Source of the DNA: Nilaparvata lugens
Lineage: Eukaryota > Arthropoda > Insecta > Hemiptera > Delphacidae
Length of the DNA stretch: 64,000 bases
Direction: 5' to 3'
NCBI RefSeq assembly: GCF_014356525.2
Contig: NC_052509.1
Coordinates: 30,150,436-30,214,435, forward strand
The notes below the pieces were generated by a model. It did no database searches and was not told the origin of the DNA. It saw only the letters and a list, made by a program, of their open reading frames with translations. The position numbers and the translations under genes are program-made. Numbering within the stretch: the first letter of the stretch is position 1; each line of letters opens with the position of its first letter. Below, one piece after another: positions 1-64,000 of this stretch.

Positions 1-24
1 ACAGAGGTTACTGATAATGATATT

Positions 25-1146
25 TTGCGCACTGTTTTAGAACTGAGAGGAATGTCTGCACCGGGTCATGATGGTATATCTACTACAATGTTTAAACAAC
101 ATATAAAATTATTTGTAAAGCCTCTAAAGTACATATACAACTTGAGTATCTCACAAGGCATTTTTCCAGATACTTTAAAGATAGCCAAAATTTTTCCACT
201 GTTCAAAAATAGAGATAAGTCTGAAAAGAGTAACTATAGAACGATTTCTTTGTTAAGTTTTTTTTCTTAAGTTAAACACTAGAAAAAATAGTTAAATAAC
301 AATTGAGTAATTACATTGAAACCAACAACATTCTAACTAACAACAGTTCGGTTTCAGGAAAAACAAAAATAGTTCTGATGCTCTTTTCAGCCTGACGCAA
401 GAGATTGATCAGGCTTCAAGTGTTAATCTGGAAAGTTCAGTAATATTTCTCGATTTGGCAAAGGCCTTCGATACTGTTGACCAACAAAAACTGCTGAAAA
501 AACTTGATTTTATTGGAATTCGTGATATTTCATATCAATGGTTCAAAAGTTATATTTCTGATAGAAAACAAATTGTTCAAATATTAGGAGTAGATAGTGA
601 ACCAAATGTAATAGAGTATGGTGTGGTCCAAGGAAGTACTTTGGGTCCCTACTGTTTTTAATCTATGTTAATAATGTGTCGAAAGTTCCAATCAAGGGAA
701 ATCTATTTTTATTTGCTGACGACACAGCAATACATGTGACTGGTAAAAATAAACAAGAACTTTACCAAAACGCTACATCAGATCTTCATCTCTTGAAGAA
801 ATGGTTTGATAATAACATATTGACTTTAAATATTGAGAAATCTAAATTCATAGGAATTTTTTCCAGAAGAAGGCAAGAATACAGAACTAATAACATCACT
901 CTACATTCTTGTACTGAACCTACCAATATACAATGTAACTGTGAATCGATTGGAAGTGTAGTAGCTTATAAATATTTAGGAGTAATGATAGATGAGAAAT
1001 TGAATTGGTCGGCTCATATTGCATTCTTGAAAAGTAAAATTCGCAAAGCCATTTACATTTTTTACCAATCACTAAAAGAGCTACGAAATATTTATTTTTC
1101 TTTTGTCCAGACACTTATTGAAGTGGGAATTTTAGCTTATGGGGGT
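25..1146 (+). pseudogene. LINE reverse transcriptase, broken (N-terminal and catalytic part)
   Basis: Fragments in three shifted frames give a reverse transcriptase that would copy the LINE RNA at the target site. Visible pieces, in order: the finger region (GHDGIS, NYRTISLLS) at 25-270; the palm region KAFDTVDQQKLLKKLDFIGI and QGSTLGP at 455-661; then FADDT (catalytic Asp pair) and the thumb at 676-1146. Frame changes fall near 270-455 and 661-676. The thumb contains a Cys cluster, HSC-x8-CNC, that recurs as HHC-x7-CDC in the LINE at 48.3-51.3 kb, which supports a shared family. At 1146 the frame runs into the inserted element and resumes at 3352. Confidence 0.85.
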
Positions 1147-3347
1147 TGTGCCGGGCACTCTTTTCAATTCAGGCCTTTTTCCAAGTTATAATAGTAAATT
1201 TAATACGAAATAGACTAGAGCCATTATTGTGAGTTAGCGAAATAAATTATTTTCTCTCTCTATTATGAACGGCCATGACTTCGAGTTTCCCATGATAGAT
1301 ATTTAAAAATTGTGGCTCCGAGTCGTCGAGGAATGTAGATTATGGAATTATCTCTAAAACTTAGCCTTCCTGGCGCGACATAAAGTGCGATAAGTTGGAA
1401 AACAGCAAGCAATGAAATTATAACAAACTACCGATTTTGCAGTTACTATTTGGTCCAAAGGCTCTAGAAGCCACGCGACGATTGGTCAAATCAATTCCCT
1501 TCGCCCAATAGGAGACCTGTTTCTAAATACAGTAGTGGGGATTCCCCAGTCGAGAGACCAGATTACGTTTCGGAGGACACTTTGCTAGGAGCACTACGAG
1601 AGTAAAGATGTAGTCATCATGTTTCGCCCTTTTTGGGCAAGTTTATTTCATTAGTTAATGTAGGAGCTAGTTTTATTTTTATTGAAGTTTAAATTTTCTA
1701 GTAGTGCCATGTCCTGAAAGGTTTAATTGTGTTTCTTCTCCATGTATGAATAATTGTTTCTTCAAATAACCGCTAAGGTACGTAAAATAAGGTTAAAATA
1801 TAATTTAGGGAATTTAATTAATTGAAACTTCAATCAAAGAGTATTTTATCAACAAAGCCTGTTAATTTTCAAGTTAATAATATTGATTGAGAATAATCCT
1901 TTTGATTTTATTAGTGATGGAAGATACTTATAAATTTTTTCTAAAGAAGTATAGAAAATTTTCAGTTACGTTACATTTAAGTTATTGTTTCTGGAGATAT
2001 ATTATCGTAGAGTATTGCTGAAATTTTTAAGATTATGTTCATATTGAGTTTATGACATTTTATAATTTATATTTTTCAGACTCTGTTTTCTTATGTCATT
2101 AAGGCTTTCGAATTATTTAGTAAATTTTTATGAGAGAAATCTTAATAGACGAAGAAGAAAGTTTTTCTTTTCCATGAAATTAATATTAATAAACGTTGGC
2201 TAGCGCACAAGTTTCCAACAATACTAGTCGAGCTACTATATGAAAAATTATATTTGATTTCGCAAACCAAACGAAAAATATCATATATAAGTTAGCATCA
2301 TTTCAATCTGAATTATTCCTTTCCTAAGAGTATTATATCAATTTATATAAAAGTTAACATCATAATTAATGAAGTATTCATTTTTCTAAAAGCATTATAT
2401 TAATTTATTTCGAGTGTTTTCATAAATGTTGCATTGTATATTAATGACACTCTGGCAAGTAAATTCGTTTTAATTCAATCTTAAATTTTGAGAATGAAAT
2501 CAGAACGTCAAGATAAAATCTAAATTAAATAACAGAATAAACTCCTGTTTTAGCTTTTGATGAATTGTAGGAAGAGTTAGAAATTAATGCTGTAATACAT
2601 TTATTTACAGCGGTTCATGTGTGTCCCCAAACCAACTTCTTGTACTACCACCCCTTTGGTTCCGCAACTTTATGTAACACCGCTTCAAGACACCCGTTCA
2701 GACTACAGGTCTAGGGACGTAAGAGGACGTTGCCGTCAAGCCAAATTCAACCGGTAAAAGCTCACCGCCAAAAACAAGGTACTGTAACCCCGACGATAAA
2801 GCAACGTACAGACCAACGAAAGTGCAGTGTAGTGAAACAAAGGTTCATTCGAGAATGTCAATCAGAAGTGGGGATTCAAAATTATTATGAAATGGGTTAT
2901 ATGGGTTACTATCGACGAAACTTGGGTTCAACGGGCTCTTCTTTCTTGAGTAATTCCATGTTGAAATTAACTTGTTATTTGATGACTGATATTGTTTGGT
3001 TTTGTGACGTATTGCTATCTAATCGGGGATAGTAATGCCCCCCCGAATCAGATGAAGAAAGTCACCAAAGTAACATGAAATTGTTGTTTCTGTTGTTCGA
3101 TTTTAGTTGCCAATGTTTGTTGAAGCTGTTTGTATTTTTCAATTATTTCAAATTGTAGTGTTATTCTATAGTATAAACCTATTAAATCAGGCATGGCAAG
3201 ATTAATTGAAGTTTTCTTGACTCTAGCCCGTTCACCTGCATGAATTAGGTATTGACTCAGGTATTTTCTAGATGTGTCGACCTATTTCTAAATTCTAAAT
3301 TTTATTCAAAATTATCTTCTTTATCCTCTTTTAAAAGGTCAGGCACA
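1147..3347. mobile_element. Solo-LTR-like insertion inside the LINE, 2201 bp
   Basis: The segment begins TGTGCC and ends GGCACA, so it has the TG...CA ends and short terminal inverted repeat of an LTR. It is flanked by the direct repeat GGGT (1143-1146 and 3348-3351). Leaving out the segment and one GGGT makes the LINE reading frame continuous, so both borders are well placed. It holds no recognisable retroelement protein, which suggests a solo LTR left by recombination between two LTRs. At 2.2 kb it is long for an insect LTR. A DNA transposon with a 4-bp target duplication is the main alternative. The 100-codon ORF at 2730-3032 resembles nothing I know. Confidence 0.62.
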
Positions 3348-3351
3348 GGGT

Positions 3352-3774
3352 GCCTATAAAACATTACTAAAACCCTTGGAAGTTACACAGAAATCTTTTA
3401 TTAAAACAGCATTAAGGAAACGTATACGCACTCCTACTGATGAAATTTCTGAAGAGCTCAATGTTCTAAGTATAAGGCAAATTTATGTAAGAAATATATT
3501 GTTATACATAATAAATTGAGGGAGAAAATAATTGAGCACAGCTATCGAACTCGTTCGTGAGAAGCAATAGGAATCCAAGTTCCAAGGCTAGTCAAAACTC
3601 ATTCCACTACTAATACTTATTATATAGCACACACTCTGTATAGAAATCTGCCTGAAAATCTATGTAATACCGAAGGTAAATTCAAATATATTTATAAAAA
3701 AAATGTTAATGACTGGTTTAAGGAGATTGGGAGGACAAATATAGAAGTGATAATTCATTTATTGTATAAATAAA
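3352..3774 (+). pseudogene. LINE ORF2 C-terminal fragment
   Basis: This continues the reverse transcriptase fragment that stops at 1146. It includes LSIRQIYVRN, which matches LSVRQLYIQA in the LINE ORF2 at 48.3-51.3 kb, and a terminal NVNDWFKEIG. A frameshift lies near 3520 and a TGA interrupts at about 3565. It is the C-terminal tail seen in CR1/Jockey-group ORF2 proteins, downstream of the thumb, with no RNase H domain. It is non-functional. Confidence 0.75.
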
Positions 3775-4195
3775 GCAAATGTCGTGTAATGATAGTCCAA
3801 ATTTAACTCTTAATGTTTACATCTTTTATACTTGAAATCCTTTAAACTTCAAATTTTCTCTGATATTAATACCTGGTTTACCCAAGAATGTGATAGATGC
3901 AAGTATGGGGACAGTCCGACGTTAGCCAATCATCGCCAAGACCCTCTTCCACACACAGGCTTTGCCTTTGTGGAGAGTTTTCATAAAGTTTTTTAAAATA
4001 TAATGTTGTATTTTTTGGAGATACGATATGATAGCAACTAGATCTAGTTATAATGATTAATTTTTCAGTTCAACTGTAAGTTTTATTCATGATTGTTTGG
4101 TTGCAGAAGATGTAACGTTGTTGTATAATATGAATATTTGTACCATGAAATCATGATTATAAAAAACCAATTTGATTTGATTTGATTTATTAGAA

Positions 4196-7100
4196 AGTAC
4201 TTTTCAATTTCGATTTATCTTTCATTTCTCATTGAACATGTTTCGAATTGAATAATTGAGAAGTTTGAGAAATTTTATTTCCCAATGCTATTTTAAAGAC
4301 CGGAACAGGAAATTATGCCTATACCGTGGAAGTCAGAAAAAGAAGAAGAAGTTTGAAAAGGAAAAATATTCCTCAGTTCTCTCATAATATATACTACTAT
4401 ATTCAAATCACTTGGTGCAGTTGACATTTTGTTCATTACATTTTATAGTATGGTGTGAATAAAGTTCAATAGAAGTTTGAAGTAGCACTGCGTAATGATG
4501 TGTGTTGGGCAGCGGAAAATCGTACAAAAGAGAGGTTGTTAAATAGGATGTATGAAAAAGTTGAGTGGCAGTTGTAAAAATAATAACCGTACTCGACTTG
4601 CCGCAACCGCAGTACAAATACACATACTATCACGAAGGTTACTATGTCACCATTTGTGTGAGTGCGTCCAGGTAGCAAACAACGCGGCCAGGAAATACAG
4701 CCTGCTGTGCAACTTGGAGAGTAAACAAGACCAGAAGATAAAGATAGCCTTCGGACCTCTTCTTTACTCTTGTGGGAAGTTGGCAACAACAAAAAAGTGA
4801 AACAGCTTTGCGGAGCCTGTGACCTCAAAACCCTTTCGCTCACTTCCACCAACTTATATAAACCCCTCAAGGGTCGAGTTAACCGGGGGCGCGACCTGAA
4901 ACCCTTCCCCCCCCCCAAAAATCACCAACACCGATCTCCTCGGTAAATGGCTTTGCCACAAAAAAGAAATTACGGACGCCAATGAATGAAGAAGAAGATG
5001 TAGAGTATTCGTCCTCTTTTTTCGACTTCATATTCGTTTATGTTTCGACATAGTCAACAACATAAATCATATCTTGCGCCTTCATATGAATGGATGGACT
5101 TTCTTCTGAGCGTATTAAGAACTCACCGCTTAAGAAAAACTTTAATCTACGTTCAAATATTTGATGTGTGATACTATAGTTCGTTTCTAAATAATACAAT
5201 TGAAATAAATAACAACGATAATTGGATGCTGTTCTTCTTGTGGAGTCTATTCCTTATCATATTTATGTTGACAATCACTCTTGCGATCAGAATTTCACCG
5301 TCAATCGCTTTTGAAAGGACAATAAACGAGTTTCCAGGACTTCAAGTGATGACAAATAATGATTCATTAGCTTCTGATTACCTCAAAATATCTATTATTT
5401 CATATTATCCATAAACCACACGGGATGTGACTCATGACACAAAGAAAGTTTCCCCAAACTCAAAATATTGATACCGGTATCAATTTTTTCATATTGCTAT
5501 TATATGAAAAGTTATTTTAATAAGTGAAGTTCTCCATACAAGATCGTCATCCCTTCCAGTTTCATTTTCACACTTCTAAAAACACCAGTTTCAAGACGTG
5601 TGGACTAACGCTGAAACAAACCCTTGCTGCTGCAACATAAAGTAATGCAGTAAAGAAACGGGAGAGGTGAATGAACTATATCGGTTGATGGTTCCAAGGA
5701 TAGACTGTTCAATCACAAATTGAGGGAGCACATTGACAACACTTGAAAGAGGTTCATGATTCTAGAATGATAAATACAATTCCAAGTTATAACTATGAAA
5801 TTTTTGTCTTGATGATTGCAGATTACCCACTCCCACTCCCACTCTGCACAACAACATGCATTTAACACATCAGAGATAACACAGCAGCAACATACACACA
5901 TTCAACACAGCAGCAGCAATACACAACATATTTCATTCAAAGAAGCTGAGCTGAAGACTTTAGATAATGAGGTACGAAACTCGCGATACAGCTACATTGC
6001 GGTTAGACGGCAACAATTGCCGTGACGTAGATAAACAGTCAAGTCAGTCGTCGACAGTTAGAATGTTAGAATGTAACTGAAACACTGACAAGTTGAAATC
6101 TAAACAGTGATAACGACTAAGTGGGCGTGGCCTGCGTTCAGAGTGGAGTCGTCAGTCGACTAAGCAGAACACGGAACAAGTAGCGGCGGCTGTACAGTCC
6201 TGATATTCGGCTAGGTCAAAGGTACATTGCCGCCTGTATCTTGCTTTGCTTGCGGGCCACCAATAAAATGCTAATGCTGCATAAACCACTGTTGCTCTCG
6301 ACATCGGTGACATTCTGTAACATATTGTCTCAGCCTCCTTCCTCCCACCTACGATCTGTTTTCCCCGTCTTATTCCTTTATTTCTAAATCGCCCTGTTAT
6401 ACCCGAACACGAGGCATGTGTTGCTGCCTGTGCTGCTGCTGCCTACATGAACTGCCTCACAAGCACTTTTCCTTCCACCGCCTACTACTGGAACCAAACC
6501 ATTCTTTCTTACTCTCAACAATCGATACATCTGTTTCACTCACTTGAGTGAACGTTTCATTCTTTCTCATTGTGTCTAATTTTAATGATAGGTTATGTTT
6601 GGATGGTTTTGGTTTTGGCTTTGAATGGATAAAATTTGATCAACTTTTGCTTGGTATTACAACTCTACCTGAAATAATTATTCGTTGTGCTCGAGACCAT
6701 TGTCTCCAACTTAATCAATAAATTCATCTATGAACTCCCTATACAAAATAATGAAATTCAAATCATGTGAGACAACTCAATAGGAAGACTAGTAGGTAAT
6801 CATAGGAGGCAAATTGTGAGAGATGAATCGATCGGCTATGAAATAGAAGTTTCCAACAGAGAATTCTACTAGTAGTTTTCAAATCCTTTTCAGGTGGAAG
6901 CAGATCCTATAATAGATTAGAAATTCTTGGAGATTCTTCATTCCACCAAGATAAGTTTTCAAATTCAACAAATGGCATTTGTCTTTGATTGTGGTTCAGT
7001 TACACATCTATGATTCTTTGATCATTGCTATAGGCTATAACGCTATATCGGAGCATTCAATCACAATAATGCTATTGTTTTATCTTGATATAGCTGTTGT

Positions 7101-7400
7101 TTATGGAGTAAGTTTGAGTTTCTTCTCACGTTTTGAAATTTTCAATCATTAATACAGTATGTTCTAGTTATTAGTGATGATTTAGTGAAGTATTCTTATT
7201 TAATTTGGTTTCCAACTTTTTTAAATTTCTAAATTCCTAGTTTATAAATATTTTGGACTCAAAATTGAACAAAAATCGTGAAGCGTAAACATAACCTACT
7301 TTTGAACAATTTCTATCTAAATTTGGGAAAGGAACAGTTTTGGGCTTTAAGACTGTTGTTCCTTTCTCATTCATAGTTGAGAATGATATTGTAACCTGTC
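4196..7400. other. Anonymous DNA, no supported gene
   Basis: I see no conserved coding sequence here. Open frames at 4466-4918 (minus) and 4552-4800 (plus) overlap each other and lack domain features. A C run at 4906-4916 and CA/CAG-rich low complexity at 5826-5935 account for other open stretches. The interval 6000-6350 is richer in G+C than its surroundings and could be regulatory or the first exon of a host gene, but nothing proves that. Confidence 0.5.
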
Positions 7401-7404
7401 TATC

Positions 7405-7600
7405 AATGTATCTATATATATACAAAAGCGAAATGGTACTCACTCACTGACTGACTGACTGACTCACTCACTCACTCACTCACTCGCAGAACTAAAAATC
7501 TACCGGACCAAAAACCAAAAACGTTCAAATTTGGTATGTATGATGTAACGTTATTTTTTTTATAACGTGTGCCCTGCTTGGCTACAGTCGGTAGAGCAAA
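7405..7600. repeat. Dispersed repeat end with CTGA/CACT microsatellite
   Basis: A 'ctatatatatacaaaagcg' start is followed by a tandem run of CTGA and CACT units (about 7439-7485) and then an 'accggaccaaaaaccaaaa' block. A related start with CACTGACTCACTGA occurs at 22905-22960. This looks like the terminal region of a short non-autonomous element (Helitron-like or MITE-like), but no border or hallmark terminus was found. Confidence 0.45.
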
Positions 7601-10550
7601 GATTTGGATGAAGTATAATGCCTTTTGTGATTCCTGAGAAAATGATAGTACCAACTTCTTACCAGCTCTCCCAGGAGCCCAAACAGTTCTCTGCTTTCGC
7701 TGGCTGCAAACGTCGTCGGCCGCTTCAACAGTAATTTAACTACTAATTTCCGAATCATTCTTAAATTTCTTAATTTTATTATTTTTTTGTACTTTGCTTT
7801 CTTCAAGATTTTGACTTGCTATTAAATTATTCATGTTTAAATAACGTTTCCATCCTGTAGCCTACATTTTATTGGTTATGACTTTGGCTGGAAATTGTAA
7901 TATTAATTTTGAAATATTTTTATTCCAATATGAATGGTACTAGTATGAATATTTTCAGTACCGTACTTCTCCTTATGCTGTATCTTACTGTATTATTTAA
8001 AATATATAAGTTAGATCGACAGTTTGTGTGATTTTTAGTATAGGTCCTTTCACCAAAAATCAAAATCTCGCTATGCCAAAATGAACTAAGTTGAATGTTG
8101 GTGCCAGAGTGAACCAAGTTCGGTTTTCTAAACATATTTTTTCCTCCACTAGTAACATGCAAAGTCCCTGAATTGAAATTTCTTGCTCATTCTTGGAAGA
8201 AATATGTATAAATTGCTTATAAATTTTCAAAATAAACATACCATGAATATCGAGTTTATAAAATGGATTTCACTTACAACAATCAATACTGAAAAAACAG
8301 AAGAAATGACTTGGTTCACTTTGGCATCAGTCCCTCCAGTTCACAGTTCTTGTGACTGATTTGTTGTACTCGACAAATATAGATGCAGTAGAGATAGATA
8401 GATATAAGGGCTCTGATTATCGTACTAGACGATGCGGTACCGCCACTAATGCCACCCGCCACCATTCACCAAAGTGGTCAGCAATTAAAAATGACACCGA
8501 GTGGAATCAAAGGCGATACTCAATCACAATATCTTATAAATTCTATTAATTTATGTTGCTGCAACTTAATACTATGACCTTCGAGATTCTTCAAATCAGA
8601 TGTGTCAGTACTGGATAATTTATATAAATCTCGGGAACGTATTATTTCCAAAGATTTGATAATCAATGCCATATATCGCTGATTTATCTAACTTATTCGG
8701 TGAAGAATATAGTTGGCTGGTAATCTTAATAATATTTCAATACAGGTAACAAAATAGACTATAACAAGATTGGTCATGCATGGAGATAGGATAATAAATA
8801 AAGGGTACACCATTCAAATATACATACAATATAATTACATAAAATATCAACTATTGAATAAAATATAGAGCAACAAGTATAAAAATAACAAAAGAACAAA
8901 TATATACTGAAGAATATCACAGATAGCCCACTAATGTTTGACTTTTCTTTTAGCACGAAATATTACCATGAGCTTCTTTGATCAGCAATCATATGGTTTT
9001 GAATTATACAGCTCAGTTATCGACTTGCTGTTGCTTGTCGAATGAAAATTATAAATCTTCTTCCCAACTTAATATAAATAATTAAATATAAATTATAAAC
9101 TAACTCAAGGCTAGGGTTCGGCCTCTGGTGGAAATCAGATAAACCAATTTATCTTATGAACATGAGCTTCATTAAAATCTTTATAATTTACTGATAAGAA
9201 GAATGGTTAAGTGAGCATATAATATAATATCAAAAATTAATAGGCTAAATATTTCATTTGTGCATACTTAAACATGTAAATCTTATAGATTGTTCTTAAT
9301 AAAATTCCCTTTATGTTTAATGACTTGCATAAGTTTGATATTAATTTCAATATTTAAATAACCTTTCGTTGAGCTAGCTTCATTTAATTGTAATTTATTC
9401 AAAGCACTAAGGGCCCCCTTGATAACTTTTTAATTACATTCACGTGTCGATTTTCACAAAGTATGATGGCGATCTGGATTCTTTCGATGTCCTAGGCCTT
9501 TCTGGTGGACTGATATCGTCTTCTCCAATGGGGATATTTTAATAAGGCGACTCACGTCTTACTACGACCTCACTGAGTCTCATGAAATTAATTTTTGAAT
9601 TCAAACTTAGATTTTTTAAAAACATACAAATATTTAAAAAGGGATCTTGTGCTTTATAAATTGGTGGCTGATCCCGGTGACCTCTGACAAGCAAGTAGGC
9701 TTTGATCTACCCCTATTCTTTCCACGACCATACTTTAGTATTTTCAAATTTGCATATCATTTGAATATTCAATTCTAATTGGAGCTGGTCCTAGCCTCAC
9801 TACTATGCAATAACATGATTCGAAATAGTCCGTGCCAATCTGCTAGGTTATTGCATAAAGATAAAATATTATATTTTCTAATTATTCATTTTATATATGT
9901 TACATAAACTGGGTATCGTATAGTTTACAAATCCTCATCATTTATATAATAAATAATGTATATTTTTGAATTAACTCGCTTTTACCGCCGGTCAGTTACT
10001 GTATTTTGATTGGCTTATTCTAAAATTACAAATGTATTCATGCGCCGAGTAGGATATACCACATTTCCTTAATATTTTCATTTATTTTACACATGTTGTC
10101 CATGCTCGTATGATATAATAAATATTTTTGTATTTTTAAAATGGTTTTCCTTTTACATTAACATGCCATGCTTGTTACCAATCCTCTGATCACATTTTAA
10201 GCGAATGCTATTTGTATGCAACTAAATTTGCCACAGGTATCTGGCTAATTCTCAATTTATACGGCTTGACCGATTATTTAGGTTGCCGACAAGTAAGTAT
10301 CATAGAACCTAACCTCAAAAATTTATTATTTTATATTATTAAAAAAATAGCAATAATATTCTCCTTTCCATTTGGCTGTTCAAAACTGTAGCCTGGATAC
10401 CCGCTATTATCTAATCTCGAGTTTGTTGACCTCGCACCCGGCGATAGCAATGCAGCTGTTTGCTTGAGACCTATGAAATCTTTTCATTAAGTGACTTTGC
10501 TAGCTATTCAAAATTATAATCTTACAATGTTCAGTTGGCCCTTTGGAGGC
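7601..10550. other. Anonymous AT-rich DNA, no supported gene
   Basis: Only short shadow ORFs are present. No splice-linked exons, tRNA-like cloverleaf or transposase motif was recognised. Confidence 0.5.
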
Positions 10551-10876
10551 GCACTAAGAAATATTTTGGCAATATTTTTACTCCAAGGGTGGTTTTTAAG
10601 GGTTCAAAGTTCGTCTTTTAGCATGTATATTCTTCTTATTCTCTCAATTATAATTGAAAAATGTCCATACCATATGTTAGTATAGAACTATAATCTAGAT
10701 AGAGTACCTCTTCGAAACAGTTGTTAACTGGTAACTAAATTAATAATTTTGTCAGGTTGGCATTAAGTTGAGTTGACTTTGTTAGGTTGGCACCAAGTTG
10801 AAGATTGAAATGCATTTATCGCGGAAAAATTGATTGGGCACTGCTACTTCAATCAGAGCTTTTCCTGGGAATATTA
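10551..10876. repeat. Dispersed repeat family A, copy 1
   Basis: About 325 bp that recurs with scattered substitutions and small indels at 23013-23352, including shared blocks such as 'gggtggtttttaa', 'ttcaaagttcgtctttcagc' (one base differs here) and 'aggttggcaccaagttgaag'. It has no coding content. The next segment, 10886-11046, is not shared with the other copy. Confidence 0.85.
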
Positions 10877-10885
10877 TATTACTAG

Positions 10886-11046
10886 CCTTCAGGCTCGCTT
10901 CGCTTGCCCTATCCGTTTAGCCAGACGTTTAGTCTGGACCCCCGACTGGATCGTCCTAACATATGATCGCCCTACAAATGAAAAATGCAGGCGAGCGAAG
11001 CGAGCCTGCTGATCTTATTCTTGGACGATCTAGTCGGGGGTCCAGG
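10886..11046. repeat. Interleaved inverted repeats, GC-rich
   Basis: Two arms and their complements lie in the order a, b, a', b'. Arm a (10890-10909, core GGCTCGCTTCGCTTGCC) pairs with 10987-11009. Arm b (10934-10956, core CTGGACCCCCGACTGGATCG) pairs with 11022-11045. A small palindrome, CCAGAC...GTCTGG, lies at 10921-10937. The segment is much richer in G+C than its flanks. It may be the end of a transposable element; the order would form a pseudoknot-like fold rather than one simple hairpin. Confidence 0.7.
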
Positions 11047-11059
11047 AGGCGGAGCACCC

Positions 11060-12900
11060 CATATTTTTTTTTTAAATATTAGGTATTGTTAAAGAATAAT
11101 TGATAAAATTATTCAATGGAATATACAATTTTGAGGAAAGATGATGGAGTATTATTTTACATTCTATCAATTTATTATTTCTAATTGATATTGAAGATGA
11201 ATCCATCAAATGTGAATCAATCTGTGGTTTGACAAATGTAATATAGATGTAGCTCAAATCTCATATTTGAAAATTGAGACGGAAAAAAGAGCAGACTCTG
11301 TTTATGACATAAAACGCCTCATTCAATTACCAGTTACTCAGGGCGACCCGCCTTGGAAATGGAGGTCTAATTGATTGGATCATGCGATTATTTGCTGATA
11401 GCTCCCTCCTTCTCAGCCACCACGAGGCGCTCACATAACTCGCGTCAAATCGTACCACTAAATCTCAATTACTCCACTGCCATCAACATAATATTTCCCA
11501 TCTTGCTGTCAACTAATGAGATAGAAGTCTTCAAAGCGCCAATTACGAATTAAGAAGATTAATTTTCAAATAGTAAGTTACGGCTTTGTTATCATTCATT
11601 GAAGTGACGTTGTAGACTGCCGTCGAGGCAAGAAGGCCGTAATGAATATTTGTACGGGTTGGAAATCTCTTATCGCGGTAATTGAATCCGCAAAGACCGG
11701 GCTAATCATGGCCGAGGTTCATGCTTTACCTCTCAGCCACCCAAATGTACTGAACTATCTACATATTTCAACACTACTCCTCCATGATGCAGGAGAAACT
11801 AGATTATACTATGATAATGTACTTTTATCACGTTCAACACCAACACATTCACGTGTTCAGGATATATGAAGGACTTGGAGGGATGATGAAAGGGTTCAGC
11901 AATGAATATTCCCAGTACTGTGTTTCAAATTCTCTATCATCTGAAGCTGATAACAGAATACAATCCAATATTACAACTACTTTTTTATTATTATCACTTA
12001 TTTATTCAGTATATTATACTGGTCATGGCTAAGAATAGGTTATCATGTCTAAATCTTGATATATAAATCTGATATAATATAAAATCTGTCTTTAGAATTC
12101 ATTTAAAGCAGAAAACTCGTTCAAGACATAAAAGTGAACAAATATTCTCCGAAACAAGTCTACTACTAAAATAGTAGTGTACGAGCTACTTGTTCAGTTC
12201 AGATTTTCCTCATGGCTGCAGCTGAATCAGATTACCTTCAGATGCCTTCTCGTTATCTCTGAGACAACAGAAGGCTCCAACTACACTAGCAAGAATAGCT
12301 AAACCAGCTCCGTACTAGTCTGCTGGATCTGCTGGTCTACTTAATTGAATTTAGGTCACATGTATAATAGCCTCCTCAAGTATACTCATTTTTCTATTGG
12401 CAGTAAGTTTTGATTTCTCTCACATATTTAGCCTTGAAGCGTGCAATCCAAGAATACCCAGACTGTCGCTCAAGCTATTCTCTACTCAAACTGGAATATT
12501 CATTTTACTCATTACAGAATTAGAGCCAGAGAAACTTCTACACTAGATTGTTTATTCAGAGGTAGAGCATACAGTTCAATTATTTATTCTATTCAAATTG
12601 TCTCAGTGCAAACAGCATCATATTATAAATTAATATGGAGGATAGGCATTATTTCGACTAGCTGTCCATCATCGAATCACAAGCTTATGATTACAAAACA
12701 TAAGATTTGTAATAATATAATTTGTGTCATGTGCTTTTACAATGTTATCCTGCTATTTATCCAAAAACGATAGAGAAGCGTCAATTTATCGCTCAACTAG
12801 CTTCATATGTAGAATGGTTTCTAGAATATTCAAGCACAAATAATGCAATTTCTGGTGAAATCGTTTGTTGGTTCTTGTAGAACATACGGAAGACTGGCCA
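11060..12900. other. Anonymous DNA, no supported gene
   Basis: Several ORFs of 60-110 codons occur in overlapping frames without recognisable motifs. The interval ends at the start of the gypsy LTR; the last bases before it, GCCA, may be a target-site duplicate. Confidence 0.5.
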
Positions 12901-14309
12901 TGTACCAAAATTTTGAGTTATTAAATGGAATTTATTCTATGTTAAGTTAGTAGTTTTCAGTTCCCATGAAGATAGTAAATTTATTCTTGTTCATTGGCAA
13001 CTTAGCCAGCATTTCTGAAATCGTTATAATTATGATCAGAATCTTATTAAAGTCCTTGGTTCCCACGATCCCACTTGGAATTATCTATTCTCACGACAGA
13101 CCTAGACGCCAGAAGCATGCTGATTCAATCCCATAATTCTAAACTTGCAAAAGGGAAATAACTTTTCTCGCCTAGTTTCCTTCTTGCTTGAACGTATCAC
13201 CTTCCTTATTTACTGAGGAGAAAGAGAGTGGGCGAAGAGAAATTCACAGGCGATCGGGTAAATATTTTAAATGATGATGGCAAAACTGATCAGTCTGGAA
13301 GCCTCTGAAAACTAGGAGAGCAATCATTCTAATCCCAGCTGTCATAGTGTTAACTGTTTCTTGAGATTTTCTTACAATTTCCAGTAATATGTTTTCGTTT
13401 GGGGGTACATTCTCATTCTCTCCAGGAGAATTTAATAATTGATTGTCCAAGTAAATCGGACATTTAATGTAAGAGTAATATTTAGAAGTAAAGTCCCCCT
13501 TATAGCTATGGGATAGTTGAGATAATTGACGATTGATTCCCTCTATACTACGCATCTTCAATACCCATTTTGGGTGAGTATTTTCATTATTGTCATTGAA
13601 TATGATTTATAAGTGTTCGATTTATGTATGTTAATAATATTATTTATTTCCTCATAGGAAGCGGTGAATTGTATTGATTTGATGATCTACCTAGATCATC
13701 AATTGAATACAATCCTATTAGATATTGGTAATTATTATGTTTCTAATTCTGTTGTAAATTTGTCATCAGGTTTCTGTATCGGGCTGAGAATTTCCATTGT
13801 AAAAGGGCCGGCGACTTCTTCCAACCATGGATGGAATCGTATGTCATTGAACGCTGATGAGGAGAGAACAAGACTAACTCCCTTTTGGATCTGTCGCCGC
13901 GACGCCTGAACATTCCTGGAGGACGACTAATCATCTTCACCCTTCATCCATCTCTGCCAGGGACTCCGGACATCGCGACGACATCTACAAGATGAGTACT
14001 TGATCTTTCCCCACCAGAATTCAATGTGTCCCTTAAATTTTGGTCTCTTAAAGACGTAAAAATAATTAAATTTGGTCTCTTAAAGACAAAGATAATCTTT
14101 AATTGAAGAAAGTATTTATTGTAAAGTGTTGTTTGAATTTAAATATTTAATATAGAGGCAATCAATCGTCAAATGATTTTTATTTCGGATTCCTCACCAC
14201 TAGAATAGTACTAGAAATTTCACTAACCCCTCCACCATCGGGGTCTCGCATGATTTCCAAACTTAATTATGGTTGTCTGAGAATTTAGGTTCTCAAAAGA
14301 CACTATAAA
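12901..14309 (+). repeat. 5' LTR of gypsy element 1
   Basis: It begins TGTACCAAAATTTTG, like the LTR of element 2 at 52020. The 3' edge is placed by analogy with element 2, two bases before the TGG of the primer binding site, which makes it about 1409 bp. The end lacks the usual CA, so it may be mutated or off by a few bases. A 30-bp direct repeat with core GGTCTCTTAAAGAC lies at 14040-14090. The LTR should carry the promoter and polyadenylation signals. The 105-codon minus ORF inside it also occurs in the 3' LTR and shows no sign of being a gene. Confidence 0.88.
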
Positions 14310-14311
14310 AT

Positions 14312-14323
14312 TGGTAGCAGAAC
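14312..14323 (+). other. Primer binding site of gypsy element 1
   Basis: TGGTAGCAGAAC lies just after the 5' LTR, where the 3' end of a tRNA primes minus-strand DNA synthesis. Element 2 has TGGTAGCGGAAC in the same place (53370). The TGG start matches the CCA end of tRNAs; I have not assigned the tRNA. Confidence 0.75.
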
Positions 14324-14581
14324 GTACGGTTAATTAGTGAATTTTCTGGTCCTATTTTTGTGTTGGAATTGGAAATTTAAATTTGAAATGGGAAAATTGA
14401 ATTCTGATGGAATATTATTAAATTAATGAAATTTTTAAGTGGTTTAATGAGTAGCAGGTTCCAGACTATCAGGTTCCATTAATTTATCTAAAGTAGGAAA
14501 AATTTAAGTGATATTGAATTATCAAGCTTTTCAATTGTGTATGAGTAATAAGTATTAATAATTAGTAGATTTGATTATAAT

Positions 14582-15010
14582 AGGATAACATGGCAAGCGC
14601 CGGTTGAGCCTGTATCAGCTTATGTGGTGTCGATAAAAGAGAGTGCTTTGCTATTGAGATTGGAAAAATCAGAAGCTGAAGTCGTATCTACAATATTAAG
14701 TGGTCTGAGTCCTCACGAAAGGTCAAGGTTAATTTTCATGAACAAACCTACAACTCTAGCCCAATTAGATGAAATCTGTATCCAGGCACAAAATTTACAT
14801 TTTGCAGACATCGAGAGAGATGCTTTCTATAGGACTAATAGGGATAATAACAATACACCTCAATTTGAAAAGAGACCCATAAATAACTATCCCAACAGAG
14901 GACACAGGCAGGGATTTGTATGCTATAAATGCAATGGACCCAATCACATTGCAAGAAATTGCACTAAGAATTTAAACTTCAACCTAGCCTCATCAACAAA
15001 AAAAACTTAG
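14582..15010 (+). pseudogene. Gag remnant (C-terminal capsid part and zinc knuckle), element 1
   Basis: This reading frame matches only the last third of the 496-residue Gag of element 2: shared stretches include ESEAE/KSEAE, SGL-P-ERSR and the CCHC knuckle CYKCNGPNHIARNC. There is no in-frame Met before the homologous region, and the roughly 350 N-terminal residues are absent, so an internal deletion between leader and gag is likely. The knuckle binds the element RNA in the particle. The frame ends at TAG 15008-15010 just after a run of A that is a likely ribosomal slip site. Confidence 0.85.
14998..15004 (+). promoter_or_regulatory. Candidate -1 frameshift site, gag to pol (element 1)
   Basis: In the gag frame the bases read A AAA AAA just before the gag stop, and the protease frame lies at -1 and is open across this point. 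This matches the X XXY YYZ pattern used for Gag-Pol frameshifting. Element 2 has A AAA AAC at the same place in its gag. Confidence 0.6.
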
Positions 15011-15372
15011 TGTCAAAAGTAAATAAAGTAGGAAAACAATCAAAATTGAAATCATTGAAAAATAAAATTTTTAATTCTAAGAAACGTTTCATTCAAAATT
15101 TGCAAAGAAAATCTGAAAATAAAGTGTGTGGGATGATTTATTCTAACAAAGCTCTTCCCTTTGTACCAGCGAATTTCAATAATGGTGAAACTACATACCA
15201 ATGTCTAGTTGACACTGGTTCAGCGTTTTCAATAATAAAAGCCTCCACACTTCAGGAAATAATTAGCAGTAATAAACTTAAAGAAATTGAGATCATTGAA
15301 GATCAAGTTATTGGTTCGACTGCAAACTCTTCTAAATTAGTTATGAATACGTCATGCATTTTGAAAAATTAA
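15010..15372 (+). pseudogene. Gypsy aspartic protease, element 1
   Basis: Retropepsin that would cut the Gag-Pol polyprotein. The active-site motif LVDTGSAFSII lies about two thirds of the way along, at about residues 66-76. The frame lies at -1 to gag and probably starts by frameshifting rather than at its own codon (the first codon here is GTG). It stops at TAA 15370-15372. The homologous sequence continues in another frame through WKF and LPVEIILG into the ORF at 15419, so a one-base change near 15363-15368 broke the polyprotein. Confidence 0.85.
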
Positions 15373-15418
15373 AATAGGAATATTCTCATGGAAATTCCGA
15401 TTTTTAATTGCTGATAAC

Positions 15419-18277
15419 TTGCCAGTTGAAATAATTTTGGGATGTGACTTCATAGAGCACTCTCAGATCCTTGTGAATTTAATAAGAAAAAACTTTTTCT
15501 TTGACTTCAGTCCTCACTTGAAATTTCCTTTAATTAATAGAGATTTTTCCAACAATTCCGAAATTCAAGTTCATAATATCATGGAGAGACTGGCCCCAAT
15601 GGACTTATCGCATTTGAGTTATTTTGATAGGAGTAGTCTAGAGAAATTGATCAGTAAACACGCAGATGTTCTGACTGAGAAAATTGGATCAACCGATCCA
15701 ATAAAATATGATATTAAATTAACGTCCAACAAGGTTGTCAGATCTCAACCGTATTCTATGAATCCAATCAAGTTGGAATATCTAAGAAAAAAGATTCAAC
15801 AGCTACTAGATGAAGATATAATTGAGCCCTCAACATCGCAGTACTCGTCACCCTGTTTATTGGTGCCCAAACCAACTCCAAATTCTTATCGTTTGTGCAT
15901 TGATTATCGTCGCCTGAATAAGGTAATAGAGTTACAGTCAGCTCCATTAGGAAATCTTCACGAATGTTTTCATTATTTTTCGAATGCTAAGTGGTTTTCG
16001 TGCATTGATTTGACTAGCGCTTATAACCAAATCCATTTGACTGAAAAATCGAAGCATCTAACAGCGTTCATAACACCATTTAACTTGTATCAATTCAAGC
16101 GTTTGCCATATGGAATCAGTTGTGGATCAGCTGTTTTGACCAACTTAATGCAGAAATTGTTTGGTGACTTGCGGTTCAAGGGACTATTTTTCTATTTGGA
16201 TGATTTGATTATATATACTGACACTCTCGAAAATCATTGGGAATTATTAGATGAAGTTTTCTGTAGATTAAAACGATCAAACCTGACAGTGAACCCTCAG
16301 AAATGTAACTTTGCTGCTAACAAAATCAATTTCCTAGGTCATTTGGTTTCTCATAATAGTATTTCGATCGACCCAGAAAGAACAAAACCAATTGTTAATT
16401 TTCCTGTACCAACTAAAGTAAAAGGAATTGAACGATTCTTGGGAATGGTGCAGTTTTTCTCTAAGTTTATCCCCAACTTAGCACAGATTTCAGCCCCATT
16501 GAATGCATTGAGGAAGAAAAATGCGAAATTCATATGGAATGATGAATGTCAAAAATCGTTTGATAAACTAAAACAGATTCTGTCACAGCCTCCGCTTCTA
16601 AAAATGGCTGATTTCAATGAGAAGTTTATTTTGAGCACTGATGCTTCTTCAATTGCAATAGGATGTGTGTTGGGTCAGATGCAAGATGGAGCTTTTGCCC
16701 CAATCGCTTATGCATCACGCACCCTATCACCATTAGAACGAAAATATTCCACCTATGAAAAGGAAACTTTAGCTGCACTTTATGGAGTTGAGAAATTCAA
16801 ATATTTCCTTGAACATACAAAATTCATTCTGAGAACTGACTGTAATGCACTGCAATTTGTCTTGAACCACCCAAAGCAACTTGGTAGGATAGGGAGATGG
16901 GTTCTAAGGTTATCTGCCTTCCAGTTTACTACAGAGCATGTGAAAGGCGTTGACAATAAGGTCGCCGATTGCTTAAGCCGTATGTTTGAAGACTCTCCTC
17001 ACGGAGTAATAGAGCAGAATTTATGTAGTATAAATTTAGTAGATTTCCCACTCAGTTTCACTGATATTTCAACCTATCAGAAGCAGGACGAATTTGTGAA
17101 GGAGATAATGCAATCAGCGAGTGCTGGTAATGATATCTTTCCGTATCAAATAAAAAAGGGAATTCTAGTATGCAATGTTCGAAATTCAACTGAACCAAAA
17201 ATAGTACTTCCCCAAGTTCTAAAATCTATGGTTTGCAAGTATTACCACGAATCTTTGTTTGGCGCTCATCTAGGATATACAAAAACTTTGAATAAAATTA
17301 AACAGGTTTTCACTTGGAAAGGAATATCTAAAGATGTAGGAGTATTCATTAAGAACTGTAAAATATGTGCATTATCTAAACCAGCACAGAAGGCTAATTA
17401 TGGCTATATGGCTTCCAGTGTTGCTTCTTACCCCATGGAGAAATTATTTATAGATTTTGTAGGAAAACTCCCAAGATCTTCTAAAGGTAATTGCATGATT
17501 TTTAGCTGTCTCGACGCTTTTAGTAAGTATTGCTGGCTGATTGCAGTCAGAGAAGCCAATGCTAATACCGTTTGCAATGAACTACAAAGGATTTTCACTA
17601 ATTTCGGTGTACCTAAAATAATAGTGTCAGACAATGGACCACAATTCAAATCTAATATATTCAATAAGTTCTGTTTTCAAAGAGGCATTTTACATGTCAC
17701 GTGTACTCCATACCACCCTCAATCCAACGCTGTTGAAAGAGTACATAGGAATTTGAAATCTGCACTTATTGCATTCTCTTCTCATGACCACACAAAATGG
17801 GATGTACCACTCAGTTGGTTACCTCTAGCATTTAATTGTAGCTTCCATGAAAGTAGTAAGTATACTCCTTATGAGTTGATATTCAGACATAAACCAACTC
17901 ACCCACTCACGAATATATGGGTAATAGATGAAATACTGCCCCAGAAATTCAGTGAAAATACGAGAAAATTGTGGAAACAAGCTCATGAAAACCTCTTAAA
18001 ATCGCAGAGTAAAGCGAAGGAAAGATTTGACTTACAAAGAAGTAGAATCCCTTTCAAAACTAATGATAGAGTTTTCCTGAAAGCTAATCCAATTAGTAGA
18101 GCTGCTGATAAAATTTCGGCAAAGTTAGCACAAAGATGGTCTGGCCCATTCATAATAAAAAAATGGATTTCACCTGTATCTGTAAAGTTATTTTCCATGG
18201 ATGGAAATACATTCATACGACGTGCACATGTATCACAATTGAAATTAGATAAGAGCATTAATACAGGAGACACATAA
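15419..18277 (+). CDS. Gypsy Pol: reverse transcriptase, RNase H, integrase (element 1)
   Basis: An open frame of 952 codons. Near the N-terminus is ILGCDF, the end of the protease. Reverse transcriptase follows at about residues 100-340, with RLCIDYRRLN, the Asp of IDLTSAYNQIH, LPYGIS and FFYLDDLIIY; the catalytic box is YLDD where YIDD or YVDD is more usual. RNase H has STDASSIAIGCVLG and TYEKETLA. Integrase has an HHCC zinc motif (YHE...H...CKIC), then a DDE triad in IDFVG, SDNGPQF and NAVERVH. The C-terminal tail has a basic GPF-type region (RWSGPFIIKK). It makes and inserts the DNA copy. It is intact by itself but cut off from protease by the upstream frameshift. No envelope ORF follows. 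Confidence 0.95.
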   Translation: MPVEIILGCDFIEHSQILVNLIRKNFFFDFSPHLKFPLINRDFSNNSEIQVHNIMERLAPMDLSHLSYFDRSSLEKLISKHADVLTEKIGSTDPIKYDIKLTSNKVVRSQPYSMNPIKLEYLRKKIQQLLDEDIIEPSTSQYSSPCLLVPKPTPNSYRLCIDYRRLNKVIELQSAPLGNLHECFHYFSNAKWFSCIDLTSAYNQIHLTEKSKHLTAFITPFNLYQFKRLPYGISCGSAVLTNLMQKLFGDLRFKGLFFYLDDLIIYTDTLENHWELLDEVFCRLKRSNLTVNPQKCNFAANKINFLGHLVSHNSISIDPERTKPIVNFPVPTKVKGIERFLGMVQFFSKFIPNLAQISAPLNALRKKNAKFIWNDECQKSFDKLKQILSQPPLLKMADFNEKFILSTDASSIAIGCVLGQMQDGAFAPIAYASRTLSPLERKYSTYEKETLAALYGVEKFKYFLEHTKFILRTDCNALQFVLNHPKQLGRIGRWVLRLSAFQFTTEHVKGVDNKVADCLSRMFEDSPHGVIEQNLCSINLVDFPLSFTDISTYQKQDEFVKEIMQSASAGNDIFPYQIKKGILVCNVRNSTEPKIVLPQVLKSMVCKYYHESLFGAHLGYTKTLNKIKQVFTWKGISKDVGVFIKNCKICALSKPAQKANYGYMASSVASYPMEKLFIDFVGKLPRSSKGNCMIFSCLDAFSKYCWLIAVREANANTVCNELQRIFTNFGVPKIIVSDNGPQFKSNIFNKFCFQRGILHVTCTPYHPQSNAVERVHRNLKSALIAFSSHDHTKWDVPLSWLPLAFNCSFHESSKYTPYELIFRHKPTHPLTNIWVIDEILPQKFSENTRKLWKQAHENLLKSQSKAKERFDLQRSRIPFKTNDRVFLKANPISRAADKISAKLAQRWSGPFIIKKWISPVSVKLFSMDGNTFIRRAHVSQLKLDKSINTGDT

Positions 18278-19147
18278 GAAATCAGGTGGACGCATCTGAA
18301 TTTCGTGACTGTAACTGTAACTGTGACTGAATTTCGTGACTGTTGTATCATGTCTTTGAAGTTGTAATAATTGAAAGTCGACTATAAACAAGAGAGAAAT
18401 TCCTAGGTAGTAATATAAGTTCATGGCCATGATTATAGTAATAAGAATATTAGGAAGATATGAGTAAAATAGGATAAATAAGTAGAATTATTATAATAAG
18501 CGTAATTGGAGTATAATCTTATATGATATCAAGTTTTTATATATAATCAATTAAACTATTTCGTTGTGAATAAGGCATAATCAGTTTATTATTGTGTACT
18601 CAAGTAGGATTATTCAGTTAGGTTGCAGTATTTTATTCACGTACTATAGTATTCATTGGCAATATAGAAATAGGTTAGTAGTGTTAATGTGTAACTAGAT
18701 TAAGTATTGAATGAAAAGCTTGATATATCAACAATTCTCAGAGTAGTTCATTGTTCTAGTAAGGTTTCATGATAATTTTGTTGATATTATGATACAGTCA
18801 GTTGAGTAATTTGTGTAATGTTGACTTCGAATGGCTAGCTCCCTTCAGAGAGAATAGGATCCAGACAGAGTCAATCCAATTTTCTCTGACTGGGTTCGAC
18901 GTAAGTTACTCTCGCACACTCACTCTCTCTCACAACCTTCATGACTTGTAGTACGGTAGTAGTAAGTGTTTGCTCGGAAAACCAGTCAACGACGCTAGAT
19001 TGCGCTGGGCCCGCGCTTTTCTTCGTTTCGACTGACTCCGAATGCTGTGGATTCTCCCCACACCCTTTCACTTGGCGCGCTCACCTATTCAAAATTTTGG
19101 TAGTTTTTTTCATTGCCGTCCAACTTTCCTTTAACGGGGGGAGAATC
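18278..19147 (+). other. Element 1 3' untranslated region with polypurine tract
   Basis: About 870 bp lies between the pol stop and the 3' LTR with no coding sequence or envelope gene. A direct repeat around TGACTGT-AACTG-TGACTG lies at 18306-18345. The purine run GGGGGGAGAAT (19136-19146) directly before the LTR start is the likely primer for plus-strand DNA. Confidence 0.75.
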
Positions 19148-19763
19148 TGTACCAAAATTTTGAGTTATTAAATGGAATTTATTCTATGTTAAGTTAGTAG
19201 TTTTCAGTTCCCATGAAGATAGTAAATTTATTCTTGTTCATTGGCAACTTAGCCAGCATTTCTAAAATCGTTATAATTATGATCAGAATCTTATTAAAGT
19301 CCTTGGTTCCCACGATCCCACTTGGAATTATCTATTCTCACGACAGACCTAGACGCCAGAAGCATGCTGATTCAATCCCATAATTCTAAACTTGCAAAAG
19401 GGAAATAACTTTTCTCGCCTAGTTTCCTTCTTGCTTGAACGTATCACCTTCCTTATTTACTGAGGAGAAAGAGAGTGGGCGAAGAGAAATTCACAGGCGA
19501 TCGGGTAAATATTTTAAATGATGATGGCAAAACTGATCAGTCTGGAAGCCTCTGAAAACTAGGAGAGCAATCATTCTAATCCCAGCTGTCATAGTGTTAA
19601 CTGTTTCTTGAGATTTTCTTACAATTTCCAGTAATATGTTTTCGTTTGGGGGTACATTCTCATTCTCTCCAGGAGAATTTAATAATTGATTGTCCAAGTA
19701 AATCGGACATTTAATGTAAGAGTAATATTTAGAAGTAAAGTCCCCCTTATAGCTATGGGATAG
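19148..19763 (+). repeat. 3' LTR of gypsy element 1, truncated
   Basis: It is identical to 12901-13516 except for one base and has no indels. It stops after 616 bp of the about 1409 bp LTR. The rest is replaced by unrelated sequence starting CCAGAAGG. Confidence 0.93.
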
Positions 19764-21757
19764 CCAGAAGGAGTTCATTTTTGTTCACGTACAGAAATTG
19801 CTCGATTCTTATATGAAAGGATATCAAAAATGGCATTGGTAACCGAAACATGTTGTGACAAAAAATTCAAAAGGGTACTGAGATTTATCTTCCATCCATA
19901 TTCAATAAGTATATTCAAAGTCACATAAAGATTCCCGAAGTCAAATTATTCTGCAAAAGTCGGATTCATTGATGACGTAATAAAAACCCATCTGCCACCA
20001 GGTACAACTACAGTTTCTTTGCATTTTTCCTATGAGAATCATGGAATCCAATCCGAATCAAATCTTCATTGAAATATTGTGATTTGAATAATTATGCTCT
20101 TTGCTAGTTGTTTTTGAACTTCCTTTGTAAGAAAGGAGGGAGGGGGGCAAAATGCAAGCATTGCCCCATCTAAAGTGATTATTGGAGGAGAGGCAAGCAT
20201 TGCCCCTTCCATCTACCAAGACGTCACTGTAGTGGGGAGAGCGAAAAACCGTTCGTTACTTCAGTGTCTTTTGGGGTCTAGAGATGTGTGTTTCAAAGTT
20301 TGCAGCTGCTGTGGGAAGAAAATATATTGAATAATATATATAAATAGAATATATAGACCTGGCGGACGAACCGAACAAAGTTTTTAATCCAGATTGAAGA
20401 CCAAATTCGTCACGAATTTGGTTCGCGGTTCGCCAATTTTCCACATGCACTGGGGTACTTGGTTCACAAGAACCAAGTTCGCTAATCCAAGTTCCCAAGT
20501 GTATGGGGCCCTTATCTCACAAGTAATTTGTAATTTTTTCAGGCGTAGAAGGCGCAGAGAAAAATGCAATGAAGCTAGTGGAAATCATGATGAACAATAA
20601 TTTTTTCAAGTAGGTACTTGAAAGAATATATATAAAAAGTATAGGTATAGGTATACAAAGTTACAAACTATACATATTTTGAATTCTGTTCTAATTGATT
20701 CACAATATGGATGAAAAACTTTACAAAGAATAACACTCGGGAAACTAAATTTGAAACACCTTGTAAGTTTTATTAAGAAAAAAAATTATGTTCATGCATC
20801 ACAAAACAGCTGGTTCATTGGTTAAATGTTCCTTTTCCTGTGTTTCTCATCTACTAAACGTCTGAATACTTGTAGAAGCAATATTATGTAATATTGGCAG
20901 AAGCAACGTAGTACTGGCGTTATACTACTCACGGCCCTCACGGGTGTGATACATCTTATTTGGAGCGCCTTCACTCGATCCAGAATCCAATCAAATAGTA
21001 AGTTTGAAGGAGCTCATGTCTCTCTCCTAGCCAATCTTGCAAGATGTTACTTTGAAAGCAATATTCTGATCAGGCACGGTGATAAGACTGGAGTATGCGC
21101 TGAATGGGATAAGACAAGCTAATCCCATCCTACTTACAGAGCATGCGCAAGCCGAGACTTAGCGCGAGTTTGAAAATCTAATAAGACTCACCATACCATC
21201 TTCAATCCAACATCCACTTACCCAGTATGTCGTTTTTCCACTTCATATAACTTATCGCATAAACTTCCCTCCACGGTTAGATACAGTCTTGATAAGCAAA
21301 ATAATACTGCAACAAGCTTTCTTCTATTAACTGCTTTTGTAGCTAGATAAGACCAGACTATAATCGCGAGACTTCTGAAGGAGTCAATGAGGTGAGCTGA
21401 AGCATGATTTGGTTTTAAGTCAGTGCAAGGAATACGTGACTCAGGCTACTCGTTGATAGAAGGAGAAAGCCTCGTGATTATTTCTGGATTCTTGGTTCAA
21501 CCATGTAGAAATTGAACATAGAACAAGAGATAAATGGCTGGAACAGACAGGGTTGCAAAATAAATTACTCCAAGCTTCTTACATTCAAGTTATTTGTATT
21601 GCTGATAGAATTAAGAAAACAAGAAATAGAAAGAAAAATATGATTGAGAGAGAAAAACTGGATACTGTGATGAAACAATATTTTATGATTGGAGGAGAAA
21701 TTTTTGTGTATATTTTCTTCTTCCCAGTTCACCTTGTGAATATTGAACATAGGAGTA
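19764..21757. other. Anonymous DNA with short perfect palindromes
   Basis: No gene seen. Two perfect hairpins lie close together: ACCAAATTCGT-C-ACGAATTTGGT at 20400-20422 and ACTTGGTTC-ACAA-GAACCAAGT at 20457-20478. A direct repeat around GCAAGCATTGCCCC occurs at 20153 and 20193. Overlapping ORFs at 20256-20600 arise from these symmetric sequences. Confidence 0.55.
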
Positions 21758-21993
21758 TTCTGAACCACGGTATATAGAAGAAGACGGTAGGTGTCACGCG
21801 CATGTTTGTGCTGAATTTCCGGTGTCGCTGATGTCATTTTATATCCAATCATCTGTTTTTAACAAAAAAGTTTCATAAATTGCCAATAGGTGTTAAAAGC
21901 TTCGGTTGATGGCGATGATGCAATCTAGCTGGCTGGCCACTGCGCACACATTTCATGACCCCTACCGTTTTCATCTAAATACCGTGGTCTGAA
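21758..21993. mobile_element. MITE with long terminal inverted repeats (236 bp)
   Basis: The left end has CCACGGTAT-TAGA-GAA-ACGGTAGG and the right end is its near-complement, CCTACCGT-TTC-TCTA-ATACCGTGG. Imperfect pairing continues inward (GTCA, ATGT-TGTGC), giving arms of about 60 bp around a short centre. There is no coding content. Size and symmetry fit a miniature inverted-repeat transposable element; the superfamily is unknown because no clear target duplication was found. Confidence 0.72.
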
Positions 21994-22074
21994 CTACAAG
22001 TCAAAGGCGGGAAAACCGGGAAAAACTTTGAACTGATCCGTAGATCCCATACTATTGAACGAGCGATCCTATTA

Positions 22075-22620
22075 TATTAATCGAGCAATTTCTGTATATA
22101 TTTCTATATTTTTTGAAATGTATGAATTCAGGGCTACTTTCTTGTATTTATAAAATAAGATTATAGTACCCTTTAAAATTGATAAAATAATAGAACAAGA
22201 ATACTTTTCGTTACAATTTGTATTCTTGTTCTATTATTTTCTTAATTTTGAAAAGTACTATAATCTTATATTATAGATTTTTATATTTATCTGGTTATTT
22301 TTATGTCTGGTTATTAGTGTCCAACGAATCTCGAAACGGCTCTAACGATTTTCACGAAATTTGGAAATTTGATTGTACTATGTCTAATCCTTGGGAAAAC
22401 TCCCCGAAGGACATGAAAAGGATAATAGTTATTCATCCTTGGAAAAACAGATGATAATTCCGTCGTCTGTCGATAACAGAAGATGCGTGTGCCTGTGTGG
22501 GAGATCAGCTGTGTAATCAATCAGCTTATCGTATCTCACGAGAAATTGCCTAGAAATCTAGAAATTGTAATAGACTTGATCAAAATAATCGGATTTGTTA
22601 ACATGACATGGTATATCATT
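22075..22620. repeat. Dispersed repeat family B, copy 1
   Basis: It shares with 33105-33500 a start of the type 'cgarcaattyctgtata', a block 'aaacggctctaacgatttt' (with changes in the second copy), then 'gataacagaagatgcgtgtg' and 'acttgatcaaaata'. A further partial copy starts near 24045. The hairpin at 22155-22269 interrupts this copy. The repeat is non-coding and very common in style for insect non-autonomous elements. Confidence 0.75.
22155..22269. repeat. Long hairpin, arms about 50 bp
   Basis: 22155-22204 and 22220-22269 are reverse complements with about six mismatches around a 15-base loop. The arms share AATAATAGAACAAGAATAC and its complement. The transcript of either strand would form a stable AT-rich stem. 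It may be a foldback element or the end of an adjacent repeat. Confidence 0.75.
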
Positions 22621-23012
22621 CTAAATTAGAGTATATCATAATATTCAAAGTTAATCATTATTTTACAGTTTTAAGTGATTAGTGTGTGTTATTTTGGTAT
22701 TCAATTTGGCTTGTAAACAATCTGAATTAGAATTTTTCTGTTTTCAAATATTTGGACTGAAAACTGGAGCTGAAATCAAGTGTATGGAACGTAACCTACT
22801 TTTTGGGATATTTATAGTGTATGAATCAAAATTCGGGGAAGAAACAGTTTTTGACTGTGCCTGTCCTTCCCCAACTATTTTAAAGAATTGAGTTCTGTTC
22901 ATAAATCTATACCTATAAAATTCTTATCTCACTGACTCACTGATCATGATTTCTGGAAAACTACGGGATGGCTTGCAGCAACACTTGGAATATAGCTACC
23001 TTTAACGTCCTA

Positions 23013-23352
23013 GGTGCTCACTAAGAAATCTTTTGGCGATATTTCAACTCTAAGGGTGGTTTTTAATGGTTCAAAGTTCGTCTTTCAGCATGTATATTCT
23101 TCTTCTCCCAATCTCTTAATTATAATAGAAATGTCCATATCATATGTTATTATAGATCTATAATCTGGAGAGAGTACCTCTTCGGAACAGCTGTTGTTAA
23201 CTGGCAACTAAATAAATAATTTTGACAGGTTGGCATTAAGTTAAGATGACTTCATTAGGTTGGCACCAAGTTGAAGAACTAATCAAAATGCATTTATCGA
23301 GAACAAATTTATTGGGCACTGCTGCTTCAATCGGAGCTATTCCTGGGAGTAT
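23013..23352. repeat. Dispersed repeat family A, copy 2
   Basis: Same family as 10551-10876, with small indels; for example 'aacagctgttgttaactggc' here against a shorter form there. It lies soon after a CACTGACTCACTGA start at 22927-22945, and together these may outline one non-autonomous element. Confidence 0.82.
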
Positions 23353-24044
23353 AGATAGTGTTTTCATTTTTCATAAAACAAACTTTTATGACTGGAGTTG
23401 CTTCTATCAATAATTGATCCTATTCTATCAAGACTAATTTAATTTTGTTTGTATATTATCCGATCGCGATAACTGCTTAAACAATTTCGATGAAATTTTA
23501 ATAATTCAGTATGATATATGGAGGGTATTTTTAAAACTTCAGAAGTGTCCGTTGTGGAATCTGTTTGCAAAGAATGAGGAAATTCGGCCAAAATTCAACT
23601 TGGGCGAAAGAAAGGGGTTATTTATTAGAACGGCCAAATAGCTGTTGTTCCTTTCCCTAATGTAGAAATTAATATCTTCCATGGAAGTGAGGCGCTTTTC
23701 CCATGCATCAATATTATTCTCAAACATTGATTGTTTTACCAAAGAAAATAGAAGGTAGCTTTCGTTATAAATATTGAGGAGTATGCATAACAGTTCGTTG
23801 ACTGTGAGTATTTCTCATTAATAGCATCAATGCTCCCCATTCAAACAATGCTGACACTTTGATGTGAATCTTACTATAATCTGGTTACTTCAGATCAGAT
23901 GAAGATAATAATGTTGATGATTGCTACTGTTTCAATTTCAATCATGTTTGACATTTTTGCTTTTGATGCCAGCTGTTATTATTATGTGAAATAAGATCTC
24001 ATTGAATGGAATCATAATCATTGAAGTCAATTATACTTAGTAAG

Positions 24045-25620
24045 CAATTTCTGTTTGAATATGTGTATTTGTGGATATGTATGTATGTCGGACGGATCTC
24101 GAAAACGGCTCCAACGATTTTGATTAAATCAGGAATATAGTGAGTTTGCGAAAAAAAACATTATTTTGGAACAGGTCTCAACTCTGGGAAAATTCGCTGA
24201 AGTTCCTTGAGAAAGGATTGTTGATCCCTCAAGTAGCAGCTGATCAGAAAAAAGTTTCCCATAGTCTGTTCAAAACGTAGGAGAGTGTGAGCAAATGAAA
24301 AAGATTAAAATAGCTGTAGTTGAGTTACCAAATTTGGCGACCTTATTTTGAAACATTGCAGTATTCTTGGAAAATCTGGTATAATAGGTTCAGAAAGTGA
24401 CCGGATGATAGCAAAATAAATTTAAAATCGATCTCTCCAAACATATGGTAGTTGAATGTAATGTTCATAGTGGAGTGATAGAAACGCGACTTATTTCTTC
24501 AGCTTCTGTTGTATTGGTTCCTCTGTTGCGCTATGTTTGTAAGCAGCCATGGCCTTGAGAGAGACAGTTGCACTGTCTGTTAATCCATAATCCGAACTAA
24601 ATATCACGAGAACCAATCAGAGATGCCTTCAATTAAAAAAAAACCCTGCTCTGATTGATTCTCATGAAATTCAATCCTGATTGAAATTGAACATGCTTTT
24701 GTGCTTCTGGGCCTGATATTTTCATGTTTCAAAATCAGCTAAAAACTAAATCGAAGAAAACATAATATTCCATCACCTGCTCCTATTTCCTTTCATGATG
24801 TTATTACGACACAAGACAAACCTATTGATATTGATAGATCACAAGTAAATTCCAAAGTTGTCTATTTAGATAGAAATTAAATTGAGTCACATGTTAGTTT
24901 ACATACAAATTTACATCCCCAAGCTTTTGGTTTCAAGCTAAGATCAAAGACAAGAATTAATTATATAATGGTAGTCAATAATCAAAGCGATTGAATAAAC
25001 TCTATTCAGATTTATGTAAATTCACATTAAAATGATCCCACTTCAATATTTATGATTGTAGTATTTAGGAATGTGAAATCAGCCACAATAAATGTTATAC
25101 TATCATGAATGGACTCTCATGTATGAATGGACTTCCATTCATGGAAGAAAGAATCAGTGGATTGGCTGCTTTCACACTTTTGGATGAGTGAAACTAAAAG
25201 TAAGCGACAGGCTATGCCAAAAATTCCAGAATAAGCAAGAGATTCATGGATACCAGAGTCATCAAATTCCGAATCAACTCAATTTGGAATATAATCTTCA
25301 ATTGCTTCAAGCAAAAACAAAAATAACATGATCACTGCTAATATGATAACTGTCAACGGGAAATATTAATTGCCAATGAATAAAGTCGAGGTTGATTCTT
25401 GAACCCCGCCCAATATTCTACAAAATTCGCTGCAATCGGACTACTATTCTACAGAGCACTTCCAACACATCAATGATTAGACTCAATAGTTTTCATGCCA
25501 AGTTGTGGCCTAATCTCAAAAACGATTATAACAATTTTGGTAGAATCTAGATTATAAATGGTTCACAAAAATAATCTTATCTTTCAATTCTCGTAGCGAA
25601 GCACGGGTGCCCTGCTTGTA
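24045..25620. repeat. Dispersed repeat family B, copy 3, with terminal block
   Basis: The start (24045-24150) has 'gcaatttctgtttgaatatg' and 'tcgaaaacggctccaacgat'. A later block at 25510-25620 repeats the theme and ends GCGAAGCACGGGTGCCCTGC, a GC-rich terminus that can fold on itself. Whether these are two ends of one element is uncertain. Nothing between them codes for a known protein. Confidence 0.5.
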
Positions 25621-28232
25621 AATAAATGAATAACGAGCGAAGCTCGGTGCCCCGATATTTGGTTTTGATCTGAGTATTAAGGTGTTTCAAAGGGAGTGTC
25701 ATTCTATCTAGTTTACTTCACACTTTGTTTATATTTACAACAATCCCATTGCCCTCTCAAATAAGTAGGTGCTGGAAATAGTTGTCACTTAGATATTTCA
25801 AACTTGCTCCTCTATTGCAGACATTTGTCCATGTGAGCAGGTAAAAGTTCTCTTTATATCTTTGATATTCAATTGAGATAACTTAATATCTAAGATACCA
25901 AGGTGATATTTATAAAGAGTGATGGTACTATACTGTACTATTCCAATCTATCATTTCGGTACCTTCGTATTTTTTTGATCTGATACTCTTTTCTTGCCCA
26001 ATTTAAAATCATTACTAAAATGAAGATGAGTGGATAAGTTGTCCTATATTCATCTATATAAATAATATAATGTCATCCGGAAATGATTCTTACCCCAAAT
26101 AATTTATTCTGAAATAATTGATTCTTAAATAATAAATAATTGATTCTTACTCACAAACATTGAGCAAAACGTGAGCAAAGCTTTCCGGAAACCTTAAAAT
26201 AAAACACCTCTTGGTGATAGCTATCTTCTTATCGTGTTTCTCGTTTATGTGTTCAGAAAAAGGACAATACAATTTGCGCCGTTATGAATTGATGGGACAA
26301 GAAGACAAAAACGTCGAAAACTAGGTGATTTTCAGGGAATGGTGGGAAAGAGGGGATGGATGTGTGATGGGAGCACAAGTGGCTGTGAGGGCGAAGGAGG
26401 AGGAATTGAAAATACGGTAAATGTGATTTGCTGGAGTGAGAAAGACAGAAATAATAACATCAAAACTTTATTGGCAGCTAAGAAAGGGACAACAACGAAT
26501 AGGTACACAACTGTTCTCTTCCATTTATCAGAAATGGGAACGGAAAATAATGGGCGGGGGAAGTGGAAAATAGATAGACAAACAGTTGATATTGACTGGA
26601 GGATATGGAATAAAAACATAAGAAACAAGCAAAAGGAGTCCGCTCATTGTTTGAGGAAGCGTTTTATATATATTGTTTCGCGAAAATTCTTTCCAACGAA
26701 GTTGGTAGTTGGAGAAGAGAAATCTGGCAGAAAACAATCTAGCGCTGTCAGTTGTGATTTCACTGCAGGATGATAAGCGCTGCGCTACGCTGCGCTGGGT
26801 GGATAATGCAGTCACTATTCCACTTGGATGCTATCATCATCATTCAATGGAGGCCTAGCTGGATTTAATGCTTTTCTTAGTGAGAGATTGGAACCAACCA
26901 CACAATATGTCACTCACTTTCTGAATAATAATAATAATAAATCACTGATAAAATTCCATTAGAGATCAATATTCTATGATCTCTTCAGGATAATATACCT
27001 TGCAATCACCGGGATAAACTGATATTATTTGAAACTCAACTTTTTATTTGCGGAAACTTTCGAGAAAGTAACTGATGGGAATAATATCTTCCACTTGAAG
27101 CAGGATAGAAAATAGTAGTAGCTTATATTGCAAATTGCAATAGACAAGAAAGGATAATTGATTACCCCGGAAGTGTAGCCTAGATAGACTTCATTGTGAC
27201 TCAACTTTCAAAAGGTTTCTGGGAAGTATGCCGGACTCTTAATTTTAGTATTAATTTTGAAAACACTTGTATTCCTATACAAGATTTCAAAACTTTTCTG
27301 GGAAGTAAGCCGTACTCTTAATTTCAGTCTCAACTTTGTAAACACTTGTATTTCTATAGAAGATGCCTATAATTCAAATTTCCTCCACTTATCAGATCAT
27401 TATGTGGATCAGTGTGAGACTTACCATATAAAGTTGATAGAATATCAATGAACCTCATTTAAAATTTAAGATTGTCATCGATATTTATGTGTGAGATGCA
27501 AATATATCTTGTTTGGGAGTCGAATGTGGTTCGAAAATGTTCAAATAAGCTCTCTACATAACTCTCTCAATTCGAGCAATGTGGTGAGTATTTCAACAAT
27601 ACTTTTCATCCGCACATTTCTTCTCCGAATGCAACCAAGTCATGTCCTCGTTCCTCGTTTGGTTTGAAGCAACGTTACAAGATAAAATTGGAGGAATAGT
27701 ATTCCCAGAAACTGTTATTACTCCCCGGTGTGTGGTTGGTTTTATTGCTCGAAGAACAACTTATTCCACAACTTGCATGTAGATATGACATCATACGAAT
27801 GCTGAGGCAACATTTCTCATCCAGAAGACAAACGACTTATCTCCCTGGTGCATCACTGGAGAGCGAATAAGTTTACCAAAACTAGATGGAATGGAAAATT
27901 TTCTCCTAATAGATCAATTGACTTGGGAACTCAATTTGTGCACTCAAGATTGAGATAATTTCAAAAATATACTAAATTAATCTATAACTCATCATTCATA
28001 AGAACGTTTTATCTGTACTAATGTGACATTTTGTATACAAATCTACTGGATTTACTACTACTGGACTACTGGATTTTTTGTATACAAATCTCTATCTAGT
28101 CATGTGTATGATTAAAAGTAAATGCGTTCAACACTATAATCGAGATTGGGAGAATTGTTCTCAAATCATAGTTTGTTTAATTATATTTTGGAAAATAGCT
28201 GATAGAAAAAAGAACCAATCAGATTGACTTTT
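25621..28232. other. Anonymous DNA, no supported gene
   Basis: Open frames at 26339-26773 (plus) and 26332-26628 and 26528-26815 (minus) lie over each other and show no motif, so I do not call them genes. A short ATA/ATT microsatellite lies at 26921-26940. Confidence 0.5.
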
Positions 28233-29652
28233 GGCCGGTTGCAGAGTCGACAAATAACGTCGCCCATAGTTAACAGCGCGGACTTAACTTTTTAACAGGC
28301 CAATTTCGTTGCAGAGACGTTCTGTTAGCTATTGCTCTGCCGATAAGTAACAGCGCGCCAACAAACATGTTTTTCCGTTGCAGAGACGAAAAGCCTACAT
28401 GCAGATGACGTTATCTGAGGCTACCAATTACTAAAAGTGCTCTTAATTTGAATGCCCAAAATCGTGCTTATAAATCCACTATACATTCGCGCCAAGTGTA
28501 TTTTAAGGTCATGTTGACTTGTTTGCATGTTTTAAAAGACAGAAGAAAATGGCCCGGAAACATTACATTATAATAACATCAACTATTTGAGACTGTAGAT
28601 AAAGTGCAAATAAACTGAATAAAATATCATTGACTATTCGAGTAGCTTGAACGAAGATGTAATACAATTTTTAATAAAATGTATAATTCAATAAATTTGA
28701 ATAATCAATTATTATTCATTTTAATAATAAGCACCGTATGCAGAGTCATTAGAAATATATCTCGTAAACTGGCTGCTTTCCGTCCAAGATATATAAAAAT
28801 GCCAGAAGGCAATGAAATAATTCTGGTCGAATTTTTTTTTTTTTTTAAATTGGTAATTTTCCTAACGTTACAGAATTGGCTGTGTGGACTGCTCTCATAA
28901 TCCCAGTGTAAACACAGTATGACAGCATATGTAAGCACTGAACAGCAATGACAAGTTGTTCTGTAAATACCGAAGCAAATATTGTACCTAGTTCAAAAGT
29001 TTTGTTTTTATTGTAACTGGAGTTTTATTCAAGATACTTGTTTCAAAATGTAGATATATCACCAATGTAAAATATCCTCTCATATTGAAGACTTCAAATT
29101 TTCAGTAGTATTACTGTGCTTCAAGTCTTGGAAGTTTTATAAAAGAGGCCTATGTATTTTGTTATATTTCAAAACGGTTTTTTTCAGCAGAAATTGCTAA
29201 AGTCCGTTCACAGTGCAACAGAATTCTATCCTAACTTATATCATCACTCCTAGTAAAATATAATAAGTTTCAAAATGTATCGCAGATATTCGTGGTAGGT
29301 ATTTGGGCTCAAAAGCCTATTATGATGAAAGTTTTGATACACATTTTTTTGTTGCATTAGATACGTACCTTGAGCTGCAGAAATTGAGGGAAGCAACTGA
29401 AGTTTCTAACTTGTGTCACCTTTCACTGGTGAGACATTATTAATATTAACAATAATGAATAAACCAGTCACTGATTTTACTTTTAACTCTGATTTTATTT
29501 TACTTACAAATATACAAAATAATTACAAATTAGGCCTAACATTATGTCACAATTTTCCTCTTTCCAACTTTATTTTTGAAATTTCCAACTCCACTTTCTC
29601 CTTTTCCAAATACATTTTGGCAGTTTCCTCTTCCAATTCTGAAACTTTCAAA

Positions 29653-29971
29653 TTATTTTTGGCCTTCTCCTCTATTTTCAAGATTCTCATCCGCTTCCTC
29701 CTCCAAGTTGAGTATTTTGATTCTTTTCTGATGCTCTATAAGATAAAGATCAAGTTTTTTTTTGGACACATCTACTTTCCCTCTGGAATACTCTTTCATA
29801 GGAATAGTGGGATCACTTGTTCTTCTCCTTTTCCTGGCGGCGGAAGTAACCGCAGGTCCTTCATTTGGCTGTGGCGGCGGTTGCTCCTCAATAATGTCAA
29901 TCGACGCCTCAACAATTGGTTCATCCCTGATTGAGACGTCAGCAGAATTCACTATCTGGATCTGGAAATTG
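29653..29971 (-). pseudogene. Fragment resembling the C-terminus of a Myb/SANT-like transposon accessory protein
   Basis: A minus-strand frame runs from a possible splice acceptor (AATAG before 29971) to a stop at 29653. It has an acidic, proline-rich stretch (EEQPPPQPNEGP), a basic patch (ARKRRRTSD) that could be a nuclear signal, and a charged helix KKKLDLYLIEHQKRIKILNL. Past about 29690 a coiled-coil-like sequence continues in another frame (EELEEETAK-type repeats), so a frameshift truncates it. PIF/Harbinger elements usually carry a second gene for such a protein, which helps the transposase bind DNA. The N-terminal Myb-like domain is not visible, so the identity is tentative. Confidence 0.4.
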
Positions 29972-30527
29972 CTATTGAATTAAGAATACGGTAATTAATT
30001 GAACAGAATTTTTAACAAATAGTGATATGAAATAATGCTAAGAATACTTTCGTAATTGCAAATATTGAGAACAGAATGAATAGCTGGAGGATAATCGATG
30101 ATCGCTTTTACACAAAAATACTTTGTCAATTCCCATCCAGACAGATAATTTCTGTGTAGTAGCGTTCATTGATTTTTCTTCAGCTATTCATTCTGTTGTC
30201 AATATTTGCAGTTGCAGTCTTTAGAGTATCTGATAACACTATGCATTGGAAATTTGATTATTTGAGAAAAGTACTCACTCTTTCTGCCACCTAGACAATA
30301 TTGAATACTTCATAAAATATTAATGTTCGAGAAGGAAAATAGGACAATTTTTCATGATTGAAAAGAGCCCGGACTAGCCTAGCCTAGCCCATAGGCCAAA
30401 CATATTATTGCTACGGCAATTACAAGTTCTTACCCAATCATGGAATTGAAAGAATTTTCTTTTAGCTTTTACCTTTTATAATAAAAAATGATATGTCCTG
30501 AACAACAATAACTGGGTACCAAGATTA

Positions 30528-30720
30528 CTTGCTAATAATATTACACTTAAAAGTAACAGCTTTTAGTCTATAGATAAAATGTAACTGTATTGTTATAATA
30601 TAACTTTCACTACCAAGATTCAATAATTTTATATTAATATTACTTGTTAATAATATTACATTTCGAAGTAACAGCTATAGATAAAATGTAACTATATTAT
30701 TATAATAATATATTATTTAT
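30528..30720. repeat. Imperfect tandem duplication, about 125 bp apart
   Basis: The block 'taataatattaca', a variable part, 'agtaacagc', then 'tatagataaaatgtaact' occurs at 30534-30600 and again at 30650-30705. It is AT-rich, non-coding, and inside the inverted-repeat element. Confidence 0.6.
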
Positions 30721-31699
30721 AAGAAATCAACCAATTTTTAATTCATTGCTTCAACTCACCCATATTGTTTATGAAACGTTCATCTCCATCTCCACACGAT
30801 TTGATTTGTTAACCTCCAAATCCAAACATCAACAATGAAGCAGACACGTGCTGTGATAAACAAGCGCCATGTTGTGACGTCATCCGACTGGAGGTTTGGA
30901 AGGAATGTTCACAGTGATTCTCTCCCCGTTGCCAATACATTAGTTGGATAGAAGCATACCACGCAAAATGTGGTATGGGCAGCAGTGTGACTTATGTGTG
31001 TGTCTTATCAGAGCCATAGTTAAAAGGGGTCTGGCAAACGACTGTGCAAGGAACATCTATTTATGGGCAAGCTGTTAACTAATGGCTCTGTTAACTATGG
31101 GTGACTTTATGTAGCGACTCTGCAAACTGTCATTTGTGCATAAGACTTAGTACTATAGTAATACTCAAGCAGTACAACATTGATTTTGAACAATTTGAGT
31201 GGAATAATAATTCCACTAAGATAGAATATTATTCCATAATAAGCTACTGTATAAGCATATCATGTACATAATCAAAAATATATAATATCAAGTAGCAAGT
31301 ACAATGACAAAATCAGTTACAAGTCGATATCGAATCAATCTATATGAATAAAAATCTGGTATGGTACACTCACACAACTTTCCTTGCTCATTGAACTTTA
31401 CTGTGAGCCACATTCTTAAACAAGAATAATAATTTAGAAGAACAACATAATCACGATTGACAGCAACATATTTGAAACTATGATCAGACTAATGTATATG
31501 TGTATATATAATTGTTTTCAGAGTAATCTTCTCTTTGTGTAAATTATTGTGAAATTCAATTATTTTCTTAAAAGTCGTCAAAACAGCTGTTCAACACATG
31601 AAATATTTCGACTATGTGTTCTTTTTATAAACTGCTCTACCTTCCTACCTCATGTATGAGAAGGAGTTTACAAAGTCCATTTCTCAAGGATGGAGTGAA

Positions 31700-32350
31700 C
31701 CCCATTAGTTTCCGAGGGAAAAGACTTATGCCAGTTGATAGAGCTGATAAATAACTATACAAGGTATGAATTTGAATAAATCAGTCCAGTCATTTTTGAG
31801 AAAATTGCGAAAAACATGGTTTTTCAGTAATTATCCACCATTTTTCTTAAGAATATTACAGTGCTCCTGAAATTTTCCCAGAGATAAGACTTATGTCAGT
31901 TCATAAGGCTTATGAATAGCTATCCATGGTAAAAATTTGAAGAAAATCGTTGGAGCCGTTTTTGAGAAAATCGTGAAAAACATAGTTTTTTAGTAATTAT
32001 CCACCATTTCTCTCAAGAATATTACGGAGCTCCTACAATTTTGTCAGAAATAAGACTCAGGTCAGTTGATAGGGTCTAATAATATCTATCCATGATATGA
32101 ATTTGGAAAAAATCGTTCGTGCCGTTTTTGAGAAAATCGTTAAAAACATGGTTTTTTAGTAATTATCCGCCATTTTTCTCAAGAATATTACGGAGCTCCT
32201 GCAATTTTCCCAGAAATGAGACTCATGTCAGTTGTTAAGGCTTATAAATAGCTATCCACGATATAAATTTGAAGAGAATTGTTTGAGCCGTTTTTGAGAA
32301 AAACGTGAAAAACATGGTTTTTTAGTAATTATCAGCCATTTTTTCCGCCA
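31700..32350. repeat. 165-bp tandem repeat, about four units
   Basis: A unit with GCCGTTTTTGAGAAAATCGT, AACATGGTTTTTTAGTAA, TTATCC-CCATTTTTCTC and AAGAATATTACGGAGCTCC recurs with anchors at 31819, 31985, 32150 and 32315, a spacing of 165-166 bases. Divergence between units is modest. It leads directly into a conserved non-coding tail (32350-32620). Confidence 0.88.
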
Positions 32351-32625
32351 TCTTAAATTGAATTTCATTCAATTTATCATTGTCGGGTCCTCATGGTAGA
32401 AGGACCTCAAGTTTGACATTTCGAATCAATCGGTTAATTAGGAATTGAGTTATCGTGTTCACAGACATACACACATACACACATACAGACCAACACCCAA
32501 AAATCATGTTTTTGGACTCAGGGGACCTTGAAACGTATAGAAAACTTGAAATTGGGGTACCTTAATTTTTTTGGAAAGCAATACTTTCCTTACCTATGTT
32601 AGTAGGGCAAGGAAAGTAAAAATCG
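32350..32625. repeat. Tail of the 165-bp repeat element, with terminal hairpin
   Basis: After the array comes ACACATACACACATACAGAC low complexity, and then a hairpin: TACTTTCCTTACCTA (32582-32596) pairs with TAGGGCAAGGAAAGTA (32603-32618) around a six-base loop. This looks like the end of a non-autonomous element of which the tandem array is the body. Confidence 0.6.
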
Positions 32626-32930
32626 AGCCTCAAATTTTGACATTCAATAACTTTTCTATGTGTGCACCTAATTTGATGATTTTTTTAGTTGTGATCGTCA
32701 TGTTCAGTACCAGGTTTATGGCCTATCAAATTAATAATCTGACTTCAGGACTCTTTCCTACGATCCTTTTAAGTTTGCATGATGTGATCCTTATGAGAGA
32801 AGATTTTTGAGCTGGCCACACACATGAATAAAATCAGCTGTTATAAGCTGTGTATTGCGTCATTCAACAGCCGTCGGTAGATAGTAGACAAAAGTGTATG
32901 CTGCTCCATAACCGCCCATGTTATCCTATA

Positions 32931-33097
32931 GGTGTGTACAGATGTACGCGCTGCGAACATGAGCAATTCCCTTTGCTAATCAGCTGACTATATCTATATT
33001 TTTACAGAAACGTTATAAGATATAGATATAAAAAGCTTGGCATCAGCTGACTAAAAGTCAATTGCTCATGTTTGCGGCGCGTAAATCTGTACGCACC
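32931..33097. mobile_element. MITE, 167 bp, near-complete foldback
   Basis: The left arm, GGTG-GTACAGAT-TACGCGC-GC then AACATGAGCAATT and a TCAGCTGA block, is answered by its reverse complement up to ACGCACC at 33097. Even the centre (TATATCTATATTTTTAC...ATAAGATATAGATATAAAAA) is nearly symmetric. There is no coding content. It was probably mobilised by a transposase encoded elsewhere; the superfamily is unclear. Confidence 0.8.
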
Positions 33098-33104
33098 TTA
33101 TTAT

Positions 33105-33500
33105 ATTAAGCGAACAATTCCTGTATAACTGTTTCTATTTTTTTTATATATCTAGTTATCTGGCTATCTGGTTATCTGGTTTTATGGTTATTTATGTTCA
33201 ACGGATCTCAAAAACAGCTCTAACGATTTTCACAAAATTTGGAATATAGCAGGTTTATGATATTAAAATTTGATTGCACTAGGCTCAACCCTGGAAAAAC
33301 TCGCTGAAAGACATGGAAAGGATAATTCATCCTTGAAAAAGCAGATGATGATTTTGTCGTTTGTCGATAACAGAAGATGCGTGTGCCTGTGTGGGCTGTG
33401 TAATCAATTAGCTTACCGTATCTCGCAAAAAATCTGGAAATTTTAATTGACTTGATCAAAATACAGTAATCTGCTTTGTTGACATGGGATGATATGCAGG
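33105..33500. repeat. Dispersed repeat family B, copy 2
   Basis: Matches 22075-22620 without the long hairpin. It keeps 'acagctctaacgattttcac', 'gataacagaagatgcgtgtg' and 'cttgatcaaaata'. It begins within ten bases of the MITE at 32931-33097. Confidence 0.75.
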
Positions 33501-34219
33501 GTGTCCCACCAAGGTTGCAACAGCCATTGACCATAGATTCTACTCGACATTTCAGACAAAAAATGTTCAGTAAAATTTTTCCCTATTGACCTTGATTTTT
33601 GAGATATATCGATTTATATATCATGATTATGGCATTAGACATTTGGAACTTATCACTTATTTTACCAATTGGAAACATATTATGAACTTAAGATGAGTTT
33701 GATATATCACTTTCGAAGAGAAATTAATTATACTTTAATATAGACAAAAAAGATAACTTTAAAAAACACTAATAAAGCTTAAAACATCAATTTTCCTTCT
33801 CTCGGACTCTTTGCGGACCACTTCTAGAGCTTTCACGGACAACTTATTTGGAACCAGTGATCTATATAAATATGTGGAAAGATAAATTTCAATTTTGTGT
33901 ATTTCCTCATCCCATTTATTGGATCGAACTTCAAATAATCCAAATTCAAAATATTTTTTGTTGCTCAATTGAATATAACATTTTATGAAATATTTAACCA
34001 TGATAAAGTGCTGATTGAAGACGTCTTGACTTCTCTGATTGATTCTCTTCAGTACTGAGTACCCTACTCATAAAATGTTGGTACGATAGCTATTGATATG
34101 ATTTTCGAGTTGCATCACCATGAGTAGTGGTTAAGATTGGAAATAACACTAAATATTAACAATAATAAGCGAATAACAATAATAATAAGAGAATGAGCGC
34201 AAAAAACAAAAGAATGGAT
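33501..34219. other. Anonymous DNA, no supported gene
   Basis: The 33759-34001 minus ORF (80 codons) and others here show no family features. Confidence 0.45.
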
Positions 34220-34451
34220 GTCATTGGAGAGAAACAATTAAAATTGTATGGACACCTTTGCAGAATGAATGAAGGGAGACTTCCTTTAAAAAATATGGAA
34301 TTGGGTACCAGTGAACAGAAATAGGTGTGAAAGAACGCGAAAGAAATGGGTATCCAATGTCCACATTCAAATGAAGAATAGGGATCTCTTTGAAGCAGAC
34401 TGGATAAATAAGGAAAGATGGCAATTGGGGTGCAAGAAGTTACATAACTGA
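34220..34451 (+). pseudogene. C-terminal fragment of a LINE reverse transcriptase
   Basis: The frame reads LYGHLCRMNEGRLPLK, then after a one-base shift ERTRKKWVSN and DWINKERWQLG to a TGA at 34449. This Y-G-H-x3-RM ... RLP ... R-R-W ... D-W-x3-ERW pattern is typical of the very end of ORF2 in many insect LINEs that lack RNase H. It is a 5'-truncated remnant directly before the Polinton polymerase and may mark the element that cut off the Polinton end. Confidence 0.7.
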
Positions 34452-34564
34452 AGTTGTGTCTCCTGTTTTAATTTTTATCACAAACTTTGAAGTGTCTTCT
34501 GTTATGTGCTATATATATATAGTCACTATTGTCATGGGTCTAGCTCTATGGGGGGAACACAAAA

Positions 34565-36785
34565 ATGGGTAATTATGAACTTGGAGTCATAAGTCTTCCA
34601 AAAAACCTAGTCAAAACAGCATCGAATCCAGAAGACTTGTTCAAAGTGCTGCCACATACTGCCAAGGTGTTTGGAAACAGATTGAGCCTTGTCTCAAGGA
34701 AAGGAGTGTTTCCATACGACTACTGCGATTCATGGCAGAGACTTGTAGAAACATTGCTACCACCCAAAGAGGCATTTTTCAGCAAGCTGACTGATAGGAG
34801 TGTTAGCAGTGATGATTATGAACATGCTGAAACTGTGTGGAACCAATTCAGTTGTAGAACTCTGGGAGACTACAGTGACCTGTATTTGGAAACAGATGTT
34901 CTCCTCTTGGCCGATGTCTTTGAGAGCTTCTGTGATGTATGCATGAAGACTTATGATTTGGATTGTGCGCACTACTTTACATCTCCAGGCTTTTCCTCTG
35001 ACATCATGCTGAAATATACTAAAGTTGAGCTTGAGCTCCTTACTGACTATGACATGTACATGTTTATCAAGCGAGGTATCAGAGGAGGAATAACAAATTG
35101 CATACACCATCATGCAATTGCCAACAACAAGTGCACTGGCGCACCTTGGGATCCAGAGAAGCCTACATCCTATCTGTTATATACAGATGCTAACAACCTA
35201 TATGGTTGGGCAATGTGTCAGCCAATTCCATGTTGCCAATTCCAATGGATGGATAAAGGAGAATATTGGGAGCAGTAACAATAGGTTTTACAGGTTGAGT
35301 GGATAATATGGAGATTGGATACATTCTAGAGGTGGACATTGAATACCCTTCCAACTTGCACAGCGAGCACAATGATTTCCCATTTCTTGCAGAGAACAAG
35401 AAAACGCTCGAATCTAATCATGTACGACTCATGACAACCCTGTCTGATCGCAAACATTATGTACGTCACTACCGCACCCTAAAACAAGCAGTACAGTATG
35501 GGTTGGAGATTAAAAAAGCTCATCAAGGTGTGTGGTTTGAGCAGAAAAACTTTCTAGCATCATACATCATGCTTAATACAAAGCTAAGACAGCAGTCAAA
35601 GAATAAGTTTGAAAAGAACTTTTTCAAACTCATGAACAATGCAGTGTTTGGTAAAACAATGGAGAATGTGCGAAAAAGGATGAGCATGGAGCTAGTGAAT
35701 GATGAGAAGCATTTGAATAAACTGATTGCTCGACCAGTGTACAAGGATCGTATTATATTTGGAGAGAATATTTGCGCTGTTACAATGCATAAAGAGAAAG
35801 TAGAGCTCAACAAGTCAATCTATATAGGGTTATCAGTGCTTGACATCAGCAAAACGTTCATGTACCAATTCCATTATGACATCATGAATCCCATCTACAA
35901 GACTGTCTCCAACTCTTATATCAAGATACTGATAGCTTTTTCTACCTTGTCAAGACAGAAGACATGTACAAAGATATCATCAACAATCAACAGCTTAAAG
36001 ATACCTTTGATACTTCAGAGTACCCTGCTGACCACCCATGCTACTCAGATACAAACAAAATGGTGCTTGGCAAGTTTAAAGAAGAATATGCTGGCCGAGT
36101 GTCACTTGTGTATGTAGGCCTATGATCAAAGCTGTATGCCTGTAGGTGTTACAATAGTGATCCAAATCAGTTGACAAGTGGATTGATAAAAAAAGCTAAA
36201 GGAGTACAGAGACCAATACTTGGGCAGGAACTCTCAAAAATGCATCCAGATGCAGAACATTACATAGTCTTTCAAGACTATCCAGATTGTCTAAATGGTG
36301 ATGAGGATATCTACAGAGAACAAGTGATGTTTGGTACTAGGAAACATCAGATCATGACTCAAGTCATGAAGAAGAAGGCACTGAGCAAAGCTGATGAGAA
36401 AAGGTATATTCTAGATGATGGAATTACAACTCTTGCACACGGACATTACAAGATCCCCACTCCAGCACACAAGGATGAGAAGAAGGATGAGTAGGCAGAG
36501 GAGGAGGAGGAGGAGGAGGAGGATTATGATGTGAAAGAAGAGATGATTGACTCTCAAGAAATTCTCAAGTATCAGGAAGCTAGCAGTACTACAACAGCTA
36601 AACGGTTACATTCCTCATCACATGATAAGCTCATTGATAGAGTCAATGAGTCAGGTAGCAGTACTATCCCCGCTAAACGGTTATGTCCCTTATCAAATGA
36701 TGAGCTCGCTGATATGATCAATGACTATGAAATAGATAGTGATGCATCTCAGTACAGCATTCTGAAAAAATTGATCAAAGACTGA
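34565..36785 (+). pseudogene. Protein-primed DNA polymerase B (Polinton), N-truncated and frameshifted
   Basis: The replicative polymerase of the element. Frame 1 (34565-35278) has an exonuclease motif in YLETDVLLLADVF and polymerase motif A in YTDANNLYGWAM. Frame 2 (35299-about 35915) has motif B in KLMNNAVFGKTMEN. Frame 3 (about 35915-36785) has motif C, DTDS at 35925-35936, then the thumb region to LDDGITTLAHGHY, which is typical of the Polinton polymerase end. Frame 3 is interrupted by TGA at about 36123 and TAG at 36492. The tail (36495-36785) is acidic, with an E-rich run and two copies of an AKRL-S-D-L repeat. Exonuclease I and II are missing, so about half the protein is gone. Confidence 0.93.
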
Positions 36786-36793
36786 GTGGGAGG

Positions 36794-37045
36794 ATGATAT
36801 CATTTCTAGGAATAGATGATGATGTCATTTCCTGTGTAAAGGATAGTAGAAAAGGAGGAAGGAATGCACATGCTCTTCACTCTGCATTCAACATGCATGC
36901 TAGCAACATTCAAGTCATGCTCTGTCTCATGCTGGCTCTTGGAGCCTATGCACTGGATCCAAAGTATGGGAGTGAAGACTTTCTAGCATCTAGAGGGAGC
37001 ATGGACTGGATACATACAACATTTTCCACATCAGGCAATGTCTGA
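36794..37045 (+). CDS. Unknown small Polinton ORF 1
   Basis: 83 codons starting nine bases after the polymerase tail. The middle has a hydrophobic stretch (IQVMLCLMLALGAYAL) that could cross a membrane or form a buried helix. I do not recognise it. Its stop overlaps the start of the next ORF in TGATG, so the two may be translated in turn, or may be one gene broken by a frameshift. Confidence 0.45.
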   Translation: MISFLGIDDDVISCVKDSRKGGRNAHALHSAFNMHASNIQVMLCLMLALGAYALDPKYGSEDFLASRGSMDWIHTTFSTSGNV

Positions 37046-37329
37046 TGTCATCCAGTAAGTTCCACCATGACCTTGCAACAATGTACAATGATGTCAGAAA
37101 CTGGTATATTAAAATCACAGGAGAGCATGAAGTGGGGGAGGAACTATGTCAACAAATCCACTGCGCATATGATCTGCGCAACTGTCTCCACCCATCATTC
37201 ACATCGCTGGACTTCCTTGAAGCAGTTATTACAAAGTCAGTCGAGGTGTGCTCATCCTACTGTCAACATGGGCTGCCAACAACATCTACATCCAGTACTT
37301 TGATCAGCAATGACGCCAGCAGACCCTGA
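37045..37329 (+). CDS. Unknown small Polinton ORF 2
   Basis: 94 codons beginning in the TGATG overlap. It has several Cys residues (ELCQQIHC, EVCSSYC) and ends in a Ser/Thr-rich tail. The three small ORFs at 36794-37603 alternate between two frames with short overlaps, which suits either compact viral-style genes or one broken gene. No family recognised. Confidence 0.4.
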   Translation: MSSSKFHHDLATMYNDVRNWYIKITGEHEVGEELCQQIHCAYDLRNCLHPSFTSLDFLEAVITKSVEVCSSYCQHGLPTTSTSSTLISNDASRP

Positions 37330-37603
37330 ATCTTCATGTCCTTGTGGTGATTGCATTTTTGTCATGAGTGCAAGGTGGAGTGTTGAGCCACTATTCAACA
37401 TTAGAGAAGGATATCATGATCCTTTTGGAACTTTCGAGAATTTTGCTGATGTGATTCCTTCAACGTTCCCAACAGCTACACTTCATCCTTGTCACAATAG
37501 ACAGATGATGATTCTGAACTTTCCTTATAGCCATGCATTTTGTGAAATGTGTACTAATCTGGGACCATTATATGACTATGTGCTGTTAAACCTTGATGAT
37601 TGA
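37310..37603 (+). CDS. Unknown small Polinton ORF 3, Cys-rich
   Basis: 97 codons overlapping ORF 2 by 20 bases. Near the start is CPCGDC, and near the end CEMC, a pattern that could bind zinc. It ends just before a long AT microsatellite. The function is unknown. Confidence 0.4.
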   Translation: MTPADPESSCPCGDCIFVMSARWSVEPLFNIREGYHDPFGTFENFADVIPSTFPTATLHPCHNRQMMILNFPYSHAFCEMCTNLGPLYDYVLLNLDD

Positions 37604-37607
37604 GATG

Positions 37608-37671
<64 letters not shown>

Positions 37672-37675
37672 ATAT
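37608..37675. repeat. (TA)n microsatellite
   Basis: Nearly pure alternating T and A for about 65 bases with a few phase breaks. Confidence 0.95.
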
Positions 37676-37974
37676 GTCTGATAATATTCTTTGTTTTTAA
37701 TGTGTACTGAAGTATCACTACAATATAATCGTATCAAATCAACTGTCTCTTATTGCTCAAACCTCTGAATCATGTAGAAGTAAGAGTACAAGGCATGATA
37801 CATCTCACATACAGCACTATCGAAAATCGGCATCAACTCCTATAGTAAATTTCTCTTGTAAACATGTATGGATAGTCATATAGTGCAGGGTGTGAGATGC
37901 ATCTTGAGACTAGTGGTTGGTTTGAGCTTCTTCTTATATACTAAATCAACAGGTGGTGGAATGAAAACAGATGT

Positions 37975-38110
37975 TGGATTATAATAAATATATAATAGAA
38001 TATAGAACATAGAATATAGAAATACAGAATATGCAGAGTATAGAGTACAATACAGAATAATATAGAGTATAGAATATACATATAGAATACAGAATATTAT
38101 TATAATAAGA
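37975..38110. repeat. TATAGAATA-type low-complexity repeat
   Basis: Degenerate repeats of 'atatagaata' and 'atacagaata' lie just past the 3' end of the minus-strand gene at 38146-39478. Confidence 0.8.
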
Positions 38111-38145
38111 ATATACACTTCATACCTGTATGGAGATTATTTTTC

Positions 38146-39478
38146 TCACATTTCTAAAAATTCAAAAATACTCTCCATACAGGTACGTCGCACCTGAAGT
38201 CTCTGGTGCCGCTCTTGCAGAATGATCAGCATAGCCAGCTCTAGATCAATGAATGGATAATGGATTTCCAGATCTCCAATCCTTTGATCTAGAGCTGGCC
38301 GTCTGTCCACCCGCAGAAGTAGTGGGGTGATGAGTTCGTGTTGAGCTGCCACTCTTATCACACCCACTATTCTTCCAAAGACTCCTAGAGACCTCCAATG
38401 CTCTAGAGTGGGGGGCTCATAATTGAGCAGGTCCTGCTCAATTATTATAAGTGTTACCAAGAATATTAATGTTGCTTGATTGAATATTCTTGATAATATC
38501 TCCTGACACCCCATGTACCGAGCAGGAGTTGGTGGGAAGGGGGCTATCATCTGCAGTCTGTGGACGACCCTCCTACATTGTCTGTTCAACATTGCGTGAG
38601 AGGGCAATCCTTGGCCATAGCCCCTCTTCCTCTCAACTCCCCTCTGGATGGGCAAACCCGCCCTATAAAACTCCCCCACTCCAAATCGCACCACCTCCTC
38701 ATCCCTCTCCCCCTCCAGCAGCAGCAGTGGTGGGGATGCTGCTGGTGCCAGCAGCAGTGGTGGTGATGCTGCTGGTGCCAGTGGCAGTGGTGGGGATGCT
38801 GCTGGTGGCGGCGGCAGTGGTGGGGATGCTGCTGGTGGCGGCGGCAGTGGTGGGGATGCTGCTGGTGGCAGCGGCAGTAGTGGGGATGCTGCTGGTGCCA
38901 GCGGCAGTGGTGGGGATGCTGCTGGTGCTGCCAGAAGCCTCAACCACTCTTCCGACCCAAGACTATTAATCTCAGCAAGCTGTAAAGAAAGAAAAATACT
39001 ACGGATAAAACAGTGATAGAATACATTCCAATTTTACATTTCAAAGTATGCAATAATGAATTGAACCTTGTAGAGCTGGTAAGACAAATTAATATTCAGT
39101 ACTAGCATATGGTTTTAAAATGGTGAAGAGTCCTGAAGGAAAACGAATTCCCCATTTTAAATCTAATTTATTCCAAAATGACTAAAGCATAGTATTATGA
39201 TGAAGTGAGTATAGATGAAAGAGAAGTTCTCATAGAGTACATACCATGTCATTATCGACATTAACTGCCTCCACCACCAGCATCTCCAGCAGAGCCTCCA
39301 GTGTGGTTGGAGGCGGAGCAGTCAGCAGTGGCGATGGCACAGCCGGGGGCAGAGACGCAGCTGTTGACCAGGGCTCCATATCCAGAAGTTCTTCTAACTC
39401 GGTAAACAGCGACATAACTAGTGAACGTGGTGAGAGCTTCGAGCACAATGAAGAAGATTTGCTGAAATTTATTGACAT
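38146..39478 (-). CDS. Spliced two-exon gene of unknown function, opposite strand to the Polinton genes
   Basis: Exon 1 runs from ATG at 39478 down to 39245 (78 codons). A donor GTATGT follows at once. The acceptor, a pyrimidine tract ending TTTACAG, precedes exon 2 (38979-38146). The 265-bp intron falls between codons and the frame continues without a break, giving about 355 residues with no stop. The N-terminus has acidic helical LFTELEELLDMEP. Exon 2 starts LAEINSLGSEEWLRLL, then a proline/alanine tract made by a 30-bp DNA repeat, then a mostly helical C-terminus with LIFLVTLIIIEQD, DLELAMLIILQERHQRLQ. I do not recognise a family. It lies between polymerase and integrase and may be a Polinton cargo gene or a later arrival; unlike its neighbours it is intact. 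Confidence 0.6.
38698..38936 (-). repeat. 30-bp minisatellite inside exon 2
   Basis: About eight copies of a GGGGATGCTGCTGGTG-type unit on the plus strand. On the minus strand each copy adds ten residues of the type PAASPPLPLA. It also opens the other frames, which is why several overlapping long ORFs appear here. Confidence 0.9.
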
Positions 39479-39539
39479 TTGTATCCCCCACCATGCAAAA
39501 AACAGGATTGTGTGGGATATTTCCTTTTGGATAAGCTAA

Positions 39540-39656
39540 CTTTATCGTAAGGAGACCCCTATCAATTTCCTTCTCGAATATATCAAGCTTCGTTATAGGA
39601 ACTCGTTACCCGATTATGATAATATCTATCAAAATGGCCAACAGTCAAAACAGTAT
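39540..39656. other. Short gap between minus-strand gene and minisatellite
   Basis: No feature seen. Confidence 0.4.
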
Positions 39657-40080
39657 GGCTGCAGAACATCCTGTTTGGAGATTTGCAGAAGGAAAAAAGT
39701 TGTTATCTCCATCCTTTTGCCTCTGAGATAGTATGTATCCTGTTTAGAGATATGTAACAGGAAAAAAGTTGTAATCTCCATCCTTTTGCCTCTGAGATAG
39801 TATGCATCCTGTTTAAAGATATGTAACAGGAAACAAGTTGTAATCTCTGATCTTTTGCCTCTGAGATAGTATGTATCCTGTTTAGAGATATGTAACAGGG
39901 GAAAAGTTGTAATCTTCATCCTTTTGCCTCTGAGATAGTATGCATCCTGTTTAGAGATATGTAATGGGAAAAAAGTTGTAATCTCAATCCTTTCGCCTCT
40001 GAGATAGTATGCATCCTGTTTAGAGATATGTAACAGGAAAAAAGTTGTAATCTCCATTCTTTTGCCTCTTAGATAGTATA
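39657..40080. repeat. 69-bp minisatellite, about six units
   Basis: The unit contains GCATCCTGTTTAGAGATATG, TAACAGGAAAAAAGTTG and CTTTTGCCTCTGAGATAG. Copies are 69 bases apart with few substitutions. Because 69 is a multiple of three, the minus strand stays open for 142 codons with a 23-residue period (HISKQDAYYLRGKR core). It sits directly before the integrase. Confidence 0.92.
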
Positions 40081-40096
40081 CAAATATTTAAAGCCA

Positions 40097-41037
40097 GTGA
40101 CCTTCAGTACGGATAAGTCTGCGATAGCAAGAGAGCTGCACAAGCCAGCTCGTAGGAACTTTCCTACAAGGGAAGTCACTGTGAAAGGCCTTGATGATCT
40201 GTATCAGGCCGACCTTGTTGAGATGTTGCCATATGCAAGACAAAACAAAGGTTATAGATACATAATTACCATTATCAATTGTCTTAGTAAGTTTGCCTTC
40301 ACTATACCGATTAAAAGAAAGTCAGCCGATGATGTGGTCAAGGCAATGCAGCCTATATTCGAAAAACATCCAATGAAAAATCTACAGACCGATGATGGTA
40401 AAGAGTGGTTCAATACAAAATTCCAACAACTTGTGCGACAGTAAGGTATCAATCATTATTCAACCTTTTCCAATAAAAAGGCGTCAATAGTAGAGCATTT
40501 CAATAGAACACTCAAACATCCAATGTGGACAGAGTTCACTGAACAAGGAACCTACCATTGGACAGACATTCTAACCTCACTTGTTGCAGAGTTCAATGTG
40601 CAGAAGAAGCATGAGAAAGTGCTACTCGACCAACTCGGTAAACAGCATCAAGCCTATTGAGAAGAGTTGCAGAAGAAGAATGCAGAGTGTAGAGGTAGGT
40701 TCTATCCAGGTCCTCATCAGGATATTGTGCCAGGTGATAAGGTGAGAATCAGCAAGTATAAAAAGATGTTCAACAAAGGATATCTAGCCAATTGGACAAA
40801 TGAACTGTTCACAGTAAGACGTATGCGACCTACAGTACCTGTAACCTACGAATTGGGGGACTATAGAGGTGAACCCATTGAAGGAGGATTCTATTCTTGA
40901 GAAATTGTAAAGACAAAAGTGCCCTGGGCTTCGAAATTCAAAACGTGTTGAGGAAAAGAGGGAATAAACTGTTGGTACACTGGAAAGGATATAGCTCCAG
41001 TCATGACTCATGGATTGATAAGAATGATCTTGTGTAA
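40097..41037 (+). pseudogene. Polinton integrase with C-terminal chromodomain
   Basis: A retroviral-type DDE integrase that inserts the element DNA. The core reads QADLVEM (first Asp), QTDDGKEWFN (second Asp) and IVEHFNRTLK (Glu). A linker with PGDKVRISKYKKMFNKGY and EPIEGGFY follows, then a chromodomain-like end with LLVHWKGYSSSHDSWID (40945-41037), which in related elements binds modified histones and guides insertion. Breaks: TAA at 40442, TGA at about 40655, TGA at 40898 and a frameshift near 40930. The zinc-binding N-terminal domain is not seen. The stop at 41035 is two bases before the ATPase start. Confidence 0.9.
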
Positions 41038-41038
41038 G

Positions 41039-41755
41039 ATGAAACAGGTTATGCAACAACAAAACCAGTTTAGAGTTATCGATTTTGACAAAGTGATTAG
41101 GGAGTGTGGCTTGGTGGAAATGGATACAAAGAAAAAGTGTCATGGGCCATTGTTCCCCAATCATATGAGATGTATTATATGTGGACCTTATTGTTGCAGC
41201 AAAACCAACCTACTGTTCAACATGCTTTTCGATGAAAAAGGAATTCACTTTTCAAACATCTACCTTCTTTCAAAGACTACATTCCAGTCCAAGTATGAGC
41301 TGCTTGGTACAATCATGCAAGGACTTGCAGGAAACTATGTCAAGTGTGATACAAGTGAAGAAATACCCAACCCACATGTGCTGTTACCCAACTCAATAAT
41401 ACTTTTTGATGATGTGATTTGTGAGCAGCAGGATGCCATCAGGAAGTACTTTAGTGCAGGCTGACACAGTGATGTTGATGTGTTCTATCTAGCACAGACC
41501 TATAGCCGCATTCCAAAACAGCTGATTTGTGACAATGCAAACTTTCTAGTCATGTTTCAGCAGGATGAGCTAAACATGAAACACTTGTACCGAGATCATG
41601 TTGGCGCTGACATGACCTCTGATCAGTTCAAGGATATGTGTAACAAGGTCTGGTCAGTGGGTGGTGCATACTCATTCCTAGTGATTGATTGGACATTGGA
41701 CAGAAATGGAGGGTGCTACAGGAATGGACTTGGTACGTTTTTAGTTGATGCATAG
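41039..41755 (+). pseudogene. Polinton packaging ATPase (FtsK/HerA-type), one internal stop
   Basis: The motor that loads DNA into the capsid. The Walker A region is GPYCCSKTNL, degenerate at a usual Gly; Walker B is IILFDDV. Downstream come FYLAQTYSRIPKQL and NANFLVMFQQD, typical of Polinton ATPases. The only break is TGA at 41462, in the frame of an expected Arg before HSDVDVF, so a C-to-T change is likely. ATG at 41039 follows the integrase stop by two bases, so the two genes are tightly packed. Confidence 0.92.
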
Positions 41756-41795
41756 TGTCAGTTGAGCTTCAGTATATGTTGGTACACTGAGCAAG

Positions 41796-42353
41796 ATGGA
41801 CGTCTCCAGCAATAGACACCATCAAAAGACTGTAGAAGAGATTGCACCAACCATCAAGGCAATTGCAAAGTTGCGATGTAATATCAAAAGGAAACACAAG
41901 GAGCTGACTCTTGGAAGTCAAGTGGCAGAGGAGCAGCATGCAAAACACTTTAAACCACTTGACAATATAGTTGAAGTTCTTGATCAGCATTTGACAGCAC
42001 CACCACCACCACCACCGCCACAGCCAGCAGCAGCAGCAGCAGCAGCATGACCACCACATGAACAATCTCCGGAGCCATGCCCACATCACAGACGTTTTGC
42101 AGTTCCTGTAGGACATCATAGACATGTTGGACATGTCAGTGGCAGAGGACTCGTGGTGCCATTCAATATGGTGGCAAACAACTGTACCACAATTGAGTAC
42201 GTCTACTACAATGATCCCAATGAACTTGTGGACAGGCTCAAATTATTGGATCAGTCCAAGGCAGTTGGCAACACTGGACATGAGAATGAAATCAATTAAA
42301 TTTTAGAAGAGTTAGTAGAAGGTGGCTACATAGTTGCTAATCCTGCATACTAG
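41796..42353 (+). pseudogene. Conserved Polinton late-region protein, two internal stops
   Basis: One frame of about 185 codons with TGA at 42048 and TAA at 42297. The N-terminal half is helical and charged (EIAPTIKAIAKLRCNIKRK), then a proline run and an alanine run encoded by CAC/CAG repeats. The C-terminal half, with VVPFNMVANNCTTIEYVYY, DPNELVDRLKLL and HENEI, resembles a small protein often found in insect Polintons and Polinton-derived loci. Its function is unknown to me. Confidence 0.65.
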
Positions 42354-42377
42354 TTTCACTATATAAGAGACATTGCT

Positions 42378-42959
42378 TTGCATGTGTATAGCAGTCGAGT
42401 CATGGATTCCATAGAAAAAATTAATGCTCGCTACAAGCATTTGATCAATTTGGGAAATCCACGTGCTGACAGGGTTGCTGTCAATTTTTCAACATGCAGA
42501 GAACTGATTTCACTATGGCTGCCCAAGATGCAGCATGATGATACTTCACAGGTATCTACAATTCTCAACGATTCAATACTGTCTGATGTGCTAGACCCAA
42601 TTAAGCCTACTGATGCTGTAAACAAACAGTATTTGGAAGCCAGATTGAAGGAGCTTGAGAATAGATTAGTTGACAAACAGTACTTGGAAACTCGATTGAG
42701 AGAGAACAGCCCATATGTTCTGAACATTGCTTTAAAGATATTTCTTAATAAAGACTTCCCAAACTGTAATGATTATTCGACAACTGGGGAAGACATAAGA
42801 GCATCTATAATGAAAAATGCAGAGCAACTATTGGTATCTGATGCCGAGCTAGACTGGAATGATGATATTCCATTCAATTGTGGTGGAGCAGCAGCAGCAG
42901 CAGCAGCAGCAGTGGAGGAAGGTTTAAAAGAGGTTGATGAGGCTCAAGCTAATCAGTAG
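42378..42959 (+). CDS. Polinton late-region hypothetical protein, intact
   Basis: 193 codons without a stop. The N-terminus MHVYSSRVMDSIEKINARYK is helical. The middle has two near-copies of a KQYLE-RL repeat (DAVNKQYLEARLKELENRL then VDKQYLETRLRE), a form common in trimeric fibre-like structural proteins. An alanine run from GCA repeats lies near the C-terminus. Its position among capsid and assembly genes suggests a structural or assembly role, but that is inference. Confidence 0.55.
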   Translation: MHVYSSRVMDSIEKINARYKHLINLGNPRADRVAVNFSTCRELISLWLPKMQHDDTSQVSTILNDSILSDVLDPIKPTDAVNKQYLEARLKELENRLVDKQYLETRLRENSPYVLNIALKIFLNKDFPNCNDYSTTGEDIRASIMKNAEQLLVSDAELDWNDDIPFNCGGAAAAAAAAVEEGLKEVDEAQANQ

Positions 42960-43146
42960 ATGGCTAGTTGCACAAGGAAGAAGGGTACTGTCATCAATTG
43001 CAAAAGTTGCAGGTTCAATAGTTAAAAAGAGTGCTGGAAAATTGGTGAACAAGGCAATTGACATTCTGCCTGTTGACATCCTGTCTACATCCCCAGTCTT
43101 GATCGAGCCTGTAAGGAGCACAACATTGCTTACTGAGCAGCAGTGA
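42934..43146 (+). CDS. Small basic/hydrophobic Polinton protein
   Basis: 70 codons, starting inside the end of the previous gene in another frame. It has an amphipathic basic stretch (RRVLSSIAKVAGSIVKKSAGK). Such small basic proteins in capsid gene clusters may bind membrane or DNA; no family was recognised. A second basic ORF follows (43199-43360), and the two may be one frameshifted gene. Confidence 0.4.
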   Translation: MMRLKLISRWLVAQGRRVLSSIAKVAGSIVKKSAGKLVNKAIDILPVDILSTSPVLIEPVRSTTLLTEQQ

Positions 43147-43198
43147 TACTTCGAGCAGAGCAGTAGCAGACAACATTTTGGCAGATTGAGCTTGGAGT

Positions 43199-43360
43199 GC
43201 GGTAAAATCTCCAGATGCAGGAGTACTTGAGAAGGCTGCAGCACTAGCAGTGACCAACATCATGAAGGCTAAAGCAAAGTTTGGTGGAGGAGTATGCCGC
43301 AGACATAAGACAACAAAGACTCATGATCGAGTGAAGAGATGTTCTGGTAAAAAGGGTTAA
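43199..43360 (+). pseudogene. Basic C-terminal segment of a Polinton small protein
   Basis: An open frame of 53 codons ending TAA at 43358, with EKAAALAVTNIMKAKAKFGG and a basic, Cys-containing tail CRRHKTTKTHDRVKRC. It has no start codon before the conserved-looking part, so it is probably the end of a broken gene, possibly the one starting at 42934. Confidence 0.4.
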
Positions 43361-43458
43361 GGACTCTACCTTAGACAACAGTGCAGGACGCAGGGAGATG
43401 GAGCACGTCACCATCAATGTGGCGGCAAGAGAAGAGAGTAGTTGCCCTACCTGATTGA

Positions 43459-43824
43459 GCCTTCACTGATGCTGATCTCTACAAGTATGCATGTCAACTG
43501 AAGCTAAAGCACTTTTGAAGAGTTTTTATGCAGGATGCTCTACCATTAAATGGGCCCTGGAGAAGAGAATGCGGCATCATCAACCTGGAAACCAGCACTG
43601 GAGCTGGCACACATTGGGTGTGCTATGTGAAGAAGGATGATGTGTCTCACTACTTTGACGGATTTGGCAACCTGAGAACACCACAGGAGTTTATCAACTA
43701 TATGTGCAAAGGACTGGAGCCAGCATCGAGGATTGAGTATAACTATGATCAGAAGCAGAAAGATCTCTACTCACACATCTGTGGGCATTTGTGTTTACAA
43801 TTTTTGATTGATGAGAATAAATAA
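43459..43824 (+). pseudogene. Adenain-like maturation cysteine protease (Polinton), one internal stop
   Basis: Processes capsid precursors. Catalytic residues are visible: His in GTHWVCYVK, Asp in HYFDGFG, and Cys in CGHLCLQFL. ECGIINLE before the His is the usual lead-in. TGA at 43516 breaks the N-terminal part (DLYKYACQLKLKHF before it, RVFMQDALP after it). Initiation at ATG 43528 would give a 98-residue protein that retains all three catalytic residues but lacks the usual N-terminus. Confidence 0.9.
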
Positions 43825-43934
43825 ATGATTCACCATCTCTCTTGCACATTATTTCCATCCCTGTACTTACTATAAATGCTGAGTGTAGGCTGATTGCTAC
43901 TCATTGTGCAACTGTATGTTGAGCAGGCAACAAC

Positions 43935-44831
43935 ATGATGCTATGTTTTGGAGGTAGGACATCAATACTAAAGAGCAACTTTTATCCACCACTTGATGTG
44001 ACCAGCGGTGGATGGGAAATTGGTCTGATTAGCTTCACAAGTTGCAACTCAATACCTAATGTTAGGGAAGGTTTCAACAATGTACTACATTTTTATGCAA
44101 GTAATAGAATTCCTAAGAAGGGTGATACTAGTGCAGAGATAACACATGACGAGCTTCGGAGTATGGCTAAAGCAAGATTTGAAGAGTATTGGAGTGAGGT
44201 GCTTAAACATCGGAAGCATAAACCTGGCAAATCTGATGATGATGATGAGGATGGCACAGTATTGACTGAAAGGACTAAAAGGAGAATGCCAGCTACTACT
44301 GCTGACAAGGAGGATTTGGTTCTGCATCTGATATCATTACCAACAAGTAGCTTTGAATTTTCTACAATTACTGACTTGGTTGCACAAAGGCTGTTGGAAA
44401 ATGATGTTGATTTCCAGGTGACTGTAGATCCATCAACCTTTAAGTGTATAGTTTTGAGCAGTACCAAGTTGGATTTACGACAACAAGATTCAATAGGGGA
44501 ACTGTTGGGTCTTACCAATACCCAGTTCATAGAGCCCAACACATCTACTAGAAGTGATAATACTGTACAAATCAGTCAGCCTAATGTGATACGCAACATT
44601 GCAACTGGATCTTACTCCAATGGGATTACAGATCACGTGATCTACGAGTTTTTCCCGAATGTTGATCCAGGGTATAAAATGGTGGTGACTGTGCAGAATG
44701 TAATCTATTTACCTGTAGACATAAAGCAGATTGGTAGCATTACACTGCAAGTAGTCGACAAGTATGGTCGTCTCATAAATAATGATGGTGAGGAAATGAA
44801 TATTGCTTTACATTTGAGACAACGCAAGTGA
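43935..44831 (+). CDS. Candidate minor capsid (penton-like) protein of the Polinton, intact
   Basis: 298 codons without a stop. The N-terminus MMLCFGGRTSILKSNFYPPL and GGWEIGLISFTSCNSIPNV, and the C-terminal beta-rich part ending VVDKYGRLINNDGEEMNIAL, resemble the late-region protein next to the major capsid gene in insect Polintons, where a single-jelly-roll penton protein is expected. The centre is charged and less ordered (KHRKHKPGKSDDDDEDG). Assignment rests on position and general likeness, not on a search. It is one of few undamaged Polinton genes here. Confidence 0.5.
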   Translation: MMLCFGGRTSILKSNFYPPLDVTSGGWEIGLISFTSCNSIPNVREGFNNVLHFYASNRIPKKGDTSAEITHDELRSMAKARFEEYWSEVLKHRKHKPGKSDDDDEDGTVLTERTKRRMPATTADKEDLVLHLISLPTSSFEFSTITDLVAQRLLENDVDFQVTVDPSTFKCIVLSSTKLDLRQQDSIGELLGLTNTQFIEPNTSTRSDNTVQISQPNVIRNIATGSYSNGITDHVIYEFFPNVDPGYKMVVTVQNVIYLPVDIKQIGSITLQVVDKYGRLINNDGEEMNIALHLRQRK

Positions 44832-44832
44832 G

Positions 44833-44976
44833 ATGGTGCTGTTATTTGCAAAGCTGAATCATGTGCTGGATAAGGCTGCTGCAGTACACCCTCCTCCTCC
44901 TACAGAGATACATTCTAAGCCTATAATAGTAGATAATAGAGTGAAGGATGTCATTCAGCATTCAGTCTTACAGTAG
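44833..44976 (+). CDS. Small ORF after the minor capsid gene
   Basis: 47 codons, ATG two bases after the previous stop, with MVLLFAKLNHVLDKAAA and a proline run. Tight spacing suggests the same transcription unit. It may be a short Polinton protein or the start of a gene cut by the LINE that follows. Not recognised. Confidence 0.35.
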   Translation: MVLLFAKLNHVLDKAAAVHPPPPTEIHSKPIIVDNRVKDVIQHSVLQ

Positions 44977-45113
44977 CGCTCGTAGAGTAAACATCTTAGT
45001 AGTTTAGTTTCACTGTAGTGATAGTTTTCAAAACAAGCATTGTTCATCAATAAGTGGGTCACTGGAACATAACCATACAGCAGCTATCTCCATACATCAT
45101 CGTCGTCGGATAG

Positions 45114-46382
45114 ATGAGGTCACCAACCAAACCACCAGATGGACTGATCCCGCAATTCGAGGAGGAGGAAGAAGAGGATAACTTTCCAGGGAACCAAGGA
45201 CTCAAAGTACGAGAACAACCAGGTAAAATGGAAACTGTTGAACAATTATTGCTGAGTGAATTCAACACAGACATAATGAACATGAAGAGTATCTCTTCGG
45301 AATTCAAGGAATGGGCTTCGTCAGAATTTTAAAAAAACAAGGTTTCCAGAGCCGAATATGATAATTTCTTAGAATTAGTTCAAAAATTAGCATTGATAAT
45401 CGTGAAGATAGAAACGAGAGCAGTTACTATTAGCCAAATAAGTGATTCTTCAGGACATCCGAAAATTCATGACTCATTACAGGACTTAAGCAAATCTGTT
45501 CAGGAAATTAAAAATAAAGACAGGCCAATTACTTACGCAGACATGATACAACTACCAAAAAAAGCTACTTCAAGCGATCCACAGTCCAATAATCAAGTCA
45601 GGAAAATCCTTCCAAAAGAACAGGTAGTCTTAATTGAACCCTCAATTTCCACCGGTAATGAGAAACAAGACAGTGAAAAAATAAAAGGAACACTGAAAAC
45701 CAACATCGCGAGAAAGGATAACATTAAAATAAAAAAGACAGTACCCGTTAGAGGAGGAGGTTTACTCATTGTTCTGGATTATCTAGAGGACAAAAAGAAA
45801 TTATTGAAGAATAAAGCTGTAAATAATGATCAAATCAAGATAACTGAGCCCCAAAATAAAAAAACCAGGATAATTGTTTATGATGTTCCATCTGATCTCA
45901 CTAACAAAGAGGTAACTGAAGAAATATATAACAAAAATTTTGTCAATTCAGGAATAGAAAAACCAAAATTTGAATAAGGTTGCAAGCCATCATTCAAATT
46001 AGGGCCGAAAAACAAGGATTCCGTGCATTGGGTAGTAGAATGTGAACCCGAAATTAGGAAAGCAATAATTAATAAGAAAAAAATATTTATAGATATGACA
46101 TCATGTAGAGTTAATGATTACCATGCAGTGCAAAGGTGCTATAAATGTCAAGTCTATGGGCACATCACAAAACATTGTAAAAAGGAAGAAGATATCTGTG
46201 GTCATTGCTCCATCACAGGACACAACATCAAAACCTGCCCTTCAATCGATAAACCTCCAGTATGTTTTAACTGCAAAAGAGCTGATAAACCCTCAGACCA
46301 CAAAGTAAACTATCTAAAGTGTCCCAGCTACGTGAAAGCATTGCAACAATCAATTGATCGAACAAATTATGGAAGTGCTTAA
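45114..46382 (+). pseudogene. LINE ORF1 (zinc-knuckle, Gag-like), two internal stops
   Basis: One frame of about 420 codons with TAA at 45330 and TAA at 45975. It would coat the LINE RNA. The N-terminus is acidic (QFEEEEEEDNF), then a long charged helical region, then a fold with RIIVYDVPSDLTNKEV that resembles the RNA-recognition region of such proteins. Three Cys/His knuckles follow: CYKCQVYGHITKHC, CGHCSITGHNIKTC and CFNCK with a spaced His and Cys. The 45975 stop sits where Gln is expected, which fits CAA to TAA. Confidence 0.85.
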
Positions 46383-46521
46383 AAAGATTAAAAATAGGAT
46401 TGCCAGCTCAAAATCATCAAAATAATTCACAGCATCAAATATAAAAATAGATATTCAAGATTTCCTATCATCTATTAAAAAAACAGAATTAATAAAACAG
46501 TCAGCAAAAAGTAGGACGTCT

Positions 46522-47196
46522 TTGATTTTCAGCTTTGGTCAATATACAGATTTTAATTTATCATTAGCTCGCTGGAATAAAAATAGTTTACATATTTCAG
46601 AAGGCGTTGTACATTCAATCAAGAAGAGAACGCTGAGTCAAGATGAATACAATAGCTTACCTACTGTTTATTCACGGAACGTAAATAATAGCTCAATTCG
46701 TTTTCATCCTGTTGAAAATTCATTGACATTGATATTAGTGCAAAATAATAACAATGAGGCTCAATTAGGTATCCATGACCTCTTACTGGTAATAGACGAA
46801 TATGCATCGATGAATAAATACAACATTACGATTGGAATAGATTCTTTTGATATTGACTCCGAGTTAACATGCTTGGACATTTTAAGTTTAGTAATTAAAA
46901 CTAAAAACCTGAATTATGTATTCTATTACAGAGGAATAAACAATCTGAAGTTCTTGGATATACCACATGAAAACTATGGCTCTGAAGATTGTCCAAAAGG
47001 ATACCTACCGTATGATTCTATTCTTCATGCTTATTTGAACAGTATGATAGAACTCAGGAACCTTATTCAACAGTATGATGTTCTGAATGCAAATTTATAT
47101 AGGGGAGTACTATCATCACTGAATAGTAATATATCTTCTTCAGCAGCATGTATTCAAGAGATAAGGCAAAACGAGATGAACATCTACGACAATTGA
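46522..47196 (+). pseudogene. Unrecognised domain upstream of the LINE helicase
   Basis: About 225 codons, open from a stop near 46512 to TGA 47194. The helicase at 47236 is in the same frame, so this is probably the N-terminal half of one helicase protein of about 600 residues broken by one stop. The first codon of the listed frame is TTG, so the true start is unclear. It has alternating hydrophobic strands and helices (LLLVIDEYASMNKYNITIGI, NLNYVFYYRGINNLKFL) and no Cys/His motif. I do not recognise a family. Confidence 0.55.
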
Positions 47197-47235
47197 CTTA
47201 AGACTTTCCTGTGGCCGACATCCACTACATATCGA

Positions 47236-48327
47236 ATGGGCTTCTGTTTTGAAAATGAAGGAAAATATGTACCCTACAATGAGACAACAAAGTCATTCTT
47301 AACTAAGGAAAAGTATATTCTAGTCAGTAGAGACACCCAAATCATGCTGAATGCTGAGTTGCTGAAGGATATTCTAAAAGTTGACATCACAAATTGTAAG
47401 ATGCCAAAAATAACTTGGATGGATGGAGTTCCAGGGTGTGGTAAAACTCACTTTATCCTTCAGCAACATACACCAGGTAAAGATCTCATTTTGTGTCAGA
47501 CAAGAGCTGAAATAAATGAAATTAGGCAAGAGGTGAATAGAATTCACAAAAATAAATATGAAAGAATAATTAAACAGGATTATAGAACAGTTTCATCTTT
47601 TATAATAAACGGATCAAAAAAGCAGTACAAATGTGTTTTCATAGATGAAGCAGTATTAATGCATGCAGGTTTCGTGGGATTTGTCTCATCTCTCGCTGGT
47701 GCTTCTGAGATTATTCTGCTAGGAGATTCAAACCAAATACCTTACATAGAGAGAAGTAAATTATCAGCTGAATGGTCACACATTTCATCTCTCTGTGAGA
47801 AGAGAATCCATCAAACAGTAACTAGAAGGTGTCCAATAGACGTCTGCTACATCCTTTCCAGCTACTACCAGGACATTGGTACGAAAAATGAGGTCCTGTT
47901 ATCTGTGAGACCTCCAATAGCAAATGGAGAACTTGGACCACTTGAACCTAACACTCTGATTCTTACATTCACTCAGCTCGAGAAGAAAACAGTGCTAGAA
48001 GAGCTGCAATCAAAACTTCACCCTTCAATTAAAGTCCATACAATTCATGAAGCACAGGGCTTAACTCACAAGAATGTAGTTCTGATAAGGAACAATAAAA
48101 AACAACTTGGAATATATAACAGCACACAACATGTAATAGTAGCAATGAGCAGACACACACAAACCTTCAGATATATCACAACAGGGCAAGAAGATTTAGT
48201 GCTGACCCTAATTCGAAAACTGAAGAATGTTAGTGAAGAGTTTCTCTTAAGCTGGAATGAAAGAAACATGGAAGGGATTAATGAGAGTTTAAATAATGAG
48301 CAACAACAACTTATCAAATTTGCTTAG
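47236..48327 (+). CDS. Superfamily-1 helicase of RNA-virus type, in a LINE
   Basis: 363 codons with the full motif set in order: I (Walker A) DGVPGCGKTHF; Ia LILCQTRAEI; II VFIDEAVLM; III ILLGDSNQIPY; IV TVTRRCPIDVC; V VHTIHEAQGLTHKNVVLIR; VI HVIVAMSRHTQTFRY. The RCP-DV, HEAQG-T and VAMSRHT patterns are those of helicases in alphavirus-like positive-strand RNA viruses, not of cellular Pif1 or Upf1 types. It should unwind RNA using ATP or another NTP. It lies between ORF1 and ORF2 and its end overlaps ORF2 by 32 bases. From memory, viral SF1 helicases have been reported fused to ORF2 of some insect R1/TRAS-type LINEs; a separate middle ORF in this LINE group is different. Confidence 0.92.
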   Translation: MGFCFENEGKYVPYNETTKSFLTKEKYILVSRDTQIMLNAELLKDILKVDITNCKMPKITWMDGVPGCGKTHFILQQHTPGKDLILCQTRAEINEIRQEVNRIHKNKYERIIKQDYRTVSSFIINGSKKQYKCVFIDEAVLMHAGFVGFVSSLAGASEIILLGDSNQIPYIERSKLSAEWSHISSLCEKRIHQTVTRRCPIDVCYILSSYYQDIGTKNEVLLSVRPPIANGELGPLEPNTLILTFTQLEKKTVLEELQSKLHPSIKVHTIHEAQGLTHKNVVLIRNNKKQLGIYNSTQHVIVAMSRHTQTFRYITTGQEDLVLTLIRKLKNVSEEFLLSWNERNMEGINESLNNEQQQLIKFA

Positions 48328-51292
48328 CTTCGAGGATCTTGATTATTTTGAAGAAATAAATGATGAAGTGATCAACAACAGTCAACAACTTTGTGCAGCA
48401 TTGAGTTCTTGTGATTTGAGCATCTTCTGTCTCAATATAAGGAGTATGAGAAGAAATTTTGATGAGCTGATGATTCAATTGTGAGACATTAATTTTTCTT
48501 TTGATGTTATTATTCTAACCAAATGCTGGATTAGGACTGAATGTGTACTCCAGTCCATTCGAGGATATGATGTATTTTCCACCATAAACAACCCATTACA
48601 AAATGATGGTGTAGTTGTTTATGTTAAAGATAGTATAAATGTACAATGTGTTGAGCTACATATTAACCAGGCAAATGTCCTACATATTCGGTTGGATGCA
48701 GCAGACAAAAAGTGGAGCATCCTTGCAATATACAGATCACCGTCCTTCAATGATATTACAGATTTCCTGAGTGACTTAGAATCGATCCTGAATGAATTAA
48801 GAGGGCAACAAGTCATATGTGCAGGAGACATGAATATTAACACCCTTCAAATTTGTCCACATCATCAATTGAATGACTACTGCGATCTTCTAAGCGAGCA
48901 TGGGCTCAGACTCTGCATCAAGCAAGCAACCAGAACTACAACAGAAACTGCTTCTTGCATAGATCACATTGCTACCAGCTCCAGAGATAATCTTTTTCCA
49001 ATCATTTATGAATCAACAATAACTGACCACTTCACCACAATTCTAGGAGTGCAACATATTTCGAGAAATAGTGCAAATGAAACTGGAACACGTGAAATAA
49101 ACGAGAAAATAGACATTAATAGCTTGAAGAATGAACTACTGAATGAGGAGTGGATTCATGTTTTAGAAGATAATAATCCAGATACATCTTATGACACCTT
49201 CTTATCAACTCTGAGACAACATATACAAAATAATATCAAGCAGCATCGGCGGCAGAAGAAGTACAAACCCATCAAACCATGGATCACCAGAGGTATAGTA
49301 GCAGCAATAAGAACCAGAAATCTACTCAACAAAAGAAGAAAGGAAGACCCAAACAACATTAACTTAACCAACTTCTATCGTCGGTATAGGAATACACTCA
49401 CAGCTTTAATTCATGAAACAAAGGACCAATACTATAGAGAGAAATTGTATGAAGCTGGAAAGGATAATAAAAAAATGTGGAAAGTAATCAAATATGCTAC
49501 TGACTCTAAATCAAAAACAAAAATGAAATTGAATGCTATTAGAATAGATGATAGGATTTTCAATCTAAAGGAAAATCCAGAAACTGTGCTCAACCACATG
49601 AATAACTTTTTCACAAATGTAGGTGAAGAAATGGCGGAGACAATAATAGATTCCTTAAGAAAACCACTAGACCAAATCATATCCCAATATAAACCTGTTA
49701 CAAGAACTCTACACTCCATCTACTTTCACCCAGTAACTGAAGATGAGCTTCTTGAAGCTATTAGTAGTTTGCGAAATGACAGTGCTCAAGGACTTGATGG
49801 AATCAATAATAGAACATTGAAGTCGATAAAAAATGTAATTGTAAAATCATTAATTCACATATTTAATTTAAGTCTGTCAAAAGGAATTTTTCCAAAAGCT
49901 ATGAAAGAGACATGTGTTAGACCATTACATAAAGAAGGCGACAAAACAAATGCCACCAATTACAGGCCTATTTCACTTATAAGCAATATTTCTAAGATTT
50001 TGGAAAAACTGGTAAAGAAACGTCTTGTGAATAACATGGAAAAAAACAACTTAATATCTAGGAATCAATTTGGTTTTCGTGAGGGGAGGAGTACAGAAGA
50101 TGCGGTATTAGAATTGTCAAATTTTGTCACAGATAAGCTAGAAAATAACAAAAAATGTGCAGCAGTGTTCCTGGACCTAGCAAAAGCTTTTGACACTGTT
50201 AATCACAGTTTGCTGCTGAAGAAATTAGAAGTCATGGGAATTAGAGGAGTTCCTCTAGCATGGTTTAGATCATACCTCTGTGACCGGCGTCAAAAAGTCA
50301 AAGTTGAAGAACATCTCAGTTCAGAGGAAACAATGAAGTTTGGGATTCCCCAAGGAACAGTTCTTGGGCCAATTCTGTATTTGGCATATGCAAATGAGCT
50401 ATGTTCAATTAAGATAAGAGGAAGAGTAATAGCTTTTGCTGATGATACGTGTATACTATTTGAAGGAAACACCTGGGAGGGAGTTTTTAATCTTGCACAG
50501 GAAGAATTGATCAAAGTCGATAAATGGTTAAGAGAAAATTTGCTTACAGTAAATGCAACAAAAACGAAATTTTTAGCCTTTTCTCTGACAGAACGGACGA
50601 GACCACCGGATTCTTCAATAATCCTGCATCACTGTGGAAGCACCAACAACCCGTGTGATTGTCCTTCAATTCAACAAGTCAATGAAATAAAATATTTAGG
50701 AACAATAGTAGACAACAAATTCAAATGGGACAAGCACATTAATCTATCAATTACCCGGATCAGGAAGCTTCTCTACAAATTCTATCAACTCCGTAAAATC
50801 CTCAACTATGAGACATTAAAAACTGTTTATTTTTCTTTAGTGCAATCAATTTTAAGATACATCATAATTATCTGGGGAGCTACAAATTTTACACATGTTG
50901 AACCTCTCTATAAACTTCAAAAACGAATACTAAAAATAATAGGCTTCAAGGAGAATCAATGCCCCACGAACATTCTTTCCAAGGACAGTAAAGTACTGAG
51001 TGTAAGACAACTCTACATCCAGGCTATCATCACGCGAATGAGAAGAAACAACGAACACATAAGACTGGCAGATCATAACCATCAAACAAGGCAGAGAAAC
51101 ACATATTCAATAGTACCAAGGATGAACACTACATTTGGGCAAAGAAACTACACATATTTGGGACCAAAAATTTATAATTCAATACCAAGTTACATTAGGG
51201 AAGAATTCAATAGACACAGGTTCAAGAAAAGTTTATATTTCTGGTTGGTTGATATTGGAGTGGAAAATTGTGGAAATTTAGTTAGACTGTGA
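48296..51292 (+). pseudogene. LINE ORF2: APE endonuclease and reverse transcriptase, one internal stop
   Basis: About 998 codons, starting at an ATG inside the helicase end in the next frame, with TGA at 48482 as the only break. The endonuclease has FCLNIRSMRRNFDEL, then after the stop ILTKCWIR, AIYRSP, CAGDMNIN, SCIDHIAT and TDHFTT. The reverse transcriptase has GLDGINNRTL, NYRPISLISNISKILE, NQFGFREGRSTEDAVL, FLDLAKAFDTVNH, GIPQGTVLGP and catalytic FADDT. The C-terminal part has an HHC-CDC Cys cluster and no RNase H domain. It nicks the target DNA and copies the RNA there. The frame from 48485 to 51292 is fully open. Absence of RNase H and the C-terminal type fit the CR1/Jockey group. Confidence 0.93.
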
Positions 51293-51539
51293 ATATTGAA
51301 ACTATTTATTCTTCATTCCACTCTTTACTGTTTTTCATTTTACTAAAAATAACCTTTCTTATTATTATCCTCAATAGAACATTAATATTTATTCACTAAT
51401 TCCATAATTTTGTTTGTTTGTATTATACATTTTTATTAATTTTATTATAAAAAACTTTAATCCCATATCAGTGAATGAAGTTTGTAAATAGTAATTATTA
51501 CACACAATAAGCAACTAATTACTTATACCCCAACACATA

Positions 51540-51577
<38 letters not shown>

Positions 51578-51926
51578 TTATTCATTGAAATTATCATTTA
51601 TTCATTGTTGAAACACCGCTGATTTATGTAGTTATATTACAATACTATATTAGACCTATCAATATTCTAATGTTGCATTCAGTCTTCATTGTAATTAATA
51701 AGTTTTCATAATATGTGAAATTTGTTGCATAATTTGCTGTTGTACTGTAATTTATTGTAGATTCGTGTATGAACCAGAATGTATTGTAACTTACTTGAAT
51801 AAATAAAATTAGAAAAAAAATAAAATTTGAAAAATTTGAAAAAAAATTCAACCTTGACAAGGTTAACATTGAGGAGCATTGAGTATTTGCAAGAACGAGG
51901 CTGTCAGATATGAGCAGAATAGGAAG
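51293..51926 (+). other. LINE 3' untranslated region, (TA)n run and Polinton junction
   Basis: AT-rich sequence follows the ORF2 stop, with a pure TA run at 51541-51572 and A-rich words near 51800-51850 that likely mark the LINE tail. From about 51850 to 51926 lies sequence just upstream of the Polinton major capsid ATG. Confidence 0.7.
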
Positions 51927-52019
51927 ATGGGAGTTTTGGAAGTGACACAGCATGGACTGTTATCTGACAACAGTATCATTGGGTTTGAGTACCATTCTCA
52001 TGCACCCTATACTGTAAGC
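51927..52019 (+). pseudogene. Polinton major capsid protein, first exon-sized piece before the gypsy insertion
   Basis: The frame from ATG 51927 encodes 31 residues with a beta-strand-rich start, including IIGFEYHSHAPYTV, and stops being capsid sequence exactly where the gypsy LTR begins. The rest of the gene lies at 55829-56656. The last four bases, AAGC (52016-52019), are repeated at 55825-55828 as the target-site duplication. Confidence 0.75.
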
Positions 52020-53367
52020 TGTACCAAAAATTTATTAATCACTTAATTTTATTTTATTTATTTTATTTTCTCCTTATTTGGACATAACTTTGAATATCCA
52101 TTTATTAAAATTTCTAGTTAATAATTTTGATTTGTTGGATTGGTACAACTGGACGATGCTTTGTCGGTTGGCTAGCCAGGGATTTCTTTTTTCTTGTTCT
52201 AAAAGGCCTAGCTGTGGCATCTCAAAATGTAGCATGTAATTTGAATAATGAAATATCTAAATTTTACTACAAAATTTTTCTTTTAAATTATGCTAGAGTA
52301 GCATAAATGTAAATCTACAATGCCTGATTGAATTTTATATTTGAATAACCCCAGTTGGGTAAGTTATACTTGTAACTGTCTCTATGTTGTAGGTTATTCT
52401 GCTATTCTATCGAAAATCTCATATTTGCCTAGTTTTTTCATTAATCAATTCTTTATCATCTATGAATTCAATATAAATTTGATTACATCCTATTTTGAAA
52501 TTTATCAAATAACGTAAAGAAGCTGTTAGAATTTGAATCAACTTTATCCCTCCATGTGTAACTGATTTAAGCCTTCTGATATTTTTTAATTTCCTTTCGT
52601 TATTTTATTCATCTGAACTATTCTGCTTACTAATTTTGCCGTATTCCTCTGAGATTTATTATTATTAAATTATTTGAGATTTGTCATAATAATATTTTAT
52701 TACCGCTGTTCTTACGGTATCATGTTTCTACAGAATATATCCTGGTAATTAACCTGTCCAACATTGCATGTTAACCACTCTGGTTAACATCAACGTGATG
52801 CTTGTATCTATTAGATTTTATTCTATTTCTTTTGTTCCAAACAGGTTTTTTTTATTTTACCATTAATTTTGAATGACCGGACAAATATAATACCAGGATA
52901 AATACAGGATGAAGGAGACTAAACATTTTCCATAAACTCAAGCAAATTCAACCAAATTTTGAATTCAAGTACAGTATGAAAGTTAAATTTCCATTTACAA
53001 TTCGAAGTGGGGTAAGCAGAACACTTGTTTTACAATTCGGCTTCTAATCCAACCAAGTCCATCGAATTTTATGAGTTTCAAACTTCGATAATCGTCGCTC
53101 ATCTACGATTCCACATTACACTGAAGCTTCAGTTGTAGGCCTACCGGGTTACTAACATAGATTTAATAATCAAAACTTGTAAACTTGTTATTTTGTAACT
53201 TCAGAAATGAAATTGATTTCAATTTTGAAAATATAAGATTCAATCGGACTTGGCTTAAATTTTATTTCAACCAGGATTGCCAAAATATTCACTGGCCCTC
53301 ATGACCAGCATTGCTTCCTACTTGTTAGGCAGTCTTATTTGAGATTACTCGAATAGGGTTGGTTACA
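52020..53367 (+). repeat. 5' LTR of gypsy element 2 (1348 bp)
   Basis: Starts TGTACCAAAAATTTATT and ends GGTTACA, two bases before the primer site, so the ends are near-inverted (TGTACC / GGTTACA). The start closely matches the LTR start of element 1. Ends in the canonical TG...CA. Confidence 0.88.
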
Positions 53368-53369
53368 AT

Positions 53370-53381
53370 TGGTAGCGGAAC
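53370..53381 (+). other. Primer binding site of gypsy element 2
   Basis: TGGTAGCGGAAC lies two bases after the LTR and differs by one base from the site in element 1. Confidence 0.75.
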
Positions 53382-53537
53382 GTGGTTAATTTATATGGAG
53401 ATCTTGGTTGAAATTGAAGTATAATTTATTTAGTATGGTTACTGAGGGAGAGCTTAGTACTGAGCAATTATTTTCATGATTTGTATTTTGTACCGTATTG
53501 AATTGTTTCACTTGCTATAACCATCGATTTTGTAATC

Positions 53538-55028
53538 ATGGAAAAACTGAATCAGACTATTTCTGATGAAATTGATCTGAGTAAATTTTTAACTCAGAGA
53601 ATTATTCCTGATTATCTTGTGAAACCTAACCTTGTTTTTGAACTCATGACCTTGGGAGAAGACTTGTCAAGTCTTGAGTCATGCAATGCGAGTAATCTTA
53701 GATCTAGCTATCGTTCATTAGCAGGTAATAGTACCAATCAAATTATTCATAATTTGTCAAGTTATAATGAGTCAGTCAATTGTCTTAGAGAAAAACTTCC
53801 AAAAGTAATGGAACTTATTGACACTGTACAAAATGGTGTGCAAACTGGATATTACAGAACTGTAATCAGAGCTAATGTAGTAAAAATTGAGTCAATATTT
53901 ATGCATCATTTAAATAGGATGAAACAAATTATTGTATTCTTACAAACTGAGAGTGAAGAAACTCTTGTCTTAACTGAAAATTTGGATGAGCTTTCGAATT
54001 TTGCAAAACATTTTATTGATTGTTATAATAGAATTATTGAACTACAAAGCTTGATTGCTCCATCTAGACCACTATCACCGAATCCAGCTGCTTTACTGGA
54101 ACCTTTCCCTAGTCAATCTATAGTTGTAATTAATAAAAATTTAGAAACTAGTTCAAAGGATACTTGTGCTGTTACATTAACAAGGTGTGAACCTGGTACA
54201 AGTGGTGAGTCTACAACTGAATTTGAAAATATTGGTCCATCAAAACTCAATCATGGTTATCAAGTTAATAATTTGATCCCTAAACCAACTTTGGAAATTG
54301 ATTCAAGTTTCTACAATAAATTGAGAAATCCTGTAGAAAGCTTCTTGAAAAATCTTCAGCCTTGTGATGGATTAAATATTGATAGCTTATTGAAATTCTT
54401 GGAAGCTGCTATAAAAATTCATGATTTATCAGTTATGTCTGACACAAGCCTATTGCAAATTCTTGTTCCTTATACAACTGGACCTCTAGGTGATAAAATA
54501 TTGTACTCTTTGAATTCTAATGCTAGCTTCAAACAATTTCACCTTGACTTGTTGAAATATTTTATCCCTCAGCGTCTTCTCTCAACAATTAAGAGAGATA
54601 AATTTGATAGATTGCAGGGACCTTGTGAAGCCCTATCATCATACGTGACAAGTATCAAAGAAGCAGCGAAATTATTATTATTGGATGAGAGTGAAGCTGA
54701 AATTGTAAGTACAATCATATCTGGTCTTAATCCTCAAGAGAGAAGTAGGTTAGTATTCATGAAAAAACCTGAATCATTCAATGACCTAAATATGCTTGCA
54801 GTTCATTCTCAAAATATTGCCTTCATTGATAATGAAAGAATGCATTTGTACAATAATACTTCTGTTCAAAATCATGCTTTTGGCAATTCTAATAATAAAA
54901 ATCCCAATAAAAATAATTTCAACCATAGGAATGATAGTGTATGCTACACATGCAATCAGAAAGGTCACATCTCTCGTAATTGTTATTCAAAAAACAAGCG
55001 GCGCGGTTTTCCAAAAGACCACACCTGA
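53538..55028 (+). CDS. Gypsy Gag polyprotein (element 2), intact
   Basis: 496 codons starting at ATG 53538, about 160 bases after the primer site. It forms the particle shell and packages RNA. The N-terminal 160 residues are helical, a low-complexity linker of about 90 residues follows, then a capsid-like domain (FLKNLQPCDGLNIDSLLKFL to NPQERSRLVFMKKPES), then an Asn-rich linker and one CCHC knuckle, CYTCNQKGHISRNC. The pol frame overlaps its end by 49 bases at -1. It is a full-length reference for the truncated gag of element 1. Confidence 0.93.
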   Translation: MEKLNQTISDEIDLSKFLTQRIIPDYLVKPNLVFELMTLGEDLSSLESCNASNLRSSYRSLAGNSTNQIIHNLSSYNESVNCLREKLPKVMELIDTVQNGVQTGYYRTVIRANVVKIESIFMHHLNRMKQIIVFLQTESEETLVLTENLDELSNFAKHFIDCYNRIIELQSLIAPSRPLSPNPAALLEPFPSQSIVVINKNLETSSKDTCAVTLTRCEPGTSGESTTEFENIGPSKLNHGYQVNNLIPKPTLEIDSSFYNKLRNPVESFLKNLQPCDGLNIDSLLKFLEAAIKIHDLSVMSDTSLLQILVPYTTGPLGDKILYSLNSNASFKQFHLDLLKYFIPQRLLSTIKRDKFDRLQGPCEALSSYVTSIKEAAKLLLLDESEAEIVSTIISGLNPQERSRLVFMKKPESFNDLNMLAVHSQNIAFIDNERMHLYNNTSVQNHAFGNSNNKNPNKNNFNHRNDSVCYTCNQKGHISRNCYSKNKRRGFPKDHT

Positions 55029-55824
55029 TTTCTAATGCAAGTCTAAAAATAAAAAAAAATTATACTCACAAAAACCAATTAGGAAAGATTAAAAAAGGAC
55101 TTTGTGGCGTTATCAATTCTAATAATAATCTGCCTTTTATTCCTGTTAGCTTTGGAAATAGCAAAATAACTCAGTCTGCTTTGATTGATACTGGTTCCTC
55201 TTACTCCTTTCTTTCATACAACTTATTTCATGAGTTGACTAAAAGTAGTGAGGTGGATTTCAATGTATTCAATAAAAACCTGATTTGTTCTGCTGCTAAT
55301 TCTTCTGATATGACTATAAAAAAGGCTTGTATTATGAAAATCAGATTGCAACATATGACTTGGAAGTTTGAATTCCTTTTGAGTAGTGATTTGCCAGTCA
55401 AGATAATACTTGGTGCTAATTTTATAAAAATGTCAGATATGATTATTGATTTACCTAATAATCGATACTTCTTTTGCTTCAACCCTACTACTACATTTCC
55501 TTTAATTCGTGATGCAAACAACAATGCTAATAAAGGAAATTTCTCAGTTAGTAATGTTATTCAAAAAATTATTCCTGGAGATGTTTCTCATCTTTCTGAT
55601 TTTGAATTGAAAAGGGTGAACAAAATCATTGCTGACTTTCCTGATGTATTGACCAGTAGAGTAGGGAGTACTGATTTAGTACAGTATGATATCAAACTGA
55701 CTTCAAATAAAATTGTTAGATGTCAACCTTTCCCTCTTACTCCTTTCAAAACTCAGGTTATGAGAAGTAAAATTCAGAAATTATTGGATGATGGAGTTAT
55801 TGAAAACTCTGACTCTCAGTTACA
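54980..55824 (+). pseudogene. Gypsy Pol (element 2): protease and start of reverse transcriptase, truncated
   Basis: The aspartic protease is complete, with active site ALIDTGSSYSFLS and the LPVKIILGANFI region. Then the connection to reverse transcriptase (QYDIKLTSNKIVRCQPFPL) and its first helix (SKIQKLLDDGVIE) are seen, after which the element is deleted. The frame has no stop and runs on into Polinton capsid sequence to TGA 56246, giving a 422-codon hybrid ORF. The hybrid is an accident of the deletion and is unlikely to work. Confidence 0.9.
54989..54995 (+). promoter_or_regulatory. Candidate -1 frameshift site, gag to pol (element 2)
   Basis: The gag frame reads A AAA AAC, a classic slippery heptamer, at the start of the gag/pol overlap. 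A GC-rich stretch (GCGGCGCGG) and a possible small stem around GGTTTT/AAAAGACC follow at a suitable distance. Slipping back one base enters the protease frame. Confidence 0.7.
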
Positions 55825-55828
55825 AAGC

Positions 55829-56656
55829 TACAATGCCAATGACGAGATACAGATTCCAATTCAACAGCAAGATGTTTACACACTGCCATCGGAGAGCTAT
55901 CTACATTTGGAGTATACTGTGACTGGAGCTGCCAATGCTGCTGTGGCTGGAACTCTGTGTGTCTCTGGATTCTTCGCCAATATGTTTTCAGAGATACGCT
56001 ATGAAATCAATGGTGTGGAGGTGGATGGTATATGGAATCCTGGAGTTACCAGCCTAATGAAGAATGCTGTTACATTTGAACATGATGAATGGACCAAGAT
56101 GGAAGGAGCTGGCTACAAGTTTAGTCAATCTCATGGGTTCGCCGATTTTGCTGCCAATGGAACGGACACCACAATCATGGATGTGCCTTTAAGATACCTG
56201 CTGGGCTTTGCTGAAGACTATAGACAGATTTTACTCAATGTGAAATGAGAGCTGGTGTTGAGGGTGATCCCCAACTTTTATGACTGTGTTAATGTTGCTG
56301 CTGCCAATGAAGCAATCACAAAGCTCTTATGGAGAATGCCTTATGTGGAAGTGGCAGATGATGTGAAACTGCGTCTGCTACAGATTGTGTAGAACGACAC
56401 ACCCATCAGTATACCATTTCGACATTGGGAGTTGTATACCTAACCAACTTTACCACAGACAAAGCATACATGGACTTTCAAGTTGACATCACAGCAAGAA
56501 AAGCCACAATACATTGTGGTTGGGCTACAGACTGCAAGACGAGGTGTGGCAGCAGCCAACAGTTCTCGCTTTCACAAGTGCAATATAAAGGATGTTCGAG
56601 TTTTTTTAAACAGCAGATACTACCCATATGAGAGCATTGATGGTGATGATAATTGA
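55829..56656 (+). pseudogene. Polinton double-jelly-roll major capsid protein, C-terminally truncated
   Basis: Continues the piece at 51927-52019. Recognisable stretches: NDEIQIPIQQQDVYTLPSES, SGFFANMFSEIRYEINGVEV, then PFRHWELYT and VFLNSRYYPYE near the end, all typical of Polinton major capsid proteins that build the icosahedral shell. TGA 56246, TAG 56390 and TAA 56441 break the frame. It ends at TGA 56654 before the expected C-terminus and then runs into LINE sequence. Confidence 0.88.
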
Positions 56657-56689
56657 TGCCCTGGTGAGCAGGAGGAGAGACCGGAGACA

Positions 56690-58667
56690 TCTGGGATGCC
56701 AGTGTTAGATGTTAAAATTGGGGTAATCTCTACCAATGAGGTTCTAACTGCAATAAGAGCTCTGAAGTCTGGGTGCTCTGAGGGCCCTGATGCTATACCA
56801 ACTTTCATTGTCAAGGGTTGCGCAGAAGTTCTTATAATGCCTTTGAAGTTTATCATGAATTTAGCTGTGAAAACTGGTAAATTTCCCCAGAAGTGGGAAA
56901 CTGCAAGAATTACTCCTGTTTTCAAATCTGGTAAAAGAACCGATATAATAAATTATAGGCCAATTTCAATTTTGAATTGTTTCTCAAAAATTTCTGAAAA
57001 AATACTACATTCAAATATATTTATGCAGGTCAGGAGTGTCATACCAGAGGAGCAGCATGGTTTTTTACCATGTCACTCAACAGTGACTAATCTTATGACC
57101 TTCAGTGATGGAGTATCCCAGGTACTGGACAATGGAGGTCGTGTAGATGTTGTTTACACCGATTTGTCCAAGGCTTTTGATACTATCAGCCATAGGTTGA
57201 TAAAGCTTGGACTGATGGGTTTCAGTGATAGCCTTGTCAATCTTCTGCAGAGTTATCTACAGTCCAGGACGCAATTTGTTAAAATTCTCAATTTTAAATC
57301 AAAATCATTCATATGTTCATCTGGAGTACCTTAGGGCTCCAACCTTGGGCCTCTCTTATTTCTCCTGTACATAAATGATGATCCATCAGTTATAAAGAAT
57401 TCTTCCTGTCTCCTTTATGCAGATGATGTGGAATTGTTCAAGGAGATCAAGAATGTTGATGATACATTTTATTTACAGGGTGATATCAATAATTTTTTTC
57501 ATTGGTGTGAAACTAATGGACTCAGGTTTAATGTTTCAGAATGTGAATTCATGAGTTTCAATCATCAACTCAACCCTCAAATAAATGTGGATCATATAAG
57601 TGACAGTCCATTGGAACAGGTAAGATACTTCAAGGACCTTGGAGTTCAATTTGCTTCTGATTTTTCTTTCAATACACACATTGATTGGATAGCTACTATG
57701 GCAAATCAGCAAATGGGTTTCATGCTGAGAACCTGCTCATCCTCTAATGATGTCTTGCCTCTGATATTAATTCACAAGTCACTTGTGAGAAGTCTGCTAG
57801 AATATGCTTCAGAGATATGGAGCCCATATCATGCAGACAGAGTTAGTGTACTGGAGCAATTGCAAAATAAATTTTTTAGATTCATGTTTTACAAGAAATT
57901 CAATTACTATTGTCCATTAGATTTTCCAACTGAGTCACTGAGAAATTTATTTCACATTAAATCTTCAAAAGTAAGGCGTGATGTCAGAGCACTCATTTTC
58001 CTCTTTGGTCTCCTGAATAATGAAATAGATGCACCACATTTACTATCTTAGTTGAATATATATGTATCACCTGTGGCTTGACATTCTGATTTTTCATTCA
58101 TGGTTCCCCGCTCCAGAACTCTAAGAAACTATCACTCTCCCCTGAATAGAATGCAGAGAATTTAGAATAATTTAACGGGGCAACTAGATGTCTTCTGGTT
58201 TTCTCGTGCTAGATTCCACAAAGTTTTATAAGCTAGTATGGTTTAGGTGGATGTCAACAATATCTTTTGGATGCATGGGTGTGGCTGTGCACATGGTTTG
58301 GGGTGAGAGGTACAGTATTTTGTTATTATTTATATAAGAAGCTCTGATCATATTTTGATTCAATCGTTGTTTTTTTTTTTTCAATTTTGCATTTATCAAG
58401 TTTTTTTCTCTTCTTCAACTAGATTACAAGTTTTTGTACTCATTGTATTTTTTTGTCATTTTCTTCTTTTTTTTATACATTAATTTTCCTATTAATATTT
58501 TTCTTATTATTATTATCAATAATATTATAACAATTTTTCCTTTTTTTTAATCTCAATATTGTATTGTACAAATATGTAAAGGAGACAGATTTGGTGTGAC
58601 CCCCATTGTCTCCATTTATGGATGAATAAATAAATAAATAAATAAATAACTGAATAAATAAATAATT
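56690..58667 (+). mobile_element. CR1/Jockey-group LINE, 5'-truncated, with GAATAAATAAA tail
   Basis: Starts within the reverse transcriptase and ends in a run of AATA units (58622-58667), the typical LINE tail. It cuts off the Polinton major capsid gene at its left edge. Only one stop codon interrupts the ORF, so the copy is fairly young. No target duplication was identified. Confidence 0.85.
56696..58051 (+). pseudogene. LINE reverse transcriptase, one internal stop, no endonuclease
   Basis: One frame of 452 codons with TAG at 57332 where Gln of the P-Q-G box is expected (CAG to TAG). Motifs in order: GPDAIPTFIVKGC, ITPVFKSG, INYRPISILNCFSKISEKIL, EQHGFLPCHST, VYTDLSKAFDTISH, GSNLGPLLFLLYIND, and catalytic YADDVELF. 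The thumb and a C-terminal region with HKSLVRSLLEYASEIWSPY and LEQLQNKFFRFM follow. The endonuclease is absent because of 5' truncation. This family differs from the helicase-bearing LINE upstream. Confidence 0.92.
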
Positions 58668-58864
58668 CACAATTAAACTCTCAACTTGCATCGTACTCTA
58701 TGTATTGGAACCTAATTCACAATTAAACTCTCAACTTGCATCATTCTCTATGTATCAGAACCTAATTCAGAATTTAACTAAACATTCTCAAATTCAATTG
58801 ACAGTCTCAAACCACCTACTTCAGAATTCAACTCGAATTTTCTCTCTGAATTTAATTGTCAATC
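58052..58864 (+). other. LINE 3' untranslated region and short flank
   Basis: Contains T-rich runs, the LINE tail, and a 39-bp direct repeat just after it (a block 'acctaattcacaattaaactctcaacttgcatc', partly at 58667-58692 and again at 58709-58742). Confidence 0.6.
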
Positions 58865-58875
58865 AGGAATACAAT

Positions 58876-58948
<73 letters not shown>

Positions 58949-59030
58949 ATATATATATACCTATATATCTATATCAATAACTAAACATTCATACGCCCTA
59001 TACTATATATATATATATATATAGACATGA
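58865..59030. repeat. (TA)n microsatellite with TATACC and TATATC variants
   Basis: Long alternating AT runs at 58873-58945 and 59003-59023 with a few inserted C bases. Confidence 0.95.
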
Positions 59031-59507
59031 AATGCACTGGTACTTACTCTTAGATAATGATAATGATGGAAGTAATCCAATCAAATACAAAAATCACACA
59101 CACACACATACGTACTGACAGCACGACTGCACAAGACACAATGTCCTACTCTGACTGACTGTGGGTGGAACAGGGTGAGTGAATCACCCTAATTGGCAGT
59201 GCCCTAGGCTGGTTTGCCTTATGACTGCCCATAGCATTAACAGAACTGAAAATTTTGGGTTGCTCCTAGATAATAGGCCTTAAGTGAATTTGGCTTTTTT
59301 TTTTTTTTATTAATTAATTCTTTCTTCTTCATAAAGATATAATATAATATGCTTTGTAATATGGAACAGTTGTAAAATGCATCACCGAATTATTGGATAG
59401 TCAGTTATAATATTGAATATTTTTAATATATTTGTATCTTTGAATATTTATCTATTTTTCATTTATGTATATATTTGTTCATTTGACAATTTATTCATAA
59501 ATTTATA
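59031..59507. other. Anonymous DNA between AT repeat and minus-strand LINE
   Basis: No gene. AAGTGAATTTGGC at 59282-59294, followed by 14 T, is the exact reverse complement of GCCAAATTCACTT at 59521-59533, which is preceded by 13 T. Confidence 0.5.
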
Positions 59508-61084
59508 TTTTTTTTTTTTTGCCAAATTCACTTTTTTGGGAGAAGTGCGATGGAGATGGGTTCACCTCAGGGGAATACGAGCTGTTTACAATGGTGACCT
59601 TAACATCAAGTTGCTGACCATCAGTCTGGCCACCATTGTTGAAAAGGGAGTGGCTTTTTGGTTTGAACTGGTCGTGGTATCTCGTACATCTGCCTTACTG
59701 ATGTACGCCACGACGTTGATGCTGTGTCATGAAGTTTTCTTGATGTGAGCTGAATGAAGTCAATCAGTTGGGGAGTGGAGACATATTCATAGAGTAGCCT
59801 ATTGTTCACTGTGTAGTGGAAGTTGCAGATGGTTCTTATGAGTTTGTTTTGAAGGCCAAATAGTCGTTTTCTATTGGTCTTTGATAGGTATGGGAACCAG
59901 ACAGAGGCGGCATAGGTCATGTATGCCCTGATGATAGCTGTGAATATGAGCAGCCGAAACTTCAGGGGGAAAGAGGGAGTGATAAAAAGGGGGAATAGTT
60001 GTCCAAACAGCACACGCCAGTGTTGTATTTCCACGTGAATGTGTTGTTTGAAGGTAAGGTTTCTGTCCAGAGTAACACCTAGATACTTGACGGTGGGGGA
60101 CCATGGCAGGGCGTGGCCATGGATTGGGAGAGTGGGAGGAAGTTTACATTTTCTGGAAAAGGCGACAGCCACGCATTTATTTGCATTTATCTCTACTCTC
60201 CAGGATGAACACCAGGATATGAGCAAGTTCAACTGCTCTTGAACATTCCTGGCCGCCCTCTCGAGATTCATGCTGCTGGAGTGGAAAGTGGTATCGTCTG
60301 CGAAGAGACTGGTTTGAACTGAAGGTAGAGCTGGCATGTCGTTGATGAAAAGGGAGTGGAGAATAGGACCAAGCACAGATCCTTGGGGGACACCTGCTGT
60401 TGATGGGGTGAGCGCTGAAGAAGCTATTGAAGAGGGGGTACGGATTTGGACTTGAAAATACCTATTAATAAGGTATGACTTGAAGAGTCTGACTGTTGGG
60501 GGTGGAAAGACAGATGAAAGTTTATAGAGAAGTCCATCCAGCCACACAGTGTCGAAGGCTGCTTTGAAGTCTATAAAGACTTCAGCCACGTGCTCTTTCT
60601 TGTTGAAAGAGTCTGATAATTGAGAGCAGAATTTCATTAGTTGCAGAGTTGTTGAACAACTTGCACGAAATCCAAACTGCTCTGGCCTTTTTTGGATTGG
60701 TATTTTTAAGTGCGGTTGTTATATCCCCCATTGTGAAGAATGGGAGGTTATTTGGTGTTTGGTCTTGAACTGTTTCTGATACACTGTCGACTATTCTATT
60801 AAAGTGGGAGTTGAGCTCTCGACTATGGGGAATGGGTGGGTTTGAGAAGTGAATTTGGAGGTGGGAGGCAAACTCATCCACTTTCTCTTGTTCTGAAAAG
60901 ATAAGCCCATTTGGGCTCTCAAGTGGTGAGGTTGGGGGTTGTTTCCTGAGAAGTTTTTGGGTAGCTTGCCAGGCTGAGTGGGATGGCAAAGATGTTAGAT
61001 ATTCTTCCCAGGATTGCAGGCGATGTCCTACTCCTTGCAGATCAACTCCTTTTATAGCCGCCAGTTTAAGATCCCCAGTCACTT
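59508..61084 (-). mobile_element. Jockey-type LINE on the minus strand, 5'-truncated, internally deleted
   Basis: The element reads leftward and ends in a poly-A tail, seen as T13 at 59508-59520. It holds only ORF2 sequence. An internal deletion near 60637-60690 removed the first reverse transcriptase motifs. The 5' end is lost near 61084, where a T-rich region begins. Confidence 0.85.
59621..61082 (-). pseudogene. Jockey-type LINE ORF2, reverse transcriptase with internal deletion
   Basis: The upstream part (61082 down to about 60690) is the linker before the reverse transcriptase, including LKLAAIKGVDLQGVGHRL, FSEQEKVDEFASHLQ and ITTALKNTNPKKA. About 110 residues holding the first palm and finger motifs are then missing, with a frame change. 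From about 60690 the frame gives EQFGFRASCSTTLQLM, VFIDFKAAFDTVW, GVPQGSVLGPILHSLFIND and catalytic LFADDTTF, then thumb and C-terminal region to a stop at 59621. No RNase H domain is seen. It cannot work because of the deletion. Confidence 0.9.
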
Positions 61085-62174
61085 ATTTTCCATTTATTCC
61101 CGATTATTTTTCATTTATTCTCAATTTGTTTTTTTTTTTGTTTTTTTAAATTTTGAATTTCTTCTTATTTTTTTTTTAATTTTTAAATTCTTTCTTCAAT
61201 TTTCATTTATTTATTTTTTTTTTATTATTATTTTTTTTTAATTTTTTTTTTTATTTAAAAAAAAAAAAATTTTTTCTGACCTGAGAGAACTTGAGGTTAG
61301 GTTTGGTCGACTTGGGTGACCTTGAGGTGAAGGACAACTCTGGCACACTTGTGTGCCAGAGTAGCCCTTTCTATACTACTAATGATAACAACTCCTGTAA
61401 TAGTTGTTAAAATATTAGAGAATTTATTTATTCAAAAAAAATTATATTCATCAAGAAATATTTTTGTCTATGTTATTTTATGGGAATATATTTTGTGTTT
61501 TATGTCAGCATACAAAGATTCTAGAAGCTTTTATTATTTCCCTAATTAATCTCATGATATACAGTTTGAGCTGTCTTGGTACCAACCATTCTTATTCTGT
61601 CGCATATATAATCAGTGAATTAATTAATATTGATCTTATTCAGAGTACTTATTACTTATCATCCTTTGATGATAGTAATACTATTCAGCCAGCAAAATCT
61701 TACTGATATTTATATTGATAAGTCTACAATATATCATATAAGGATCCATGTAAGTCTCAAGGGATTTCGAAAGGATAAATTAGTGCATAATTCCCTGTAT
61801 TCATGACGAGCGTTTTAAGGATCAACTAGAAAAACCATAGTTGATTTTCATTATTCTCGATTAAGTATATGGTTACTGATAATCAGTCACTATCTCTTTG
61901 ACTTCCTTATTGGTAATCTTCAATATCTTCACGAGAGCAGCGGTAAGAATATTATTGATCATCAGTTATTGAAACCCATGGTGGTTCATTACATTCATGC
62001 ATCTACTACTGAGCTGGAGCTGTGGTCTGACCCCAGCATATTTGCAAGCCGGATGGCCTTAACTCTTTGCAAATTTATTTCCAAGCTAGAGATATTAACA
62101 GCTACACTAGTATATATCAAATATACTCTTTTATATAAGAATGTCGCCCAATATGGATGGCAATATACCGCTTC
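61085..62174. other. T-rich and anonymous DNA, no supported gene
   Basis: 61085-61275 is dominated by T runs with an A run at 61256-61269. After that, a possible hairpin pairs GGCACACTTG-TGTGCC at 61342-61359. The rest to 62174 has only short shadow ORFs. Confidence 0.5.
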
Positions 62175-64000
62175 ACAACATTTGAACATTTGAACATTTT
62201 AACATTCAAACATTTGAGCATTTAAACATTTGAACATTTAAACATTCAAACATTTGAACATTTGAACATTCAAACATTTGAACATTCGAACATTTGAACA
62301 TTTAAACATTAAACATTTGAACATTTGAACATTTGGACATTTAAACATTTAAACATTTAAACATTTAAACATTTAAACATTTAAACATTTAAACATTTAA
62401 ACATTTAAACATTTAAACATTTAAACATTTAAACATTTAACATTTAAACATTTAAACATTTAAACATTTAAACATTTAAACATTTGAACATTTAAACATT
62501 TAAACATCTAAACATTTAAACATTTAAACATTCAAACATTTAAACAGTTAAACATTTAAACATTTAAACATTCTAACATTTGAGCATTTAAACATTCAAA
62601 CATTTAAACATTTAAACATTTAAACATTTAAACATTTACTCATTTGAACATTTCAACATTTAAACATTTGAACATTAAAAAATTTAAACATTTAAACATT
62701 TAAACATTTAAAGATTTAAACATTTAAACATAAAAAATTTAAACATTTAAACATTTAAACATTTAAACATTTAAACATTTAAACATTTAAACATTTAAAC
62801 ATTTAAACATTTAACATTAAACATTAAACATTTAAACATTTAACATTTAAACATTTAAACATTTAAACATTTAAACATTTAAACATTTAAACATTTAAAC
62901 ATTTAAACATTTAAACATTTAAACATTTAAACATTTAAACATTTAAACATTTAAACATTTAAACATTTAAACATTAAACATTTAAACATTTAAACATTTA
63001 ACATTTAAACATTTAAACATTTAAACATTTAAACATTTAAACATTTAAACATTTAAACATTTAAACATTTAAACATTTAAACATTTAAACATTTAAACAT
63101 TAAACATTTAAACATTTAAACATTTAAACATTTAACATTAAACATTTAACATTTAAACATTTAAACATTTAAACATTTAAACATTTAAACATTTAAACAT
63201 TAAACATTTAAACATTTAAACATTTAAACATTTAAACATTTAAACATTTAAACATTTAAACATTTAAACATTTAAACATTTAAACATTAAACATTTAAAC
63301 ATTTAAACATTTAAACATTTAAACATTAAACATTAAACATTTAAACATTTAAACATTTAAACATTTAAACATTTAAACATTTAAACATTTAAACATTTAA
63401 ACATTTAAAATTTAAACATTTAAACATTTGGACATTTAAACATTTAAACATTTAAACATTCAAACATTTAAACATTTAAACATTTAAACATTTAAACATT
63501 TAAACATTTAAACATTCAAACATTTAAACATTAAACATTTAATCATTTGAACATTTGAACATTTAAACATTCAAACATTTAAACATTTAAACATTTAAAC
63601 ATTTAAACATTTAACATTTAAACATTTAAACATTTAAACATTTAAACATTAAACATTTAAACATTTAAACATTTAAACATTATACATTTGAACATTCAAA
63701 CATTTAAACATTTAAACATTTAAACATTCAAACATTTAAACATTTAAACATTAAACATTTAAACATTTAAACATTTAAACATTAAACATTTAAACATTTA
63801 AACATTAAACATTCAAACATTTAAACATTAAACATTTAAACATTTAAACATTTAAACATTTAAACATTTAAACATTTAAACATTTAAACATTTAAACATT
63901 TAAACATTTAAACATTTAAACATTTAAACATTTAAACATTTAAACATTTGAACATTTAAACATTATAACATTCAAACATTTAAACATTTAAACATTTAAA
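62175..64000. repeat. 8-bp satellite (CATTTAAA)n, at least 1.8 kb, runs off the window
   Basis: Almost pure tandem copies of CATTTAAA. Variants are CATTTGAA and CATTCAAA, and seven-base copies lacking a T or an A. Variants are dense in the first 450 bases (62175-62700) and rarer further in. There are no unique spacers. Confidence 0.98.

Follow-up and report, generated by a model that had tools for sequence, protein, structure and literature searches.

A LINE of Nilaparvata lugens with three genes, one of them bearing an SF1 helicase of viral type

The window analyzed here, a 64,000-nucleotide stretch of Nilaparvata lugens DNA, very probably holds a dead copy of a LINE with three genes: ORF1, ORF2 and, between them, ORFX, which unites an N-terminal domain with an SF1 helicase derived from a virus. 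LINEs usually have one or two ORFs. Positions 47236-48327 of the forward strand, open for 363 codons as first described, encode a complete alphavirus-like SF1 helicase, and chance is excluded as an explanation. The Pfam model PF01443 (Viral_helicase1) matches the protein at 2.5e-41 and 142.4 bits (cut-off 21) over model positions 3-228 of 228, and the tomato mosaic virus helicase (3vkw) aligns over residues 39-337 at 7.8e-37, the Tobamovirus replicase helicase being the nearest solved relative. The viral SF1 motif set is complete and in order, in agreement with the preliminary description, which had reported all the helicase motifs in alphavirus-like succession. What we take to be motifs I to VI lie on the forward strand at 47425-47448 (I, GVPGCGKT), 47485-47514 (Ia), 47635-47652 (II, VFIDEA), 47716-47748 (III, LLGDSNQIPYI), 47824-47844 (IV, RRCPIDV), 48034-48063 (V) and 48136-48159 (VI). 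Unlike Tobamovirus and virga-like replicases, such as those of tomato mosaic virus (3vkw) and Atrato virga-like virus 1, this helicase is encoded by a retrotransposon, and neither a methyltransferase nor an RNA polymerase was found alongside it. Scans of IMG/VR confirmed no viral relatives, and Rfam gave no match on the 64-kb window.

The whole copy occupies about 6.85 kb of the forward strand (44962-51815), with limits set from 20 other loci of the same family, termed family A: 14 of them start to align with the window at 44958-44965, and 18 stop at 51799-51844. Its three genes lie in three forward frames, each keeping to one frame throughout. ORF1 (45114-46382, +; 422 codons) is gag-like and carries three zinc knuckles at 46137-46322 (+), of the forms CX2CX4HX4C, CX2CX4HX4C and CX2CX8HX6C; the Pfam zf-CCHC match is weak (0.034, under its cut-off), and the zinc-knuckle protein is presumably RNA-binding. 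ORFX (46369-48327, +) starts at an ATG at 46369 that overlaps the end of ORF1 by 14 nt, and comprises a conserved domain of about 190 amino acids with a helical segment (46426-47193, +), followed by a pre-core region and the SF1 core (47197-48327, +). The helicase is the C-terminal part of a larger protein. The 363-codon frame at 47236-48327 does lie between ORF1 and ORF2, as had been claimed, but it is only the last piece of ORFX, whose native gene has 644 codons in open copies; its final codons exist because the window copy lost the stop that other copies use. ORF2 (48296-51292, +; 998 codons in open copies) encodes an APE-type endonuclease and reverse transcriptase, with the endonuclease motif LTECWI at 48515-48532 (+) and the reverse transcriptase motif FADD at 50435 (+). 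ORFX and ORF2 overlap by 8 nt in open copies and differ in frame, with ORFX upstream, which upholds the earlier view that the helicase has an ORF of its own within the LINE. In Pfam, an 866-residue piece of ORF2 matches RVT_1 at 8.6e-39 and the endonuclease at 6.2e-05, the latter under its cut-off. As regards LINE group, ORF2 has endonuclease and RVT_1 while RNase H is absent by Pfam at E <= 1, which agrees with the original assignment to LINEs that lack it.

At its 3' end the LINE carries AATAAATAAA, to which many other copies add a tail of TTTGAA-type repeats (ends inspected in 15 loci). A candidate target-site duplication, GCATTCAGTCTT at 44958 and 51675, was rejected, since most other copies match past 51675 to about 51.8 kb; of 500 first-order Markov controls, 26 reached at least 12. 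A search of the window copy and 15 further loci for target-site duplications gave nothing convincing, which leaves insertion through the LINE's own machinery without a direct trace.

The window copy belongs to a recent family. A helicase search of the 1.085 Gb assembly, in which 112 of 1060 candidates were scored, yielded at least 113 matches, and these fall by identity into 91 at 76-100% (family A, that of the window, one match being a 22-residue fragment), 17 at 56-57% (family B) and 5 at 55% (family C). The 20 whole family A loci compared were the best-ranked, leaving out the window and one locus near a contig end. ORF1 sequence precedes and ORF2 sequence follows the helicase in 20 of 20, the loci having been chosen for possessing a helicase; 13 match the window nearly end to end in one piece, and the rest are truncated, rearranged or gapped. 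The preliminary description had named two outcomes that would undo its reading. The first, that the helicase occurs in this one copy only, is excluded by the number of matches; the second, a separate viral fragment with junctions of its own, is excluded for the loci compared by the flanking LINE ORFs. Open frames are found for ORF1 (422 codons) in 9 of the 20, for ORFX (644 codons, from the ATG equivalent to window position 46369) in 8, for ORF2 (998 codons) in 5 and for all three in one. Locus L044 is a tandem in which a 5' fragment of the LINE runs directly into a second copy, and its open ORF1 sits in the upstream fragment.

Family A copies are 99.5-99.8% alike (median), and the window copy is 97.0-98.8% like them. 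Its five in-frame stops, two in ORF1 (45330 and 45975), two in ORFX (46423 and 47194) and one in ORF2 (48482), are private: at the two ORF1 sites all 17 comparable copies have a sense codon, at the two ORFX sites all 18 do, and over the five sites every one of the 17 or 18 copies compared per site is sense, with one gap. The endonuclease motif reads LTECWI in 17 of 18 other copies (one gap) and LTKCWI in the window, an E-to-K change. Because of these five stops and the altered endonuclease residue, the window copy is, as judged from its sequence, a dead member of the family.

Linkage of helicase and LINE extends beyond the loci picked for comparison. When the assembly was approached from ORF2 (52 matches, from 49 of 55521 ORF2 candidates scored), a helicase match lay less than 3 kb upstream on the same strand for 35 of the 52, and in 22 of these the aligned parts lie exactly 160 nt apart. 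It had been suggested that one ask whether ORF1, helicase and ORF2 always travel together; in many copies they do, but 17 of the 52 ORF2 matches, some copies giving two, have no helicase match upstream, and these may represent 5'-truncated or unscored copies. Families B and C, each examined through one copy read in pieces (A being L041, B L051 with L053, and C L052 with L054), both show ORFX followed by an overlapping endonuclease-reverse transcriptase ORF2, frameshifted in the C copy; in the B copy the first ORFX codons lie in a different frame from the remainder. The C-terminus of ORF1, with similar last residues, precedes ORFX in family A and in the B and C copies, as LQQSIDRTNYG in A, LQQLIEKTNYG in B and LQQVIDRTNYG in C.

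Further relatives come from a protein database, which holds 20 ORFX-type proteins of 633-669 amino acids including the query (homologs P0003 and P0010-P0028), with both N-domain and helicase. P0028 is 95% identical to family C and may come from the same or a close species; relatives with named hosts are P0006, a shorter protein from the planthopper Laodelphax striatellus, and P0009 from the leafhopper Homalodisca vitripennis. The helicases of P0005 and P0007 form a branch apart from the ORFX group (support 1.00), and their sequences perhaps mark another helicase-bearing lineage of insect LINEs. Size-matched contigs in other assemblies were also considered, with three exact pairs between 24 helicase proteins (the 27 without that of the window, minus P0006, P0008 and P0009) and 120 listed of 511 ORF2 proteins. 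One such contig (3495 b) is too short for both ORFs, and the eight contigs of at least 4900 b contain two size matches, for which the simulated chance, computed after the matches were known, is about 0.5%. As proof of ORFX-ORF2 linkage these contigs were dropped, since two supposed pairs give conflicting trees, through either exchange or a false link.

Viral helicases in LINEs have a literature. In TRAS (R1-clade) LINEs of Lepidoptera, an SF1 helicase forms the C-terminus of ORF2 (Lazareva et al. 2015, PMC4686597), and a 2017 paper describes viral SF1 helicases in Jockey-type LINEs, as ORF1, arguing in its text that they are independent of the TRAS case (Morozov, Lazareva, Solovyev 2017, PMC5563155). 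Its hosts are Nilaparvata lugens, with dozens of sequences, Homalodisca, Gerris and Ceuthophilus, that is, Hemiptera and Orthoptera. The novelty implied by the preliminary description, which mentioned R1/TRAS cases only, is therefore lost to the 2017 text. Like the LINEs of that text, ours has an SF1 helicase ORF just 5' of, and overlapping, an endonuclease-reverse transcriptase ORF2, dozens of copies and a hemipteran host. Unlike them, as there worded, it has a separate 422-codon zinc-knuckle ORF1 upstream of the helicase, a further conserved domain at the N-terminus of ORFX, and an ORFX/ORF2 overlap of 8 nt. A term search of the paper's text returned CCHC once, in a general sense, and neither "three ORFs" nor "N-terminal"; in open-licence PMC literature we found neither a three-ORF layout nor a macro-like domain in print for helicase-bearing LINEs. 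The separate ORF1 is a departure from the published wording and not from the kind of element. Relative to the 2017 text, though its Figure 4 might show more, what is new is the separate zinc-knuckle ORF1 and a conserved N-domain with a weak replicase fold match, together with three co-resident families, measured constraint and a mismatch between ORFX and ORF2 distances. Compared with TRAS/R1 LINEs as published, the likeness is a tobamo/virga-like helicase captured by a LINE, and the difference is that here it has its own ORF ahead of ORF2, in another frame, rather than forming a C-terminal ORF2 domain.

Purifying selection on the helicase, which the preliminary description had proposed to look for, is seen between families. 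With one copy per family, and dS set infinite from 0.74, pS is 0.74-0.82 in each region (ceiling 0.75), which puts the silent sites close to saturation. The corresponding pN values are 0.28-0.30 (helicase), 0.39-0.40 (N-domain) and 0.27-0.41 (ORF2). Retention of 55-57% identity in the helicase despite near-saturated silent sites is the ground for the claim. Between A and B, helicase and ORF2 are each 57% identical (pN 0.28 and 0.27); between A and C the helicase is 56% and ORF2 42% identical, a gap that may reflect different histories. On these sequence comparisons, constraint on the helicase is roughly equal to that on the endonuclease-reverse transcriptase protein. Within family A, where counts are small, biased to good helicases and stripped of codons with more than one difference, helicase singletons comprise 9 replacement and 8 silent changes (per-site ratio 0.31) and N-domain singletons 21 and 6 (0.93); the singleton ratio is 0.63 for ORF2 and 0.31 for ORF1, and helicase changes shared by copies number 3 replacement and 1 silent (0.82). 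In part these counts tell against constraint. Because these copies were picked by helicase score, the selection claim rests on the comparison between families.

How far ORFX and ORF2 share a history is less straightforward. The ORFX tree (23 sequences) unites A, B, C and P0028 with an SH-aLRT of 97 and makes A and B sisters at 87; a topology joining A to C is also compatible with the data (p-AU 0.167), and a helicase-only FastTree puts A nearer C than B (0.94). The ORF2 tree, built from 18 hand-picked of 119 sequences of at least 850 residues and with a shorter part for the C copy, makes A and B sisters (100), joins C to P0034 and P0046 (100) and rejects A with C (p-AU 2e-53). For these sequences, the two trees do not clearly disagree on how A, B and C branch, yet they do in the ratios of distances: ORFX distances are 1.38 for A-B and 1.43 for A-C, against ORF2 distances of 0.81 for A-B and 2.19 for B-C. 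The mismatch hints that LINE lineages have exchanged the 5' part, which would account for it; a change of rate may be an alternative source. Since the divergences are not proportional, ORFX and ORF2 were perhaps not always inherited together, and the comparison of constraint is weaker for A-C and B-C.

The N-terminal part of ORFX is 26-38% identical to 20 intact homologs. A structure model of the domain (pLDDT 72.9) resembles virga-like replicases weakly in fold, and a macrodomain identity is no more than a lead. We tentatively extend this to a fuller proposal, which we would put somewhat short of an even bet: that ORFX is a multi-domain piece of a virga-like replicase captured whole (N-domain, perhaps a worn macrodomain; pre-core region; SF1 core), which is now a third obligatory LINE gene read by stop-start reinitiation and has been swapped as a 5' cassette between LINE lineages.

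Most likely an ancestral LINE took up the helicase portion of a virga-like replicase, probably together with adjacent sequence, and has kept it as a gene of its own. One LINE RNA with three overlapping genes would be read in three steps, ribosomes that stop at the ends of ORF1 and ORFX restarting at the overlapping start codons (overlaps of 14 nt and 8 nt); stop-start reinitiation is cited for other dicistronic LINEs in the 2017 text (PMC5563155). The ORFX protein would join the LINE RNP in cis. There, powered by NTP, it would unwind either LINE RNA that is structured or double-stranded or the RNA:cDNA hybrid, aiding reverse transcription by an ORF2 in which no RNase H was detected. We consider helicase work in the LINE RNP the likeliest role of ORFX, at about even odds; the details described above suggest a maintained working part and not a stray viral fragment.

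The main rival to a helicase role in the RNP in cis is that ORFX mainly suppresses RNA silencing: by binding or unwinding small RNAs and LINE RNA in double-stranded form, it would shield the LINE from siRNA and piRNA control. Tobamovirus replicases, to which the closest solved helicase belongs, are reported as silencing suppressors in the 2017 text (PMC5563155), and the homologous helicase of a Plutella TRAS element showed weak suppression in plant leaves, according to the texts of both papers (PMC5563155, PMC4686597). The protein assayed came, however, from another LINE group, and in ORFX the helicase motifs are kept, though binding alone might not need all of them; we regard suppression as the main function as possible but unlikely. 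Some function other than these two is a poorer prospect still. A use to the host, for example defence against related viruses, was put forward by the discoverers in the texts available (PMC5563155, PMC6338049) as a reason for such helicases being kept, but what is conserved here is not a single host gene: the conservation runs across LINE families that have diverged and have many copies, which makes the idea improbable. That ORFX is a passenger, copied with the LINE and of no use to it, would sit well with the fast-evolving N-domain (pN 0.39-0.40, singleton ratio 0.93) and with a text by the discoverers in which such helicases are given no more than an accessory function (PMC6338049). The low helicase pN beside near-saturated silent sites speaks against this, as do 640-codon frames that stay open in proteins only 40-53% identical (predicted proteins, a selected set), and we think it very improbable. 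Finally, a piece of an RNA virus that was reverse-transcribed and landed by chance in the window LINE copy would account for a sequence of viral type, but is hardly credible and was rejected, given LINE ORFs on both sides in every locus compared (chosen by helicase), no separate junctions seen, and overlapping junctions common to families B and C.

A third LINE gene of viral-replicase origin, constrained like the endonuclease-reverse transcriptase, would offer a direct means of finding out whether RNA helicase activity is limiting for reverse transcription of LINEs or for their escape from small RNAs. The published placement of the helicase is refined, from ORF1 to an ORF of its own, and family A is recent enough, at the median similarity given above, to allow expression and small RNAs to be studied in live insects.

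The LINE looks to sit inside a decayed Polinton/Maverick- or adintovirus-like element (34565-56250), the name of the element being our inference. On one side of the LINE lie two DNA_pol_B_2 pieces (34565-36117), on the other, at about 55.97-56.25 kb, part of a double jelly-roll capsid gene; a stretch of retrotransposon gag and protease, from 53538 to about 55.9 kb, also falls between them. Elsewhere, an LTR-retrotransposon pol at 15419-18277 keeps reverse transcriptase, RNase H and integrase in a single 952-codon frame, and further reverse transcriptase fragments match RVT_1 at 56696-57334 (+; 2.8e-10) and 59621-60637 (-; 6.5e-25). The last part of the window, 62001-64000, has a GC content of 17% and a strong GC skew, and from 62177 to the window end at 64000 it contains about 231 copies of the 8-mer AACATTTA.
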